NCBI RefSeq assembly: GCF_900115955.1
Contig: NZ_FOYL01000018.1
Location: 62,001 to 126,000 of the forward strand
Reading direction: 5' to 3'
Source of the DNA: Lentzea waywayandensis
GTDB lineage: Bacteria > Actinomycetota > Actinomycetes > Mycobacteriales > Pseudonocardiaceae
Length of the DNA stretch: 64,000 nucleotides
Numbering within the stretch: the stretch's first letter is position 1; the number at the start of each line of letters is the position of its first letter. Shown here one piece after another: positions 1 through 64,000 of the stretch. The notes below the pieces were generated by a model. That model ran no database searches. It saw nothing but the letters and a program-made list of their open reading frames with translations, and was not told the DNA's origin. Both the position numbers and the translations under genes were made by a program.

Positions 1-866
1 ACGCCGATGGGCGGGAGGCCCGTGTTGTTCGGCCGGTCGATCACGCTGCCGACCGGGGGCTTGCCGGTGAGGTTGTCGCCGACGACCGGGCGGCCGGTGT
101 TGTTGGTGTTGCTGGTGTTCGTCGTGTCGGACGAACTGGTGCTGGTGGTGGTCTGGTCGCCGTTGGTGGTGGGCACGGTCCAGCCGGTGCCGGTCGTGCT
201 CTGCGGCGTGCTCGTGGAGTTCGGAAGGCCCGACGTGGACGAGCGCGAGGTCGTGCTGCTGCTCGTCGTGGTCTTCTCCTCACCGTTGTTGCCACCGGTG
301 TTGGCGATCTCGACCTGCAGCGTGTCGACCGTGACGCCGGGGAACTCCTTCGGCAGCTCACCCCGGTTGGTGTTGCTGGCGCTCTGGAACTCCGCGTAGA
401 CCTCGCGGTTGTGCTTCTCTTCAGCGTTGTAGCTGTTGACCTTGTCCTCGGTGTCGGTGTCCCAAGGGGTCGCGTCGTCCCACAGGTTCGTGTCCGGCTT
501 GGCCGCCGGCATGTCCTTGAGCTGGTTCTTGTTCAGGTTGAACTGGTAGACCTGGTTGGAGATCGAGTGATCCGCCTGCCGCAACGCGTCCTGCATCTGG
601 ACCATGGCCTGGTGGATGGGGTTGGCGGCGGCCTGGGCGGCGTCCGCACTCGCCCCGGTCCACGACTCGCCGAGCGTCTCGCCGACCCGCTTGAGCCTGG
701 CCTCGATGCCGGCGTAGCCGCGCTCCAGCGCCTGGGCGGTGGTCGCCGCGGCCTGCGCCGAGCCGGTGCCGGGACCGCTGGTCATCTGGGCGTAGATCTG
801 CGCTCCCGAGAACCCCTCGGCTCTGGTGTTGTCCTCGGTGAAGCAACTGGGCGCGGGCCGTGTCAT
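1..866 (-). CDS. WXG/PPE-like type VII secretion cargo candidate, C-terminus cut by the window edge
   Basis: An open frame runs from an ATG at 866 off the left edge (288 codons visible, no stop). The start overlaps the upstream gene's TGA as ATGA, which indicates translational coupling. Residues about 20-110 are Ala/Gln-rich and helical with an SWTG turn (a WXG motif at the tip of a helical hairpin), as in WXG100/PPE-type T7SS substrates. From about residue 190 the chain is a low-complexity Thr/Ser/Asn/Pro linker. The enclosed DUF3558 lipoprotein and the small helical protein upstream support a cell-envelope secretion context. No secretion ATPase lies in the window, so export is inferred. The exact family (PPE or a generic WXG100-like protein) is not settled. 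Confidence 0.75.
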   Translation of the reverse strand, partial: MTRPAPSCFTEDNTRAEGFSGAQIYAQMTSGPGTGSAQAAATTAQALERGYAGIEARLKRVGETLGESWTGASADAAQAAANPIHQAMVQMQDALRQADHSISNQVYQFNLNKNQLKDMPAAKPDTNLWDDATPWDTDTEDKVNSYNAEEKHNREVYAEFQSASNTNRGELPKEFPGVTVDTLQVEIANTGGNNGEEKTTTSSSTTSRSSTSGLPNSTSTPQSTTGTGWTVPTTNGDQTTTSTSSSDTTNTSNTNNTGRPVVGDNLTGKPPVGSVIDRPNNTGLPPIG

Positions 867-1468
867 TTCGCACCTGCCTTGATCGTGGTGATGACGAGAT
901 TCGCGAACTCGGTCACTGCGGCACACGGGTCGGCGTACTTCGGACTGCCTTGGTCGCTCTGGAACGAGATGTTCAACGCCTTCTCGCTGGAGACCCCCAC
1001 GAGCAGAGTGCAGAAGCCGTCCTTGCGACTGTCCGCGACGAGGGCGAGGTAGGCCGGGTAGCCCTGGACCGCCGGCTGAGTCTCGAACGTCTCGTACGTC
1101 GTGGTCGCGTTCGGGAGGATGGTGGAGAGGTTCGTGCCCTCCGGCAGGATCGTCACGCCGGGAGCCATCTTCGCCGGAGTGCTCGACCCCAGCCAGACGC
1201 AGGAAGCGCCAGGTGAGGTCGTGTTCACCCGTCCGTTCACCCCGGGCAGCCCGAACGCCTGCGCCTGAGCAGGTGTGACCATGCTGCACGGGGCCGCTTC
1301 GAAGGCCTTGACGTCGAGAGGATTCTCGATCTTGGGAGCTCCGCCGCTGTCGCCGGTGCTGCTCGACTGCGTGGCGGTCGTCGGCGTACCGGTCGTGCCA
1401 CCGCTCTCGCCGCAGCCGGCCAGCAATGCGAGTGCGGCAGTACCGACGACGATGCTTCGGATGCGCAA
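863..1468 (-). CDS. DUF3558-type lipoprotein
   Basis: A 201-residue secreted lipoprotein. Residues 1-18 form a signal peptide ending in the lipobox LLAGC with the lipidated Cys at 19, followed by a Gly/Ser/Thr-rich linker (about 20-50) and a compact domain. Two Cys pairs probably form disulfides, and the C-terminus contains DPCAAV. Length and layout match DUF3558, a family frequent in Pseudonocardiaceae near T7SS cargo genes. It is the middle gene of a three-gene leftward operon: 13 bp from the small helical gene upstream and a 4-bp ATGA overlap with the WXG/PPE-like gene downstream. Molecular function is unknown. An envelope chaperone or binding role is only a guess from context. Confidence 0.85.
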   Translation of the reverse strand: MRIRSIVVGTAALALLAGCGESGGTTGTPTTATQSSSTGDSGGAPKIENPLDVKAFEAAPCSMVTPAQAQAFGLPGVNGRVNTTSPGASCVWLGSSTPAKMAPGVTILPEGTNLSTILPNATTTYETFETQPAVQGYPAYLALVADSRKDGFCTLLVGVSSEKALNISFQSDQGSPKYADPCAAVTEFANLVITTIKAGAK

Positions 1469-1481
1469 CAGCTCAGTCCTT

Positions 1482-1778
1482 CTACTTGAGGTTGTCCCGA
1501 TTGCCCTGCTCGGTCTGCTCGTACTGGCGCAGCGTGGCTTTCAGGTTCTCGATCCTGGTGTCCAGCGTTCGCTGCAACCGCAGGTTGGACTCCTGGTGGC
1601 CCTTGCCCGCCGCGCTCGCCCAGTTCGCGTAGACCTGGCTCGGCATGTCCTTGCCCGCGCCTTTGACAGCGGTCAGGTCTTCACCGGACTGGTGAGCAAG
1701 GACGAGCTCGTCCTTGATGGACTCGTACTCCTTGATGGCAGCGCGCAGCGTCTCGAGATCGACCTTGGTCCCGCTCAT
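1482..1778 (-). CDS. small helical protein, ESX/WXG100-like
   Basis: A 98-residue protein starting MSGTKVDLETLRAAIKEYES. The ATG at 1778 is preferred because a GGGGAGGG ribosome-binding site lies just upstream; an in-frame start 11 codons earlier has none. It is almost wholly helical and charged, with two amphipathic helices separated by a turn containing NWASAAG. The size and two-helix layout suit the WXG100/ESAT-6 fold, but the turn reads WAS rather than WXG. It is first gene of the operon with the DUF3558 lipoprotein and the WXG/PPE-like gene, so it may be the heterodimer partner of that cargo. The role is inferred. Confidence 0.7.
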   Translation of the reverse strand: MSGTKVDLETLRAAIKEYESIKDELVLAHQSGEDLTAVKGAGKDMPSQVYANWASAAGKGHQESNLRLQRTLDTRIENLKATLRQYEQTEQGNRDNLK

Positions 1779-1915
1779 CCCCAGTACCCTCCCCGCAGAT
1801 TCGTGCGTCAAACAGCATAGCGCCAGGTCGCGGGACCCGTCCCGGTTTCAAAGCACGATCGGGTGAACGACGAAGTCTTTTCGTCAGCCCTGACTTGTGA
1901 ATGTTCATTGCCGAA

Positions 1916-1945
1916 TTGCGCACTGCTTGCTCGTCGGCTTATTAG
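1916..1945 (+). promoter_or_regulatory. candidate sigma-70-type promoter for the membrane protein gene
   Basis: TTGCGC (1916-1921) and TATTAG (1940-1945) are separated by 18 bp. The predicted transcript would start within a few bases of the GTG codons at 1949 and 1955, so the message may be leaderless. It lies in the divergent gap between the small helical gene (1778) and the membrane gene. Confidence 0.4.
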
Positions 1946-1948
1946 GGT

Positions 1949-2935
1949 GTGCGCGTGCGCGCTCTCGCCTTCGGACTCGCCGCTGTTCTCGCCTTCCTCG
2001 CACTGGCCACGACGATCCGGACCACCGACGTCCTGGTCGGCACCGTGGACGCCAGAGAGATCGGCACCGCCACCGTGTCGTCGTGCACCGAGCACGGGCC
2101 GGTCGGAAGATGGGGCGTCAGCACGAGCTACGGGTGCGATGCCGAGGTGCGGTGGGAGGACGGACGTACCGAGCGGGTCGCGTTCGCACCAGGCCAGCTG
2201 AAGCCTGGCGAGCAGGACGTCGCCGTCTTCCGGTCCAACCGGGAAGCCGGGCGCAACGACAGCGGGCAGTGGTTTCTCGCCGGGCCGCTCGCCTCGGTGG
2301 CGCTCGGGTTGCTGACCCTGTGGTTCCTGGGTGCCGCGGTGCTGTCGCTCGTTCCCTCGCGGAAGACACGGCAGCAGAAGCCGGACGAGAAGTGGCCGGT
2401 CAGCAAGGAGGACGTCAAAACCACTCCGGTCACTCGGCGGGTGCGGCGGTTGCGGTTGTACGCGTGGCTCGGGCTTGCCGCGGCGGCCGCGGAAGGGCTC
2501 GCTTCGATGCCGTTCTTCGACGCGCCTCGGCGGGTCGGTGCGTTCGTGTCGCCGTGGCCCGCGTTGGAGGACGCGTGGCTGCTGGATCTGCCGTCCGGGG
2601 TGCTGGCCGGGTTCGCGGTGCTGGTGGCCGCGGTGATCGGGCTGATCGCGGAGAGCGTGCACAAGGACGCGGCGCGGATCGTCCGATATGGACAGTCTTA
2701 TCTCGACTCGAGGAAGCAGGTTCCCGGCGGCGGGAACAGCTGGGTGCCGACCGCGTTGATCGCGGCGCTCGCGGTGGGGGCGATCGTGAAGGTGGTGCTC
2801 GCACTGGGGAACGCGCCGGTGGTGGTGTGGCTGGCCGGTGGCAGGGATGTGCTGGTCCTGCTGGCGTTGCTGGCCGTCACGGTCTGCACTCGACAGTCCG
2901 CAAAGGACATGGTCGCGCAACTGGGCCGGAAGTAG
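1949..2935 (+). CDS. multi-pass membrane protein of unknown function (DUF6346-like)
   Basis: A 328-residue protein starting at GTG 1949, with GTG 1955 an alternative leaderless start. An N-terminal membrane segment (about 5-22) is followed by an extracytoplasmic domain with two Cys residues in the contexts SSCTEHGP and YGCDAEV, a possible disulfide. A second membrane segment lies at about 112-137. A charged cytoplasmic stretch and at least three further hydrophobic segments follow. The N-terminal half resembles actinomycete membrane proteins annotated DUF6346, recalled from memory rather than searched. It is divergent from the DUF3558 operon and precedes the YbaB/EspC-like genes, so it probably belongs to the same envelope locus. 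Confidence 0.75.
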   Translation: MRVRALAFGLAAVLAFLALATTIRTTDVLVGTVDAREIGTATVSSCTEHGPVGRWGVSTSYGCDAEVRWEDGRTERVAFAPGQLKPGEQDVAVFRSNREAGRNDSGQWFLAGPLASVALGLLTLWFLGAAVLSLVPSRKTRQQKPDEKWPVSKEDVKTTPVTRRVRRLRLYAWLGLAAAAAEGLASMPFFDAPRRVGAFVSPWPALEDAWLLDLPSGVLAGFAVLVAAVIGLIAESVHKDAARIVRYGQSYLDSRKQVPGGGNSWVPTALIAALAVGAIVKVVLALGNAPVVVWLAGGRDVLVLLALLAVTVCTRQSAKDMVAQLGRK

Positions 2936-2971
2936 GGGAACCGGACGACGGTTTCCGCAGTCTCACGGGGC

Positions 2972-3430
2972 ATGAGTTCTGCAGAACTGGGCGCTGGGCA
3001 GCAGCGACTTGACGACTACATGCGCCGTGTCAACGACATCCAGCGCAGAGCCGAGGAGACGCAGGCCCAGCTCAAGGCGTTGCGCGCGGACGTGAGCAGT
3101 CCCGATCGTTCGGTCACGGTGACGATGGCACCGGGCGGGCGGCTGGAGAAGCTGAGCCTGACGCCGTCGGCGATGAGGATGTCGCACGACCAGCTCGCCG
3201 CCATGATCACCGAGACCGTGAGCAAAGCACACGCGGCCGTCGCCGGGCAGATGGAGGCGACGATGCAGCCGTTGATCGGCGGCACCTCGGCCATGGACTT
3301 CCTGCGCGACCAGGTCACCGCGGCACAGCAGCCGGAGGAGACCGAGGAGCAGCCGCAGCAACGTCCGCAGCGCCCAAAGGGCACGCAGGGCCGAGACGAC
3401 GACGAGCCGTTCGGCACCATCTACCGGTAA
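2972..3430 (+). CDS. YbaB/EbfC family DNA-binding-like protein
   Basis: A 152-residue protein. Residues about 10-110 have the YbaB/EbfC layout: a long first helix, a beta-sheet containing SVTVTMAPGGRLEKLSL, then a helix. The last 40 residues are a Gln/Pro/Glu-rich tail. YbaB proteins form dimers that bind DNA and act as nucleoid-associated factors. Pseudonocardiaceae carry many divergent YbaB-like proteins beside EspC-like and WXG proteins, where the role may not be chromosomal. The gene is 36 bp after the membrane gene and 9 bp before the EspC-like gene, a likely operon. Confidence 0.8.
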   Translation: MSSAELGAGQQRLDDYMRRVNDIQRRAEETQAQLKALRADVSSPDRSVTVTMAPGGRLEKLSLTPSAMRMSHDQLAAMITETVSKAHAAVAGQMEATMQPLIGGTSAMDFLRDQVTAAQQPEETEEQPQQRPQRPKGTQGRDDDEPFGTIYR

Positions 3431-3439
3431 GGGGTCCCG

Positions 3440-3748
3440 GTGACAGGATTTTCCATGGAGCCCGCTGACGTGATCAGTCACGCGGGCAACGTGCAGTCGT
3501 TCGGCATGGAGCTCACCCGAGCCGCCGGACGGGGCGAGAGCGTCGATCTCGGCGTCGAGACGTACGGGCTCATCGGCCAGGTCTTCAGCTTGCCGGTCCG
3601 CGTCCACATCGCGGCGATCGCGAGCTCGATCAACGAGCTGGCGAACGCGCTGCCGGACGTGGCGGACGCGTTGCGCGACAGCGCGGACGCGACGCGGCAG
3701 ACCGACGAAGACCACGCCAAGCTGTTCAACAAGTACAAGGGGTCCTGA
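3440..3748 (+). CDS. EspC-like type VII secretion target protein
   Basis: A 102-residue helical protein. The segment MEPADVISHAGNVQSFG matches the start of the ESX-1 secretion-associated (EspC/DUF2580) family, where a Pro-anchored N-terminus precedes a long amphipathic helix. The GTG at 3440 is preferred by analogy with family N-termini; ATG 3455 is an alternative. Its stop overlaps the next ATG by one base (TGATG), showing coupling with the WXG-containing protein downstream. Such pairs are often co-secreted or co-folded. No experimental function can be assigned. Confidence 0.75.
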   Translation: MTGFSMEPADVISHAGNVQSFGMELTRAAGRGESVDLGVETYGLIGQVFSLPVRVHIAAIASSINELANALPDVADALRDSADATRQTDEDHAKLFNKYKGS

Positions 3749-4791
3749 TGGTTCTCGACGTCAGCGCGGACAACGCCACCGACGGTGCGCGGATCATCGA
3801 CACCGTCTGGAAGTGCGCGGAGGACTTCAACAACCCGAGCGACTGGGCGTTCGACGGCGTCGCGCTCGGACTCGACGTGCTCGGCTTCGTCGCGAACCCG
3901 CTCGGCACGCTCGTCGGCGCGGGCATCGGCTGGCTGATCGAGCACGTGTCGTTCCTCAAGGAGCCGCTCGACGACCTGGCCGGCGACCCTGGTGCGATCA
4001 ACGTCGTCGCGGCCGCCTGGGGTGAGGTCGCCAAGGCGTGCGCGAAGGTCGGCAACGACTACGCGCAGGCGGCGACCAGCCAGACCGGCACGTGGACCGG
4101 CCAGTCCGGCGACAGCTACCGCACGGCCGCCTCGACCCTCGCCGAGCAGATCAAGGCACTCGAAGGCGCGGCGAACGCCGTGGCCACCGGCATCCGCGGC
4201 ACCGGCATCCTGGTCGCGGCGGTGCGCGGCATCATCCGCGACATCGTGGCGGACGTGGTGGCGGAGTTCATCATCGCCGCGGTGACCGCGCTCGCGACGA
4301 GCTGGTGCAGCTTCGGCGCCTCGATCGCCGCGTTCACCGGCTGGGCCGTGGCACGGGCGGCGGCGACCGCGGGCAAGATCGCGGGCAAGGTCAGCAAGCT
4401 GCTGATGAAGCTCGCGCAGGCCGTCCGCAAGTTCGACAACCTCAAGGGCGTGTCCGACGCGCTCGCGAAGGCCGCCGTCAACATCGGCCGCAAGGCCAAG
4501 GGCGTCGGCCGGGCGATCGGCAAGAACCACGCCTCGGTCAAGCAGATCGAGGACGGGTTCGCCAGCGCCAACAACGCGATCCGCGACAAGCTGACGTTCG
4601 GCAACGACGCGGCGAAGAACGCGGCGAACCGGGTCGACGACATCATGGCGCCGCGTGGCCGCGACGGGTTCGCGGACACGGTCAAGCCCATCGCACTCGG
4701 CCGGACCGGCGCTTCCGAGGCCTTCAAGGAAGGCGCCAACTGGGACGAGAGCTACGAGAAGGGCCAGGAAGAGCTCAGCCAGAAGAAGTAG
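3748..4791 (+). CDS. WXG100-containing large T7SS cargo candidate
   Basis: A 347-residue protein. Residues about 80-150 form a helical hairpin with the WXG-type turn TWTGQSGDSYR. Residues about 150-215 are strongly hydrophobic, and the last 120 residues are Lys/Arg/Ala-rich and could be a separate C-terminal domain. WXG domains fused to longer C-terminal regions are typical of T7SS effectors and polymorphic toxins. No catalytic motif is visible, so a toxin role is only a possibility and no adjacent immunity gene is obvious. The 3' end overlaps the convergent DUF4233 gene by 17 bp. Confidence 0.7.
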   Translation: MVLDVSADNATDGARIIDTVWKCAEDFNNPSDWAFDGVALGLDVLGFVANPLGTLVGAGIGWLIEHVSFLKEPLDDLAGDPGAINVVAAAWGEVAKACAKVGNDYAQAATSQTGTWTGQSGDSYRTAASTLAEQIKALEGAANAVATGIRGTGILVAAVRGIIRDIVADVVAEFIIAAVTALATSWCSFGASIAAFTGWAVARAAATAGKIAGKVSKLLMKLAQAVRKFDNLKGVSDALAKAAVNIGRKAKGVGRAIGKNHASVKQIEDGFASANNAIRDKLTFGNDAAKNAANRVDDIMAPRGRDGFADTVKPIALGRTGASEAFKEGANWDESYEKGQEELSQKK

Positions 4792-5185
4792 CGGTCCCGC
4801 CCTGCTGTTGCTGCGCGGGCAACCTGCCCTCGGCCATGCGCTTGAGCAGGTCCTTGCGCAGCCACAGCAGGTACGCCCAGACCAGCCCGAAGATCACGCC
4901 GATCACGCCCATCGCCGGCAGCAGCAGCCAGGTGGCGATCAGCAGGACGTGCAGGCCGACGACGGCGCCGATCGCCCACGGCTTGCGGACGAACGCGCAC
5001 ATCGCGATGAACACCGCGATGAAGCCGAACGCGACCCAGCCGACCAGGGACGTGACGCCGCCGTGCAGTTTGGCGATCACCGGCAGGGCCAGGGCGACGA
5101 CGATGACCTCGAGGATCAGCGTTCCGGCCATGATGCCCCGGAACGCCTTCATCGGGTCCTTCTTCAGAGGGGCCGGGGCGGTCAT
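4775..5185 (-). CDS. DUF4233 membrane protein downstream of folC
   Basis: A 136-residue integral membrane protein with four hydrophobic segments (about 13-38, 42-65, 67-85 and 88-110) and a Gln-rich tail. Its ATG overlaps the folC TGA (ATGA). It matches the small DUF4233 protein that follows folC in mycobacteria (Rv2446c in M. tuberculosis). Function is unknown. In mycobacteria ndk follows next, but here the frame ends against the convergent WXG gene and no ndk is present. Confidence 0.85.
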   Translation of the reverse strand: MTAPAPLKKDPMKAFRGIMAGTLILEVIVVALALPVIAKLHGGVTSLVGWVAFGFIAVFIAMCAFVRKPWAIGAVVGLHVLLIATWLLLPAMGVIGVIFGLVWAYLLWLRKDLLKRMAEGRLPAQQQQGGTATSSG

Positions 5186-6519
5186 GCCGGCTCCTTTCCG
5201 AACAGCGCACGGGCCTCGCCCGCGGTGACGACGGAGCCGGTGACGATGATGCCGCCGCCGGACTGTTCGTCGTCGACGAGGTGGATGGCTTCCTCGATGG
5301 CGTCGACCAGCCTGGGGCGCACCTCGAAGCGGTCCTCGCCGAAGATCGGGACGGCGAGACCGGCCAGGACGTCCGGGTCCATGGCGCGCGGGGAGGAGTT
5401 GGTGGTGATCACCAGTTCCTGCACGACCGGCTCCAGCGCGGCGAGGATGCCCTCGGCGTCCTTGTCGGACATGACCGCGACGACGGCCACGAGCTTGCGG
5501 AAGCCGAACTCCGACTCCAACGCGCGAGCCAAAGCCGCGGCGCCGTGCGGGTTGTGCGCGGCGTCGACGAAGACGTTGGGCGCGGAACGGACTCGCTCCA
5601 GGCGGCCCGGCGTCACGACCGAGGCGAAGCCCTCGCGGACCATCTCGATGTCGATCTTGCGCTCGGGGCCCGCGCCGAAGAACGCCTCCACGGCGGCGAG
5701 TGCCAGGGCGGCGTTCTTCGCCTGATGCTCGCCGTGCAGTGGAAGGAAGATGTCCTCGTAGACACCGCCGAGGCCCTGCAGCGTGATCATCTGGCCGCCG
5801 ACGGCCACCGACCTCGACAGGACGCCGAACTCGCTGCCGAACCGGGCCACCATCGCGTCCACCTCGGCGACGCGTTCCAGGATCACCCTCATGACCTCGG
5901 GCGTCTGCTCGGCGACGATCGCGACGGCGCCCGGCTTGATGATGCCGGACTTCTCCACCGCGATGTCCTCGGGACGGTTGCCCAGGTACTCGGTGTGGTC
6001 GACGCCGATCGGGGTCAGCACGGCGACGCGGGTGTCCACGATGGACGTCGCGTCCCACGTGCCGCCCATGCCGACCTCGACGACGGCCACGTCGGCCGGT
6101 GCTTCCGCGAAGGCCGCGTACGCCATGCCGGTGAGCACCTCGAACTTGCTCATCCGGATCTCGGACTGGCTGTCCACCATCGCGACGTACGGCTCGATGT
6201 CGCGGTAGACCTCGACGTAGCGCTCAGGGCTGATCGGCTGGTTGTCCAGGCTGATCCGCTCGGTCGCGAGCTGGAGGTGCGGGCTCGTGAACCGGCCGGT
6301 GCGCAGGCCGATGCGCGTGAAGAGCGCGTCGACCATGCGCGACGTCGACGTCTTGCCGTTCGTGCCCGTCAGCTGCACGACCGGGTACGACGTCTGCGGG
6401 TCGCCCAGCACGTGGGCGAGCGCCTTGATCCGGTCCAGCGACGGCTCGAGCTTGGTCTCGGGCCACCGCTGGTTGAGCTCGTTCTCGACGTCGAGGAACT
6501 CGTCGAGGTTGGTTTCCAC
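5182..6519 (-). CDS. folC: bifunctional folylpolyglutamate/dihydrofolate synthase
   Basis: A 445-residue Mur-ligase-family enzyme that adds glutamate to dihydropteroate and tetrahydrofolate using ATP, in cytosolic folate synthesis and retention. The P-loop VQLTGTNGKTSTSRM lies near residue 50. Later motifs include SPHLQLATERI, VEVGMGGTWDATS, the DHTEYLG motif and the C-terminal ligase motif VDAAHNPHGA. Length is typical. The GTG start at 6519, five bases after the valS stop, is chosen because the protein begins VETNLDEFLDVENEL at family position. It sits in the conserved valS-folC-DUF4233 operon. Confidence 0.95.
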   Translation of the reverse strand: METNLDEFLDVENELNQRWPETKLEPSLDRIKALAHVLGDPQTSYPVVQLTGTNGKTSTSRMVDALFTRIGLRTGRFTSPHLQLATERISLDNQPISPERYVEVYRDIEPYVAMVDSQSEIRMSKFEVLTGMAYAAFAEAPADVAVVEVGMGGTWDATSIVDTRVAVLTPIGVDHTEYLGNRPEDIAVEKSGIIKPGAVAIVAEQTPEVMRVILERVAEVDAMVARFGSEFGVLSRSVAVGGQMITLQGLGGVYEDIFLPLHGEHQAKNAALALAAVEAFFGAGPERKIDIEMVREGFASVVTPGRLERVRSAPNVFVDAAHNPHGAAALARALESEFGFRKLVAVVAVMSDKDAEGILAALEPVVQELVITTNSSPRAMDPDVLAGLAVPIFGEDRFEVRPRLVDAIEEAIHLVDDEQSGGGIIVTGSVVTAGEARALFGKEPA

Positions 6520-6524
6520 GGTTC

Positions 6525-9152
<2,628 letters not shown>

Positions 9153-9285
9153 AGCCGTGAAGTCTACGGAGGCCAGGGTCTCGACTTGAAACGAGATACC
9201 TGATAACGCCCCCGCGGCAACCGCAAGCCGGTCGACAGCGTGGTTCCGGGTGACCGAAGATGTGCCCCGAACATCTGGGGGAACC

Positions 9286-10143
9286 ATGCAGTACGACATT
9301 GATGATCATCCTGATCTGAAGGACGCGGCCTGGATCCGCGCCGCGAACAAACGCGCCAAGCGGGACATCCGCAGGCAACGCCGGAAGGCCCGGCGCCGCA
9401 GACACAGCGGCAAGGTCGTGTCCGCCATCGCCCTGGTCGTCATCGGCGCGGTGCTGTTCGGGCTCTACAAGGCGGGCAAGTTCGGCGAGGTCTCGATGCC
9501 GGATGTGAAGCTGCCGTACTCGGGGGCGAACGTCGAGGTCCCGTTCGCCGGCACGCCAGCGGAGCAGTGGCCCGACGGCGACAAGGGAATCGTCGTGCCG
9601 GACGCCAACCCGGCGTTCGAGCAGGTCCGGCAGGCGCTAATCGCCTCGCGCCTCGACCCGGTCATGCTCGGCGAGCACAAGCCGGACCGGTTCGTCGCGA
9701 TGCTGGCGCCGGAGGTGCGCGAGCACGTCCTGAAGGAGATCGCGGGCTGGACGACCCGGCTCAAGCAGGGCACGAAGCTGCTCCCGAACGGCATCAAGGT
9801 GTCCGGGAAGATGACCCTCGGGGAGAAGGACGGCTACCCGGCGGTGACGGCGGACTACGTGTTCGCGTACGCGTTCGAGCCGCCGGAGCCGAGGAAGCTC
9901 CTCAGTCAGATGGAGATGGTCGCGGCGGTCCGCGAGAAGGTCACCTACTCGATCACTCCCGAGGGTCTGTGGCCGTCGGACTCCACGGGCTTCCAGTACT
10001 CGATCGCGTGCCAGGCGGCGAGGGACGGTTTCCTCGCGCCGCAGTTCACCGAGCCGCCCAAGCACGGCGAGGGCGTCCCCGGCGACGACAAGAAGTACTT
10101 CTCCGTGGACGGGCAGATCCCGACCGAGAACAGCTGCGATTGA
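9286..10143 (+). CDS. single-pass membrane protein, unknown function
   Basis: A 285-residue protein. The ATG at 9286 follows a GGGGGAA ribosome-binding site, so the in-frame start 12 codons upstream is less likely. An acidic start ([16 protein letters not shown]) is followed by an Arg/Lys-rich stretch (about 22-42) and one membrane segment (about 44-62). The remaining 220 residues, including two Cys, are predicted to be outside. The topology suggests an anchored extracytoplasmic protein. I do not recognise the family. It is divergent from valS with 133 bp between the starts. Confidence 0.75.
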
Positions 10144-10291
10144 TCACTCTTTCAGAGGTGCCGGACGAGAGTGACGGCGATCACAATTGACCGCACGGAC
10201 CGTTCAAACCCCTTGGGGCCCGTGACGACGGCGCCGCCGCGTTCTTCGGGGGCGCTGGCGGCGCCGACGTCTATCAGCGAAGAATGCAGCT

Positions 10292-12577
10292 ATGAGCAGC
10301 AAGCCCCCGCAGAACGACGTCGACGAGTCCGCGCTCGAAGTCAGCACCCCCAAGACCTGGGCAGCGGGTATTCCCGGTGTGCTCGTGTCGCTCGACCGCG
10401 CGGTCGAGCAGATGGGTGTCGGGCGCACGGTCAAGACGTTGCGACTGCTCAACCAGCGTGAAGGTTTCGACTGTCCTGGCTGCGCGTGGCCCGAGCCACA
10501 GGGTCACCGCAAGATGGCGGAGTTCTGCGAGAACGGCGCGAAGGCCGTCGCGGAGGAAGCCACCAAACGACGAATCGGGCCCGAGTTCTTCACCGAGCAC
10601 TCCGTCGAGAGCATGCGGACGAAGACCGACTACTGGCTCGGCCAGCAGGGCCGGCTCACCGAACCGATGGTGCTCAAGCCGGGTGCGACGCATTACACAC
10701 CGATCAGCTGGGACTCGGCGTTCACTCTCATCGCCGAAGAGCTGACATCGCTGTCATCGCCGGACGAGGCGATCTTCTACACCTCCGGCCGCACCAGCAA
10801 CGAGGCCGCGTTCCTCTACCAGCTGCTGGTCCGCTCGTTCGGCACCAACAACCTGCCGGACTGCTCGAACATGTGCCACGAGTCGTCCGGCTCGGCGCTG
10901 AACGAGACGATCGGCATCGGCAAGGGCTCGGTGTCGATCAAGGACTTCGACCTCGCCGACCTCATCGTCGTCATCGGCCAGAACCCCGGCACGAACCACC
11001 CGCGCATGCTCAGCGCGCTGGAGGACGCGAAGAAGAACGGCGCGAAGATCATCGCCGTGAACCCGCTGCCGGAAGCGGGCCTGATGCGGTTCAAGAACCC
11101 GCAGAACGTCGCGGGCGTCGTCGGCCGCGGCACCGCGCTGTGCGACGAGTTCGTGCAGATCAGGGTCGGCGGTGACCAGGCGCTGTTCCAGGCGATCGGT
11201 CACCTGCTGCTGCAGTGGGACAAGCTCGACAAGACGTTCATCGAGACGAAGACGCACGGCTTCGAGGCGTACGCGGAGAGCCTGCGCGAGCTCGACTGGG
11301 ACGGCGTGCTGGCCGCGACCGGCCTGACCCGCGAGCAGATCACGCGCGTGGCCGGGATGTTCGTCGACTCGAAGCGCACGATCGCCTGCTGGGCAATGGG
11401 TCTGACGCAGCACAAGCACAGCGTGCCGACGATCCGCGAGGTCACGAACGTCATGTTCCTGCGCGGCATGATCGGCAAGCCGGGCGCGGGCCTGTGCCCG
11501 GTGCGCGGTCACTCGAACGTGCAGGGCGACCGCACGATGGGCATCTACGAGAAGATGCCGGAGAAGTTCCTGCTGGCGCTGGAGAACGAGTTCAGCATCT
11601 CCGTGCCGCGCAAGCACGGTTTCGACACCGTCGACGCCATCAACGCGATGCGCCACGGCCGCGGCAAGGTGTTCATCGCGATGGGCGGCAACTTCGTCAG
11701 TGCCACCCCGGACACCCCGGTGACCGAGAAGGCGCTGGAGCAGTGCTCTCTGACGGTGCACGTCTCCACGAAGCTCAACCGCTCGCACGTGATCCACGGC
11801 CGCACCGCGCTGATCCTGCCCGCACTGGGCCGCACCGAGAGCGACGTCCAGCACTCGGGCGAGCAGTTCGTGACGGTCGAGGACTCGATGTCGGTCGTGC
11901 ACCGCTCGCGGGGGCGTTTGAAGCCCGCGTCGGACCAGCTGCTGTCCGAGATCTCGATCGTCTGCCGGCTCGCGCGCAAGACGCTCGGCGCCTCGCACCC
12001 CGTGGCGTGGGAGGAGTTCGAGAAGGACTACGACGTCGTTCGCGAGCACATCTCCCGTGTGGTGCCGGGCTGCACCGACTACAACACGCGCGTGCGTCAG
12101 CCCGACGGTTTCGTGCTGCCGCACCCGCCGCGCGACTCGCAGGAGTTCGCGACGGCGACCGGCAAGGCGAACTTCACGGCGAACGAGATGACGGTCATCG
12201 AGGTGCCGGAGGGCAGGCTGCTGATGCAGACCCTGCGCAGCCACGACCAGTACAACACCACGATCTACGGCCTGGACGACCGCTATCGCGGCGTGAAGGA
12301 CGGCCGTCGCGTGGTGTTCGTGAACCCCGACGACGTCAAGGCGCTGGGGTTCTCCGACGGGCAGATGGTGAACATCATCTCGGAGTGGAAGGACGACCCG
12401 ACGGGCGTCGTCGAACGCCGCGCCGAGTCGTTCCGGATCGTCTCCTACTCGACCGCGCGTGGGTGCGTGGCCACGTACTTCCCTGAGGCGAACCCGTTGG
12501 TGCCGCTGGACTCCAAGGCGGACATCTCGGGAACGCCGACCTCCAAGTCGGTGATCGTGCGACTGGAGGCTATTTAG
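10292..12577 (+). CDS. YdeP-family molybdopterin oxidoreductase (formate dehydrogenase-like)
   Basis: A 761-residue cytoplasmic enzyme of the FdhF/YdeP family, which binds a bis-molybdopterin guanine dinucleotide cofactor. The N-terminus carries FDCPGCAWPEPQGHR, characteristic of this subgroup. Later segments include SGRTSNEAAFLYQLLVRSFG, NLPDCSNMCHESSG and GVVGRGTALCDEF, and the C-terminal cofactor-binding domain follows residue 630. No N-terminal Fe-S ferredoxin domain is obvious and no in-frame TGA suggests selenocysteine. The substrate is unknown; the E. coli relative YdeP is linked to acid resistance. fdhD at 18405, the sulfurtransferase this enzyme class needs, is 6 kb away. A palindrome-like TTGACCG/CGTTCAA pair upstream (about 10188) may be regulatory. 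Confidence 0.9.
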   Translation: MSSKPPQNDVDESALEVSTPKTWAAGIPGVLVSLDRAVEQMGVGRTVKTLRLLNQREGFDCPGCAWPEPQGHRKMAEFCENGAKAVAEEATKRRIGPEFFTEHSVESMRTKTDYWLGQQGRLTEPMVLKPGATHYTPISWDSAFTLIAEELTSLSSPDEAIFYTSGRTSNEAAFLYQLLVRSFGTNNLPDCSNMCHESSGSALNETIGIGKGSVSIKDFDLADLIVVIGQNPGTNHPRMLSALEDAKKNGAKIIAVNPLPEAGLMRFKNPQNVAGVVGRGTALCDEFVQIRVGGDQALFQAIGHLLLQWDKLDKTFIETKTHGFEAYAESLRELDWDGVLAATGLTREQITRVAGMFVDSKRTIACWAMGLTQHKHSVPTIREVTNVMFLRGMIGKPGAGLCPVRGHSNVQGDRTMGIYEKMPEKFLLALENEFSISVPRKHGFDTVDAINAMRHGRGKVFIAMGGNFVSATPDTPVTEKALEQCSLTVHVSTKLNRSHVIHGRTALILPALGRTESDVQHSGEQFVTVEDSMSVVHRSRGRLKPASDQLLSEISIVCRLARKTLGASHPVAWEEFEKDYDVVREHISRVVPGCTDYNTRVRQPDGFVLPHPPRDSQEFATATGKANFTANEMTVIEVPEGRLLMQTLRSHDQYNTTIYGLDDRYRGVKDGRRVVFVNPDDVKALGFSDGQMVNIISEWKDDPTGVVERRAESFRIVSYSTARGCVATYFPEANPLVPLDSKADISGTPTSKSVIVRLEAI

Positions 12578-12587
12578 CGATCACCAT

Positions 12588-12626
12588 GAGTGGTTTTGGT
12601 CCCCCGAAGGGCGACCGAAACCACTC
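12588..12626. terminator. bidirectional intrinsic terminator between convergent genes
   Basis: A 14-bp stem (12588-12601 with 12613-12626, one G-T wobble) encloses an 11-base loop. It lies 10 bases after the molybdoenzyme stop and 16 before the GH28 stop on the other strand. No long U-tract follows, as is common in actinobacteria. Confidence 0.7.
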
Positions 12627-12642
12627 ACGGTGGCACTTTCCT

Positions 12643-14832
12643 CTACTCGACAAGCACCGTGTAGTTGCTGGCACCGCCGTTGGGTCCCAGTTGGACCTCC
12701 CCCGCCCGGAAGCCCTTGGCGTACAGGCGGAAGGTCTTCGGGGACCCTTCGGTGTTGACCAGCTGCAGGCCGCTGTCGAGCCACAGCGCGTCCATCCACG
12801 GACGTTTGCCGAGCCGCGTGTCGACCGCGACGTAGACCAGCGCGTCGCGGTTGATCGTGAAGCGCGCCAACGGGTTCTGCGTCGCCGACTTCGAGTCGTT
12901 GGCCGTGCGGATCCACTTCGCTCCCGCCACCTCCTCCGGCACCGCGCTGAACGTGAAGTCGCGGTCGCCGTACTGCGCGACACCTGTGCGCAGGCCGGTC
13001 TGCAGCGACCAGTCGCCGGCGTTCCCGGTGTCCGCCACGGTCAGCCCGCTCAGTTCCAGTTCCGCGGGCTGGTCGCCGACGGTCAGGATCGCGACGGCCG
13101 ACCGCGTGATCTGCCCGGCCGTGCCGATCACGTTGATGTTCGTCGAGCCGTGCGGCGTGTCCGGCAGCGTCGCCACGGTCATCGTGGACGTCTGGCCAGG
13201 GACGATCGTGGCCGGGTTGAACTGCACCACGGTCCCGGCGGGCACGTTGTCGGCGTCGAGGCTGATCGGGCCCGGCGAACCGGTCGAGGCCGCGCTGACG
13301 GTGAACGACGCCGTCTCCCCCGGCTTGACCACGCGTGACGCGGGGTCGACCGCGAGGCTGAAGTCGTTGCTCACCCCGCACTTCTCGGTCGAGCCGGTGT
13401 TCTGCACGCGTGGCGAACCCGAGTTGCGGACGCAGAAACCGTTGGTGTTGCGGAAGAGGAAGTCCGTCGGGCTGCTGGTGCCGCGTTCCCAGCCGAAGGT
13501 GTCGAACGTGAGATCGGTGGAGTTGTCGGCGATCACCGCGGGCCGGCCGTCGTTGTTCGTGAACGACACCGCGCTGTTGAGGAACTTGATGCGGTCGGCG
13601 TAACGGATGTACCAACCGTACGCGGGCCGGGTGCCGATGCTGTTCGGGTTGTAGTTGGTGCGGTCGTTGCTCGGCGGGTTCGTCGACATGGGGCCGTTGC
13701 CGCCCGGCACGTTGATCTTCACGTTGTTGAACGTCACGTCGGTGACGTGGCCGTCGACGTCACCCATGATCGTGGGGCTGAACGACGGCGAGGCGCCGTT
13801 GATCGTGATGTTGTCGTAGGTGATGTTCTTGATGGTGCCGACGCCCGGACTGTTGCCGCAGCGTTTGCGGGCGCCGACCTTGAGCATGATCGGCGACCGC
13901 ACGCCGCTGACGGTGATGTCCTTGTAGTGCACGTCGGAGATGACCGAGCCGTCCATCGAGACGAGCCCGAGCCCTGACTTGTTGGAGCCCTGGATCTGGA
14001 TGCGCTGGAAGTCGTAGCCGGTGAAGTCACCGCACGTCTCCGAGCCGAACATCAACGCGTTGCAGCACCCCGCGCTGAGCTTGGTGTCGTAGACCTTCAC
14101 GTTGCCGTTGCTCAGCTTCTGGCCGAGCGCGTAGTCGCTCTTGAACGCCAGCGCGTCGTCGTTGCCCGCGAAGTTGCCGTTGGTGATCGTCACGTTGGTG
14201 GTGCTGATGACGTTCCAGCCGTCGCGGTCGCTCGCGGTGTCGATCGTGAGCCGGTCGGACACCACGTTCCTGCACCCGTTGATCAGCATCGCGAAGTGCC
14301 CGCCGCGGCGGAGCTTGATGCCGCTGACCGTGAGGTTCTCGCAGCGCGTCAACGAGATGATCTTGTCGGCCTGCCCGCTGTCCGGGTTGCCGGTGATCAG
14401 CGCGCCACCGCCGTCGATCGTCCCGGAGCCGACGAAGCCGATGTTGGTCAGCCGGTCGCCCCAGATCATGGCGTTGTGGAAGTGGCTGTGCCCGTAGTCC
14501 TGGTACTTGTCGTTGGGGTTGGGCTCGGGCTTGTCGTACCCGCTGCCGCTCGCGCCCATGATCGTGGCGCCGGAGTCGAGCTGGAGCGTCACGTTGCTCT
14601 TCATGTGGATCGAGTTGGGCGAGCGGTACGTGCCGGACGGGAACCGCACGGTCCCGCCACCCGCCGCGTTCGCCGCGGTGATCGCCCTGTCGATGGCCGC
14701 CGTGTCGTTCGCGCTGCCGTTGCCGGCGGCCCCGTAGTCCTTGACGTTGAAGTCCGCCGCCTGAGCGGGTTCCGCCAGCATCGTGATGCCGAGCAGTGCC
14801 GCGGTCACCGCCACGCCGAGTCTGCGTAACAC
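12643..14832 (-). CDS. secreted GH28-like glycoside hydrolase with Ig-like and C-terminal beta domains
   Basis: A 729-residue secreted enzyme. The signal peptide is residues 1-25 (cleavage after AQA). Residues about 27-435 form a right-handed parallel beta-helix of pectin-lyase fold, starting with the usual FNVKDYGAAGNGSANDT. Acidic clusters fit GH28 catalytic positions: D202/D204 in SDRDGWN and D225/D226 in GNDDALAFKS. The usual GHG and RIK motifs are replaced by SGCCNALMFGSE and SGLGLVSMDG, so it is not a canonical polygalacturonase. Residues about 440-540 are an Ig-like domain, and about 545-729 a further beta-rich module that may bind polysaccharide. The likely substrate is a plant or related acidic polysaccharide. 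No partner importer is adjacent. Confidence 0.85.
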   Translation of the reverse strand: MLRRLGVAVTAALLGITMLAEPAQAADFNVKDYGAAGNGSANDTAAIDRAITAANAAGGGTVRFPSGTYRSPNSIHMKSNVTLQLDSGATIMGASGSGYDKPEPNPNDKYQDYGHSHFHNAMIWGDRLTNIGFVGSGTIDGGGALITGNPDSGQADKIISLTRCENLTVSGIKLRRGGHFAMLINGCRNVVSDRLTIDTASDRDGWNVISTTNVTITNGNFAGNDDALAFKSDYALGQKLSNGNVKVYDTKLSAGCCNALMFGSETCGDFTGYDFQRIQIQGSNKSGLGLVSMDGSVISDVHYKDITVSGVRSPIMLKVGARKRCGNSPGVGTIKNITYDNITINGASPSFSPTIMGDVDGHVTDVTFNNVKINVPGGNGPMSTNPPSNDRTNYNPNSIGTRPAYGWYIRYADRIKFLNSAVSFTNNDGRPAVIADNSTDLTFDTFGWERGTSSPTDFLFRNTNGFCVRNSGSPRVQNTGSTEKCGVSNDFSLAVDPASRVVKPGETASFTVSAASTGSPGPISLDADNVPAGTVVQFNPATIVPGQTSTMTVATLPDTPHGSTNINVIGTAGQITRSAVAILTVGDQPAELELSGLTVADTGNAGDWSLQTGLRTGVAQYGDRDFTFSAVPEEVAGAKWIRTANDSKSATQNPLARFTINRDALVYVAVDTRLGKRPWMDALWLDSGLQLVNTEGSPKTFRLYAKGFRAGEVQLGPNGGASNYTVLVE

Positions 14833-14890
14833 GGATGTCCTCCCCGTTGTAACGTCGTGAAAACGTTTACGGCGGCGGGGAGCTCACACG

Positions 14891-15079
14891 CTACGCCGGT
14901 CGAACGCGGCCGAACAGCCTCCAGCGGCGACGACCCGTCGCGAGTAAGCCTCCGCCGACCCGTTTCTCGGGCTGCGCGGCCTCCTCAGGTGCGCGAACGA
15001 GCCTGCGCGCGGCCGCGTCGGCCTCGAAGTCGGCCTGGCGCTGCTTCGCAATAGCAAACGCATCGTGGTGCGAGAACAT
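14891..15079 (-). CDS. small charged protein of unknown function
   Basis: A 62-residue protein (MFSHHDAFAIAKQRQADFEA at the start) with an N-terminal charged helix and a basic C-terminus. A strong ribosome-binding site, GAGGGGAA, lies seven bases before the ATG. The gene begins 25 bp after the stop of the ArsR-type regulator, so it is probably co-transcribed with it. No recognised domain. Confidence 0.65.
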   Translation of the reverse strand: MFSHHDAFAIAKQRQADFEADAAARRLVRAPEEAAQPEKRVGGGLLATGRRRWRLFGRVRPA

Positions 15080-15104
15080 GACGATTCCCCTCAGTTCGTT
15101 GGTA

Positions 15105-15662
15105 TTACTCGGGTGCGACCGTGGAGCTCAGGAAGAACCTGACCGCCCTGGACCCGTCCGGCCGCAACGTGGCGTCCAGCCGGCGCTCGTCGTACTTGTC
15201 CAGAAGCGCCTGCAACTCCGCCAGATACTCGACCGCTTCCTCGGCGGTGAGGAACTTGACGGTGCCCTCGGTGCCGACAGCCGGGCGCCACTCCTCCGGC
15301 AGGTGCTCACGCAGCCGCAGACGGTCCCGGATGCGCTCGAACTCCTGGTCCAGGTAGGCCATCGCGGCCGCCTCCGCCGCCATCGCCGCCTCACCTTCGA
15401 GGCCGTCCGACGAGATCGACTGACGCTTCGGAACGATCTTCCAGGGCTTCTGCCGGCCCGGTCCTTCCACCTCTTCGACGAAGCCGTACTTGGCCAGCAT
15501 GTTCAGGTGATACGAGCAGCTCGCGACGCTTTCACCGAGCGTCTCCGAGCACTGGGTGGCGGTGCGCGGCCCCTCTTCGATGAGCAACTGAAGCAGCTTC
15601 CACCGGAACGGGTGCGAGAGCGCCCGCAGCGCCTTGGGGTCAGTGATCGGACTGCTCGTCAT
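15105..15662 (-). CDS. ArsR-type winged-helix transcriptional regulator
   Basis: A 185-residue regulator. Residues about 8-75 form a winged helix-turn-helix with the ArsR-like signature ALRALSHPFRWKLLQLLIEE and the recognition segment SVASCSYHLNMLAKYGFVEE. The C-terminal half is a helical dimerisation or sensing region without Cys metal sites, so it is not a classic metal sensor. The ATG at 15662 sits six bases after a TACCGT -10 element, suggesting a leaderless message, and an inverted repeat covers the -35 region, suggesting autoregulation. The divergent DUF2238 gene is the probable shared target. Confidence 0.85.
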   Translation of the reverse strand: MTSSPITDPKALRALSHPFRWKLLQLLIEEGPRTATQCSETLGESVASCSYHLNMLAKYGFVEEVEGPGRQKPWKIVPKRQSISSDGLEGEAAMAAEAAAMAYLDQEFERIRDRLRLREHLPEEWRPAVGTEGTVKFLTAEEAVEYLAELQALLDKYDERRLDATLRPDGSRAVRFFLSSTVAPE

Positions 15663-15671
15663 GACACCACG

Positions 15672-15728
15672 GTACCCACATCAATAAACCTTTAGCAAGG
15701 TTCCTTGATATATAAATCCTGATATAAA
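15672..15728. promoter_or_regulatory. divergent promoter with an inverted-repeat operator (15687-15702)
   Basis: On the minus strand TTGCTA and TACCGT are 18 bp apart and place transcription start at the regulator's ATG. The perfect inverted repeat AACCTT-TAGC-AAGGTT (15687-15702) overlaps this -35. To its right lies an AT-rich island with two TGATATA direct repeats, unusual in this GC-rich DNA, which probably drives the rightward DUF2238 gene. Confidence 0.6.
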
Positions 15729-15756
15729 ACCGGCCAAGATCCGCCAGGCTGTGCGC

Positions 15757-16395
15757 ATGACACGGGGGAAGTGGTGGCTGCTGGGCGCGTTCGGTGCGTT
15801 GGTGGCGGTGACGTGGATCAACCCGCCGTGGCCCGCCGAGCAGGCGTTGCACAGCTCGTTGACGGCGGTGGCGATCGTGGCGCTGTGGCTGCTGAGACGC
15901 AGGCTGGACACCGCACAGTGGGCGTGGGCGCTGGTGTTCCTGGCGCTGCACACGATCGCGGCGCGGTGGATCTACTCGTTCGTCCCGTACGACGACTGGA
16001 CGAACGCGCTGTTCGGCGTGCGGCTGTCGGAGGCGTTCTCCTCGGACCGCAACCACTTCGACCGGCTCGTGCACTTCGCGTACGGCGTGTGCCTGACCGC
16101 GATCCTGCGACAGAAGTGGGTGCGGTCGCTGGAGATCGTGCTCGCGACGAGCGCACTCTACGAACTGCTGGAGTGGGCGATCGCGATGACGCTCGCGCCC
16201 GACGTCGCCGAGGCCTACAACGGCCAGCAGGGCGACATGTGGGACGCCCACGCCGACATGGCACTGGCCGCGCTGGGCGCGCTCGTCACCAGTCTGGCGA
16301 GTTGCGCGCTACGGCGGTCACGAGCGGCAGCGACTCGATCACCGGCACCCGCAACAACTCCGCCGGAACGTCCGGGTCGCGCACCGGCTCGATGA
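15757..16395 (+). CDS. DUF2238 (YjdF-like) integral membrane protein
   Basis: A 212-residue protein with about six hydrophobic segments. The conserved core FSSDRNHFDRLVHFAYG and the following ELLEWAIA and QGDMWDAHADM motifs are typical of DUF2238/YjdF membrane proteins, whose biochemical role is unknown. GTG 15751 is an alternative start. The last 27 residues are a low-complexity Arg/Pro/Ala tail overlapping the convergent helix-turn-helix gene by 110 bp, so the natural C-terminus may be unusual. Likely controlled by the divergent ArsR-type regulator. Confidence 0.8.
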   Translation: MTRGKWWLLGAFGALVAVTWINPPWPAEQALHSSLTAVAIVALWLLRRRLDTAQWAWALVFLALHTIAARWIYSFVPYDDWTNALFGVRLSEAFSSDRNHFDRLVHFAYGVCLTAILRQKWVRSLEIVLATSALYELLEWAIAMTLAPDVAEAYNGQQGDMWDAHADMALAALGALVTSLASCALRRSRAAATRSPAPATTPPERPGRAPAR

Positions 16396-16777
16396 GCTCG
16401 CGCAGCAGCGCGCCGACGACGTCGTCCGCGGCCTGGTCGACCTCGTGGATGAGGTCGCGCAACTGGTCCGCGGCCTCGTTGAGCACCCGCGGCCGTTGCG
16501 GTTCCTCCAGCATCAACGCCGCGAGCCGCAACACTCGGCGGCAGGTGCGCAGACGAAGGCTCCTGCTCGCGGACTCCCGCGTGCCCGCGAGGCCCAGCCG
16601 GCCACGGGTGCGTTCGATCCACGGCTCGACCGTCTCGCGCCGCCAGATCGGGCCGGACGCGAGTTCCGCGTCCGGCTCAGGAATGCCGTGCGAGCGTCTC
16701 TTGCGCCAGACAGCGACCAGCTGCCGACTGAGCCCCATGGCGTCGGCGATCTCCGCGATCCCGTAGAAGTCCCCCAC
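16286..16777 (-). CDS. helix-turn-helix DNA-binding protein (AlpA/MerR-like N-terminus)
   Basis: A 163-residue protein. Residues about 1-55 read as a short MerR/AlpA-type helix-turn-helix (GIAEIADAMGLSRQLVAVWR, then the IWRRETVEPWIERTRG wing). The rest is helical and probably mediates dimerisation. The GTG at 16777 follows a TACAGT -10-like element by seven bases, so the message may be leaderless. An inverted repeat 20-38 bp upstream is a candidate autoregulatory operator. The 3' end overlaps the DUF2238 gene on the opposite strand. Confidence 0.7.
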   Translation of the reverse strand: MGDFYGIAEIADAMGLSRQLVAVWRKRRSHGIPEPDAELASGPIWRRETVEPWIERTRGRLGLAGTRESASRSLRLRTCRRVLRLAALMLEEPQRPRVLNEAADQLRDLIHEVDQAADDVVGALLRELIEPVRDPDVPAELLRVPVIESLPLVTAVARNSPDW

Positions 16778-16796
16778 GCCGCCAACTGTAACCAGA

Positions 16797-16815
16797 GATG
16801 ACGCGGAGTGTCATC
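16797..16815. promoter_or_regulatory. candidate operator upstream of the helix-turn-helix gene
   Basis: Perfect 6-bp arms GATGAC and GTCATC are separated by seven bases. The site is in the 47-bp gap between the regulator start (16777) and the stop of the FAD oxidoreductase gene (16825). Confidence 0.4.
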
Positions 16816-16824
16816 AAAAATGTC

Positions 16825-18339
16825 TCAAATGCGTTCGAGAACCGCTCTCGCCGCGTTGTGGCCGCCGATGCCGCTCACGCCGCCGCCGCGCCGGGAGCCC
16901 GCACCGCAGACGAAGACGTTGTCCACGTCGGTCTCCACGCCCCACTTGCCGACCTGCTCGTCGCTCTCGGCGAACGGCCAGTCGAGCTCCCCGTGGAAGA
17001 TGTTGCCACCCGGCAGTCCGAGCTCCTCCTCCAGGTCCAGCGGAGTGCGGGCCTCGATGCACGGGTTGCCCTGGGCGTCGAGCGCCAGGCAGTCCTGGAT
17101 CGGCTCCACGAGGTGCGCGTTGAGCTGGTCGAGGTAGCGCTTCACCAGCTCGTCGCGCAGTTCGGCGTTGCGGCCCTCGAACAGCGACGCCGGCAGGTGC
17201 AGGCCGAACAACGTCAACGTCTCGTGGCCCTGCAACGACGGCCCGAGGATCGACGGATCGGTCAGCGAGTGGCAGTACATCTCGCCCGGCAGCACCGACG
17301 GCACCTGACCGGCGATGCTCTCCAGGTAGGCGGTCTCCAGCTGGTCGTAGGACTCGTCGAGGTGGAACGTGCCCGCGAACGCCAGCCGCGCGTCGACGCC
17401 GGACTTCAGCTCGGGCAGCCTGCGCAGCAACATGTTGATCTTCAACTGACAGCCCGGCGCGTCGTGGACTTCGAGACCCCGCAACCGTCCCAGCACCGAA
17501 GGCGCCACGTTGGACAGCACGAACCGGGCTTCGACCGTCGTGTCGCCGTACGTCACCGAGGCTGTCCTGCCGTCCGACTCGACTGAGGTGACCTCGGCGC
17601 CGGTGATGATCTGTGCGCCGGCTTCGCGCGCGACCCGTTCCAGCTCGGCGGTGACCCCGCCCATGCCGCCGACCGGGACCTTCCACTCACCGGTGCCGTT
17701 GCCGATCACGTGGTAGAGGAAGCACTTGTTGGCGCGCAACGAATGCAGCGACGAGTGCGTGCCGATCAACGCGTCCGTGGCGACGACCCCGCGCACCAGG
17801 TTGTTGTCGAACAGCTCCTGCAGCGTCGCACCGATCGGCCGTTCGAAGACCTGCTCCCACAACCGGCCGCGCACCACCTTGTCGACGTGCACGCGCAGAT
17901 GTTCCCGTGACACCAACGGTTCCAAAAGAGTCGGCGCCAACGCCTCCGCCATCAGCTCCAGGTCGGCGTACCAGCGCTGCCACCGCTCCCAGTCCTCCAG
18001 CGACCCGCAGACGGCCTCGAACGACGCCACCGTCGCCGCGCCGGGCGAGCGTTCGACCAGCAGCCCCGACTTGCCGTTGGGCGTGTACGAGGAGGCCGAA
18101 CGAGACTTCAAAGCCAGCTTCAGCCCCAGATCCGACACGATCCGATCGGGCAGCAGCGACACGAGGTACGAGAAGCGCGAGAGCCGGGCGTCGACGCCCT
18201 CCCACGGTGAGGCGCTCACCGCCGCCCCGCCGACGTGCGGCAGCTTCTCCAGCACCCTGACCGACTTCCCCGCCCGTGCGAGGTACGCGGCAGCCACCAG
18301 CCCGTTGTGGCCGCCCCCCACGATCACGACGTCGTCCAT
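16825..18339 (-). CDS. FAD-dependent oxidoreductase, phytoene desaturase/PYROXD2-like
   Basis: A 504-residue flavoprotein. The N-terminal Rossmann motif VVIVGGGHNGLVAAAYLARA binds the FAD ADP moiety, with the acidic residue in VRVLEKLPHVGGAA capping the ribose. The C-terminal FAD segment is NVFVCGAGSRRGGGVSGIGG. Overall layout matches the NAD(P)/FAD-dependent oxidoreductases related to carotenoid desaturases and human PYROXD2. No carotenoid genes are nearby, so a desaturase role is not supported. The ATG at 18339 follows GGGAGGG; the open frame extends upstream without family similarity. The substrate is unknown. Confidence 0.85.
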   Translation of the reverse strand: MDDVVIVGGGHNGLVAAAYLARAGKSVRVLEKLPHVGGAAVSASPWEGVDARLSRFSYLVSLLPDRIVSDLGLKLALKSRSASSYTPNGKSGLLVERSPGAATVASFEAVCGSLEDWERWQRWYADLELMAEALAPTLLEPLVSREHLRVHVDKVVRGRLWEQVFERPIGATLQELFDNNLVRGVVATDALIGTHSSLHSLRANKCFLYHVIGNGTGEWKVPVGGMGGVTAELERVAREAGAQIITGAEVTSVESDGRTASVTYGDTTVEARFVLSNVAPSVLGRLRGLEVHDAPGCQLKINMLLRRLPELKSGVDARLAFAGTFHLDESYDQLETAYLESIAGQVPSVLPGEMYCHSLTDPSILGPSLQGHETLTLFGLHLPASLFEGRNAELRDELVKRYLDQLNAHLVEPIQDCLALDAQGNPCIEARTPLDLEEELGLPGGNIFHGELDWPFAESDEQVGKWGVETDVDNVFVCGAGSRRGGGVSGIGGHNAARAVLERI

Positions 18340-18404
18340 GCCCCGGAATCCCTCCCACGTAGCCTGGTCGGTGGGGAACATAGCGGTCCGAAGGAGATGT
18401 GCAC

Positions 18405-19232
18405 ATGGGCCGAGTGACGGTGCGCCGAGCGGTCGAACGCGTGTCGCCGAGCGGTCGGCGCCGCAGAGTCGACTCGCTCGCCGCCGAGGAGCCCTTGGAG
18501 CTGCGCGTCAACGGGAAGGCGTTGGCGGTCACGATGCGCACTCCCGGCCACGACGTCGAGCTGGCGCACGGCTTCCTGCTCAGCGAGGGTGTCATCGGGG
18601 CGTCGGAGGACATCTCGATCGCGCGGTTCTGCGAGGGCACCGGGCCGGACGGGATGAACACCTACAACGTGCTGGACATCGCGCTGGCCGAGGGCGTGCC
18701 GCCGCCGGACACCGGGGTGGAGCGGAACTTCTACACCACGTCGTCGTGCGGGGTGTGCGGCAAGGGCGCGCTGGACGCGGTGAAGCTCAAGACCCGCTAC
18801 TCCCCCGCCCTGGACGAGGTGAAGGTCACGCCCGAGGCGCTGACGGGCTTCCCGGACGCGTTGCGGGAACGGCAGAAGGTCTTCGAGAGCACCGGCGGGC
18901 TGCACGCGGCCGGGCTGTTCGTCGACGGTGAGCTGCTGGTGGTCCGCGAGGACGTGGGCCGGCACAACGCCGTCGACAAGGTGCTGGGCTGGGCGGTGCT
19001 GCAGAACCTCGTGCCGTTGCGCGGCGCGGTGCTGATGGTGTCCGGGCGGGCGTCGTTCGAGCTGGTGCAGAAGGCCGCGATGTCCGGGATTCCGGTGCTC
19101 GCGGCGGTGTCGGCGCCGTCGTCGCTGGCGGTCGAACTGGCCGAGGAGCAGGGCATGACGCTCGTCGGCTTCCTGCGCGGCGACTCGATGAACATCTACA
19201 CCGGTGGGGAGCGCGTGGTTGAGACCGCTTGA
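18405..19232 (+). CDS. fdhD: formate dehydrogenase accessory sulfurtransferase FdhD
   Basis: A 275-residue protein that transfers sulfur to the molybdenum cofactor of formate dehydrogenase-type enzymes. The loop with the two conserved cysteines is SSCGVCGKG (C115 and C118). The cofactor-pocket motifs [15 protein letters not shown] and [13 protein letters not shown] are intact. An AAGGAG ribosome-binding site lies eight bases before the ATG. It overlaps the downstream CaiB-type gene by 14 bp and probably matures the YdeP-type enzyme encoded at 10292-12577. Confidence 0.95.
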
Positions 19233-20349
19233 CGGCGTCGTGGTGGTGAGCCTGGAGCAGGCCGTCGCGGTGCCGTACGCGACCCGGCTGCTGGCCGATC
19301 TCGGCGCGCGGGTCATCAAGATCGAACGGCCTGGGGTGGGCGACTTCGCGCGCCACTACGACTCGTCGTGCGGCGAAGTGTCGTCGTACTTCGCGTGGAC
19401 GAACGCCGGCAAGGAGTCGGTGTCCCTGGACATCAACCACCCGGACGGCCGTGAGGTGCTGGAACGGCTGGTCGCGCGCGCTGACGTGCTGCTGTGCAAC
19501 CTGTCGCCGCGCGTGTGGGAGCGGCTGGCGCTGGAGCTGCCTTCGACGTTGATCGTCGGCGAGCTGTCCGGCTACGGCTGGGACGGCCCGTACGCGGACC
19601 GCAAGGCGTTCGACGCGCTGGTGCAGTCCGAGGCCGGGCTGGTGTCGCTGACCGGGGAGGGCGACGTGATGGCCCGCGCCGGGATCTCGGTCGCGGACAT
19701 CGCGGCGGGCGTCCAGCTGCAGGCGGCCGTGCTGGCGGCGTTGCTGCGACGCGGCCGGACGGGGGAAGGTGCCCGGCTGCGGCTGTCACTCTTCGCGGCG
19801 ATGGCCGAGTGGATGCACCAGCCGATGCTCTACGCCGCCGGAACGGGTGCCGCGGCCCCTCGGTCGGGCGCGCACCACCCGAGCATCGCGCCGTACGGCC
19901 CGGTGGCCTGCGCGGACGGCGCCGTGCACCTCGCCGTGCAGAACGACGGGCAGTGGCAACGCCTGTGCGACCTGATCGGGCTCGCGCCAGAGGAGAGGTT
20001 CGCCACAGTGACGTCCCGCGTGGAGCACCGCGCGGAGCTGCAGAAACTGCTGGAAAAGGCGTTTTCGGACCTCACCGCGGCCGAGTTGCTGACCACTCTG
20101 GACGCCGCCGACGTGCCGGCCGCACTCACCCGCCCGATCACCGACCTGGCCTCCCACCCGCAGCTCGACACGTGGGTTGACGTGCGCGTTCCCGGCGGGA
20201 CGGCACGGATGCTGCCGCCGCCGGTGGCCGGTTTCGAGTGGTCACCGGGTGCGGTTCCGGCACTCGGCGAGCACAATCAGGACGTGCTGACGTGGCTGGG
20301 CTATTCGAGTGAGGAACTGTCTTCCTTACGCGTGCGTTCCGTCCTCTGA
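19219..20349 (+). CDS. CaiB/BaiF family CoA-transferase
   Basis: A 376-residue family III CoA-transferase, which moves CoA between carboxylic acids. The N-terminus [20 protein letters not shown] and the following [16 protein letters not shown] are classic. [20 protein letters not shown] and [19 protein letters not shown] follow as in the family. TTG 19219 is preferred: GGGGAG precedes it and the protein then begins at the usual family position; GTG 19204 is possible. The reading frame overlaps the fdhD end, so the two are translated together. The substrate cannot be told. A link to formyl/oxalyl-CoA metabolism through FdhD is attractive but unproven. Confidence 0.88.
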
Positions 20350-20388
20350 GCAGGAAACGAGGAACGGTGCCCACGCGATGAGGTGAGC

Positions 20389-21267
20389 ATGGGGGAACCG
20401 AGGTACAGCCGCCGCACCCTCTTCGCGGCGATCGGCGTGGTCATCGCGACAGCCACCGGCGTCGCGACGTACGTGTCGTCCTCCAGCGCCGTCGAGCAGC
20501 AGATCGCGACGGCGGACCGGGTGAGGGCCACCTCCGCGGCGAAACCCGTGATCCGCTTCGAGCGCGTGTACTCGGCCGCCCGCCACCGCGACGTCACCCT
20601 CGCCTTCTACCTCCCGGCCGGCGCGAACCCCCGCGGCCTGCCGATGTCGATCCTGCTGCACGGCCTGAACGGCGACGCCAGGCACGCCGCCGTGGGCAAC
20701 CTGCCCGACGTCCTGGCCGCCGCCGTCGCCAAGGGCTCGGTGCCCGCGTTCGGCTTCGTCGCGGTCGACGGCGGCAACAACTACTGGCACGAGAACATCC
20801 CCGGCGACGACCCGATGGCCATGCTGCTCGACGAGGTCCCGCGCTGGCTCAAGGAACGCGGCTACGGCGAGCCGTTCGCGGTGACGGGGGTGTCGATGGG
20901 CGGCTTCGGTTCGCTGCTCTACGCCCGTCGCAGGGCCGAACGCGGCGACCCGGTCGCGGCCGCCGCGGTCATCTCCCCCGGCCTGATCACGACGTGGCCG
21001 GAGATGGCCAAGCGGCGGGCGTTCAAGAACGAGGGCGAGTGGGCGTCGCTCGACCCGTTGCGCCACCTCAAGTCGACCGGCCCGACCGCGTTGGGCGTGT
21101 GGATCGGCGACCGCGACAGGTTCATCGAGGGCACCCGCCGGTTCATCCGCGAGGTGCGGCCCGAGGTGAGCGCGGTGAAGGACGGAGGCCACGACGACGG
21201 GCTGTACCGGAAGGTGACGCCCGACGTCGTGCAGTTCCTCGCCAAGTACGCGAAGCGCGCGGTCTAG
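20389..21267 (+). CDS. exported alpha/beta-hydrolase esterase (antigen 85/esterase D-like)
   Basis: A 292-residue secreted hydrolase. The N-terminus YSRRTLFAAIGVV is a twin-arginine (Tat) type signal. The catalytic core has the oxyanion region ILLHGLNGD and the nucleophile elbow GVSMGGFGS; WIGDRDRFIEG and GGHDDGLY are the probable Asp and His regions. The layout resembles the esterase D and mycolyltransferase branch. The ATG at 20389 is chosen over GTG 20383. It is 39 bp after the CoA-transferase and its stop overlaps the convergent hydrolase stop by 4 bp. Confidence 0.85.
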   Translation: MGEPRYSRRTLFAAIGVVIATATGVATYVSSSSAVEQQIATADRVRATSAAKPVIRFERVYSAARHRDVTLAFYLPAGANPRGLPMSILLHGLNGDARHAAVGNLPDVLAAAVAKGSVPAFGFVAVDGGNNYWHENIPGDDPMAMLLDEVPRWLKERGYGEPFAVTGVSMGGFGSLLYARRRAERGDPVAAAAVISPGLITTWPEMAKRRAFKNEGEWASLDPLRHLKSTGPTALGVWIGDRDRFIEGTRRFIREVRPEVSAVKDGGHDDGLYRKVTPDVVQFLAKYAKRAV

Positions 21268-22562
21268 ACCCTGCGGGCCGCCCTGCCCCAGTGCAGGTAC
21301 TTCACCCGGTTCTGCTCGTCGCGTCCGTGCAGGACGACCACCGAGTGGTACCCGTCCTCCTTCTCCACGGCGATCAGCGCGTCGTCGCGCAACCCCGTGA
21401 ACTCGTACTCGTCGTTCTCGATGAGAGCAGCCGAGATGTCGTTGCGGGGCACGAACCGCAGCATCAGCCTGCCCCCGGCGCCCTCGGTGACGTGCGCCTC
21501 CAGGCCGGCTGAGCGGTAGACGCCGACGACCTTCTCGACGTCGATCGGCATCGGCACGACAGGCGGTGTGGGCAGTTCGGACTGGGTGATGTCCGCCAGA
21601 TCACCGAGCACCTGCCGGAAGACCGCGCGCACCAACGGCACGACCTGCCCGCCGTTGGTGAGAATCACGACCGCGAGTCCCGCTTCCGGGATCACCCGCA
21701 GGAACGACAGGAAGCCCAGCGTGCCTCCGGTGTGGCTCACCCCGGTGAGGCCGTTGGCGTGGCGCTGCACCATCCAGCCGAGGCCCTGCTGGGCGGCGGT
21801 CCCGAAGTTCGGCAGGTCGACCTGGGGCTCGCGCATCGTGTCGAACTCGCTGCTGATGAGGTGCATCCGCGCGAACTCCGCCAGGTCGCGTGCGCTCATC
21901 GCGAGCGCCGAGCCCGCCGGGGCGTCCGCCTCGGTCATCAGCTTCTCGGCAGGCTTGAGCCCCTTGCCCAGGTGCCCGGTCGCACACGTCTGCGTGGCGT
22001 ACTCGGCGTGGCTGGTGGCTGCGGTGCGCAGGCCGAGCGGCTCGATCAGGCGTTCCCGCAGCACGACGTTGAAAGGCTTGTCCCGCAACACTTCCACGAT
22101 CCGCCCGAGCACCACGTACCCGCTGTTGCAGTACGTGTAGAACTCGCCCGGCGGGACCTCCTGCGCCGCGGTGACCATGAGTTCGACGTACTTCTTGATC
22201 CTGTCGTCGCCGCTGCCGGTGTCGTGCCAGAGATCGCCCTCGAAGCCGCCGGTGTGGGTGAGGAGATGGCGCGGCGTGATGATCCGCGCGGCCTGCTCGT
22301 CGGCGAGCTTGAACTCAGGCAGCACGTCGCGCACCGGGCGGTCGAGGTCGAGCAGGCCCTCGTTCACCAGCTCCTGCACGAGCGTCGCCGTCCAGACCTT
22401 GGTGATCGACCCGATCTGGAAGATGGAGTCCGTCGTCACCTTCTCGCCGGTGACGTTGTTCAGCACACCTGCTGCCATGTCGACGATTTCGCCGTTGTGC
22501 AGCACCGCGACCTGGGCACCTACGACGCCGTGTTCCGCGATCAGCTCGTCCAGATTGATCAT
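21264..22562 (-). CDS. serine hydrolase, class C beta-lactamase fold (copy 1)
   Basis: A 432-residue beta-lactamase/PBP-like hydrolase. The S-x-x-K motif is SITK (S52, K55), the Y-x-N motif YCN (Y144-N146), and a C-terminal HTGG follows residue 280. There is no signal peptide, so it is probably a cytoplasmic esterase or peptidase rather than an antibiotic-resistance enzyme. The last 100 residues form a lipocalin-like beta domain often attached to this family. It is a tandem paralogue of the next gene (22584-23786), 21 bp apart. A comparable family member (lipP) is recalled next to tig in M. tuberculosis. Confidence 0.88.
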   Translation of the reverse strand: MINLDELIAEHGVVGAQVAVLHNGEIVDMAAGVLNNVTGEKVTTDSIFQIGSITKVWTATLVQELVNEGLLDLDRPVRDVLPEFKLADEQAARIITPRHLLTHTGGFEGDLWHDTGSGDDRIKKYVELMVTAAQEVPPGEFYTYCNSGYVVLGRIVEVLRDKPFNVVLRERLIEPLGLRTAATSHAEYATQTCATGHLGKGLKPAEKLMTEADAPAGSALAMSARDLAEFARMHLISSEFDTMREPQVDLPNFGTAAQQGLGWMVQRHANGLTGVSHTGGTLGFLSFLRVIPEAGLAVVILTNGGQVVPLVRAVFRQVLGDLADITQSELPTPPVVPMPIDVEKVVGVYRSAGLEAHVTEGAGGRLMLRFVPRNDISAALIENDEYEFTGLRDDALIAVEKEDGYHSVVVLHGRDEQNRVKYLHWGRAARRV

Positions 22563-22583
22563 GATTCTCTCCCCCAGGAGTTC

Positions 22584-23786
22584 TCAGATTCGGACGGCCG
22601 CCCGTCCGAAGTGCAGCAAGCCGTTCATGAGCACCAGCACGGTGTGTGGTTTCTCCACGGCGATCAACGCATCGTCGCGGAGCCGTACGAACTCGCGTTC
22701 GTCACCGTCGAGCCGGACCAGTACGCGCCCGTGACCTGCTTGCGTGACAACCACTTCGTGGCCCGCACAGCGGTAGGTGCCCGTCACGCGCTCCACGTCG
22801 ACCGGTTCCGGGTCGGCGGGCGGGACCGGCAACGCGGCCCTGCGCACACCCGCGAGTTCGCTGAAGAGGTTCGCGACGACGTCGTCGAACACCGCCTGCG
22901 CCCGGCCACCGCTGGCGACCAGGGCGATCGCGACCCCGCGTTCCGGCGCGACCCGCAGGTACGCGCTCAGTCCCTTGTTGCCTCCGTTGTGGCCCACCAC
23001 CAGGCCGCCGGAGTAGTCGTGCAGCTCCCAGCCGAGGCCCCATCGGGAGCGATAACCGAAGTCCGGCAACGACACCTGCGGCTCGCGCATGATCGCGAAC
23101 GCCGGTGTCGCCAGGTGCATGCGCGCGAACGCGAGCAGGTCGCGGGCGCTCATCGCCAGCGCCGACCCGGCGGGCCAGTCGGACTCCGGCCCAGGATCGG
23201 TCACCGGCTGTCCGTCCACATGCCCCACGGCGGCGTGCACCGCAGCGCCCTCCGCGTACGTCGTCGCGACGGTGAGGCCGAGCGGCACGGCCAGCCGTTC
23301 CTTGAGGACGGTGTTGAAAGGCTTGCCGCGCAACACTTCCACGATCCGGCCGAGCACCGTGAACCCGCTGTTGCAGTAGGACCACAGCTCGCCCGGCGGA
23401 CTGATCTGCGGGGCGTCGGCCAGCCGCGCCACGAACCTCTCGACGGCGTCGTCGCCTGAGCCGGTGTCGTGGAACAGATCGCCGTCGATGCCCGACGTGT
23501 GGGTCAGCAGCTGCCGCGGCGTGATGACCGGCCGGAAGTCCGGCAGGATGTCGCGCGCCGGCCGGTCGAGATCGAGCCGGCCCTCGTTCGCGAGCTCCTG
23601 GACGAGCGTCGCCGTCCAGACCTTGGTGATCGACGCGATCTGGAAGAGCGAGTCCGTCGTCACCGGTGCGCGCGTGCCGGCGTTCAGCTCGCCCGCGGCA
23701 ACGTCGGCGATCTCGCCGTCGGTCAGGACGGCGAGCTGGGCGCCGACGACACCGTGTTCCTCGATCAGTTCGGCAAGGTCGATCAC
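22584..23786 (-). CDS. serine hydrolase, class C beta-lactamase fold (copy 2)
   Basis: A 400-residue paralogue of the adjacent hydrolase, sharing the stretch EHGVVGAQ and FQIASITKVWTATLVQEL. SITK is at S52-K55 and YCN at Y137-N139. It is shorter than its neighbour, mainly in the C-terminal domain. GTG 23786 follows a GGGGGGAA ribosome-binding site. It lies 22 bp after the alpha/beta hydrolase gene (23809-24387), so three hydrolases form one leftward operon. Confidence 0.87.
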   Translation of the reverse strand: MIDLAELIEEHGVVGAQLAVLTDGEIADVAAGELNAGTRAPVTTDSLFQIASITKVWTATLVQELANEGRLDLDRPARDILPDFRPVITPRQLLTHTSGIDGDLFHDTGSGDDAVERFVARLADAPQISPPGELWSYCNSGFTVLGRIVEVLRGKPFNTVLKERLAVPLGLTVATTYAEGAAVHAAVGHVDGQPVTDPGPESDWPAGSALAMSARDLLAFARMHLATPAFAIMREPQVSLPDFGYRSRWGLGWELHDYSGGLVVGHNGGNKGLSAYLRVAPERGVAIALVASGGRAQAVFDDVVANLFSELAGVRRAALPVPPADPEPVDVERVTGTYRCAGHEVVVTQAGHGRVLVRLDGDEREFVRLRDDALIAVEKPHTVLVLMNGLLHFGRAAVRI

Positions 23787-23808
23787 GTTCCCCCCAAGGA
23801 AGTGACGT

Positions 23809-24387
23809 CTAGCGCGGCGAGAGCGGCACCGTCTTCGACCGCACCCACTTGAGCACCGCGGGCCACTCCCCGTAGCCCGCGTCGATGTTGATGTGCCCGG
23901 CACCCGGCAGCACGTCGATCTCGATCCGCAACGCCTCGGCGAGCTGCTTGGCGGCCTGCATCGAACAGTGCGGGTCGCCCTCGCCCGCGACCAGGCGGGT
24001 CTCGGTGGCGGCACGGCGCAGGCCGGCCGGGTCGAGCGGGGCGGGGAAGAACGACTTGATGGCCGGTTCCGGGTGGTCCAGCTCGGGCGGGGCGACCAGC
24101 AGCACGCGGTCGACGTGGGCGATGTTCTCGCGGGCCGCGTGGTGCAGCCAGAGGTAGCAGCCGAGCGAGTGCGCGACGACGACCCGTTCGCGGTCGGCCG
24201 GCAGTGCTTCGAGGTGGGTGTCGAGCTCACTGAGCCAGGTGTCGCGGTCGGGCGCGTCGGGGCTGCTGAAGTGCGGCAGGTCGGCGAGGCCGCCGTGCTC
24301 GGACACCGTCTGGGCCAGCCAGCGCTGCCAGTGTCCGGGGCCGGAACCGGTGTAGCCGTGGAGCAGGAGCACGTGAGGCAACGACAT
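23809..24387 (-). CDS. alpha/beta hydrolase of the RBBP9/YdeN family
   Basis: A 192-residue hydrolase. Nucleophile S74 is in VVAHSLGCYL, H165 in PGAGHIN and the likely acid in the GEGDPHCS loop. The N-terminus MSLPHVLLLHGYTGSGPGHW and the length match the RBBP9/YdeN serine-hydrolase family. First gene of the operon with the two beta-lactamase-fold hydrolases. The natural substrate is unknown. Confidence 0.85.
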   Translation of the reverse strand: MSLPHVLLLHGYTGSGPGHWQRWLAQTVSEHGGLADLPHFSSPDAPDRDTWLSELDTHLEALPADRERVVVAHSLGCYLWLHHAARENIAHVDRVLLVAPPELDHPEPAIKSFFPAPLDPAGLRRAATETRLVAGEGDPHCSMQAAKQLAEALRIEIDVLPGAGHINIDAGYGEWPAVLKWVRSKTVPLSPR

Positions 24388-24416
24388 GCCTCCACCTTAG
24401 GACTTGCGGAACGACG

Positions 24417-24447
24417 AAGGGCGCCCGGCCGGAGACCAGGCGCCCTT
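24417..24447. terminator. intrinsic terminator between clpX and the hydrolase operon
   Basis: A perfect 9-bp stem AAGGGCGCC/GGCGCCCTT (24417-24425 with 24439-24447) with a 13-base loop lies between the clpX 3' end and the start of the RBBP9-like hydrolase gene (24387). It probably ends clpX transcription (leftward) after the repeat element at 24456-24544. Confidence 0.6.
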
Positions 24448-24455
24448 TCGACTGT

Positions 24456-24544
24456 GCCCGGGGTCTGGGGTGTCCCCGGAGAACACGACGACGGTCTTTC
24501 AGGCGAGCGCTCTGCGCGAGCAGAACTCCCCCCAGACCGTCGCC
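24456..24544. repeat. structured repeat element, copy 1, 3' of clpX
   Basis: Copy 1 of a repeat described further at 26032-26234. It has a CTGGGG-type module (24456-24479), a variable outer stem (24487-24497 with 24534-24544, ten of eleven positions paired) and a conserved core near GGCGAGCGCTCTGCGCGAGC (24502-24521). It ends two bases before the clpX stop codon, so it is at the 3' end of the clpX message. Confidence 0.65.
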
Positions 24545-24546
24545 GT

Positions 24547-25827
24547 CTAAGCGGACTTCTCCCGACGCTCCCGGCGCGAGGGCTGCCGGGCCACGATGGT
24601 CGGGTTCACGTTCTCCTTCACCGTCTGCTCGGTGATGACGACCTTGGCGACGTCCGTGCGGCTCGGGATGTCGTACATCACGGGCAGCAGGACCTCTTCC
24701 ATGATCGCCCGGAGGCCACGAGCACCGGTCCCGCGCAGGATCGCCTGATCAGCGATCGCTTCGAGCGCGGTCTTGGTGAACTCGAGCTCGACGCCGTCCA
24801 TCTCGAAGAGCTTCTGGTACTGCTTCACCAGAGCGTTCTTCGGCTCGGTGAGGATCATCACCAGCGACGGCTTGTCGAGGTTCGTGACGGAGGCGACCAT
24901 CGGCAGACGCCCGATGAACTCGGGGATCAGACCGAACTTGATCAGGTCCTCCGGCATGGAGTCGGCGAAGAAGTCCGACGCCTCCACCTCGGCCTTGGAG
25001 CGGACCTCGGCACCGAAGCCCAGGCCTCGCTTGCCGACGCGGTCCTGGATGATCTTCTCCAGGCCTGCGAACGCACCCGCCACGATGAACAGCACGTTCG
25101 TCGTGTCGATCTGGATGAACTCCTGGTGCGGGTGCTTGCGGCCGCCCTGCGGTGGCACCGACGCCGTGGTGCCTTCCAGGATCTTGAGCAACGCCTGCTG
25201 GACGCCCTCACCGGAGACATCGCGCGTGATCGACGGGTTTTCACTCTTCCGAGCGATCTTGTCGACCTCGTCGATGTAGATGATGCCCGTCTCGGCGCGC
25301 TTCACGTCGTAGTCGGCGGCCTGGATGAGCTTCAGGAGGATGTTCTCGACGTCCTCACCGACGTACCCGGCCTCCGTCAGCGCCGTCGCGTCGGCGATGG
25401 CGAACGGCACGTTGAGCATCTTCGCGAGCGTCTGCGCGAGGTAGGTCTTGCCGCACCCCGTCGGGCCGAGCATCAGGATGTTCGACTTCGCCAGCTCGAC
25501 GCCGTCGTCACGACCCTCGCGCCCGCGGTCGCCCGCCTGGATGCGCTTGTAGTGGTTGTAGACGGCGACGGACAGGGTGCGCTTGGCGTCACTCTGGCCG
25601 ATGACGTACTGGTCGAGGAACTCGTGGATCTCGGCGGGCTTCGGCAGCTCGTCGAGCTTCACGTCACCGGCTTCGGCCAGCTCCTCCTCGATGATCTCGT
25701 TGCAGAGATCGATGCACTCATCGCAGATGTAAACGCCGGGGCCGGCGATGAGCTTCTTCACCTGCTTTTGGCTCTTTCCGCAGAAAGAGCACTTCAGCAA
25801 GTCGCCGCCGTCACCGATACGCGCCAT
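24547..25827 (-). CDS. clpX: ATP-dependent Clp protease ATPase subunit ClpX
   Basis: A 426-residue AAA+ unfoldase that feeds substrates to ClpP1P2. The N-terminal zinc-binding domain has C13, C16, C35 and C38. Walker A is GPTGCGKT (121-128) and Walker B IIYIDE (182-187). The pore-loop and sensor regions are typical of ClpX. The ATG at 25827 ([17 protein letters not shown]) is the family start; the frame is open 24 codons further upstream. Usually essential in actinobacteria. The clpP2 stop is 412 bp upstream, separated by repeats. Confidence 0.98.
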
Positions 25828-26031
25828 GACCGCTGACCTATGTCCCCTCCGGCGCACACCTGCTGTAGTGCGCCTGCTGACTTGCTGTGGCAGTCCCACT
25901 GGCTGTGGGTGCTGAGCCCGTTCTCCTGACGGTACCTGGCCGACCCCGTTTCAGGGGAGGACCAGCGTCCCCCCGACGCGCCGATCAGGCCAGATAACCG
26001 GTCACGTCGGCGTGTCGGGTGGGCGCGAAGT

Positions 26032-26114
26032 GCCCGGGGTGTGGGGTGTCCCCACAGGTAACACCGGGCGGAGGACGAGGCGAGCGCTCTTGGCGAGCAC
26101 TCGTTCGCCCTCCG
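26032..26114. repeat. structured repeat element, copy 2
   Basis: Module GTGTGGGGTGTCCCCAC-type hairpin (26032-26054), outer stem CGGAGG (26069-26074) with CCTCCG (26109-26114), inner ACGAG/CTCGT, and core GGCGAGCGCTCTTGGCGAGC (26079-26098). The outer stem sequence differs from copies 1 and 4 but still pairs. Confidence 0.65.
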
Positions 26115-26117
26115 GTC

Positions 26118-26142
26118 GCCCGGGCTCTGGGGTTTCCCAGAG
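26118..26142. repeat. structured repeat element, copy 3 (module only)
   Basis: Only the first module is present. CTCTGGG and CCCAGAG close a hairpin around GTTT. The core and outer stem are missing, so it is a partial copy between copies 2 and 4. Confidence 0.5.
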
Positions 26143-26152
26143 CATGGGCACC

Positions 26153-26234
26153 GACCCGGGGTCTGGGGTGTCCCCAGCATCACCGGGAGGCGGATGGGCG
26201 AGCGCTCTTCGCGAGCACACCTCGCCTGTCCGCC
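26153..26234. repeat. structured repeat element, copy 4, at the clpP2 3' end
   Basis: Module CCGGGGTCTGGGGTGTCCCC (within 26153-26177), outer stem GGCGGA (26189-26194) with TCCGCC (26229-26234), and core GGCGAGCGCTCTTCGCGAGC (26197-26216). It ends five bases before the clpP2 stop, mirroring copy 1 at clpX. Confidence 0.65.
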
Positions 26235-26239
26235 GTCGC

Positions 26240-26869
26240 TCAGGACTTGGCGGAAAGCTTGCGGTAGGGCAGCACCGTGTCGACGATGCCGTACTCCCTG
26301 GCCTCCTCGGCCGTCAGGATCCGGTCGCGCTCGATGCTCTCGCGGACCTCCTCTGCCGTCCGGTTCGTGTGCCGCGCGAGGGTGGACTCCATCAGGCGGC
26401 GCACGCGCTGGATCTCGTTCGACTGGATCTCCAGGTCGGACACCTGACCGTACGCGCCCTCCATCGAAGGCTGGTGGATCAGGATTCGCGCGTTGGGCAG
26501 TGCGTGGCGCTTACCAGGCGTTCCAGCGGCCAGCAGCACGGCCGCGGCGGAGGCCGCCTGGCCGAGGCAGTACGTCTGGATGTCGGGGCGGACGAACTGC
26601 ATCGTGTCGTAGATGGCCATCAGCGAGGTGAACGAGCCACCCGGCGAGTTGATGTACATCAGGATGTCGCGGTCGGGGTCCTCGGACTCGAGCACCAGCA
26701 GCTGCGCCATGACGTCGTTCGCCGAAGCGTCGTCAACCTGCACGCCGAGGAAGATGATGCGCTCCTCGAAGAGCTTGTTGTACGGATTCGACTCCTTCAT
26801 GCCATAGCTGGTGCGCTCGACGAACGACGGCAGCACGTACCGCGACTGCGGCAGGTGGAACTGGCTCAC
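26240..26869 (-). CDS. clpP2: ATP-dependent Clp protease proteolytic subunit ClpP2
   Basis: A 209-residue serine protease subunit. Catalytic triad S107 (GQAASAAA), H132 ([10 protein letters not shown]) and D182 (ERDRI), inferred by alignment to known ClpP. It partners ClpP1 and ClpX. It is 20 bp downstream of clpP1 in a leftward operon. The two-subunit arrangement is normal for actinobacteria. Confidence 0.96.
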
Positions 26870-26889
26870 TTGAGGTCTCCTAGCTGACG

Positions 26890-27507
26890 TCAGTTGTTCG
26901 AGTCGCCGACGGGCTGGGCCCGGGTGACGACCTTGTCGACGAAGCCGTACTCGAGCGCTTCCTGCGCCGTGAACCAGCGGTCGCGGTCGGAGTCGCGGGT
27001 GATGGTCTCGAGCGTCTGGCCGGTGTGCTCGGCGATGAGCTCCGCCATCTCGCGCTTGGTGCGCGTCAGCATGTCCGCCTGGATCGCGATGTCCGCGGCC
27101 GTACCGCCGACACCGGCCGAGGGCTGGTGCATGAGGATCCGCGCGTGCGGAAGCGCGTGGCGCTTGCCCGGTGTACCGGCGGAGAGAAGGAACTGCCCCA
27201 TCGACGCCGCGAGGCCCATCGCGTACGTGGCGACATCCGGCTGGATGAGCTGCATCGTGTCGAAGATGGCCATGCCCGCCGTGACGGAACCACCCGGCGA
27301 GTTGATGTAGAGCGTGATGTCCTTGTCGGGGTCTTCAGCGGCCAGCAGCAGCAGCTGAGCGGTGATCTGGTTGGCGATGCCCTCTTCGACCTGTGATCCC
27401 AGGACGATGATCCGCTCGCGGAGCAGCCGCTCGTACACCGAGTCGTTGAGGTTCATCCCGGCGGTGGCCGACCGCATCTCGGGGGTCGGGAAGGAGTGCT
27501 GCGTCAC
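26890..27507 (-). CDS. clpP1: ATP-dependent Clp protease proteolytic subunit ClpP1
   Basis: A 205-residue subunit with S102 (AASMG), H127 (MHQPSAG) and D176. GTG 27507 ([17 protein letters not shown]) is preferred because it resembles mycobacterial ClpP1 starts; a TTG 14 codons upstream is less likely, and ATG 27477 is an alternative. Upstream lies the tig gene with its terminator. Confidence 0.95.
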
Positions 27508-27661
27508 GTCTGCCTGCCTAACTCCAGGTGGAACGAATCTGGATGTCAAAACTCTCTGCGATCGACCTTAACGAAGACGGGCGGCGTCAGATGCCCGACA
27601 CCGCCCGCGTTCGCTGTGGGCAGTATTTTCTGGCGCTCGCCCGCTCGCGCGTCAGGGACTT

Positions 27662-27698
27662 GGTCGTCCGAAATGGGCTATGCCGATTTCGGACGACC
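27662..27698. terminator. terminator immediately after tig
   Basis: A perfect 13-bp inverted repeat (27662-27674 with 27686-27698, arms GGTCGTCCGAAAT and ATTTCGGACGACC) with an 11-base loop, three bases past the tig stop on the minus strand. No U-tract. Confidence 0.75.
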
Positions 27699-27701
27699 GA
27701 G

Positions 27702-29045
27702 TCACTCCGAGTCCTCTTCGGACTTGGTCTCGCCGAAGAGCTCGTCGAGGTCGAGCTTGTTGCCGGCCTCGTCGCTGACCGAAGCCTGGCGCACGACGCT
27801 CGCGAGCGCCTTGCCCCGGCGGACGTCGGCGAAGATCGCGCCGAGCTGACCGGACTGCTGCGCGCGCTTGACGTACTCGTCCGGCGAGATGCCGAAGCGC
27901 TGCGCCTGGTAGATGATCCGCTCGGTCAGCTCGCCGTCGGACACCGTGACCTGCTCGGCGTCGGCGATCGAGTCGAGCACGAGCTGCGTCTTGACGGCCT
28001 GCTCGGCGGCGGTGCGCAGCTCGGCGTCGAACTCCTCCTCCGACTGACCCTGCTCGGTCAGCCAGGCGGCGAACTTCGCGTCGTCGTGGTCGAAGGCGTG
28101 CACGGCGTCGTGCTTGCGAGCGTCGATCTCGCCCTGGACGATGCCCTCGGGCAGCGGGACCTCGGTGGTCTCCAGCAGCGCCTCGAGGACCTTGTCGCGG
28201 GCCTGCACGCCCTGCTGCATCTTCTTGACGCGGCCCAGGCGGGTCTGCAGGTCGCCCTTGAGCTCCTCGAGCGTGTCGAACTCGCTGGCGAGCTGCGCGA
28301 ACTCGTCGTCGAGCTCAGGGAGCTGACGCTCCTTCACGCTGCTCAGCACCACGGTGACCTCGGCCTCGCGGCCCTCGTGCTCACCGGCGACGAGCGTCGT
28401 GGCGAAGGTCTTGGTCTCACCCTCGGACGCGCCGACGAGCGCGTCGTCGATGCCCTCGACGAGCTGGCCGGAGCCGACCTCGTAGGACAGGCCGCTGGTG
28501 CGCGCCTCCTCGACCTCTTCGCCGTCGACGGTGGCGGACAGGTCGACGATGACGAAGTCACCGGTCTCGACCGGGCGGGTGACGCCGGTCAGCGTGCCGA
28601 AGCGAGCGCGGAGCTCGTCGAGCTGGGTGGTCACGTCCTCGTCGGTGACCTCCTGCTCGTCGACCGTCACGGCGAGCTCGCCGAACGCGGGCACGGTGAT
28701 CTCGGGACGGACGTCGACCTCGGCGGTGAACTCGAGCGTCTGACCGTCCTCGATCTTGGTGACCTCGAAGTCGGGACGGCCGAGCGTGCGCACCTCACCG
28801 GCGTTGACGGCTTCCAGGTACTTGGCCGGGATGGCCTCCTGGATGACCTCGTCCAGGACCGGGGCGCGGCCGATGCGGTTCTCCAGAACCTTCGCGGGGG
28901 CCTTGCCCGGGCGGAAGCCGGGGATGCGGACCTGCTTCGCGAGCTTCCGGTACGCCTGGTCGAAGTTCGACTTGAGCTCGTCGAACGGCACCTCGACGTT
29001 GATCCGGACCCTCGTCGGGCTCAGGTGCTCGACGGTGCTCTTCAA
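27702..29045 (-). CDS. tig: trigger factor (peptidyl-prolyl isomerase chaperone)
   Basis: A 447-residue ribosome-associated chaperone that meets nascent chains. The ribosome-binding N-domain carries the PGFRPGKAP motif ([18 protein letters not shown]-type tail at about 42-50). The PPIase (FKBP-like) domain is at about 160-245, and the helical C-domain ends in an acidic tail. Divergent spacing to clpP1 (27507) and the terminator indicate its own transcription unit. Normal length. Confidence 0.97.
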
Positions 29046-29496
29046 CGTGGACTCCTCGTAACGAACAAAGAACGTGCAAGACAGCCGGTACCACCACCTG
29101 GGCGCCCGGATTTCCAGCGAGTCTAGGCGAGACCCGCACTGTGACCGCCGCCACCCCGGTCCGCGCGGAACCGCGGGGCCTCCGGAGCCCTCTCATCCCG
29201 GCACCACGAGATCGCCGGCCGCACCCTCGACCGTTCGTCTCCGGCGACATTTTTTGTTCGCCGAGCGAAACACTTAACGCAAGAGAGTCACCCAGCTACG
29301 GCCCGTCAAAGCGTCCGTCTCAATTTCACTCTTTCGGCCGCAACCCTCTTTCCCGACCGATCAAGATGACTCCATAAGCACCAATCGCCCCGGCGCGGCT
29401 GACAGGTAGCGTTACTGCTCCCGCACCATCCGTAACAGGACCACGGGAACGAACGAGAAAAAGTCGTCGCACCGTTTTACCCCGAGGATCCGCCTG
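29046..29496. other. 451-bp intergenic region, no gene seen
   Basis: Between tig and the LysR-type gene. Some short open frames exist but none has convincing start context or domain similarity. It must hold the tig promoter and that of the LysR gene. I find no tRNA, clear hairpin or repeat in it. Confidence 0.6.
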
Positions 29497-30396
29497 ATGG
29501 AGACACGCCAGCTTCTCGCGTTCACGACCGTGGTTCAGACAGGGAGCTTCACCAAGGCCGCTGCCACGCTCAACTGCTCGCAGCCGACCATCACCACCCG
29601 CATCAAGGCGCTGGAGGAGGGCCTCGGGGTCGTCCTTTTCCGACGCCTTCCCAGAGGTATCCAGATGACGTCCGCGGGCGTGGAACTACTGCCGTTCGCG
29701 CGAAACATCATCAACCTCACCGAAAAGGCCCGAAAAGCCATCACGATGAACGGTGAGCCGCACGGCAAACTCGTCATCGGTTCCGCACAGAGTTTGACCG
29801 ACTACCGTCTGCTACCGCTCATCGAATACATGTGCTGGCGCTACCCGTCGGTCCAACTCTCGTTGCACTCCCGCAACGCGCTGAACAACCTGAACTCGGT
29901 GCGCGACGGCCAACTGGACTGCGCGTTCTTCATCGGCGCGATCGAACCCCGCGAGGGTCTCGAGACCACGGTCCTGTGCCCCGAGCCCCTCGTGATGATC
30001 GCGGGCCCGAACCACATGCTCACCCAGCGCCAGTCGTTGTCCGAGGACGACATCACGAGCAGCACGCTGATCCGTGCCGAGAACGGCGCCTCGTACCACG
30101 AGCTCTTCGAACAGTCCCTCGGCTACGACGACACCCGTGCCCCCGTACTGGAGCTGGACTCGGTGGACGCCGCCAAACGCGCGGTGGCGTCCGGCCTGGG
30201 CATCGCCCTCATGCCGGAGGTCACCGTGTCCGCCGAGCTCGCCGACGGCAGGTTGGTCCGCTTGCCCTGGTCCTCGACGTTCCGCGTCTACACGCAGTTC
30301 GGCTGGCGCCAGGACAACTCGACGAACCCGGCGGTGACGGCCCTGGTGTCCGCCGCGGCCCAAGTGGTGAGCGACCAGGTCGCCTCTCTCACCTGA
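29497..30396 (+). CDS. LysR-family transcriptional regulator
   Basis: A 299-residue regulator. The N-terminal winged helix-turn-helix (METRQLLAFTTVVQTGSFTK onwards, recognition region SQPTITTRIKALE) is followed by the co-inducer-binding domain from about residue 90. A GAGGAT ribosome-binding site precedes the ATG. LysR genes are usually divergent from their target, but the divergent neighbour is tig, so its target is not obvious. It could act on the convergent glycan locus, but that is speculation. Confidence 0.9.
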   Translation: METRQLLAFTTVVQTGSFTKAAATLNCSQPTITTRIKALEEGLGVVLFRRLPRGIQMTSAGVELLPFARNIINLTEKARKAITMNGEPHGKLVIGSAQSLTDYRLLPLIEYMCWRYPSVQLSLHSRNALNNLNSVRDGQLDCAFFIGAIEPREGLETTVLCPEPLVMIAGPNHMLTQRQSLSEDDITSSTLIRAENGASYHELFEQSLGYDDTRAPVLELDSVDAAKRAVASGLGIALMPEVTVSAELADGRLVRLPWSSTFRVYTQFGWRQDNSTNPAVTALVSAAAQVVSDQVASLT

Positions 30397-30407
30397 CGAC
30401 GCGTGGG

Positions 30408-30429
30408 GGTGGGGTGATCGCACCCCACC
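30408..30429. terminator. bidirectional terminator between LysR and LacI genes
   Basis: GGTGGGGTG (30408-30416) and CACCCCACC (30421-30429) form a perfect 9-bp stem around an ATCG tetraloop. It touches the LacI gene stop (30429-30431) and lies 12 bp past the LysR stop. Confidence 0.65.
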
Positions 30430-31418
30430 TACACCGCGGGTGCCGCCCCGGTGCTCCCCCGGACCACCAGTTCGGGCAGCACGTCCTCGACGTCGGTCGG
30501 CGAGGCTCCGTCGATCACGGCCACGAGCGCCCGAGCCGCCCGAGCGCCGAACGCGAACGTGTCCCGCGCCAACGCGGTCAGCCGACCGTGCTGGCACAGC
30601 ACCGAGTCGTCCCAGGCCACGATCGACAACTCCGACGGCACGGCGACCCCGAGCGACGCGGCCACCTCGGCACCGGCCACCGCCATCACGTCGTTGTCGT
30701 AGACGATCGCCGTAGGCGGAGCGGCCCTCCCCAGAAGCTCCCGCGTGGCCCGTGCTCCGGACTCGGCCGTGTAGTCCCCGGCCACGACCACACCGTCCAC
30801 AACGGACGAAGCGAACGCCGCGTCACGCCGGACGGTGTGCAGCAACGAGGCCAACCCGGCGACCCGGGCGATCCGCTGATGCCCCAACGACTTCAGATAC
30901 TCGACGACAGAGGTCATGGCCGCGTAGTCGTCCGCCCACACCGAGGCCAGCTCCCCGTGGTGTCCGGCGCCGCCCACCACCACGGCCGGCAGCCCGAGAG
31001 CGGACATCAACTCGACGCGAGGATCCGAGACCAGCAGATCGACCAGGAACACCCCGTCGACCCGGTGCTCGGCCCACCACCGCTGGTACAGCGCGATCTC
31101 GGCCTCGCGGGAGTCCACCACCTGCAACAGCAGCGCGCAGGACATCTCGGACTGCATCCCGGCGATCAGCTGGAAGAAGAACGCCTCGTCCCCCAGCGCG
31201 CGGGGTGGCCGCACCAGCACCAGCCCCACGGCGTCGGCGGACGCGGAGGACAGCGCCCGAGCGGTGACCGAGGGCCGGTATCCCAAAGTCGACGCGACCT
31301 CGAGCACCCGCGACCGCGTCAGCTCGGACACCCCGGACCGGCCGTTCAACGCCAACGACACAGCGCCTTTGGACACCCCTGCCGCCGCCGCGATGTCCTT
31401 GATCGTTGGCCTCTTCAC
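30429..31418 (-). CDS. LacI-family transcriptional regulator of the glycan locus
   Basis: A 329-residue repressor. The HTH/hinge region KRPTIKDIAAAAGVSKGAVS (start of chain) with SVTARALSS is LacI-specific. The sugar-binding domain follows from about 65 to the end, including the effector-fold motif AIVYDNDVMAVAGAEVAAS. GTG 31418 is chosen because the HTH then begins at position 2. It is divergent from the solute-binding gene; the perfect palindrome at 31475-31486 is the likely shared operator. The inducer would be a manno-oligosaccharide if the locus role is right. Confidence 0.9.
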   Translation of the reverse strand: MKRPTIKDIAAAAGVSKGAVSLALNGRSGVSELTRSRVLEVASTLGYRPSVTARALSSASADAVGLVLVRPPRALGDEAFFFQLIAGMQSEMSCALLLQVVDSREAEIALYQRWWAEHRVDGVFLVDLLVSDPRVELMSALGLPAVVVGGAGHHGELASVWADDYAAMTSVVEYLKSLGHQRIARVAGLASLLHTVRRDAAFASSVVDGVVVAGDYTAESGARATRELLGRAAPPTAIVYDNDVMAVAGAEVAASLGVAVPSELSIVAWDDSVLCQHGRLTALARDTFAFGARAARALVAVIDGASPTDVEDVLPELVVRGSTGAAPAV

Positions 31419-31474
31419 CGCACCCGCACCCTGTCCAGAACGAGACAACAAGACGTTCGGAGGCTAGCCGGAGA

Positions 31475-31486
31475 TAAACCGGTTTA
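31475..31486. promoter_or_regulatory. LacI-type operator
   Basis: The perfect 12-bp palindrome TAAACCGGTTTA has the central CG dyad usual for LacI/PurR-family sites. It lies in the 102-bp divergent gap between the LacI gene start (31418) and the solute-binding protein start (31521). An AAGGAGG ribosome-binding site for the latter follows at about 31503. Confidence 0.75.
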
Positions 31487-31520
31487 GCTAGGGTCCGCGA
31501 CCAAGGAGGTGGCTGTCACA

Positions 31521-32774
31521 ATGAAGAGGCGCACGTTCCTCGCGGGCCTGGCGGCGGTGCCCGTGGCGGGATGCGGACTGTCCGGCACGTCCAGCACGTC
31601 CACGGGCACAACCGGCCAGGTCACGGGCGAGATCACGTTCCAGACCTGGTCCCTCAAGCCCAAGTACACCGACTACGTCAACGGTGTCATCGACGCTTTC
31701 CAGAAGCAGCACCAGGGCACCTCGGTGAAGTGGGTCGACCAGCCCGCGGACGGGTACCTGGCGAAGGTCATGGCGGACGCGAGCGCGGGGAGTCTCCCCG
31801 ACGTGATCAACGTACCGCCGGACCTGAGCTTCCCGCTCGCCAAGGCAGGCCAGCTGGTCGACCTCGACGAGTCGCTCAAGGAGGCCAAGCCCGAGTACCT
31901 CGGCAACGCCTGGCAGGCGTTCGAGATCCCCGGCAAGGGCGGCTGCTACGGCTTCCCCTGGTACCTCAACACCGGCCCGATCTTCTACAACAAGGCCCTG
32001 TTCAGCCAGGCGGGCCTGGACCCGAACAAGCCACCCACGAACTTCAGGGAACTCGAAGAGCAGGCGTTGAAGCTCGCCGAGAAGAAGATCGCGATCCTCG
32101 GCCAGACCCCGAGCATCGCCGACTTCGGGCTCTACGGCGTGAAGCTGTTCGAGAACGACAAGTTCACCTTCAACGAGCCCAAGGGCGTCGAGTTCGCCGA
32201 GAGCTACAAGCGGATGTACGACGCGGGCGCGCTAATTCCCGAGGCGCTCACGCAGAACTACACCGGTGCCGGCGCGAAGTTCATGGCGCAGCAGACGGCG
32301 CTCAACCCCGGCAGCGCGTACGACCTCGGCAAGTTCAAGACCGACGCGCCGAGCCTCTACGCGAACATCGGCATCACCACGCCCATCACGAACACGGGCA
32401 GCGCCAACATGTTCCTGCACGGCGTGAGCGTGCCGAAGAGCAGCAAGAACCAGGCGACGGCGCTGGCGTTCGGCAGGTTCGTCACCAACGCCGAGAACCA
32501 GGTGAAGTTCGCCAAGCTCGCGTCGATCTTCCCGAGCACCTCGAAGGGCGGGGACGACCCGTACTTCACCACGGAGGACGGCACCGACGAGGCGCGCGTG
32601 CGGGTGGCCGCGGCCAAGCAGCTCAAGACCGCGGTGAACTACACGCCCGTGCAGTTCAGCGACCAGATGCGCGAGGCACTTCTCCAGCAGCTGGCCGACG
32701 CCATGCTCGGCAAGAAGTCGCCGAAGCAGGCACTGGACGACGCCGTTACCGAGTGCAACCGGCTTCTGAAGTAG
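31521..32774 (+). CDS. sugar ABC transporter solute-binding lipoprotein
   Basis: A 417-residue family 1 extracellular solute-binding protein. Tat-type signal MKRRTFLAGL and lipobox PVAGC (lipidated C18). Mature part has the FQTWSLKPKYTDYVNGVIDA start and a C-terminal sugar-binding domain typical of the CUT1 class. ATG 31521 is chosen, four codons after a GTG, with an AAGGAGG ribosome-binding site. It is first gene of the rightward operon (31521-39427), controlled by the LacI operator. The ligand is likely an oligosaccharide, by context manno-oligosaccharide. Confidence 0.9.
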   Translation: MKRRTFLAGLAAVPVAGCGLSGTSSTSTGTTGQVTGEITFQTWSLKPKYTDYVNGVIDAFQKQHQGTSVKWVDQPADGYLAKVMADASAGSLPDVINVPPDLSFPLAKAGQLVDLDESLKEAKPEYLGNAWQAFEIPGKGGCYGFPWYLNTGPIFYNKALFSQAGLDPNKPPTNFRELEEQALKLAEKKIAILGQTPSIADFGLYGVKLFENDKFTFNEPKGVEFAESYKRMYDAGALIPEALTQNYTGAGAKFMAQQTALNPGSAYDLGKFKTDAPSLYANIGITTPITNTGSANMFLHGVSVPKSSKNQATALAFGRFVTNAENQVKFAKLASIFPSTSKGGDDPYFTTEDGTDEARVRVAAAKQLKTAVNYTPVQFSDQMREALLQQLADAMLGKKSPKQALDDAVTECNRLLK

Positions 32775-32784
32775 GCAGCCGGAA

Positions 32785-33654
32785 ATGACTCATCGCCCGT
32801 ACACGCCGTGGCTGTTCCTGGCCCCAGGACTGGCCGTCTGCCTGCTGTTCGTCCTCTTCCCGTTCCTGAACATGATCGTGCTCGCGTTCACGGACGCGAG
32901 CGCGCTGGGCGGCGGCCAGTTCACCGGTGTGGACAACTTCGTGCGGATGGTCCAGGACCCGAAGTTCTGGGTGGCGGCGCGCAACAGCGGTCTCTACATG
33001 GTGGGCGTCGTCCCGCCGTTGGTGCTGTTGCCGCTGCTGATCGCGATGCTCGCGCAGAAGATCGTGCCGGGCATCGGAATCTTCCGCACGGCGTTCTTCA
33101 CGCCGGTGATCGCGTCCACGGTCGTGGTCGGGCTCATCTGGACGTGGCTGCTCGACAGCCGCGGCCTGGTGAACAGCATGGTGGAGGCGTTGGGCGGCAG
33201 CAGGATTCCGTTCCTGACCGACTCGACGCTGCTGCTGATCAGCTCGATGGTGGTGACGATCTGGCGCGGCCTGGGCTACTACATGGTGATCTACCTGGCC
33301 GCGCTCGCGAACGTGCCGAAGGACCTGCACGAGGCCGCGATGGTCGACGGCGCGGGACCGGTCAGGAGGTTCTGGTCGGTCACCGTACCGAGTCTGCGCC
33401 CGACGATGGTGCTCGTCGCGGCGCTGAGCGCGGTCAACGGGTTCCGCGTGTTCTCCGAGATCTACCTGCTGTCGGGCGGGTCCGGCGGTCCGGGCGGGGC
33501 GAGCACCACGCTGGTGATGCTCATCCAGTCCGTCGGCCGCGGTCTCACCGGTGAGGTCGGGTACGCGTCGGCGCTGAGCGTGGTGCTGTTCGTGATCCTG
33601 CTGGGCCTGCTGCTGGTCACTCTGAAGCTCAACCGCAGGGAGGATCAGCTGTGA
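32785..33654 (+). CDS. sugar ABC transporter permease (MalF type)
   Basis: A 289-residue permease with six hydrophobic segments. The EAA loop EAAMVDGAGPVRRFWSVTVP contacts the ATPase. Starts 11 bp after the solute-binding gene and overlaps the next permease by 4 bp (GTGA). No ATPase gene is in the operon; a housekeeping MsiK-type ATPase elsewhere probably energises it, as known for actinobacterial CUT1 systems. Confidence 0.92.
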   Translation: MTHRPYTPWLFLAPGLAVCLLFVLFPFLNMIVLAFTDASALGGGQFTGVDNFVRMVQDPKFWVAARNSGLYMVGVVPPLVLLPLLIAMLAQKIVPGIGIFRTAFFTPVIASTVVVGLIWTWLLDSRGLVNSMVEALGGSRIPFLTDSTLLLISSMVVTIWRGLGYYMVIYLAALANVPKDLHEAAMVDGAGPVRRFWSVTVPSLRPTMVLVAALSAVNGFRVFSEIYLLSGGSGGPGGASTTLVMLIQSVGRGLTGEVGYASALSVVLFVILLGLLLVTLKLNRREDQL

Positions 33655-34472
33655 AGCGCGCCCATCTCTTCCTGGCACTGCGCTACCTCGGGCTGCTGAG
33701 CATCCTCGCGATCAGCATCGGGCCGTTCCTGTGGCAGTTCGCCACGAGCATCAAGGGCCCCGGCGAGGACGTGTTCGTCCCCGACTTCATCCCGGACGAC
33801 CCGACGTTCGGCAACTACGCGGCCGTGGCCGACGTGGTGCCGGTCTGGACGTTCGCGCTCAACTCGCTCGGGGTCGCGAGCGTCAACGTGATCACGAACT
33901 GCCTCGGCGCGGCGATGGCCGGCTACGCGTTGGCACGGCTGAAGTTCCGGGGCCGCAGGTTCGCCGCGGTGATCTTCGCCAGCAGCATCCTGGTGCCGTT
34001 CGAGGCCATCATGATCTCGCTGTTCCTGGTGATGCGGGGGTTCGGGCTCACCAACACCCTCACCGCGGTCGTGCTGCCCGGCGCGATCGCCGCCCTCAAC
34101 GTCCTGTTGCTGCGCAACGCGTTCCTCGCACTCCCCGCCGAAGTCGAGGAGGCCGCGGTCATCGACGGCGCCAACGCCTGGCAGCGCTTCATCCGGCTCG
34201 GGTTGCCGTCGGTGAAGGGCACGCTGGTCGTGGTGGCGCTGTTCTCGTTCATGTTCAGCTGGGACGACTTCCTCTGGCCGCTCATCGTGCTGAGCGACCA
34301 GGAGAAGTACACGCTCACCATCGGCCTGGCGTACCTCCAGGGCACGTTCGTGCAGAACCAGCGGCTGGTGGCGGCGGGCACGATCATCGCCGTCGTGCCG
34401 CTGATCCTGTTGTTCCTGTTGCTGCAAAAGCACTTCTTCCGCGGAGTGGGAGAAGGCGCGATCAAGGGATGA
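33651..34472 (+). CDS. sugar ABC transporter permease (MalG type)
   Basis: A 273-residue permease with six membrane segments and the EAA loop EEAAVIDGANAWQRFIRLGLP. GTG 33651 overlaps the upstream stop. It completes the heterodimeric membrane channel with the MalF-type subunit. 19 bp before the GH5-like gene. Confidence 0.92.
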   Translation: MKRAHLFLALRYLGLLSILAISIGPFLWQFATSIKGPGEDVFVPDFIPDDPTFGNYAAVADVVPVWTFALNSLGVASVNVITNCLGAAMAGYALARLKFRGRRFAAVIFASSILVPFEAIMISLFLVMRGFGLTNTLTAVVLPGAIAALNVLLLRNAFLALPAEVEEAAVIDGANAWQRFIRLGLPSVKGTLVVVALFSFMFSWDDFLWPLIVLSDQEKYTLTIGLAYLQGTFVQNQRLVAAGTIIAVVPLILLFLLLQKHFFRGVGEGAIKG

Positions 34473-34491
34473 ACCCCAAAGGAGTTCGGCG

Positions 34492-35610
34492 TTGCGTTTC
34501 GGCGTGAACTACACCCCTTCCCAAGGCTGGTTTCACCACTGGCTCGACTTCTCCCTCGACGACGTCAAAGCCGACTTCGAGTCCATCGCGGCTCTCGGCC
34601 TCGACCACGTGCGGGTCTTCCCGCTGTGGCCGGTGTTCCAGCCCAACCGCGGACTGGTCCGTCCCCAGGCCGTCGAGCAGCTCTCCCAAATGCTCGACGC
34701 CGCCCGCGAGACCGGTCTCGACGTCCAGGTCGACGTCCTGCAAGGACATCTGTCGAGCTTCGACTTCTACCCGTCGTGGGTGCAGACCTGGCACCGCCGC
34801 AACATCTTCACCGACCCGGACGTCATCAGCGGGCAGAAGTTCTACGTCCGCACACTCGCCGAGGCGTTGCGGGACAAGCCGAACTTCCTCGGCTTCACCC
34901 TGGGCAACGAGGTCAACCTGCTCACCGAGTCGAACCCGTGCGCGCCCGAGCAGGCCGGCGAATGGATCGACGCGCTGCTCGACGAGTGCGAGAAGGCCGC
35001 ACCGGGCCGTCCGCACGTCCACTCCGAGTACGACGCCGTCTGGTACGAGAGCGAGCACGCGTTCCTGCCGGAGCACGCGGCCAACAAAGGCGCGATGACG
35101 ACCGTGCACTCGTGGGTCTTCAACGGCACAGCGCAGCGCTACGGATCCCTCAGTCCGGAGAGCGTCCACCACGCCGAGTACCTGATCGAGCTGTCGAAGG
35201 CGCACGCCCAGGATCCGCAACGGCCCGTGTGGCTGCAGGAGGTCGGCGCCGCCCAGCCCGAGATCACCGCCGAGCAGGCGCCGCAGTTCGCCGAGCAAAC
35301 GCTTGCGAACGCGTTGACCTGCTCGAACCTGTGGGGCGTCACGTGGTGGTGCTCGCACGACGTCGACCGTGCGTTGGTGGACTTCCCCGAACGCGAGTAC
35401 GAGTTGGGGTTGTTGACGACGGAACGCAAGGTCAAGCCGCTCGGCGAGGCGATCGCCCGGATCGTGCGCGAGGCAGCGCACGTGCCGGCCGAGCGCACGC
35501 CGATCAAGCTGCACGGCGACCGGCCCTCGTGGGGTCCGGGCGGTGCTTTCTTCGACGAGTGGATGGGCCTCGCGCGCGATGGCGTGCGGGCCTCGATCGA
35601 GCTGGGGTGA
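34492..35610 (+). CDS. cytoplasmic GH5-like TIM-barrel glycoside hydrolase
   Basis: A 372-residue enzyme with no signal peptide. The barrel follows the clan A pattern: acid/base candidate E140 in FTLGNEVNLL and nucleophile candidate E250 in PVWLQEVGAA. The TTG start is chosen because AAAGGAG precedes it and the protein begins MRFGVNYTPSQGWFHHW, a usual start for such barrels. In an operon with an alpha-mannosidase and an importer, a mannoside- or mannan-oligosaccharide-directed beta-glycosidase is likely. Exact family and linkage are not certain. Confidence 0.8.
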   Translation: MRFGVNYTPSQGWFHHWLDFSLDDVKADFESIAALGLDHVRVFPLWPVFQPNRGLVRPQAVEQLSQMLDAARETGLDVQVDVLQGHLSSFDFYPSWVQTWHRRNIFTDPDVISGQKFYVRTLAEALRDKPNFLGFTLGNEVNLLTESNPCAPEQAGEWIDALLDECEKAAPGRPHVHSEYDAVWYESEHAFLPEHAANKGAMTTVHSWVFNGTAQRYGSLSPESVHHAEYLIELSKAHAQDPQRPVWLQEVGAAQPEITAEQAPQFAEQTLANALTCSNLWGVTWWCSHDVDRALVDFPEREYELGLLTTERKVKPLGEAIARIVREAAHVPAERTPIKLHGDRPSWGPGGAFFDEWMGLARDGVRASIELG

Positions 35611-35614
35611 ACAC

Positions 35615-38524
35615 GTGCACGACGAACGCGCGCTGCTGGAAGAACGACTCAACCGCACGCTGAAGGAACGCATCCGCCCTGCCGTCTACGGCGAGACCGC
35701 ACCGCTGGAACTGGCCGTCTGGACCGTGCCGGACGAACCCGTCCCGGTCGCGGAGGCCCTGGAAGCGACCTACGCGCCGGCGAGCGTCGGCGACGCCTGG
35801 GGCGCGCCGTGGAGCACGAGCTGGTTCCGGCTCACCGGAAGCGTCCCGGAGTCGTGGCGGGGCAGGCAGGTCGAGGTCGTGCTGGACCTCGGCTTCACCC
35901 ACCCCGGCCCCGGTTTCCAGTCCGAGGGCCTCGCGTACACCGCCGATGGCCTGCCCATCAAGGGCATCGAGCCGCGCAACACGTACCTGCCCGTCGACGG
36001 TCGCGAGGTCCTCTTCTACCTGGAGGCGGCGGGCAACCCGACGATCCTCGACTTCCACCCGTTCCTGCCGACCCAGCTGGGCGACAAGACCACGGCGGGC
36101 ACCGAGCCGTTGTACAAGATCCTCAAGGCCGAGCTCGCGGTGTTCCAGCCACAGGTGTGGCACCTGATGCTCGACATCGAAGTGCTCCAAGGTCTGATGA
36201 GGGAACTCCCGGACCACGACCCGCGCCGGCACAAGATCCTGCACGCGCTGGACCGGGCGATGGACGCGCTGGACCTCAACGAGGTGGCCGCCACCGCCGA
36301 CCTCGCGCGGGCGGAGCTGGCCGGCGTGCTGGCGTTGCCCGCCAACGCCTCCGCGCACAAGGTCTCCGCGATCGGCCACGCGCACATCGACTCCGCCTGG
36401 CTGTGGCCGTTGCGCGAGACGGTCCGCAAGTGCGCGCGCACGTTCTCGAACGTCACCAAGCTGATGGACGAGTACCCGGACTTCTACTTCGCGTGCTCGC
36501 AGGCCCAGCAGTACGAGTGGATGAAGGACCACCACCCGCACGTGTGGGACCGCGTCCGCGAGAAGGTCCGCAGTGGACAGTTCGTGCCGGTCGGCGGCAT
36601 GTGGGTCGAGTCGGACACGAACATGCCCGGCGGCGAGGCGATGGCCCGCCAGCTCGTGCACGGCAAGCGCTTCTTCCTCGACAACTTCGGCGTCGAGACC
36701 GAGGAGGTCTGGCTGCCGGACTCGTTCGGCTACAGCGCCGCGCTCCCCCAGCTGATCAAGCTGTCGGGCTCGCGCTGGTTCCTCACCCAGAAGCTGTCGT
36801 GGAACCAGATCAACAAGTTCCCGCACCACACGTTCTGGTGGGAGGGCATCGACGGCACGCGGATCTTCACGCACTTCCCGCCCGTCGACACCTACAACTC
36901 CTCTTTGAGCGGCGAGGAACTGGCGCGGGCGTCACGTCAGTTCGCCGAGCACGCCAAGGCATCGCGGTCCCTGGTCCCGTTCGGCTACGGCGACGGCGGC
37001 GGTGGCCCCACCCGCGAGATGATGGAGACCGCGCACCGCGTCGCGAACCTCGAAGGCTCGCCGACCGTCCGCGTGGAGCCGCCACGCGAGTTCTTCCAGG
37101 CCGCACAGGACGAGTACCCGGACGCGCCGGTGTGGGCGGGCGAGCTGTACCTGGAGAAGCACCGCGCCACCTACACCACCCAGGCCAAGACCAAGCAGGG
37201 CAACCGCCGCAGCGAACACCTCCTGCGCGAGGCCGAGCACTGGTCCGTCGCGGCCGCCCTGGCAGGCGCCGACTACCCGTACGACGAGCTCGACCGGTTG
37301 TGGAAGACCGTGCTGCTGCACCAGTTCCATGACATCCTGCCGGGCAGCTCGATCGCCTGGGTGCACCGCGAGGCCGAGGCCACCTACGCCCGCGTGGCGT
37401 CCGAACTCAAGGCACTGACCGCCCAGGCCATCGACGCGCTGAAGGGCGACGGCGACGACGAGCTGACGTTCGACGTGCTCGGCGGCGGCGCCCCCAGGCC
37501 GTTCGTGGCACCGGCCGACGGCGTGCTGGACAACGGACGGCTGCGCGTCACGATCGACGCCGACGGCATCGTCGAGTCCATTCTGGACCTCGAAGAGAAC
37601 CGCGAAGTCCTGCCACCGCACGGTTTCGCCGGCATGCCGCAGCTGCACCGCGACAACCCGAACCAGTGGGACGCCTGGGACATCGACCCGTTCTACCGCA
37701 ACTGGAAGGCCGACCTGATCCCGTCCGAACGCGTCGACACCTCCGATGGCGTGGTCGTCCGGGCGAAGTTCGGCAACTCGGTGCTCACCCAGACCATCCG
37801 GCTTCGCGAGGGCGCCAAGCAGGTCGACTTCGACACCGAGGTCGACTGGCAGGAGCGGGAGAAGCTGCTCAAGATCGCGTTCCCGCTCGACCTGCGCGCA
37901 GAGGTCTCCACGGCGGAGACCCAGTTCGGCCACCTGCACCGCCCGGTGCACACCAACACCTCCTGGGAGGCGGCGAAGTTCGAGATCTGCGCCCACCGCT
38001 ACCTGCACGTCGGTGAACCCGGCTACGGCGTCGCGGTGGTCAACGACTCGACCTACGGCCACGAGGTCACCCGCACCACCCGCGAAGACGGCGGAACCAC
38101 CACGACCGTGCGCCTGTCCCTGCTGCGCGCACCGAGGTTCCCCGACCCCGAGACCGACCAGGGCGAGCACCGCTTCCGCTACGCCCTCGTGGTCGGCGCG
38201 GGCATCCCGGAGGCCATCGACGCCGGGTACCGCATCAACCTGCCGCCGCAGGCCGTCCGCGGTTCGAACGCACCGGAGGAGTTGGTGCGCACGAACAACC
38301 CCGCGGTCAGGGTCGAGGCCGTGAAGCTGGCCGACGACCGGTCGGGCGACGTGATCGTCCGGCTCTACGAGGCGCACGGCGGCCGTGCCCGCGCCTCGAT
38401 CAGCACCTCCTTCGCCTACACGGCGATCCAGGAGACCGACCTGCTCGAACGGCCCCTGGCCGACGCGTCGGCAGAGGTGGTGCTGCGCCCGTTCCAAGTG
38501 ATCACCCTGCGGCTTACGAGGTAA
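35615..38524 (+). CDS. GH38 alpha-mannosidase
   Basis: A 969-residue cytoplasmic retaining alpha-mannosidase. GTG 35615 follows the GH5-like stop by four bases. The Zn-binding motif GHAHIDSAWLWPLRET provides H257 and D259; D369 in WLPDSFGYSA is the nucleophile; FPHHTFWWEGIDG is conserved. The long C-terminal beta region is present, and the length is normal for the family. It trims alpha-mannose from imported oligosaccharides, which fits the upstream importer and the downstream endoglycosidase. Confidence 0.93.
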   Translation: MHDERALLEERLNRTLKERIRPAVYGETAPLELAVWTVPDEPVPVAEALEATYAPASVGDAWGAPWSTSWFRLTGSVPESWRGRQVEVVLDLGFTHPGPGFQSEGLAYTADGLPIKGIEPRNTYLPVDGREVLFYLEAAGNPTILDFHPFLPTQLGDKTTAGTEPLYKILKAELAVFQPQVWHLMLDIEVLQGLMRELPDHDPRRHKILHALDRAMDALDLNEVAATADLARAELAGVLALPANASAHKVSAIGHAHIDSAWLWPLRETVRKCARTFSNVTKLMDEYPDFYFACSQAQQYEWMKDHHPHVWDRVREKVRSGQFVPVGGMWVESDTNMPGGEAMARQLVHGKRFFLDNFGVETEEVWLPDSFGYSAALPQLIKLSGSRWFLTQKLSWNQINKFPHHTFWWEGIDGTRIFTHFPPVDTYNSSLSGEELARASRQFAEHAKASRSLVPFGYGDGGGGPTREMMETAHRVANLEGSPTVRVEPPREFFQAAQDEYPDAPVWAGELYLEKHRATYTTQAKTKQGNRRSEHLLREAEHWSVAAALAGADYPYDELDRLWKTVLLHQFHDILPGSSIAWVHREAEATYARVASELKALTAQAIDALKGDGDDELTFDVLGGGAPRPFVAPADGVLDNGRLRVTIDADGIVESILDLEENREVLPPHGFAGMPQLHRDNPNQWDAWDIDPFYRNWKADLIPSERVDTSDGVVVRAKFGNSVLTQTIRLREGAKQVDFDTEVDWQEREKLLKIAFPLDLRAEVSTAETQFGHLHRPVHTNTSWEAAKFEICAHRYLHVGEPGYGVAVVNDSTYGHEVTRTTREDGGTTTTVRLSLLRAPRFPDPETDQGEHRFRYALVVGAGIPEAIDAGYRINLPPQAVRGSNAPEELVRTNNPAVRVEAVKLADDRSGDVIVRLYEAHGGRARASISTSFAYTAIQETDLLERPLADASAEVVLRPFQVITLRLTR

Positions 38525-38527
38525 CGC

Positions 38528-39427
38528 ATGAAGAAGCTGTTCCTGGCCCTGCTGCTGGTGGCGCTCGCCGCGCCACCGGCCCAGGCGGCCACCCAGAAGC
38601 GCACCGTCGTCTACTACCAGACCCAGTACAGCAACGGCGCGACCGGAACGTACGTCTCGCCCAAGCCCCTGCTCGACCGCAACACCGGCGTCACGGACGT
38701 CCTCGTCGCCGCGATCCACCTCAACGACAACAGGATCGTCCACCTCAACGACCACCCGCCGTCGCACTCGCGCTACACCCAGATGTGGGCGGACCTCGCC
38801 GCGATGCAGGCCCGCGGCGTCAACGTGATCGGCATGGTGGGCGGCGCCGCGCCGGGCTCGTTCCAGCGGCTCGACACGCAGTTCGACACCTACTACCCGT
38901 TGCTGCGCGACACGATCCGCACCTACAAGCTCAACGGCGTCGACCTCGACGTGGAAGAGCGGATGTCGATCGCGGGCATCCGGCGCGTGATCGACCGGCT
39001 GAAGACCGACTTCGGCGCGAACTTCATCGTCACGCTCTCCCCCGTGGCGAGTGCGCTGTGGGGTGGCGGCAACCTCTCCGGCTTCAACTACGAGGAGCTG
39101 TACCGCAGCCACGGTTCGAAGATCGCGTGGTTCAACGGCCAGTTCTACAACGGCTGGGGCAACGCGGGCAGCACCGCGAACTACGACCAGATCATCAACC
39201 GCCGGGTGATCCCGGCGAACAAGGTCGTGCTCGGCACGCTCACCAGTTCGGCCAACGGCGGGTCGGGCTACGTGAACATGACGACGCTCGGCAACACGGT
39301 GCGCAGCCTCAAGACCAAGTACACGAACTTCGGCGGCGTGGCGGGCTGGGAGTACTTCAACTCGCTGCCGGGCGGTACCGCGGCGCCGTGGCAGTGGGCG
39401 GCGGACGTGACGGCCATGCAGAAGTAG
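38528..39427 (+). CDS. secreted GH18 endo-beta-N-acetylglucosaminidase-like enzyme
   Basis: A 299-residue secreted enzyme. Signal peptide 1-20, cleaved after AQA. The GH18 catalytic motif is NGVDLDVEE (D139, D141 and acid/base E143). The fold is a TIM barrel without chitin-binding domain. The sequence pattern, including VVYYQTQYSNG, LVAAIHLNDN and WEYFNSLPGG, matches bacterial and fungal GH18 enzymes acting on N-glycans (endo-beta-N-acetylglucosaminidase) better than classical chitinases. It is three bases after the alpha-mannosidase stop, so probably releases high-mannose chains from glycoproteins outside the cell for uptake. Chitinase activity is an alternative. Confidence 0.85.
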   Translation: MKKLFLALLLVALAAPPAQAATQKRTVVYYQTQYSNGATGTYVSPKPLLDRNTGVTDVLVAAIHLNDNRIVHLNDHPPSHSRYTQMWADLAAMQARGVNVIGMVGGAAPGSFQRLDTQFDTYYPLLRDTIRTYKLNGVDLDVEERMSIAGIRRVIDRLKTDFGANFIVTLSPVASALWGGGNLSGFNYEELYRSHGSKIAWFNGQFYNGWGNAGSTANYDQIINRRVIPANKVVLGTLTSSANGGSGYVNMTTLGNTVRSLKTKYTNFGGVAGWEYFNSLPGGTAAPWQWAADVTAMQK

Positions 39428-39444
39428 GCCGAACGGCGCAACTT

Positions 39445-39473
39445 GGGCGGGGTGGGCAACCGACACCCCGCCC
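39445..39473 (+). terminator. terminator of the glycan operon
   Basis: GGGCGGGGTG (39445-39454) and CACCCCGCCC (39464-39473) form a perfect 10-bp stem with a nine-base loop, 17 bp after the endoglycosidase stop. It separates the glycan operon from the PKD genes. Confidence 0.75.
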
Positions 39474-39536
39474 TCACGCGTTAGGGGGCAGGGCTCTCGC
39501 CGGGGAGGCGAGGGCGAGATGAGGGGGAACTTTCGC

Positions 39537-41018
39537 ATGCCTTCTTGGAGACCGATCGCGGTCGTCGCGGCCGCAGTGCTGGGGATGCTCGTGCCCGGCG
39601 TGGCCCACGCGGCGCCGCCGGCGAACGACGACTTCGACGCGTCGACGGCGATCACCGCGCTGCCGTTCACCGTCGAGCAGAACACGAGTGAGGCGACCAA
39701 GGCCTCCGACGACTCGTTCTGGTGCCAGCCCTACGACTCCCAGGGCTCCGTGTGGTTCCACTACACCGCTACCGAGACCGGGCTCCTGCGCGCGACGTCC
39801 GCGGGCAGTGGCCGGGAGATGATCATCTCCGCCCAGACCGGTCTGCGCGGTGAGTTGCGCGGGGTGGAGAACGCGTGCAGCGTCGGCAGCCGGTACCCGA
39901 TGACGTTCCGGGTCACGGCGGGCACCACCTACTACTTCCTGATCAGCGGCTACGGCGCTCCCGGTGGCGCGCTGAAGTTCTCGCTGGACAAGGTCGCGCC
40001 CGCGGCCAACGACGCCTTCGCAGCGGCCGAGCCCGTGAGTGCTCTGCCGTTCTCCGCGCAGCCGGACGCGTCGGTGGCGTCGTACGAGGCCGATGAGCCA
40101 GAGTCGACGTGCGTGTACGACGAGCGGAAGCCGTCGGTCTGGTACTCCTACACGCCCACGACCTCCGCGCTGTCCGTCGTGCCCAAGGCGACGGGGAACG
40201 AGGCGGCGGTCACCGTCTACACCGGTGACGACATCACGAGCCTCAGCCAGATCGCTTGCAGCCAGGGCAACTCCTGGTCACCTGCCGTGTTCCGGGCGAA
40301 CCCCGGTACGACCTACTTCCTGCGCTTCACCTCGTCGCACGCCAACTACGGGTACGAGCCGGTCTCGGTGAGCCTGTCCGAGGCACCGCCGCTCCAGCCG
40401 TACATGATGATCAGCTCGGACCAGCTGAACGTCTTCAGCGAGGTCGTCTTCCAGGCCGACTCCTACGGCGACATCGACGGTGATCTGACCGTCGCGTGGG
40501 ACTTCGGCGACGGCACGACGACGCCGGCCAAGAAGGGCTCCGTGCGGCACCAGTACCGCACGGACGGCACCTACCAGGTGACCATGCGGGCCTCGACCGA
40601 CGACGGCCGGACCGCCACGAAGACGGCCCCGGTGACGATCGAGACCCACGACGTCGGCATCACGAAGTTCGTCGTACCGGCCTCGGCGCGGGCGGGGCAG
40701 AGCAAGCCGATCACCGTGCACGTCGCGAACACCCGGTACGCGGAGCGGGCCACGGTCACCCTGTACAAGAGCGACGGCGGCTCGTGGACCGAGGTCGGCC
40801 GGTCGGAGCTCGAGGTTCCCGCACATCCCACGCGCAAGGTGCAGTTCCCGTTCGCCTACACCTTCACCCCGCAGGACGCGGTGGTCGGCAAGGTGAGTTT
40901 CCGCGCGGTCGTGTCGCTGGACTACCCGGTCCGCGACGCCCGCGCGGTGGACAACGAGGTGATCTCGATCGCCGCCACCGTCCGGCCTGCCGCCACCACC
41001 ACCGCCGTCGCGAACTGA
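39537..41018 (+). CDS. secreted PKD-domain protein (copy 1)
   Basis: A 493-residue secreted protein. Signal peptide about 1-26 (cleavage after AHA). Two similar beta domains start with PPANDDF and PAANDAF. Then a PKD domain contains WDFGDGTTTP and the HQYRTDGTYQVTM strand. A final CARDB-like beta domain follows (about 380-485). The ATG at 39537 follows GAGGGGGAA; ATG 39519 is less likely. No catalytic motif; it may be a cell-surface or glycan-binding scaffold. The next gene is its paralogue, 14 bp downstream. Confidence 0.85.
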   Translation: MPSWRPIAVVAAAVLGMLVPGVAHAAPPANDDFDASTAITALPFTVEQNTSEATKASDDSFWCQPYDSQGSVWFHYTATETGLLRATSAGSGREMIISAQTGLRGELRGVENACSVGSRYPMTFRVTAGTTYYFLISGYGAPGGALKFSLDKVAPAANDAFAAAEPVSALPFSAQPDASVASYEADEPESTCVYDERKPSVWYSYTPTTSALSVVPKATGNEAAVTVYTGDDITSLSQIACSQGNSWSPAVFRANPGTTYFLRFTSSHANYGYEPVSVSLSEAPPLQPYMMISSDQLNVFSEVVFQADSYGDIDGDLTVAWDFGDGTTTPAKKGSVRHQYRTDGTYQVTMRASTDDGRTATKTAPVTIETHDVGITKFVVPASARAGQSKPITVHVANTRYAERATVTLYKSDGGSWTEVGRSELEVPAHPTRKVQFPFAYTFTPQDAVVGKVSFRAVVSLDYPVRDARAVDNEVISIAATVRPAATTTAVAN

Positions 41019-41032
41019 ACCGGGGGAACAGG

Positions 41033-42469
41033 ATGAGAACGACCATCGCCGCCCTGGTGGCAGTGCTGATCACGGCACTGGCACCCGGTCTCGCGCACGC
41101 GGCCGAACCGCCGTCGAACGACGACTTCGACCACGCCACCGCGGTCACATCGCTGCCGTACCACGGCGAACTCACGACCGCTGGTTCCACGAAGGCACCC
41201 GATGACCCGACCGAGTGCTACTACTACGGCACGGACTCGGTGTGGCTGAGCTACACCGCGCCCGAGGACGCCATCGTGCGGGCGACCATCGGCGGCCAGC
41301 CCTACATGGCCGTGTACACGGGCGAACGCGGCTCGCTCTCGATGGTGCCGGGCACCTGCACGTTCATGCAGACCAAGACCGACACGTTCCACGTCAAGGC
41401 CGGCACGACCTACTACTTCGCGCTCGTCGAGCACTACGCCGGCTACGGCAAGGACTTCACGTTCGACCTGATCACCGTCCCCGCCGAGGCGAACGACGAC
41501 CGTGCGTCGGCGTCGGTCACCGGGTTCCCGGCGACGTTCGAGGGTGATCTGCGCCGCGCCTCGTCCGAGCCGGACGAGCTGAGGTCGGCCTGCGAACCCG
41601 AGGCGGTGCAGTCCGTCTGGTACCGGTACACCGCCGACCGCGCGCGTTTCGTCCACCTGGCGAGGACCCAGAACTACGGCTTCACGGTGAGCGCGTTCCG
41701 TGCGGGCGATCTGTCCGAAGTGGACTGCGCGAGCGCCCGCGTCAACAACGGCGCGGTGTTCGCGGTGGCCGCGGGCGAGTCCTATCTGATCCGCGTCGCG
41801 GCGGAGGAGGCGAACGCCGGGTACTTCAAGATGGCCTTCGGGAACGCGCCCGCGATCAGGCCCTCGTTCAGCGCGCCCACGGATCCGTCGGCGTACAACG
41901 ACATCTCGTTCACCCCGTACGCCGGCGACCCGCTCGGCATGGACCTCGCCACCGGCGAGATCCAGTTCGGCGACGGCACGTCCGCGCCGATCACCGGCAG
42001 GGACACGATCAAGCACCGCTACGCGAAGGACGGCGAGTACAACGTCCGCGTGACCGGGTCGACGAAGGACGGCCGCTCCGGCACGACCGAGCGGGTGCTG
42101 AAGGTGGAGACGCACGACGTGACGCTCTCCGGCTTCTCGGTGCCGTCCACCGCGCGTGCCGGCGAGACCAAGCGGCTCAAGGTGTCGGTGGGCAACAACA
42201 CCCGCTTCGACGAGGAGGTCACGGTCAGGCTGGAGGCGGAGTCCGGTGACATCGGCTCTCTCACCCAGCGCGTCGCGGCGGCCGGCAAGGTCGAGTTCCC
42301 GTTCGCCTACACGTTCACCGCCGATGACGTGGCGAGGGGCACCGTGACGTTCAAGGTGGCCGGCAACCTGCGGTACCGCTACGACCTCGACGACAACCCG
42401 AAGGACAACGAGCTCACCGCGAGCACGAAGGTGCGTCCCGCAGCCGGCGGGAGCACCCGGATCGACTAG
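41033..42469 (+). CDS. secreted PKD-domain protein (copy 2)
   Basis: A 478-residue paralogue of the preceding protein. Signal peptide about 1-23, then PPSNDDF beta domains, a PKD domain (IQFGDGTSAP, HRYAKDGEYNVRV) and a CARDB-like terminal domain. GGGGGAA precedes the ATG by a few bases. The two genes share order and motifs, indicating tandem duplication with substantial divergence. Possibly adhesins or binding components of a surface system; nothing shows a ligand. Confidence 0.85.
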   Translation: MRTTIAALVAVLITALAPGLAHAAEPPSNDDFDHATAVTSLPYHGELTTAGSTKAPDDPTECYYYGTDSVWLSYTAPEDAIVRATIGGQPYMAVYTGERGSLSMVPGTCTFMQTKTDTFHVKAGTTYYFALVEHYAGYGKDFTFDLITVPAEANDDRASASVTGFPATFEGDLRRASSEPDELRSACEPEAVQSVWYRYTADRARFVHLARTQNYGFTVSAFRAGDLSEVDCASARVNNGAVFAVAAGESYLIRVAAEEANAGYFKMAFGNAPAIRPSFSAPTDPSAYNDISFTPYAGDPLGMDLATGEIQFGDGTSAPITGRDTIKHRYAKDGEYNVRVTGSTKDGRSGTTERVLKVETHDVTLSGFSVPSTARAGETKRLKVSVGNNTRFDEEVTVRLEAESGDIGSLTQRVAAAGKVEFPFAYTFTADDVARGTVTFKVAGNLRYRYDLDDNPKDNELTASTKVRPAAGGSTRID

Positions 42470-42475
42470 GTGAAC

Positions 42476-42537
42476 GACCCCTTACCTGACTGCCCGAGTG
42501 CGTGCGCACCTGCATCTCGGCCGCCGGGTAAGGGGTC
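42476..42537 (+). terminator. long-loop inverted repeat after PKD gene 2
   Basis: GACCCCTTACC (42476-42486) and GGTAAGGGGTC (42527-42537) are perfect 11-bp arms around 40 bases, starting six bases after the PKD stop. TAAGGGGTC recurs at 42569-42577, so the motif appears three times within 100 bases. The element probably terminates the PKD operon, but the repetition could also be a regulatory site. Confidence 0.5.
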
Positions 42538-42640
42538 CTACGCCGATGCCTTAGGTGATCGTCCGATGTAAGGGGTCACCCCTCAGGAGCAATCTCATCG
42601 TTGTCAGCAAGCGAGAGAAACGCACTGAGGAGTGAGTCTG

Positions 42641-42817
42641 ATGGAGTGGACGCCCGAGGCGATCAAGGCGGAGATGGACTACCGGCAGTCGGCCCTGCGG
42701 GAGGACGCCCGCCGCGTCCAGGAGTACTACCGCAACGGCGGGAAGCCGCGGTCGTGGTGGCACCGCATGACACACCGGCACGAGCCTGAGGTACCCAACG
42801 GTCACCAGGCCGCCTGA
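42641..42817 (+). CDS. small protein, unknown function
   Basis: A 58-residue basic protein, MEWTPEAIKAEMDYRQSALR at the N-terminus and ending in HEPEVPNGHQAA. GAGGAG eight bases before the ATG supports ATG 42641; a GTG nine bases upstream is possible. It has a single helix-rich charged region and no membrane segment. A strong terminator follows. No recognised family. Confidence 0.6.
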   Translation: MEWTPEAIKAEMDYRQSALREDARRVQEYYRNGGKPRSWWHRMTHRHEPEVPNGHQAA

Positions 42818-42827
42818 TGCCGGGGGT

Positions 42828-42876
42828 AGCCGCGGGGGTGTGGTTCCTCTCGTCCAGGAACCACACCCCCGCGGCT
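42828..42876. terminator. strong bidirectional terminator
   Basis: A perfect 21-bp stem (42828-42848 with 42856-42876) encloses a seven-base loop and is followed by TTTCTT on the + strand. It separates the small gene (stop 42817) from the convergent glycine-betaine binding protein gene (stop at 42891). Confidence 0.9.
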
Positions 42877-42890
42877 TTCTTACGTCCTGA

Positions 42891-43844
42891 CTAGGCCTTG
42901 GGCAGCCACGCCTTGACCTTGTCGGCGTTGGCGTCCGCCCACTTCTTGGCGGCGTCCTCGGGCTTCATCTTGTCCTCGGCGATGTACTTCGCGACCGTGT
43001 TCTGGTCCTCGTTGGTCCACTTGAAGTTCTTGACCAGCTGGTAGGCCGGGCCGTTGGCGTCGGCGAACTTCTTGGACACGAGCTTGTCCAGGTCGTAGTC
43101 CGGGTAGTCGCACGCGATCTTCTCGGCGTCCGCGTCACAGCCCGCCTTGTACTCGGGCAGCTTCACCTTCTCCAGCTTGATCTCGTTGAGCAGCCACTGC
43201 GGCGAGTAGAAGTAGCCGATGACCCACTTCTTGTCCTTCTCCGCCTGGCGGAAGGCCTGGATCAGCGCGGTCTCGCTGCCGCCGTAGACGACCTTGTAGT
43301 TGAGGTTCAGGTTCTTCACCAGAGCCTCGTCGTTGGTCACGAACGACGGGTCGCCGTCGAGCAACTGGCCCTTGTCGCCGGACTCCGACGTCTTGAACTG
43401 GTCGGCGTACTTGTTGAGGTTGTTCCAGTCGAGGATGTCGGGGTGCTCCTTGGCGAGCCACGGCGGCACGTACCAGCCGATCTGGCCCTTCACGCCCGTG
43501 GAACCCGCGCTGACGGCGGTCTTCTGCTCGTCGATGTACTTCTTGCGCAGGTCGTCGTGACCCCAGTTCTCGACCACGGCGTCGACCTCACCGGTGCCGA
43601 AGCCCTGCCAGGCCACCTCTTCCTTGAGCTCCTTCTTGGTGACCTTGCACTTGAGCTCCTTCTCGGCCACGTACGCGAGGACGGCCGCGTTCGCCTCGTA
43701 ACCGACCCACGGGTTGATCGCGAGGTTGAACGTGCCGCAGTCGCCGGTCGCACCCGAGGAGGTGTCACCGACCTTGGCGCCACCGCAACCAGCAAGGGCG
43801 AGTGCTCCTACGAGCACTGCTCCCAGCACGCTGTGCCTAGCCAC
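42891..43844 (-). CDS. glycine betaine/choline-type ABC solute-binding lipoprotein (copy 1)
   Basis: A 317-residue lipoprotein (lipobox LALAGC, C20) of the OpuAC/ProX type. The betaine-binding fold is recognised by the [17 protein letters not shown] segment and VENWGHDD. The paired Trp residues fit an aromatic cage for quaternary amines. It is 12 bp downstream of the fused permease gene. A second, very similar protein is encoded across the divergent promoter at 47018-47983. Confidence 0.92.
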   Translation of the reverse strand: MARHSVLGAVLVGALALAGCGGAKVGDTSSGATGDCGTFNLAINPWVGYEANAAVLAYVAEKELKCKVTKKELKEEVAWQGFGTGEVDAVVENWGHDDLRKKYIDEQKTAVSAGSTGVKGQIGWYVPPWLAKEHPDILDWNNLNKYADQFKTSESGDKGQLLDGDPSFVTNDEALVKNLNLNYKVVYGGSETALIQAFRQAEKDKKWVIGYFYSPQWLLNEIKLEKVKLPEYKAGCDADAEKIACDYPDYDLDKLVSKKFADANGPAYQLVKNFKWTNEDQNTVAKYIAEDKMKPEDAAKKWADANADKVKAWLPKA

Positions 43845-43856
43845 TTTCCAGACCTC

Positions 43857-45782
43857 CTAGTTGGTCCACCGCTTGGCGGCCGCCTGGGTGAGGCGGTCGA
43901 GCATCACGCCCAGCACGACGATCGCGACACCGGCCGCGAGCCCCTTGCCGTACAACTGGCCCTGCGAGAACCCGGCCACCACGTCATAGCCGAGCGCGCC
44001 GGCGCCGACGAGACCGCCGACGACGACCATCGAGAGCACGTAGATCAGGCCCTGGTTGGCGGCGAGGGTCAACGCCCCGCGCGCCATGGGCAGCTGCACC
44101 TTCACGATCGTCTGCCACGAGCTGGAGCCCAGCGCCGTGGACGCCTCGACGGTCGCGGGCGACACCGCGCGGATGCCGTCCGCGATGATCTTGATCGCCA
44201 CCGGCGCCGCGAACACCACGGCCGCGATGATCGCGGTGAACCGTGACGCGGAGAACAACGCCAGGAAGGGCACCAGGTAAACAAACGCGGGCATGACCTG
44301 CGCCGCGTCGAGGATCGGCCGGATGAACCGGTCGGCCCGCCTGCTGCGTCCCATCCAGACACCGACGACGATTCCCAGCAGCATCACCAGGATCGTGGCG
44401 ACCAGGGTGGACGCCAGCGTGATCATCGAGTCCTGCCACAGGCCCGTCGCGATCAGCGCCGCGATGCACACGGCGGAGACGATCGCCGGCCGTACGCCGC
44501 CGATCATGAACGACAGCGCCACGATCACCAGCGCCACCAGGAACCACGGCGACTCGGCGAGCAACGCCTGCAGCGGGTTGATCAACACGATCGTGACGAA
44601 GTCCTTGAAGCCGTCCGTGATCACCGGCAGCGAGTCCTGCGCCCACTCCGTCACGGCGGTCGCGCCCTTGCGGATCGCGCTGCCGATCTCCACGTCCGAC
44701 TGGAACTCCGCAGCCCACAGGTAGGTGTAGGAGAGGTAGACGCAGACGCCCGTGACGCCGAGGCCGCCGAACAGCGCCCAGCGCGGGAGCGTGCGGCGCT
44801 CGCTCGCGGCGGCCGTCGTCACGCGGTCCAGCACGATCGCCAGCACCACGATCGCGAGGCCCGCGTTGAACGCGGTGCCGACGTCGAGGGTCTGCAACGC
44901 CTTCACGACCGTCTTGCCGAGACCCGGCGCGTCGATCAGCGCGGCGATCGTGACCATGGACAGCGCGGCCATGATCGTCTGGTTGATCCCGAGCACGATG
45001 GTCTTGCGCGCGGACGGCAGCAGCACCTTCACCAGCGTCTGCTTCTGCGTCGCGCCAAGGGACTCGCTCGCCTCGACGGTGGTGCGCGGCACCGTGCGGA
45101 TGGCGTGCGCGGTGATCCGGATCGCGGGTGGCGCGGCGTAGATCAGCGTCGCGATCGTCGCACTCGCCGGACCGATCAGGAAGAACAGCGTCAACGGCGC
45201 CAGGTAGACGAAGGTCGGCATCGTCTGCATGAAGTCGAGCACCGGCGTCAGGATCCGGTGTGCCCGATCGGACAGTCCCGCCCAGATTCCCAGCGGAATG
45301 CCGATGAGCAACGAGATCACGACCGCGGCGAGCGTCAGCGAGAGCGTGTCCATGCTCTCCTGCCACAAGCCCTGCAGGCCGAGGAACACGAAGCCCGCGA
45401 CGGCGAGCAACGCGACCCGCCAGCCGGCGACCGCGAGGCTGACGAAGCCGGCGATCGCGACCACGCCGAGCCAGCCGATCACCGGCACGGGCCGGCCGAA
45501 CGACGGCTGCGCGATCAGGGCCTGGATGAAGGTCACGAACTCGTCGATGACGAGCCGGATCTCGTTGAAGAAGTACAGGAACACGGGGTTCGAGTTCCTG
45601 GACGCGCCGACGGCGTCGTTGACGTCGTTGACCCACCGGTGCAGCGGGGTGAGATCGGCGGCGCCGAGCGCCAGCGTCCCGACGTTGCGGAACACCAGCC
45701 ACAGCACCAGCCAGGCCAGCACTATCCCGGCGAAGATGAGAGGTTTGCGCGGTAGTTGCCTAGGGGCGGCGACGGCAACCAT
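43857..45782 (-). CDS. fused double ABC permease for quaternary amines
   Basis: A 641-residue protein holding two ProW/OpuAB-type permease domains in one chain (about 140-330 and 440-630). Each has the transporter motif: VEASESLGATQKQTLVKVLLP in the first and VEASTALGSSSWQTIVKVQLP in the second, given here only as type examples of the loop that contacts the ATPase. Usually these subunits are homodimers of separate polypeptides, so the fusion makes a pseudo-dimer. ATG 45782 has a GGGGAGG at proper spacing; GTG 45788 overlaps the ATPase stop as GTGA. Fused forms exist in actinobacteria. Confidence 0.9.
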   Translation of the reverse strand: MVAVAAPRQLPRKPLIFAGIVLAWLVLWLVFRNVGTLALGAADLTPLHRWVNDVNDAVGASRNSNPVFLYFFNEIRLVIDEFVTFIQALIAQPSFGRPVPVIGWLGVVAIAGFVSLAVAGWRVALLAVAGFVFLGLQGLWQESMDTLSLTLAAVVISLLIGIPLGIWAGLSDRAHRILTPVLDFMQTMPTFVYLAPLTLFFLIGPASATIATLIYAAPPAIRITAHAIRTVPRTTVEASESLGATQKQTLVKVLLPSARKTIVLGINQTIMAALSMVTIAALIDAPGLGKTVVKALQTLDVGTAFNAGLAIVVLAIVLDRVTTAAASERRTLPRWALFGGLGVTGVCVYLSYTYLWAAEFQSDVEIGSAIRKGATAVTEWAQDSLPVITDGFKDFVTIVLINPLQALLAESPWFLVALVIVALSFMIGGVRPAIVSAVCIAALIATGLWQDSMITLASTLVATILVMLLGIVVGVWMGRSRRADRFIRPILDAAQVMPAFVYLVPFLALFSASRFTAIIAAVVFAAPVAIKIIADGIRAVSPATVEASTALGSSSWQTIVKVQLPMARGALTLAANQGLIYVLSMVVVGGLVGAGALGYDVVAGFSQGQLYGKGLAAGVAIVVLGVMLDRLTQAAAKRWTN

Positions 45783-45784
45783 GT

Positions 45785-46807
45785 TCACGCCTCCCCGGCC
45801 ACGACCCCGAGGATCTCCTCGTCCGCGACCACACCGAGCAGTTCGCCGTCCCGCACGACCTTCACCGGCTTGTCTGCGCCGAGCACGCTGCGCACGGCTT
45901 CCCGCACAACGGTTTCGGGCGACAGCTCAGGGCCGTCGAGGTCGTCGTCGGGACGCGGCGGGCGCATGATCCACTTCAGCGTCAGCACGTGCGACTTGGG
46001 CACGTCCCGCACGAAGTCGCGCACGTAGTCGTCCGCGGGCGCGCCGACCAGCTCGTCACCGGTGCCGACCTGCACGACCTTGCCGTCGCGCATGATCAGG
46101 ATGCGGTCGCCCAGCTTGAGCGCCTCGCTCAGGTCGTGGGTGATGAACACCATCGTCTTGCCGACCTCGCGGTGCAGCCTGATGACCTCGGACTGCATGT
46201 CGCGCCGGATCAGCGGGTCGAGGGCGGAGAACGGTTCGTCGAAGAACAGGACGTCGGGATCGCCGGCGAGTGCGCGTGCGAGACCGACGCGTTGCTGCAT
46301 ACCACCGGAGAGCTGATCCGGATAGGACTTCTCGTTGCCGGACAGTCCGACCAGATCGATCACTTCCTGTGACCGCTCCGCACGTTTCGCCCGAGGTACC
46401 CCGCGGATTTCCAGTCCGTAACCGACGTTGTCGGCGACTGTCCGATGAGGAAGCAGACCGAAGTGCTGGAACACCATGGAGAACTTGTTCCGGCGCAGGT
46501 CACGCAAACGCTTGGGGTCCGCTTCGAGAATGTTCTCGCCTTCGAACATGATCGTGCCCGCGGTCGGTTCCACCAGCCGCGTGAGACAGCGGACCAGTGT
46601 GGACTTTCCCGATCCAGAAAGTCCCATGACCACGAACATCTCACCGGGAGCGACGTCGAAGTCGACTCCCCGTACTGCGGCAACGGAACCCGTGCGGTCC
46701 ATCAGCTCCTGCCGCGACAACGCCTTGAGCTCGTCCGAGGCCACCAGCTGTGATGCGTTGGGGCCAAACACCTTCCACAGGTCCCTGACCGAAATCACGG
46801 GATCCAC
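45785..46807 (-). CDS. glycine betaine-type ABC transporter ATP-binding protein
   Basis: A 340-residue ATPase of the ProV/OpuAA type. Walker [10 protein letters not shown] (62-70), signature LSGGM (166-170) and Walker B LFFDE (187-191). The C-terminal 65 residues look like a shortened CBS-type regulatory module. GTG 46807 is chosen because GGAG lies nine bases upstream and the protein then begins [15 protein letters not shown]. First gene of the leftward operon ATPase-permease-binding protein. Confidence 0.94.
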
Positions 46808-47017
46808 GCCAAACCACTCCGACCTGTTGCGGACTGCGCACACCGTTTCTCGATGCGCGACAGCATTGACCTTCGCACGGGTACGGTCAAGGGCTGATAC
46901 AAATCTGATCCTTTGTGGACAACCAATCATCCCATGACTTGACTGCATCTGATCGATCGGGAAAAGCTGAACTGAGCGGTCTCCTGCATCGCTCTTCCCC
47001 CCGACGAGGAGCTGTTC
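46808..47017. promoter_or_regulatory. divergent control region of the betaine system
   Basis: The 210-bp gap separates the ATPase start (46807) from the second binding-protein start (47018). It contains TTGACC and GGTCAA 13 bases apart (46866-46890) and an ACAAA/TTTGT inverted pair (about 46902-46916). Both could bind a regulator of osmotic response. A GAGGAG ribosome-binding site lies before the 47018 gene. Confidence 0.35.
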
Positions 47018-47983
47018 GTGCAAGCCCCCAGAATCGCTCTGGCAATGACGTTCGTGTTGACAATTGCCGGTTGTGGCGGTGGATCAACGGCGTCACCCCG
47101 CTCCAGCTCGGCAGCACCGACAGAGCCCTGCGACTCCATCACCATCGCCGTCAACCCGTGGGTCGGCTACGAGGCGAACGCGGCCGTGGTCGCGTACCTC
47201 GCCGAGAAGCGGCTCGGCTGCAAGGTGACGAAGAAGGAGGTCGACGAACAGACCGCCTGGCAGGGCCTCGACTCCGGCGAGATCGACGTGATCCTGGAGA
47301 ACTGGGGTCACGAGGATCTGAAGCAGAAGTACATCGAGGAGAAGCGCACCGCCGTGCGGGTGGGCCCGTCCGGCAACAAGGGCGTGATCGGCTGGTACGT
47401 GCCGCCGTGGATGAAGAAAGAGTTCCCGGACATCACGAACTGGCAGAACCTCAACAAGTACGCGGACAAGTTCAAGACCCCCCAGTCCGAGGGCAAGGGC
47501 CAGGTGCTCGACGGCGACCCGTCGTTCGTGACGAACGACGAGGCACTGGTCAAGAACCTGAACCTCAACTACAAGGTCGTCTACGCGGGCAGCGAGCAGG
47601 CGTCGATCAAGGCGTTCCGCCAGGCCGAGGAGAAGAAGACGCCGCTGATCGGCTACTTCTTCGAGCCGCAGTGGCTGCACCTCGACATCGAGCTGGTCAA
47701 GATCGAACTGCCCGAGTACAAGGCGGGCTGTGACGCGGACGCGGCCCAGGTGGCCTGCGACTACCCGCGCTACGAGCTCGACAAGATCGCTTCCAAGAAG
47801 TTCATGGACAAGCGCGGGCCCGCGGCCCGGCTGATCCAGAACTTCCAGTGGAGCAACGACGAGCAGGACACGGTCGCGTCGTTCATCGCGAAGTACAAGA
47901 TGTCGCCCGACGAGGCGGCGAAGCGGTGGGTCGAGGCGAACCCGGACCGGGTCGAGGACTGGCTGTCGAAGGCCAAGCCGTGA
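47018..47983 (+). CDS. glycine betaine/choline-type ABC solute-binding lipoprotein (copy 2)
   Basis: A 321-residue lipoprotein (TIAGC, C19) with long runs of identity to the copy at 42891-43844, such as [19 protein letters not shown] and IGWYVPPWM. It is divergent from the ATPase gene and has no permease of its own, so it may deliver a second substrate or the same one to the fused permease. The GTG start follows GAGGAG. Convergent end 9 bp from the unknown gene. Confidence 0.92.
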
Positions 47984-47992
47984 CCAACGGCA

Positions 47993-49759
47993 TCAACTCT
48001 TGACGCGCGACCACCACTTCTCGTCGGGGCCGGAGATGTCCTCGACGCTGAGCCTGCGCACGGACCCAGCTCGCTTGAGCCGGGCCACCAGCTGATCCTG
48101 TCGTTGCGCGAGCCGGCGGTAGATCTCCACGGCGGAGGTCTCCTGCCGGCTTCGCTGTCTTTCGACGGTCCGCCAGTTTCCGAGGAACTCGAGTGTGAGA
48201 TCGGCGACTGCCTGCCCGCCGTGCGCGGTCAGCGTGTCGGCGGGCGAGGCGAACCGTCCCGCGTGGAACGCCAGGTTCCGGGTGACGTAGAGCCACTCCA
48301 GCAGCGCGGCGGCGGTGTCCTCCTGTTCACGCAGCCAGCCCGCGAGGACCTTCGAGTCCGCGAGCCTGCCGCGCCAGAGTTCTGCGAGGTCCTGCACGAG
48401 GCCGCCCTCGCTCTCGGCGAGCGCGGTGATGGCCTTCTGGGCGGCGTCGAGCTGTGCGTTCGGGCGGTTGTGGCCGATCAGCACCTCCAGCCACGCGTCC
48501 ACCGACTTCAGGTGGTGCTTCACGCCGGTGGTCGGCACGTGCTCGTCGAGCGGTTTGCGCAGCTCGGTGTCGTGGTTGGTGACCACGACGTGCAGGCTGA
48601 TGAGGTGCTGCCGCAGCATCTGCAAGGCGCAGGCCTTGGCCAGCCACGCGATCTTGCTCGGGTCGAGCCCCGTCGCCTCCAGCGCACTCCACGCGAGCCC
48701 CGCGCTCGCCATCGGCGCGTCGACCTGCCGCGCCAGGTTCGCCACCCGCATCGCGCTGCGCAGCTCGGCCGGCCAGTACGCGGTGAGCGGATAGGCGTTG
48801 CCGACCGTGCGCTGGTGCTCGGTGCCGCGGGTGACCCGCCCGCCCGGCGCGCTGACCTGCCACACCGGCGCGATGTTCAGTTCGGTGAGCCGCTCCCCCG
48901 CGGCGTACTGGTCGAGCACCTCGCTCAGAATCCGGCGGCCCCTTCGCGCGGCCGTGTGCACGTCCGCGGCCTCCACCGGCACCCGCACCAGCACCGACGA
49001 CCCGTTGACGGCGTCCTTCAGGAAGTCGTCCTTCGGCAACCTGTTGCGATGCAACGGCTCCTGCCGCGCCTGGGGCAACAGCTCGTCCAGGTGCCTGAGC
49101 ACTCGCGCACCCCTCACCACGAGCGCCACGACGTGCCGTTGCTCGCGGGGCCACAACACTTCGGCCAGGTCACCGGGCTTCTTGAGCCACCGCAGCAGGT
49201 CCGTGCGAAGTTGCCTGCCGTCCCGCCCGTGCATCGCCACGACCACCGCGACCTCACCGATCATCCTGGTGCGCAACGGAAGCCCGACGCCGTTCCACAG
49301 TGGAGCGATCCACCCCTTCACCGCTTTCTCCAGCGCTTCCGGGTCGAGCCTCGCGGCCGCGGCGGCCGTCACCTGAGGGTCGAGCCGCTGCCCGTCCGCC
49401 GCGATGGCCGAGTCGACGCTCTGCAGGACCTTGCGGGCCTCGGTGAGGTCCTTGGCGCCGCCGTGGGCGTACGCGGGCCTCGCCGCGTCCAGGCACGCCA
49501 GCGAGGTGGTGATGATGCGGCGCAACAGGTTCCACCGCGGCTGGTCCTCCGTCGCGTGACTCTCCAGGGCCGTCCGGGCCCGCGTGACGGCGAGAACGGC
49601 GCTGTTGAGGCCCGCGACGTGCTCGCCGAGGTGCGCGTCGGGGTCCAGTGCGCGCAGCACGCCCTGCAGCAACGCCCGCTGCTCGCGGTCGAGCCCGGCG
49701 TGGTCGAACGCCTGCCGCAGCCGGTCGTCGAGGTACTGGTAGCGCACGTGACGCACCAT
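47993..49759 (-). CDS. large protein of unknown function
   Basis: A 588-residue protein from ATG 49759 (MVRHVRYQYLDDRLRQAF). It is Arg/Leu/Ala-rich and mostly helical, with no signal peptide, membrane segment or recognised catalytic motif. The strand is preferred over the antisense open frame because residue composition and segments such as YPLTAYWPAELRSAMRVANLA look protein-like. The start is only seven bases from that of the divergent alpha/beta hydrolase, so both may be leaderless or have promoters inside the other gene. The frame is open upstream of 49759 but would cover the neighbour's coding sequence. Confidence 0.65.
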   Translation of the reverse strand: MVRHVRYQYLDDRLRQAFDHAGLDREQRALLQGVLRALDPDAHLGEHVAGLNSAVLAVTRARTALESHATEDQPRWNLLRRIITTSLACLDAARPAYAHGGAKDLTEARKVLQSVDSAIAADGQRLDPQVTAAAAARLDPEALEKAVKGWIAPLWNGVGLPLRTRMIGEVAVVVAMHGRDGRQLRTDLLRWLKKPGDLAEVLWPREQRHVVALVVRGARVLRHLDELLPQARQEPLHRNRLPKDDFLKDAVNGSSVLVRVPVEAADVHTAARRGRRILSEVLDQYAAGERLTELNIAPVWQVSAPGGRVTRGTEHQRTVGNAYPLTAYWPAELRSAMRVANLARQVDAPMASAGLAWSALEATGLDPSKIAWLAKACALQMLRQHLISLHVVVTNHDTELRKPLDEHVPTTGVKHHLKSVDAWLEVLIGHNRPNAQLDAAQKAITALAESEGGLVQDLAELWRGRLADSKVLAGWLREQEDTAAALLEWLYVTRNLAFHAGRFASPADTLTAHGGQAVADLTLEFLGNWRTVERQRSRQETSAVEIYRRLAQRQDQLVARLKRAGSVRRLSVEDISGPDEKWWSRVKS

Positions 49760-49766
49760 AGAGGGC

Positions 49767-50528
49767 ATGGACAACCGGAAAGCGGTCTTCGCGGGCATCG
49801 ACGGCCAGGCACTGGCGGGCCGGCTCGAACTGCCCGCCGGCGACGTCGTGGCCACCGCCGTGTTCGCGCACTGCTTCACCTGCGGCAAGGACTCGGTGGC
49901 GGCCAGCCGGATCGCGCGGCGGCTCGCCGAGCGCGGGGTGGCGGTGCTGCGGTTCGACTTCACCGGGCTCGGGCAGTCCGGCGGCGACTTCGCCAACACC
50001 ACGTTCACGTCCAACGTCGACGACCTCGTGTGCGCGGCAAGCCACCTCCGCGACACCATCGGGGCACCGAGTGTCCTCATCGGACATTCGCTGGGCGGAG
50101 CGGCCGTGCTGGCCGCGGCGCGTCAGGTGCCGGAGGTCAAGGCCGTCGTCACGATCGGAGCACCCGCCGACACCACCCACGTCGAGCACCTGCTCGGCTC
50201 GTCCAAGGAGGAGATCGAGGCGCACGGCGTCGCCGAGGTGCTGCTGGCCGGACGGCCGTTCCGGATCAGCAACGGCTTCCTGCTCGACATCAACCAGCAG
50301 AACCAGACCGCGTGCATCGCGGGCCTGAACCGCGCGCTGCTGGTCATGCACTCCCCGCAGGACGACACGGTCGGTGTGGACAACGCCCGGCTGATCTTCG
50401 ACTCGGCCCGCCACCCCAAGTCGTTCGTCTCGCTCGACGGCGCCGACCACCTGCTGACCGACCGCGCGGACGCCGCGTACGTGGCGGAGGTACTGGCGGC
50501 GTGGGCGAGCCGCTACCTGGTGAAATGA
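49767..50528 (+). CDS. alpha/beta hydrolase (OsmC-associated type without OsmC domain)
   Basis: A 253-residue hydrolase. The nucleophile S108 is in VLIGHSLGGA, the acid near HSPQDDTVG and the His in GADHLLTD. It has the fold found as the N-terminal half of bifunctional alpha/beta hydrolase/OsmC proteins; here the OsmC half is missing. ATG 49767 lies seven bases from the divergent gene start. A terminator follows (50536-50564). Confidence 0.8.
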   Translation: MDNRKAVFAGIDGQALAGRLELPAGDVVATAVFAHCFTCGKDSVAASRIARRLAERGVAVLRFDFTGLGQSGGDFANTTFTSNVDDLVCAASHLRDTIGAPSVLIGHSLGGAAVLAAARQVPEVKAVVTIGAPADTTHVEHLLGSSKEEIEAHGVAEVLLAGRPFRISNGFLLDINQQNQTACIAGLNRALLVMHSPQDDTVGVDNARLIFDSARHPKSFVSLDGADHLLTDRADAAYVAEVLAAWASRYLVK

Positions 50529-50535
50529 GCCAAAA

Positions 50536-50564
50536 GCCCCCGGCGAGGTTCCTTCGCCGAGGGC
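50536..50564. terminator. bidirectional terminator between the hydrolase gene and tRNA-Pro
   Basis: An 11-bp stem (GCCCCCGGCGA at 50536-50546 with TCGCCGAGGGC at 50554-50564, one G-T wobble). On the minus strand it is followed by TTTT, so it terminates the leftward tRNA-Pro transcript, and it can also serve the rightward hydrolase. Confidence 0.75.
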
Positions 50565-50577
50565 GTTCGACAACCGA

Positions 50578-50651
50578 TCGGGGCGACAGGATTTGAACCT
50601 GCGACCCCCCGCTCCCAAAGCGGGTGCGCTACCAAGCTGCGCCACGCCCCG
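50578..50651 (-). tRNA. tRNA-Pro (TGG anticodon)
   Basis: A complete 74-nt cloverleaf. Acceptor CGGGGCG/CGCCCCG, anticodon stem CCCGC/GCGGG with loop TTTGGGA (anticodon TGG), and a T-arm GGTTCAAATCC. CCA is not encoded. Confidence 0.95.
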
Positions 50652-50714
50652 GTTGCAACCAGCTTACCGCCACCCGCTAAAGTATTGATCGCAGCCCCAC
50701 ACAGGGGCGGCAAC

Positions 50715-50785
50715 GCGGGCGTAGCTCAATGGTAGAGCCCTAGTCTTCCAAACTAGCTACGCGGGTTCGATTCCCGTCGCCCGCT
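50715..50785 (+). tRNA. tRNA-Gly (TCC anticodon)
   Basis: A 71-nt cloverleaf. Acceptor GCGGGCG/CGCCCGC, anticodon stem CTAGT/ACTAG with loop CTTCCAA (anticodon TCC), T-arm GGGTTCGATTCCC. CCA is not encoded. A terminator follows at 50793-50836. Confidence 0.95.
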
Positions 50786-50792
50786 CGCGGCC

Positions 50793-50836
50793 GAGGCCGA
50801 CCCATGTCTGCGGAGAACGCAGACCGGGTCGGCCTC
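50793..50836 (+). terminator. tRNA-Gly terminator
   Basis: GAGGCCGACCC (50793-50803) pairs with GGGTCGGCCTC (50826-50836), extended inside by GTCTGC/GCAGAC; TCGCCTTTT follows. Confidence 0.85.
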
Positions 50837-50885
50837 TCGCCTTTTGTCTGGGGGCCAAGCCCCCAGGCCCCCGGCCGGGGCGGTC

Positions 50886-50948
50886 CCCGGACCCCCATAT
50901 GAGCTCCCCGGACTCCCAATATGAGCTCCCCGGACCTCCATATGAGCT
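50886..50948. repeat. tandem ATATGAGCT repeat
   Basis: Three units with ATATGAGCT at 50897-50905, 50919-50927 and 50940-50948 (22- and 21-base spacing), separated by CCCCGGAC-type spacers. The repeat ends three bases before the stop of the NAD(P)-binding protein gene. Just upstream is a GC-rich hairpin run (50847-50885). Confidence 0.75.
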
Positions 50949-50951
50949 AGG

Positions 50952-51506
50952 TCACGCTGACGCCACACCGATCTGCGTGCGGCGGTGCGCCGGGTTGTCG
51001 ATCTCGTCCACCACCGCCACGGCGAAGTCCTCGTAGGTCAGTTCGTCCGCCGGATCGACCGGGGCCAGGCGGTAGGTGCCGGTGGACGTGCCGCCGAAGT
51101 TGCCCGACGGGCTCATCACCAGCCAGTCCGCCTCGGACTCGGCCAGCACCTCGACCCCCGCCGCGTGTCCGAGGCAGAACGGCCTGTACTCGTCCGGGAA
51201 GTCCGGGCCGTCGATGACGCGCACGCCCGGCGAGGTCTCCAGCAACGTGTAGATGCCGACCACGATGATCCGGCCGGCGCCGGACGCCACGAGCGCGCCG
51301 GCGGCCTCGCGGTAGAACTCGGCCGCGTCGCGCGAGAGGTCGGCCACCGAGCTCACCGCGACGTCGTAGCCCGCCGCCACCTCGGCCGCGGCCTGCACAC
51401 CGGGGTCGCGCCCGATCCTGGTCACCTCGTGGCCGCGAGCCTCCGCGACGGCCGCGATCTCCTTGCCGGCCTTGCCGGACGCTCCGAAAACAACGATCTT
51501 CGCCAT
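50952..51506 (-). CDS. NAD(P)-binding Rossmann protein (atypical SDR, NmrA-like)
   Basis: A 184-residue protein. The glycine motif GASGKAGKEIA near the N-terminus binds the nucleotide. No classic SDR Tyr-x-x-x-Lys catalytic pair is evident, so it resembles NmrA-type sensors or reductases. ATG 51506 starts MAKIVVFGASGKAG. It is divergent, by 15 bp, from the HxlR regulator, the usual arrangement where the regulator controls the enzyme. Confidence 0.82.
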   Translation of the reverse strand: MAKIVVFGASGKAGKEIAAVAEARGHEVTRIGRDPGVQAAAEVAAGYDVAVSSVADLSRDAAEFYREAAGALVASGAGRIIVVGIYTLLETSPGVRVIDGPDFPDEYRPFCLGHAAGVEVLAESEADWLVMSPSGNFGGTSTGTYRLAPVDPADELTYEDFAVAVVDEIDNPAHRRTQIGVASA

Positions 51507-51521
51507 GAGCGCGAAGGTAGG

Positions 51522-51866
51522 GTGCGGGTGTCCGGTTTCCGCAACGATATCGGGGGTGAGCAGGTGGAATGCACGCACGGGGACCTGCCGTACCGCATCG
51601 GTGACAAGTGGACCGCGCACGTGCTGCGGGCGTTGCAGGACGGGCGGCGGCGGTTCACCGAACTCCGCGCCGAGCTGCCGGGCGTGACTCCCAAGGTGCT
51701 CACCGAGACGTTGCGGGCGATGGAGCGCGACGGCACGGTGGCGCGCGAGGCGTTCGACGAGAACCCGCCGCGGGTCGAGTACGAGCTGACGGCACAGGGC
51801 CGCAAGGTGCTCGGACTGCTCGACCTGTGTTGTGACTGGGCCCGAGAGAATCTGGTGAAGACGTGA
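51522..51866 (+). CDS. HxlR-family transcriptional regulator
   Basis: A 114-residue regulator. The HxlR winged helix-turn-helix is recognised by IGDKWTAHVLRALQDGRRRF and the following TELRAELPGVTPKVLTETLR. A Cys in CTHGDLPYRIGD and CC near the end could be redox sensors. GTG 51522 or GTG 51528 can start it. Overlaps the VOC gene by 4 bp (GTGA). Confidence 0.82.
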   Translation: MRVSGFRNDIGGEQVECTHGDLPYRIGDKWTAHVLRALQDGRRRFTELRAELPGVTPKVLTETLRAMERDGTVAREAFDENPPRVEYELTAQGRKVLGLLDLCCDWARENLVKT

Positions 51867-52198
51867 GGCTGGAACAGATCGTCGTCGACAGCAACGACCC
51901 GTCCCGGCTCGTCCGGTTCTGGGCCGAACTGCTCGGTGGCGAGCCGGTGAACCGCGAGCACGGGTGGGCGCACGTCGAGCCGCCCGATGGCGTGCGGATG
52001 TCGTTCCAACCGGTGCCGGAGCGCAAGGACGAGAAGAACCGGCTGCACCTCGACTTCGAGGTCGACGACATCGAGGCGGCGGTCGTGAAGGCGGTGAGCC
52101 TGGGCGGCACCCGCGAAGGTGTGGTTGTCACGGACGAGAAGGGCAGCTTCCAGGTCATGCGCGACCCGGAGGGCAACGAGTTCTGCTTCGTCCACTGA
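51863..52198 (+). CDS. VOC-superfamily (glyoxalase/bleomycin-resistance-like) protein
   Basis: A 111-residue single-domain VOC protein (MRLEQIVVDSNDPSRLVRFW). Contains the LHLDFEVDDIEAAV and PEGNEFCFVH motifs of this family, with a likely metal- or ligand-binding His/Glu. It is translationally coupled to the HxlR regulator. Activity (glyoxalase, dioxygenase or binding) cannot be told. Confidence 0.82.
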   Translation: MRLEQIVVDSNDPSRLVRFWAELLGGEPVNREHGWAHVEPPDGVRMSFQPVPERKDEKNRLHLDFEVDDIEAAVVKAVSLGGTREGVVVTDEKGSFQVMRDPEGNEFCFVH

Positions 52199-52202
52199 TG
52201 AA

Positions 52203-52319
52203 CTACTGCACGGCCCGCCAGAGCGCCTCACCGAAGCGGATCGCGAGGATCAGGAGCAGCACACCGATCGCGAAACTGATGAGGCACCGCACGACGATCA
52301 GCAGCTTGGTGCCCTTCAC
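52203..52319 (-). CDS. 38-residue single-pass membrane protein
   Basis: From GTG 52319: a few charged residues, then one hydrophobic segment (LLIVVRCLISFAIGVLLLIL) ending in RFGEALWRAVQ. The pattern of a Lys/Arg-flanked single helix with a Trp-containing end suits small actinobacterial membrane proteins. The start context is weak and a TTG upstream is possible. It ends convergently with the VOC gene. Function unknown. Confidence 0.45.
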   Translation of the reverse strand: MKGTKLLIVVRCLISFAIGVLLLILAIRFGEALWRAVQ

Positions 52320-52384
52320 CCCGCCATGATTCAACGTCAGTGGGCATGAACGACAGAGCCCATCGGTACCAATACGATGCGGGC

Positions 52385-52720
52385 GTGACCGACTGCCTGT
52401 TCTGCCGGATCGTCGCGGGCGAGATCCCGGCGACCCCGGTGACGGAGACCGACACGACGCTCGCGTTCCGCGACATCGACCCCAAGGCACCCACGCACGT
52501 CCTGGTGATCCCCAAGGAGCACCACACGGCGATCGGCGACGTCGACCCGGTGCTCGCGGGGCAGATCCTCGCCACCGCGCACCAGGTCGCGAAGGCCGAG
52601 GGGATCGACGAGTCCGGTTACCGGCTCGTGTTCAACACCGGCAAGGACGGCGGCCAGACCGTCTTCCACGTGCACTGCCACGTCCTCGGCGGACGCGGAC
52701 TCACGTGGCCGCCGGGATAG
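52385..52720 (+). CDS. HIT-family nucleotide hydrolase/transferase
   Basis: A 111-residue histidine-triad protein. N-terminal CLFCRIVAGEIPATPV, and the triad HVHCHVLGG (H95, H97, H99). The family hydrolyses nucleoside phosphoramidates and AMP derivatives. GTG 52385 is exactly seven bases after TACGAT (52373-52378), a -10-like element, so the message is probably leaderless. It overlaps the convergent MBL-fold gene by 20 bp. Confidence 0.93.
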   Translation: MTDCLFCRIVAGEIPATPVTETDTTLAFRDIDPKAPTHVLVIPKEHHTAIGDVDPVLAGQILATAHQVAKAEGIDESGYRLVFNTGKDGGQTVFHVHCHVLGGRGLTWPPG

Positions 52721-53309
52721 CCATCTCCCGGACGAACCGAGCGTCGACCGGCTCGCCATGACCGGGCACGACGATCCGCGGGTCGAGTTCGAGCATCAGG
52801 TCCAGGACGTGGCGCCAGTTCGCCGGCGTCGCGTCCGGGCCGGCCTGAGCGGGAGCGCCCTGTTCCACCAGGTCGCCCGCGAACACGACACCGGCGTCCG
52901 GCACGTGCACGACCACGTCGTGCGAGGTGTGCGCGGGGCCGAAGTGGTGCAGGTCGACCCGGCGGCCACCGACGTCGAGCGTGACGGTGTCGCGGAACGT
53001 GTGCGTGGGCGCGACGAGCGAGCCCTCGAACGGTTCGTCGTAGTACTTGGCGCGGTCGTCGAGGAGGCTGTCGTCGACGACGCAGTCCTCGTGCGCCCAC
53101 ACCTCACACGGCAGGAACGCCTCGGTGGCCAGCACGTGGTCGAAGTGGTTGTGCGTCAACACGATCCGCGACGGCCGGACCTGACGCGCGAGTGCCGGGT
53201 CCATGCCGGAGTCCACGAGCAGCGCGTCACCTGATCCGACGACGAGACCGAGCGTCAGGTCCAGCTCGGTGTGCCGGCGGACGAAGATCCCGTCCGCGAT
53301 CTCGATCAT
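52701..53309 (-). CDS. metallo-beta-lactamase fold hydrolase
   Basis: A 202-residue MBL-fold protein. The metal-binding THNHFDH, then HTSHD, GDLVEQG and PGHGEP motifs are complete. The ATG overlaps the upstream comB-like gene's stop (ATGA). It is short and lacks a signal peptide, so probably a cytoplasmic thioesterase or glyoxalase II-type enzyme. Substrate unknown. Confidence 0.85.
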   Translation of the reverse strand: MIEIADGIFVRRHTELDLTLGLVVGSGDALLVDSGMDPALARQVRPSRIVLTHNHFDHVLATEAFLPCEVWAHEDCVVDDSLLDDRAKYYDEPFEGSLVAPTHTFRDTVTLDVGGRRVDLHHFGPAHTSHDVVVHVPDAGVVFAGDLVEQGAPAQAGPDATPANWRHVLDLMLELDPRIVVPGHGEPVDARFVREMAIPAAT

Positions 53310-53977
53310 CGCAGCACCCCGTCGACCAGCATCGGAGCGGCGTCGCTCACCCCGATCTCGACCGCCAGCCCCACGTCCGCGGCGTGACCGTTCTCGATCA
53401 GCTCGCGGCCGGACCCGCACTCCCGCACGGCGGTCTCGACGTCGGTGTTCCGGAACGCCGTGGCCGCGAGCTGAGCCTCGGGTGAGGCCTTGCCCACCAG
53501 CGCCGCGAGCACCGCGCCCGCGCCCAGGTAGTCCTCGACGCACGGCCGCAACGGTCCGAACTCGCGCGGACCCGCGTTGAGGATGTCGAGGCCCCACCGC
53601 TCGCCGCCGGGGATCACGCCGATGGTCTCCCCCAGCTCCTGAGCGCGCCTGGCCACCGCCGAGGCGTTGCGCAGGCAGGCCGCGAGGACGTGGGCGCCGG
53701 TCTCGGCGGCGAGGAAGCAGAGGTTCGACCCGTTCGGCGACGGCAGCTCGACCAATCCCGTAGCGCTGACGAGTGATGCTGGTCGCAGCGTCTTGCCCGA
53801 CGCTGGCTTCCACCGGGACGGCCGCACCTGCCCGCCGTTGCCCACCACCAGGTCGACGGACGTCGTGAACGACAGCACGTCGACGACAATCAGCACGTCA
53901 CAGTCCCGCAGAGCGTTGACGCCCTCGGGCCCCCATTCCAGCTTCAGCTGGTACCCCTCCTGGCTGAACACACCCAC
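53306..53977 (-). CDS. ComB-like 2-phosphosulfolactate phosphatase family protein
   Basis: A 223-residue protein. CDVLIVVDVLSFTTSVDLV and ELPSPNGSNLCF match the ComB fold (2-phosphosulfolactate phosphatase), which takes part in coenzyme M synthesis in archaea. In actinobacteria the substrate is unclear. GTG 53977 gives the most plausible start, with GGAG 12 bases upstream; GTG 53971 is an alternative. It is divergent from rpiB (start 53999) by 21 bp. Confidence 0.72.
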   Translation of the reverse strand: MGVFSQEGYQLKLEWGPEGVNALRDCDVLIVVDVLSFTTSVDLVVGNGGQVRPSRWKPASGKTLRPASLVSATGLVELPSPNGSNLCFLAAETGAHVLAACLRNASAVARRAQELGETIGVIPGGERWGLDILNAGPREFGPLRPCVEDYLGAGAVLAALVGKASPEAQLAATAFRNTDVETAVRECGSGRELIENGHAADVGLAVEIGVSDAAPMLVDGVLR

Positions 53978-53998
53978 CAGCGTGTCAGACTCCGTGAC

Positions 53999-54451
53999 GT
54001 GCGCGTTTATCTGGCAGCAGACCACGCTGGCTTCGAACTGAAGTCCCACCTGTCCACGGCTCTCACCGAGCAGGGCTACGAGGTCGTCGACGTCGGCGCC
54101 CACGAGTACGACGCGTTGGACGACTACGTGTCGTTCTGCGTCGACGCCGCCGAGAAGGTCGTCGCGGACCCCGGCAGCCTCGGCGTCGTGATCGGCGGCT
54201 CCGGCAACGGCGAGCAGATCGCCGCGAACAAGGTGAAGGGCGCCCGCGCCGCGTTGGCGTGGAACGTCGACACCGCGCAGCTCGCCCGCCAGCACAACGA
54301 CGCTCTCCTGGTCGGCATCGGTGCTCGTCAGCACACGGCCGAGGAAGCGACTGAGATCGTGTCGGCGTTCCTCAAGACGCCGTTCTCGGGCGAGCCGCGG
54401 CACCAGCGCCGCATCGACCAGGTCAGCGCGTACGAAGACAAGCGTGCCTGA
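53999..54451 (+). CDS. rpiB: ribose-5-phosphate isomerase B
   Basis: A 150-residue isomerase interconverting ribose 5-phosphate and ribulose 5-phosphate. MRVYLAADHAGFELK is the family start; the phosphate-binding GGSGNGEQIAANKVKG loop and the following Ala-rich segment are typical. Overlaps the Fpg/Nei gene by 8 bp. In mycobacteria this gene also sits beside nei. Confidence 0.96.
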   Translation: MRVYLAADHAGFELKSHLSTALTEQGYEVVDVGAHEYDALDDYVSFCVDAAEKVVADPGSLGVVIGGSGNGEQIAANKVKGARAALAWNVDTAQLARQHNDALLVGIGARQHTAEEATEIVSAFLKTPFSGEPRHQRRIDQVSAYEDKRA

Positions 54452-55244
54452 GGGCCACACGCTGCACCGCCTCGCGCGGCTGCACCAGCGCCGGTACGCG
54501 GGCAGGCCCGTGACCGTCACCAGTCCACAGGGGCGCTTCGCGGCGTCCCTTGTGGACGGACGGAGGCTCGTCCGCGCCGAGGCGCACGGGAAGCACCTGT
54601 TCCACGTCTACGGCCCGGACGCGATCGTGCACGTCCACCTGGGCTTGTACGGAACGTTCACCGAGTCGCCGGTGCCGGTCCTGCTGCCCGTGGGCCAGGT
54701 CCGGATGCGGATGGCCGGCGAGACGCACTGGACGGACCTGCGCGGCCCGACGGCGTGCGAAGTGCTGAACAAAGACGAGGTCAAGCTCATCCGCGAGCGC
54801 CTCGGGCCTGACCCGTTGCGCCGCGACGCCGACCCCGACCGCGCCTACGAGCGGATCATCCGGTCGAAGCAGTCGCTGGCCGTGCTGCTGATGGACCAGA
54901 AGATCCTCGCGGGCGTCGGCAACGTCTACCGCGCCGAGGTGCTGTTCCGGCACAACGTGAACCCGTTGCTGGTCGGCAACAAGGTGAGCCGCGAGCTGTG
55001 GGACGCGATCTGGGCCGACCTGGTCGTGCTGATGAAGGACGGCGTGAAGGTCGGCCAGATCAACACCGTCCGGGCCGAGCACATGCCCCGTGCCATGGGC
55101 CGCGCGCCACGCGTGGATCGGCACGGCGGTGAGGTGTACGTCTACCGCCGTGCCGGGGAGCCGTGCCTGGTCTGCGGCACCGAGGTCCTGACCACGGAAC
55201 TGGCTGCGCGCAACCTCTTCTGGTGCCCCGCCTGCCAGCCTTAG
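54444..55244 (+). CDS. nei: Fpg/Nei-family DNA glycosylase (endonuclease VIII-like)
   Basis: A 266-residue DNA repair enzyme that removes oxidised bases and cleaves the AP site. The chain starts VPEGHTLHRLARLH: after removal of the first residue P2 and E3 form the catalytic pair. The C-terminal zinc finger is CLVCGTEV...CPAC. GTG 54444 overlaps the rpiB end. The Nei rather than Fpg assignment rests on PEGHT and the syntenic mycobacterial gene. Confidence 0.93.
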   Translation: MPEGHTLHRLARLHQRRYAGRPVTVTSPQGRFAASLVDGRRLVRAEAHGKHLFHVYGPDAIVHVHLGLYGTFTESPVPVLLPVGQVRMRMAGETHWTDLRGPTACEVLNKDEVKLIRERLGPDPLRRDADPDRAYERIIRSKQSLAVLLMDQKILAGVGNVYRAEVLFRHNVNPLLVGNKVSRELWDAIWADLVVLMKDGVKVGQINTVRAEHMPRAMGRAPRVDRHGGEVYVYRRAGEPCLVCGTEVLTTELAARNLFWCPACQP

Positions 55245-55251
55245 TGGGTTG

Positions 55252-55983
55252 CTAGAAGTCGAAGCCGCCGCCCATGTCGCCGAAGTCGAAGCCACCGGTG
55301 TCGCCCGCGTCGGCGACACCGCCCATGTCTCCCATGCCGGCGTCGCCCATGCCCATGTCGCCCATGCCGTAGTCGCCGACTCCGTGCATGCCGGAGAACA
55401 TGGCGTCCATCAGCAGGAACGTGCCCACGCCCCATGCGCCGGCCACGAGCGCGGGCTTCCACCACGGCTCGGAGTACCAGCCACGCGGCACCGGACGTCC
55501 GGCGACCATGCCGCCGGGGTAGTAGTAGGGCGTGCCCGAACCGGAGTGCGGCGACGCGGCGTACTGGTGCCCCTCGACAGCGACTTGGCGGTCCTCGCTG
55601 ACGGCACCCGCCTGCTTCTGACCCGCGCTCTCGGGCAGCGCGGGGCCGGGGTCCATGCCCATGGCCTCCCGCGCGGCGCGCACGTAGTGCAGGCCTTCCA
55701 TCGCGGTCTCGGTGACCAGCCGTGCCTGCGGGATCGTGCGGGCCTGCTCCATCTGCGAGCCGGCGGCGGTGAAGCGCTCGGACGCGTCCGCCATCGCCTG
55801 CGTCGACGCGGCGTTGCTGCCGGTGAGGCTCATCACCTGCCCGCCCAGCCGCTCGACCCAGCGGCGTGCTTCCGCCTTGGCGTCGTCGAGCTCTCGCGCT
55901 TTGCGCGCGTTGCTCTGGCTGACCAGGTAGAACACCCCTGCGACCAGCAGTACCAGCACAACAACCCACACGATGGTGCCCAC
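55252..55983 (-). CDS. membrane protein with Met/Gly/Asp-rich C-terminus
   Basis: A 243-residue protein. GTG 55983 is chosen for the GGAGG seven bases upstream. A single membrane segment follows the start (VGTIVWVVVLVLLVAGVFYL), then a charged helical region (about 25-110), and the last 60 residues repeat MGD, GMGD and GDMGG units and end in FDF. The tail resembles low-complexity domains of unknown function. It ends seven bases from the nei stop. Not recognised. Confidence 0.7.
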   Translation of the reverse strand: MGTIVWVVVLVLLVAGVFYLVSQSNARKARELDDAKAEARRWVERLGGQVMSLTGSNAASTQAMADASERFTAAGSQMEQARTIPQARLVTETAMEGLHYVRAAREAMGMDPGPALPESAGQKQAGAVSEDRQVAVEGHQYAASPHSGSGTPYYYPGGMVAGRPVPRGWYSEPWWKPALVAGAWGVGTFLLMDAMFSGMHGVGDYGMGDMGMGDAGMGDMGGVADAGDTGGFDFGDMGGGFDF

Positions 55984-56040
55984 GGCTTTACCTCCCACAC
56001 CAGGTGAACCGTCAACGAGCAACCACCGCCGTGAGTTCCG

Positions 56041-57243
56041 TCAGAACACCTCGGGGCAGTGCGGCTCACGCGTGCCGAGGAACGCGATCGACAGCGCGTC
56101 CACGTGACCGGGCGTGTGCTCGACCACGCGGTGTGCGCGCCTGAGCACAGAAAGCCGTACCCCACCGAGGAAAGCACTGCCGAGCGCGGCGATGTCCAGC
56201 GAGACGTCCGCCGGGTCCTCGGTGCGCGTGACCGTGGCCTCGCCGCCCTTGACGGTCAGGCGCCAACGGCCGGAGTTCCACGGGCAGAACGAGTCCTCGA
56301 CCTCCAGCACGCTGTCCACATCGGACGAATAGCTGCGCAGCGGCAGAGCCCGGTCGATGTCGACGATCCGCAGCCACAGCGCGTCGCCGGCCTCGCGAAC
56401 GACCTTCCGAGGGTTGTCGACCATGTGCAGGATCGGGTCGTCCCAGGCGGTGTAGAAGGAGATCTCCCCCGCGAGGTCCATGTCCAGCAGGAACCGGTAG
56501 AGGTCGGCGTAGGCCTGATCGGTCTCGCAGACCAGCTCGCGCACGTGCAGCTCGCTCGAACCACTGTCCGCCTTGACCCGGAACACCACATAGCCCTCGG
56601 GATGCAGGCAGTAGCGGTACGAGGAGAGTCCGCCGCGATCGATCTCGCGGTCGGCCAGTTGCACGTTCCAGGTGTGCTCGACCCGGCTCAGCCAGCCGAC
56701 CCTCGTGCAGCGCACCCGTTCGTGGATCTCGCGCATGACCGGCAGCGCTTCTTCTCGTGACACCTGACGGATCCGTGCGTCGCTGACGTGCACACCAGGG
56801 TGGAACGCCATACGTGTCGGCATCTTCAGCATGGCGATGCTGGTCGCGTATTCGCCGTAGCCGTACCGGCGGTAGATGCCGCCCTCCGACGCCCACAGCA
56901 TCGCGATCGGCTCACCGGTCTCGTGCATGCCGTGCAGCTGCGTCTTCATCATCAACGACGCCACGCCGCGACGCCGGTGGCCGGGCTTCACCGACACCAC
57001 GGTCACCGCGCCGGCCGGTGCCTGTCGGCCACCCGGAACGGTGATCTCGCGAGTGAGCACCGCAGCGGTGCCGATCAGCTCGTCACCGTCGAGGACAGCG
57101 TGCGCCCGGTCCTTCTCCAGGACCTTGAGCCACTTGCTGTCCTCCCCCATCGTGTCGCTCAGAAACGCCCACGCCATCACCCGCTGGAATTCGGGAACGT
57201 CGGAGTCGGTGATCGTCCTGATGCTCAGCGCCGAGTCAGCCAT
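56041..57243 (-). CDS. Eis-like GNAT N-acetyltransferase
   Basis: A 400-residue protein with an N-terminal acetyl-CoA-binding GNAT domain (VVSVKPGHRRRGVASLMM is the pyrophosphate-binding loop), a second GNAT-like domain and a sterol-carrier-like C-terminal domain, the three-part layout of Eis. The mycobacterial homologue acetylates aminoglycosides and host proteins; the substrate here is unknown. ATG 57243 starts MADSALSIRTITDSDVPEF. Typical length. Confidence 0.9.
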   Translation of the reverse strand: MADSALSIRTITDSDVPEFQRVMAWAFLSDTMGEDSKWLKVLEKDRAHAVLDGDELIGTAAVLTREITVPGGRQAPAGAVTVVSVKPGHRRRGVASLMMKTQLHGMHETGEPIAMLWASEGGIYRRYGYGEYATSIAMLKMPTRMAFHPGVHVSDARIRQVSREEALPVMREIHERVRCTRVGWLSRVEHTWNVQLADREIDRGGLSSYRYCLHPEGYVVFRVKADSGSSELHVRELVCETDQAYADLYRFLLDMDLAGEISFYTAWDDPILHMVDNPRKVVREAGDALWLRIVDIDRALPLRSYSSDVDSVLEVEDSFCPWNSGRWRLTVKGGEATVTRTEDPADVSLDIAALGSAFLGGVRLSVLRRAHRVVEHTPGHVDALSIAFLGTREPHCPEVF

Positions 57244-57284
57244 GGCAGCAGTGATACGCCGCCATGGCGTCATCCGCAGCCCAA

Positions 57285-58637
57285 TTACCGCTGGACCGAC
57301 TTGACCTCGCAGAACTCGTCCAGCCCGAACCGGCCGAACTCACGCCCGTTGCCCGACTGGCGGTACCCGCCGAACGGCGCGCTCGTGTTGAACGCGGCGG
57401 CGTTGATGTCGACCTGCCCGGTCCGCAACCGCCGCGCGATCCGCAGTGCCCGGTCGGTGTCCGCGGAGAACACACCGCCCGCCAGCCCGTAGATGGTGGA
57501 GTTCGCGATCCGCACCGCGTCGTCCTCGTCGGCGTACGGCATGACCGACAGCACCGGCCCGAAGATCTCCTCCTGCGCGATCGTCATCTCCGGCGTCACC
57601 CCGCCGAACACCGTCGGCGCGACGTAGAAACCCTGCGGCAGCGGGGCTTCCGGCCCACCGGCGGCAAGCGTCGCGCCTTCCTCGACACCCTTGCGGATGT
57701 ACCCGACGACACGGTCGCGTTGCGCCTTCGACACCGCCGGCCCGATCCGCGTGGACGGCTCGCTCGGATCCGCAGACGTGTACTTCCTCGCGGCTTGAGC
57801 GGCCAGCTCGACGGCCTCGTCGTGACGGTCGGCGGGCACCAGCAACCGAGTCCACGCGCTGCACGCCTGGCCGTTGTTCATGAACGAGTTCGCGACCGCG
57901 ATCTTCACCGCACGCCCGAGATCGGCGTCGTCGAGCACGATGCACGCCGACTTGCCGCCCAGCTCGAGCGCCACCCGCTTGACCGTCTCGGCGGCGACGG
58001 CGGACACCCGGCGCCCGGCCTTCGTGGACCCGGTGAACGACACCATGTCCACGTCCGGATGCGCGGCCAGCGCCTCACCCACAACGGGCCCGGTGCCGTG
58101 CACCAGTGAAAAGACGTTGTCGGGAACAGCGGCCGTGATGATCTCGGCGAGCAGGTCGGCGGTCCCCGGCGCGAGCTCACTCGGCTTGAGCACCACGGTG
58201 TTGCCCGCGGCCAGCGCCGGAACGACCTTCGCGACCATCTGCTGCAACGGGAAGTTCCACGGCGTGATGGCGGCGACGACCCCGATCGGCTCGCGGAAGA
58301 CCAGCGAGTTGCCGATCTCCTCGGGCTCGAAGTAGCCGCGCTCCAGCACGTCCGCGACCCCCTCCGCGATAGCAACAGGGTTCGCGACCTGCACCTTCTG
58401 ACTGAAGGTGAGGGGCGTGCCCATCTCCCGGGTCATGGTCGCCGCGAGCTCGCCGCCCCGCTCACGCAGGCCGTCGATGATCGTCCGGACGACCTTCGCC
58501 CGCTCGTCCACCGAGGTCTCCGACCACGCGGGGAAGGCAGCCACCGCGGCGGCCACGGCCACGTCGACGTCGGCCGGTGTGCCCTCGGCGACCGTGCCGA
58601 TGACTTCCTCGGTGGCGGGGTTGACGACCTCGATCAC
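57285..58637 (-). CDS. NAD(P)-dependent aldehyde dehydrogenase
   Basis: A 450-residue aldehyde dehydrogenase. Catalytic E225 (LELGGKS) and C259 (NGQACSAW) are present, with the WNFPLQQ and FTGSTKAGR dinucleotide-binding motifs. GTG 58637 follows GGAGGG. It is 41 bp upstream of the Eis-like gene (start 57243) in the same direction. The inverted repeat at 58650-58694 may control it. Substrate aldehyde unknown. Confidence 0.93.
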
Positions 58638-58649
58638 GAGAGCCCTCCA

Positions 58650-58694
58650 GGATGTGACACTCACAGCGCTGACAGCGGCCAGCCTGTCACATCC
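58650..58694. promoter_or_regulatory. perfect inverted repeat upstream of the aldehyde dehydrogenase
   Basis: GGATGTGACA (58650-58659) and TGTCACATCC (58685-58694) are perfect 10-bp arms with a 25-base spacer, starting 13 bp upstream of the dehydrogenase start. An inner TGTGA-CAC-TCACA palindrome (58653-58665) overlaps the left arm. It looks like a double operator. Confidence 0.6.
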
Positions 58695-58720
58695 GTCGGC
58701 GACGGTCACGTTGACCGGAG

Positions 58721-58840
58721 GGTGGCGTGGGTGGGCAGGGCTCGCCGGCGCGTGGGCAGGTGGGCGGCGCGTGGGCGGCGGGTGAGCCTGCCGGGGGCAG
58801 GTGGGCAGGTAGGCCAGCGGGTGCCGGGTCGCGGCTGGCG
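58721..58840. repeat. G-rich low-complexity tract
   Basis: A run of GTGGGCAGG/GTGGGCGG-type units with many GGG tracts on the + strand (58721-58810), then shorter G clusters to 58840. It could form G-quadruplexes. It is part of a 434-bp non-coding gap (58638-59071) between the dehydrogenase start and the AlkA-like gene, in which I see no gene. Confidence 0.5.
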
Positions 58841-59071
58841 GATACCGGGTGAGCCGGAGAGTGGCGGGCAACCCGGAGGTTGGCCTGGCGAACAAGAACG
58901 AGAACCGCAGATGCCGTGCCCAGCAACCCGCGCCGGAGACCCAGGCCTGGTGAGCGAGGGCAGCCGTAGTCAGCCCGTAGTCAGCACTGTGGCCAACGAC
59001 CAGCGTCGACGACCGATGTCTCGCTGACAAAGGCAGGCAACCCCGCGCGAGCCCAGGCATCGCCAGCAGAG

Positions 59072-59911
59072 TCAGGCAGGCGCCATCGCGCCTCCCAGCC
59101 GCCGCTCACGCAGCACGCGCAGGTGCACAGCGGCCCAGGTCCGGTACGGCCGCCAAGCCTCGGACACCTCGGCCAACGGCCGGCCGTACCGCTGCGCGAC
59201 CTCGTCGGTGAGCCGGGATTCGTTGTGCGGCACGGCATCCGGAGCGTTCGCACCGCGCAGCACGACCAGCTCGGCCGCGAACGGACCCAGCCCCTTGACC
59301 TGCCGCACCGCCAGCACGGCGGCCGCGGGCTTGAGAGAACGCAACGTCACCGCGTCCAGCAGCCCGTCCAGCGCGGCCTCGGCGACTGCCCGCAGGTACT
59401 CGGGTTTGCGGCCGGGCAGGTCGAGGTCCAGCGCCAGCAACTCCGCCGGAGCCGGGAACACGCCTTCCCGCAGCAGCGAAGCCTTCAACACCGCAGCCTG
59501 TGACATGCGGATCCGCTGCGACAGCACCGACCACGCCGCCGCCTCGTACGGCGAGTAGAAGCCGCACAGCCGTAAGCCGGGCAACAAAGCCTGTGCCGAG
59601 GCGATCACCGGATCGCGCTGACCGACGTCCGGCCACGCCCGCCCGTCGACGTCCAGCGACAGGAAGCGGCACACCTGCGCCGCCGCCAGGTCGAGGTCGC
59701 CCTCGCCGGACAGGTCCAGAACGGCAGTGGCGCCGCGCTGGGTCACGGAGACCGAGGCGCGGCGCCACTCACCTTCGACGAGGAACGTCGCCCGCAGCGC
59801 CTCTCCCGGACGCGCGGGCAACGCGGCCGGAGTGAAGCCCTCCCAGAACTCCCTGGACGTCGCCAACGACCAGGGGCCCTGAACTGCGACTTCGACGCTG
59901 TGGTGTGCCAT
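59072..59911 (-). CDS. AlkA-like HhH-GPD DNA glycosylase with altered catalytic position
   Basis: A 279-residue protein of the AlkA fold. Residues about 204-220 form the helix-hairpin-helix [16 protein letters not shown]. The N-terminal beta domain and the C-terminal end are as in 3-methyladenine glycosylases. The usual catalytic Asp (E. coli AlkA DD motif) is aligned with H229-N230-E231 ([10 protein letters not shown]), so the Asp appears replaced. The enzyme may be inactive, use E231, or act on another base lesion. The start ATG at 59911 precedes the DsbA-like gene's neighbourhood. Confidence 0.85.
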
Positions 59912-59969
59912 GTCGGGGACGTTAGCGAGGACCCCTGACAGAAAATTCAGGCGAGGAGCTCAGCCGGAC

Positions 59970-60578
59970 TCAGCTGAAGTCCAGTTCACCCGTACGGGTC
60001 CGCTTGAGCTCGAAGAAGTACGGGAAGCCGGCGAGCATCTTGGCACCGTCGAAGATCGTGCCCGCCTCGTCGCCGCGCGGGATCTTCGTCAGGACCGGGC
60101 CGAAGAACGCGACGCCGTCGATGTGGATGGTCGGCGTGCCGACGTCCATGCCCACCGGGTCCATGCCGCGGTGGTGCGAAGCCCGCAGGGCCTCGTCGTA
60201 CTCGGTCGAGGAGGCGGCCTCGGCGAGCTCGGCCGGCAGGTCGGCGTCGGCGAGAGCCAGCTTGATGATCTCGTCGAAGTCCTGGTTGCCCTCGTTGTGG
60301 ATGCGCGTGCCCATCGCGGCGTACAGCTTCGGCAGCACCTCGTTGCCGAACTTCTGCTCCGCGGCGATGGCCACGCGAACCGGACCCCAGCCCTTGGTCA
60401 TGAGCTCCTGGTACTGCTCGGGCAGGTCGCGGCCCTCGTTCAGCACGGCGAGGCTCATCACGTGGAAGCTCAGGTCGATGTCGCGGACCTTCTCCACCTC
60501 GAGGATCCATCGCGAGGAGATCCAGGCGAACGGGCAAAGAGGGTCGAAGTAGAAGTCGACCTTCGCCTTGTCGGTCAT
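59970..60578 (-). CDS. DsbA-fold thiol protein of the Rv2466c type
   Basis: A 202-residue protein with a thioredoxin-like fold. The motif [13 protein letters not shown] gives a single active Cys (C15, CPFA), so the second resolving Cys of a CxxC is absent. M. tuberculosis Rv2466c, a mycothiol-dependent reductase, is recalled to be a relative with CPWC. Length matches. It is divergent from pepN, as in mycobacteria. Its role is probably a mycothiol-dependent reductase or nitroreductase-like factor. Confidence 0.85.
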
Positions 60579-60741
60579 GCGTGCCCCTTTAGTGACGGTC
60601 GGTGGCGTTATCGCCCCATCAGCCCAACCAGATCACCCTGTCATCTCTTCCCGTACGCCGGTTCCGTGATTGGATGCGGGAGTCATAACCATTCCCGACG
60701 ACGTCAGCGCGTAACCACACGCGCGGCAGACGAGGTGACCA

Positions 60742-63303
60742 GTGGCCGCGCCCAACCTCACCCGCGACCAGGCTCAGGACCGTGCTGAGCTGCTGGAAGT
60801 GGAGTCCTACCGGATCGAGCTGGACCTGACCGACGGCGGCGGAAAGCCGGGTTCGGACACGTTCCGCTCCACCACCACCGTGGTGTTCCGCAGCCGGACT
60901 CCGGGTGCTTCCTCGTGGATCGACATCGTGGCGGCGACCGTGCACCGCGCTGTGCTCAACGGCAGTGAGCTCGACGTCTCCGAATACCGCGAGGAGGACG
61001 GCGTCAGGCTGCCGGACCTCGCGGAGACCAACGAGCTCACCATCGAGGCCGACTGCCGGTACATGAACACCGGCGAGGGCCTGCACCGGTTCGTCGACCC
61101 GGTCGACGGCGGTGTCTACCTGTACTCGCAGTTCGAGACCGCGGACGCCAAGCGCATGTTCGCGTGCTTCGACCAGCCCGACCTCAAGTCCGTCTACTCC
61201 ATGAAGGTGACGGCGCCGCACGACTGGAAGGTCATCTCGAACGGCGAGATCATCGCCACCGAGGACGGCGAGGGCGGTTCGGACGTGCACACGTTCGCCA
61301 CCACCAAGCCGATGTCGACCTACATCGTGGCCCTGGTCGCCGGCCCTTATGCCGAGTGGCGCGACGAGTTCGTCGAGGGTGACTTCCGCATTCCGCTCGG
61401 CATCTACTGCCGCGCCTCGCTCGCTCCTCACATGGACCACGAGCGCCTGTTCACGGAGACCAAGCAGGGCTTCGGGTTCTTCCACAAGGCGTTCGGCGTG
61501 CAGTACCCGTTCGGCAAGTACGACCAGTGCTTCGTGCCGGAGTTCAACGCGGGCGCGATGGAGAACGCCGGCTGCGTCACGTTCCTCGAGGACTACGTCT
61601 TCCGCAGCCGCGTCACCCGCTACCTCTACGAGCGCCGCGCCGAGACCGTGCTGCACGAGATGGCGCACATGTGGTTCGGCGACCTGGTCACCATGCGCTG
61701 GTGGGACGACCTGTGGCTGAACGAGTCGTTCGCCACCTGGGCGTCCGTGCTCGCGCAGGCGGAGGCCACCGAGTACCGCCAGGCCTGGACGACGTTCGCG
61801 AAGATCGAGAAGTCGTGGGCGTACCGGCAAGACCAGCTGCCCTCCACGCACCCGGTCGCCGCCGACATCTCCGACGTGCAGGCGGTCGAGGTCAACTTCG
61901 ACGGCATCACCTACGCCAAGGGCGCCTCGGTGCTCAAGCAGCTCGTCGCGTACGTCGGGCTGGAGAACTTCCTGGCGGGCCTGCGGGTCTACTTCGGCAA
62001 GCACGCCTGGGGCAACGCCACGCTCGCGGACCTGCTGGGCGCGCTGGAGGAGGCGTCCGGCCGCGACCTGTCGTGGTGGAGCGCGCAGTGGCTGGAGACG
62101 ACGGGCCTGAACCTGTTGCGCCCCAAGTTCACCGTTGACGCACAGGGCAAGTTCACCGAGTTCGCCGTGCTGCAGGGCGGCGCGCGACCGGGCGCCGGGG
62201 AACTGCGCACGCACCGCATCGCGATCGGCGTCTACGACGACGACGGCACCGGCAAGCTCGTCCGCACGCACCGTCACGAGCTGGACGTGACGGGCGACCG
62301 CACCGAGGTTCCCGAACTGGTCGGCGTGCACCGCGGCAAGATCGTGCTGGTCAACGACGACGACCTCACGTACTGCACGATGCGCCTCGACCCGGACTCC
62401 CTGGCCGGGCTGATCGACCACATCTCCGACATCGCCGAGCCGCTGCCGCGCACGCTGTGCTGGTCGGCCGCGTGGGAGATGACCCGCGAGGCCGAGCTGA
62501 AGGCCCGCGACTTCGTGAACCTGGTGCTCGGCGGACTGCACTCCGAGTCCGAGGTCGGTGTCGTGCAACGGCTTCTGCTCCAGGCGCAGACCTCGCTGTC
62601 GTCCTACGCGGACGACTCGTGGCGCGCGGAGGGCTGGCGCCGGTTCGTGGCCAAGGCGATGGAACTGGCGCAGGCGGCCGAGCCGGGCTCCGACCACCAG
62701 CTGGCGTTCGTGAACGCGCTGACCTCGTCGGTGCTCGACGACTCCACTGTGGACGTTCTGCGCGGCTGGTACGACGGAACCGCGGTGCTGGAAGGCCTGG
62801 ACGTCGACACGGACCTGCGCTGGCGGCTGCTTCAGGCGCTCGTCGCGCACGGCAAGGCGGACCTGCCGGAGATCACCGCCGAGGAGGAGCGCGACCCGAC
62901 CTCCACCGGTCACCGCCGCGCCCAGTCGACCCGTGCGCTGCGCCCGACGACCGCGGCCAAGGACGAGGCGTGGGACCGCGCCGTGAACGACGACGACCTG
63001 CCCAACGCGGTCAGCGAGGCGATCATCGCGGGCATCTCGCACCCCGGCCAGAAGGAGCTGCTCGCGCCGTACGTGCAGCGCTACTTCGGCGACGTGAAGG
63101 GCGTGTGGGACCGCCGCACCTCCGAACGCGCGCAGTCGATGGTCGTGGGCATGTTCCCGGCGTGGTCGATCGCGAAGTCCACTGTGGAGGCCGCTGACGC
63201 GTGGCTGGCGGACGAGCACCCGCCCGCCCTGCGCCGTCTGGTCTCCGAGGGACGCGCCGGCATCGTGCGCGCCCTTGCGGCACAGGAGTTCGACCGCTCC
63301 TGA
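60742..63303 (+). CDS. pepN: aminopeptidase N (M1 family)
   Basis: An 853-residue zinc aminopeptidase. GAMEN exopeptidase motif at 271-275, HEMAH (H305-H309) with zinc ligand E328 in NES. The chain continues with the helical C-terminal domain. GTG 60742 is chosen because the sequence before it has a GAGGTGACCA ribosome-binding context. Cleaves N-terminal residues from peptides, cytoplasmic. Terminator at 63317. Confidence 0.96.
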   Translation: MAAPNLTRDQAQDRAELLEVESYRIELDLTDGGGKPGSDTFRSTTTVVFRSRTPGASSWIDIVAATVHRAVLNGSELDVSEYREEDGVRLPDLAETNELTIEADCRYMNTGEGLHRFVDPVDGGVYLYSQFETADAKRMFACFDQPDLKSVYSMKVTAPHDWKVISNGEIIATEDGEGGSDVHTFATTKPMSTYIVALVAGPYAEWRDEFVEGDFRIPLGIYCRASLAPHMDHERLFTETKQGFGFFHKAFGVQYPFGKYDQCFVPEFNAGAMENAGCVTFLEDYVFRSRVTRYLYERRAETVLHEMAHMWFGDLVTMRWWDDLWLNESFATWASVLAQAEATEYRQAWTTFAKIEKSWAYRQDQLPSTHPVAADISDVQAVEVNFDGITYAKGASVLKQLVAYVGLENFLAGLRVYFGKHAWGNATLADLLGALEEASGRDLSWWSAQWLETTGLNLLRPKFTVDAQGKFTEFAVLQGGARPGAGELRTHRIAIGVYDDDGTGKLVRTHRHELDVTGDRTEVPELVGVHRGKIVLVNDDDLTYCTMRLDPDSLAGLIDHISDIAEPLPRTLCWSAAWEMTREAELKARDFVNLVLGGLHSESEVGVVQRLLLQAQTSLSSYADDSWRAEGWRRFVAKAMELAQAAEPGSDHQLAFVNALTSSVLDDSTVDVLRGWYDGTAVLEGLDVDTDLRWRLLQALVAHGKADLPEITAEEERDPTSTGHRRAQSTRALRPTTAAKDEAWDRAVNDDDLPNAVSEAIIAGISHPGQKELLAPYVQRYFGDVKGVWDRRTSERAQSMVVGMFPAWSIAKSTVEAADAWLADEHPPALRRLVSEGRAGIVRALAAQEFDRS

Positions 63304-63316
63304 CGCGGCACTCGTG

Positions 63317-63350
63317 AAGCCCCGCAATGTGTTCGCGCGTTGCGGGGCTT
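63317..63350 (+). terminator. pepN terminator
   Basis: A perfect 11-bp stem AAGCCCCGCAA/TTGCGGGGCTT (63317-63327 with 63340-63350) with a 12-base loop, 13 bp after the pepN stop, followed by TCGCG rather than a U-run. Confidence 0.8.
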
Positions 63351-63378
63351 TCGCGTTAGCGTCTCCTGGGGAGGTCCG

Positions 63379-64000
63379 GTGAGATTTCGCTACGAGGTCG
63401 TCTGCCGCTGGTACGACGACAACGAACACTCCGACGAGGTCCTGGCACGCGTCGTGGACGTCGACGGCCTGTTCGCGGACATCGTGCCGCCGGAACGGGA
63501 ACGGCTCGTGCTGCGGGGGTGCACGGTCGCACCGGACGAGCTCACCGGCGACTTCCACCTCGACATCAACGGCTCTCCCGGATCGCAGTGGTGGCACCTG
63601 GGCGATCTGGTCGTCCACGCCGTGCTGCCCGACGGCGACGTCGTCGCCAGCGCCTGCGTGACCCAGCTGATCGACGGCGAGGACTTCGGCGCGCTGCCCG
63701 TGCGATACGCCCTGTTCAAGGACCTGCGCGAGTCCGGCACCTGTCGTGTCGTGGAAGGATTTCCCCGCTCGTTCGACAGCGTCTGGCCGCCCGTGACGCT
63801 GATCGGTTGCGACAACCCCGGCCTTTTCCGGTCCGAGCCGCGCGAGGACGCCCGCGGGCCCTACGTGGGGTTGCGCGCCCTGGACCCCAGCGGCCGGATC
63901 GTGGCGCACGCGGGAGTGGTCCTGGACGTCACGTCGGTGACCACGTCCGCGGTGGGCGGAGGACTCTTCGACGTCGTGCTCGACCAGTCGCGGTACAACG
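63379..64000 (+). CDS. unknown protein, C-terminus cut by the window edge
   Basis: An open frame from GTG 63379 (207 codons visible), with GGGGAGG four bases before the start. It begins VRFRYEVVCRWYDDNEHSDE and has no signal peptide or membrane segment. Rich in Asp/Val and beta-like segments. No recognised family. The window ends before any stop. Confidence 0.7.
   Translation, partial: MRFRYEVVCRWYDDNEHSDEVLARVVDVDGLFADIVPPERERLVLRGCTVAPDELTGDFHLDINGSPGSQWWHLGDLVVHAVLPDGDVVASACVTQLIDGEDFGALPVRYALFKDLRESGTCRVVEGFPRSFDSVWPPVTLIGCDNPGLFRSEPREDARGPYVGLRALDPSGRIVAHAGVVLDVTSVTTSAVGGGLFDVVLDQSRYN

Follow-up and report, generated by a model that had tools for sequence, protein, structure and literature searches.

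Short two-hairpin DNA elements just 3' of clpX and clpP2 in Lentzea waywayandensis probably aid the ending of transcription

Short DNA elements composed of two hairpins lie just 3' of clpX and clpP2 in Lentzea waywayandensis and probably aid the ending of transcription there. They were found in a stretch of 64,000 nucleotides (assembly GCF_900115955.1, contig NZ_FOYL01000018.1, positions 62,001 to 126,000), hereafter the window. We established the anatomy of the element, its family, its position and orientation, the linkage of its two hairpins (SL1 and SL2) and its insertion into an otherwise intact open reading frame (ORF). From sequence comparison, we consider it rather likely that this is a mobile element with its own terminator, partly fixed behind stable-RNA genes and polymorphic behind mRNAs.

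Anatomy of the copies in the clp region

Repeat search and model R1, composed of 15 genus copies out of six genomes, located three copies of the element in the window, all on the minus strand, which is the sense strand of the clp genes. Each copy consists of SL1, a long variable stem-loop, followed on that strand by SL2 of the form xxGGGGACACCCCxx + ACCCC. The features of the region are as follows.

24417..24447, minus strand: native terminator-like hairpin at the clpX 3' end, GAAAGGGCGCC..GGGCGCCCTTC (repeat search)
24456-24546, minus strand: copy 1 overall, directly after clpX
24456..24481, minus strand: copy 1 SL2, mini-hairpin GGGGACACCCC and C-rich tail (repeat search, R1)
24485..24546, minus strand: copy 1 SL1, stem-loop starting directly after the clpX stop (fold and sequence)
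24547..25827, minus strand: clpX, stop codon 24547-24549
26031-26113, minus strand: copy 2 overall, within the clpP2-clpX spacer
26031..26056, minus strand: copy 2 SL2 and C-rich tail (repeat search, R1)
26070..26113, minus strand: copy 2 SL1 (fold)
26124..26143, minus strand: native hairpin of the clpP2-clpX spacer, not an element copy (by eye)
26152-26234, minus strand: clpP2 copy overall (copy 4 of the initial annotation)
26152..26178, minus strand: clpP2 copy SL2 and C-rich tail (repeat search, R1)
26189..26234, minus strand: clpP2 copy SL1, five bases past the clpP2 stop (fold)
26240..26869, minus strand: clpP2 (ClpP family; number taken from gene order and the initial annotation), stop codon 26240-26242

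SL2 is GGGGACACCCC with mostly paired flanks and the tail ACCCCGG. The outer stem of SL1 differs in each copy and pairs in each, as the initial annotation had stated. That annotation had counted a partial copy besides three full ones; the three stand, and the partial one (26124-26143) is the native spacer hairpin, GSSCTGGGAAACCCCAGSSC-type hairpins being visible by eye at this place in element-free genomes. Hairpins like the native one at the clpX 3' end were also seen by eye in genomes without the element. Paired substitutions in the mini-hairpin, claimed earlier, were present in copy 2 (TGT/ACA) and in the clpP2 copy (CT/AG) and not in copy 1, whose SL2 flank carries a C x A mismatch when read in sense and T-G when read on the plus strand. 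A distance of two to five bases from the clp stop codons applies to the clpP2 copy and not to copy 1. With one mismatch allowed, the core GGCGAGCGCTCTTCGCGAGC, previously described as conserved, has four occurrences in the genome, namely the three window copies and a copy at prfB. Copy 2 is flanked on either side by CCCGGGC (by eye).

The SL2 parts detected by repeat search and R1 span 24448-24491, 26024-26067, and 26146-26189 (E 1e-12, 5e-11, and 6e-11, respectively); the three copies match R1 by construction, because the model was built from them and 12 other copies. Folds of the sense RNA were more stable than those of dinucleotide shuffles, with z of -3.95 for copy 1, -5.09 for copy 2, and -2.44 for the clpP2 copy. 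The corresponding plus-strand values were -1.49, -2.68, and -3.30; the plus strand therefore folds better in the clpP2 copy. A stable hairpin 3' of genes in the sense orientation, as in intrinsic (Rho-independent) terminators, was found here.

Short and long forms in the genus

Allowing one mismatch, a search for the short form, GGGGACACCCCNNACCCCGG, found it seven times in the window genome; the reversed-pattern control gave no match there and two over all 150 genomes searched. Apart from the three window copies, the four others follow rpsI, ispG, a tRNA and, at a distance of ~160 nt, a 680-aa ORF. An antisense reading of site A (C23:348889) relative to its neighbours was wrong, since this ORF ends ~160 nt upstream in the sense direction. 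An eighth, more diverged copy was recognised by eye 3' of prfB. Protein-coding genes preceding short copies were clpX, clpP2, rpsI, ispG, prfB, and smpB. When 150 candidates per genome were scored in a first pass, a model search of this and related genomes, as proposed earlier, gave R1 matches at E 1e-5 or below in 18 of the 24 genomes of the genus; this number includes the six source genomes. Weaker matches pointed to a long form, TCTGGGGGCNNNGCCCCCAGACCCC, which with up to two mismatches occurred in all 24 genus genomes (reversed control 0); these counts include a separate CTCTG repeat.

A single family for all GGGGGC hairpins was rejected: copies with the CTCTG loop and copies of family f20 (see below) are other repeats. 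A different dispersed repeat, GGGGGC(T/G/A)CTGCCCCCAGACCCC, was observed in genome G000 outside the window, with 20 exact matches. Within the 14 loci read (L164, L166-L170, L173-L177, L179, L180, and L182), ~100 similar bases follow (CGGCAATCTGATCGGGGG...); some are at contig ends. None of the loci of this repeat was within 300 nt 3' of a tRNA.

Long form behind stable-RNA genes

Exact GGGGGCNNNGCCCCCNNACCCC, which has the longer SL2, was present, in any context, in 59 of the 120 genomes searched in the family, representing 29 of 46 sampled genera, with one match in the reversed control. ARAGORN placed a tRNA upstream in 14 of the 30 family GGGGGCNNNGCCCCCNNACCCC loci listed, and a tRNA-Thr/Met unit carries the element in five genomes of three genera. 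In named genomes, the exact 26-mer was found in 105 stretches, 80 of which were listed. Among these 80 loci, 53 follow a stable-RNA gene: 41 a tRNA and six a tmRNA (ARAGORN), three a 5S rRNA (L237, L255, and L267) and three an SRP RNA (L251, L269, and L305), the last two classes coming from an Rfam check of the remaining 33. At the 41 tRNA and six tmRNA loci, the 26-mer begins 47–64 nt from the RNA 3' end. The other 27 listed loci had no RNA family directly upstream according to ARAGORN and Rfam. Over the element itself, Rfam matched nothing in the 33 further loci, and at gathering score it returned two tRNAs only from the window despite the element copies present.

Titles of 74 of the 80 listed loci name taxa that we take to be Pseudonocardiaceae. 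The remaining six are Rhodococcus rhodnii (three), Streptomyces, Actinoplanes, and 'Nocardia' sp. NRRL S-836. The loci titled Rhodococcus rhodnii NRRL B-16535 (L236, L301, and L311) carry the Pseudonocardiaceae form, and the record may be misassigned; the 'Nocardia' locus (L264) has its context in common with Lentzea loci. In the class sample, 15 of 148 genomes matched, the window genome included. Seven of the 14 others were from a single family, f20, with a different repeat not near tRNAs. Four loci in three further families are located 52–144 nt after a tRNA, and the arrangement is therefore not strictly confined to one family. Family f20, which resembles Streptomyces, has the same core hairpin and ACCCC inside another repeat (L347-L353 and L356-L366), in many cases as ..CCCTTCCCGTCCC - core - CGCTCCTCAAACGCCGGAGGGGCTG, with no tRNA up to 200 nt upstream.

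Linkage of SL1 and SL2 at tRNA ends

The window also holds a long-form element behind a tRNA gene.

50715..50785, plus strand: tRNA gene (Rfam)
50793..50836, plus strand: SL1 with apex GCGGAGAACGC, after this tRNA
50847..50868, plus strand: long-form SL2 TCTGGGGGCCAAGCCCCCAGG, after this tRNA (R1 match, E 0.001)
50871..50896, plus strand: SL3, second GC hairpin with ACCCCC tail (by eye)

A short repeat, ATATGAGCTCCCCGGAC, was noticed by eye at 50897-50950 after this element.

The 66 tRNA matches of the window genome were grouped into 54 units (60-nt gap), and all 3' flanks were scanned. SL2 was found in the sense orientation at 12 of the 54 unit ends and in antisense at none; mononucleotide shuffles gave 19 of 10,800. 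A 13th, degenerate site (L414) was recognised by eye and included. With up to three mismatches allowed and flanking pairs required, the scan for the SL1 apex GCGGAAAGCGC gave matches at 11 of the 13 SL2 sites and at none of the other 41 units (Fisher p 8e-10). Since the apex occurs with SL2 and never without it, SL1 and SL2 constitute one unit. Many of the 41 units lacking SL2 have an unrelated hairpin at the same place (by eye), and by virtue of the linkage SL1 occupies the place of that hairpin.

Covariation

Because the copies were gathered through the core, only the SL2 flanks are informative on covariation. In the 15 genus copies, the two flank pairs had seven and five double-sided changes, and 94.3% of cells were paired compared with 84.6% in shuffles, none of 500 reaching the observed value. 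Of the five measures, two (the number of pairs changed and further pair types) were not above shuffles. For SL1 of tRNA-Glu (12 orthologous sequences), four pairs showed double-sided change and 99.7% of cells were paired, none of 500 shuffles reaching these values. Among nine orthologues of the clpP2 site, two pairs with double-sided change were not above column shuffles, 197 of 500 of which were as high on the covariation score and 160 of 500 on cells paired. The compensatory argument previously drawn from the window copies alone is therefore weaker than claimed; structural selection is partly supported, by the genus SL2 (three of five measures) and by the tRNA-Glu SL1, not by the clpP2 orthologues.

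SL1 contained 236 G-U pairs in sense vs. 34 in antisense; this asymmetry was rejected as evidence for RNA because shuffles largely reproduce it (252 vs. 74). A switch by alternative GTGTCC/GGACAC pairing was also rejected: a GTGTYYTCT-like stretch precedes many long-form SL2 without GGACAC.

Insertion polymorphism

At the clpP2 site, the element was present in 10 of 23 genomes and missing from 13 (by eye; G160 not included). Among the filled sites, SL1 is degenerate in G166 and SL2 in G152. A tree was built from clpX together with clpP2 and its 1,500 upstream bases. On it, G151/G159 and G152/G164 are sister pairs with good support whose members differ in the state of this site, which indicates repeated gains or losses. 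The clpX site was filled in four of 24 genomes (by eye; one partly N).

The gene after smpB encodes a Pfam Amidohydro_2 protein and overlaps the smpB stop. Of 24 genomes, 18 have its ORF (MALVDVHVHFMP...) intact at 275 aa; it is altered in G156 (141 aa) and replaced by other sequence in three. The element breaks it at codon 10, after MALVDIHVH, in G007 and G105, leaving 12 and 13 aa. The intact ORF being the common state, this argues for insertion behind smpB, not loss, and placement is therefore not only behind terminators. The two genomes share the exact position, which may reflect one event with later losses or transfer. The insertions of 80 and 81 bp replace two bp of the empty site (net 78–79 bp), and no target duplication was seen there by eye.

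At clpX, a direct repeat of ~17–18 bp was seen by eye in G155, G007, and G159; at these loci (L384, L379, and L375, the last partly N) the clpX 3' end is present as a direct copy on each side of the element and as an inverted copy inside it. In the available text of PMC3733652 and PMC2817692, IS200/IS605 transposition leaves no larger target duplication, which fits the smpB site and not the clpX site.

One quite doubtful extension, suggested by the sequence arrangement, is that the mobile terminator may take its outer stem from the site into which it inserts. At the clpX 3' end of G155, the order is target - apex - reverse complement of target - SL2 - target (by eye): the 5' arm of SL1 is the host coding end and the 3' arm its inverted copy, a pattern decayed in G007 and partly N in G159. 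Copy 2 fits weakly (CCCGGGC - apex - GCCCGG - SL2 - CCCGGGC), and copy 1 and the smpB insertions show no such pattern. Were this the rule, copying by foldback during insertion would explain how outer stems can be wholly different yet paired.

Proposed mechanism and alternatives

The element would act as a two-hairpin unit: SL1, a long GC stem with a conserved GCGGAAAGCGC-like apex, and, ~10–20 nt further, SL2, a GC hairpin followed by ACCCC, to which the long form often adds a similar third hairpin. At sense 3' ends, SL1 would fold in the nascent RNA and stop or pause RNA polymerase. The U-tract appears weak, with a mean of 2.0 U among the first 10 nt past SL1 (107 sites), below the 3–4 U reported for Streptomyces terminators in the available text of PMC12207403. 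The 25 nt before SL2 had T fractions of 0.28 and 0.33 vs. A fractions of 0.09 and 0.12. From its position and from known actinobacterial terminators, as far as the text available describes them (PMC8269248, PMC12207403), we infer that SL1 ends transcription despite this U-tract. More tentatively, SL2 and SL3 just downstream might block read-through as a fail-safe second stop or barrier. The unit would insert whole, presumably moved by an enzyme, being long retained at stable-RNA genes of Pseudonocardiaceae and polymorphic behind clpP2, clpX, and smpB. The earlier suggestion of a terminator or REP/MITE-like element is thus partly supported, by position, sense orientation, SL1 in the terminator place and insertion polymorphism.

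It is unlikely, in our estimate, that the element is a purely selfish REP/MITE-like repeat that accrues behind genes as harmless sites and has no terminator role. Presence/absence differences at three sites and the interrupted ORF would suit such a repeat, as would the other terminator-like hairpin that follows the element at clpX and rpsI in the window genome, where the element may therefore be redundant. Evidence against a selfish repeat comes from the single orientation at tRNA ends of the window genome, SL1 at the expected place of the tRNA terminator and the tRNA-Thr/Met unit carrying the element across three genera. A 3' stabiliser of mRNA or other RNA, or a barrier to post-transcriptional processing, as proposed for some REPs, is very unlikely: the hairpins are very stable and in the sense 3' position, but stabilisation makes little sense at tRNA and 5S genes, because their trailers are normally removed. 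It is also very unlikely that a protein such as gyrase binds the element as double-stranded DNA at strongly transcribed units, as in E. coli BIMEs; the units preceding the element are usually highly expressed, and in other sets Watson-Crick pairs predominate at the SL2 flanks and G-U or A-C cells are few, but the paired substitutions seen from copy to copy point to a foldback structure instead of a fixed site.

Relation to known systems and significance

A mobile element with its own terminator, the reading we prefer, has likenesses in several known systems, compared here on the available text of the cited reports. It resembles U-poor or I-shaped intrinsic terminators of GC-rich actinobacteria (PMC8269248, PMC12207403) in the long GC stem, the putative transcript 3' end and the apparently weak U-tract, and differs in the conserved apex and second hairpin common to unrelated genes and in insertion as a unit. 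Like REP/RAYT sequences (PMC3733652, PMC2817692), which are short palindromic repeats often downstream of genes and thought mobile, it is repeated, but most members have no GTAG or CGTC tag, copies are far fewer and they are tied to tRNA, 5S, and tmRNA 3' ends; in the available text of PMC3733652, GTAG and CGTC repeats are listed in other phyla, not actinobacteria. Up to 60 nt downstream, GTAG was present in 9 of 30, 5 of 33, and 11 of 79 cases (shuffles 2.8, 4.8, and 7.9) and in 0 of 28 short forms (4.2), and CGTC was at or below shuffles except in the short form (15 of 28; 9.8), so that no tag of the GTAG/CGTC class marks one end of nearly all members. DNA uptake sequences of Neisseria and Pasteurellaceae (PMC1852404) are likewise a repeated family co-opted as terminators, but form one hairpin from closely spaced complementary 9–11-mers, in contrast to the two-hairpin unit of ~80–100 bp. 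Bacterial MITEs (PMC10969869) are also short non-coding mobile repeats; neither shared terminal inverted repeats nor a constant target duplication was seen by eye at the sites compared. No description of the element was found in the open-licence PMC literature consulted in its available text, from which absence elsewhere does not follow.

If the proposed mechanism is true, an element that is still moving would end the transcription of tRNA, 5S, and housekeeping genes in an antibiotic-producing actinobacterial family. It would represent a natural experiment on the origin and spread of terminators and would supply genera whose U-tracts are poor with candidates for strong terminators.
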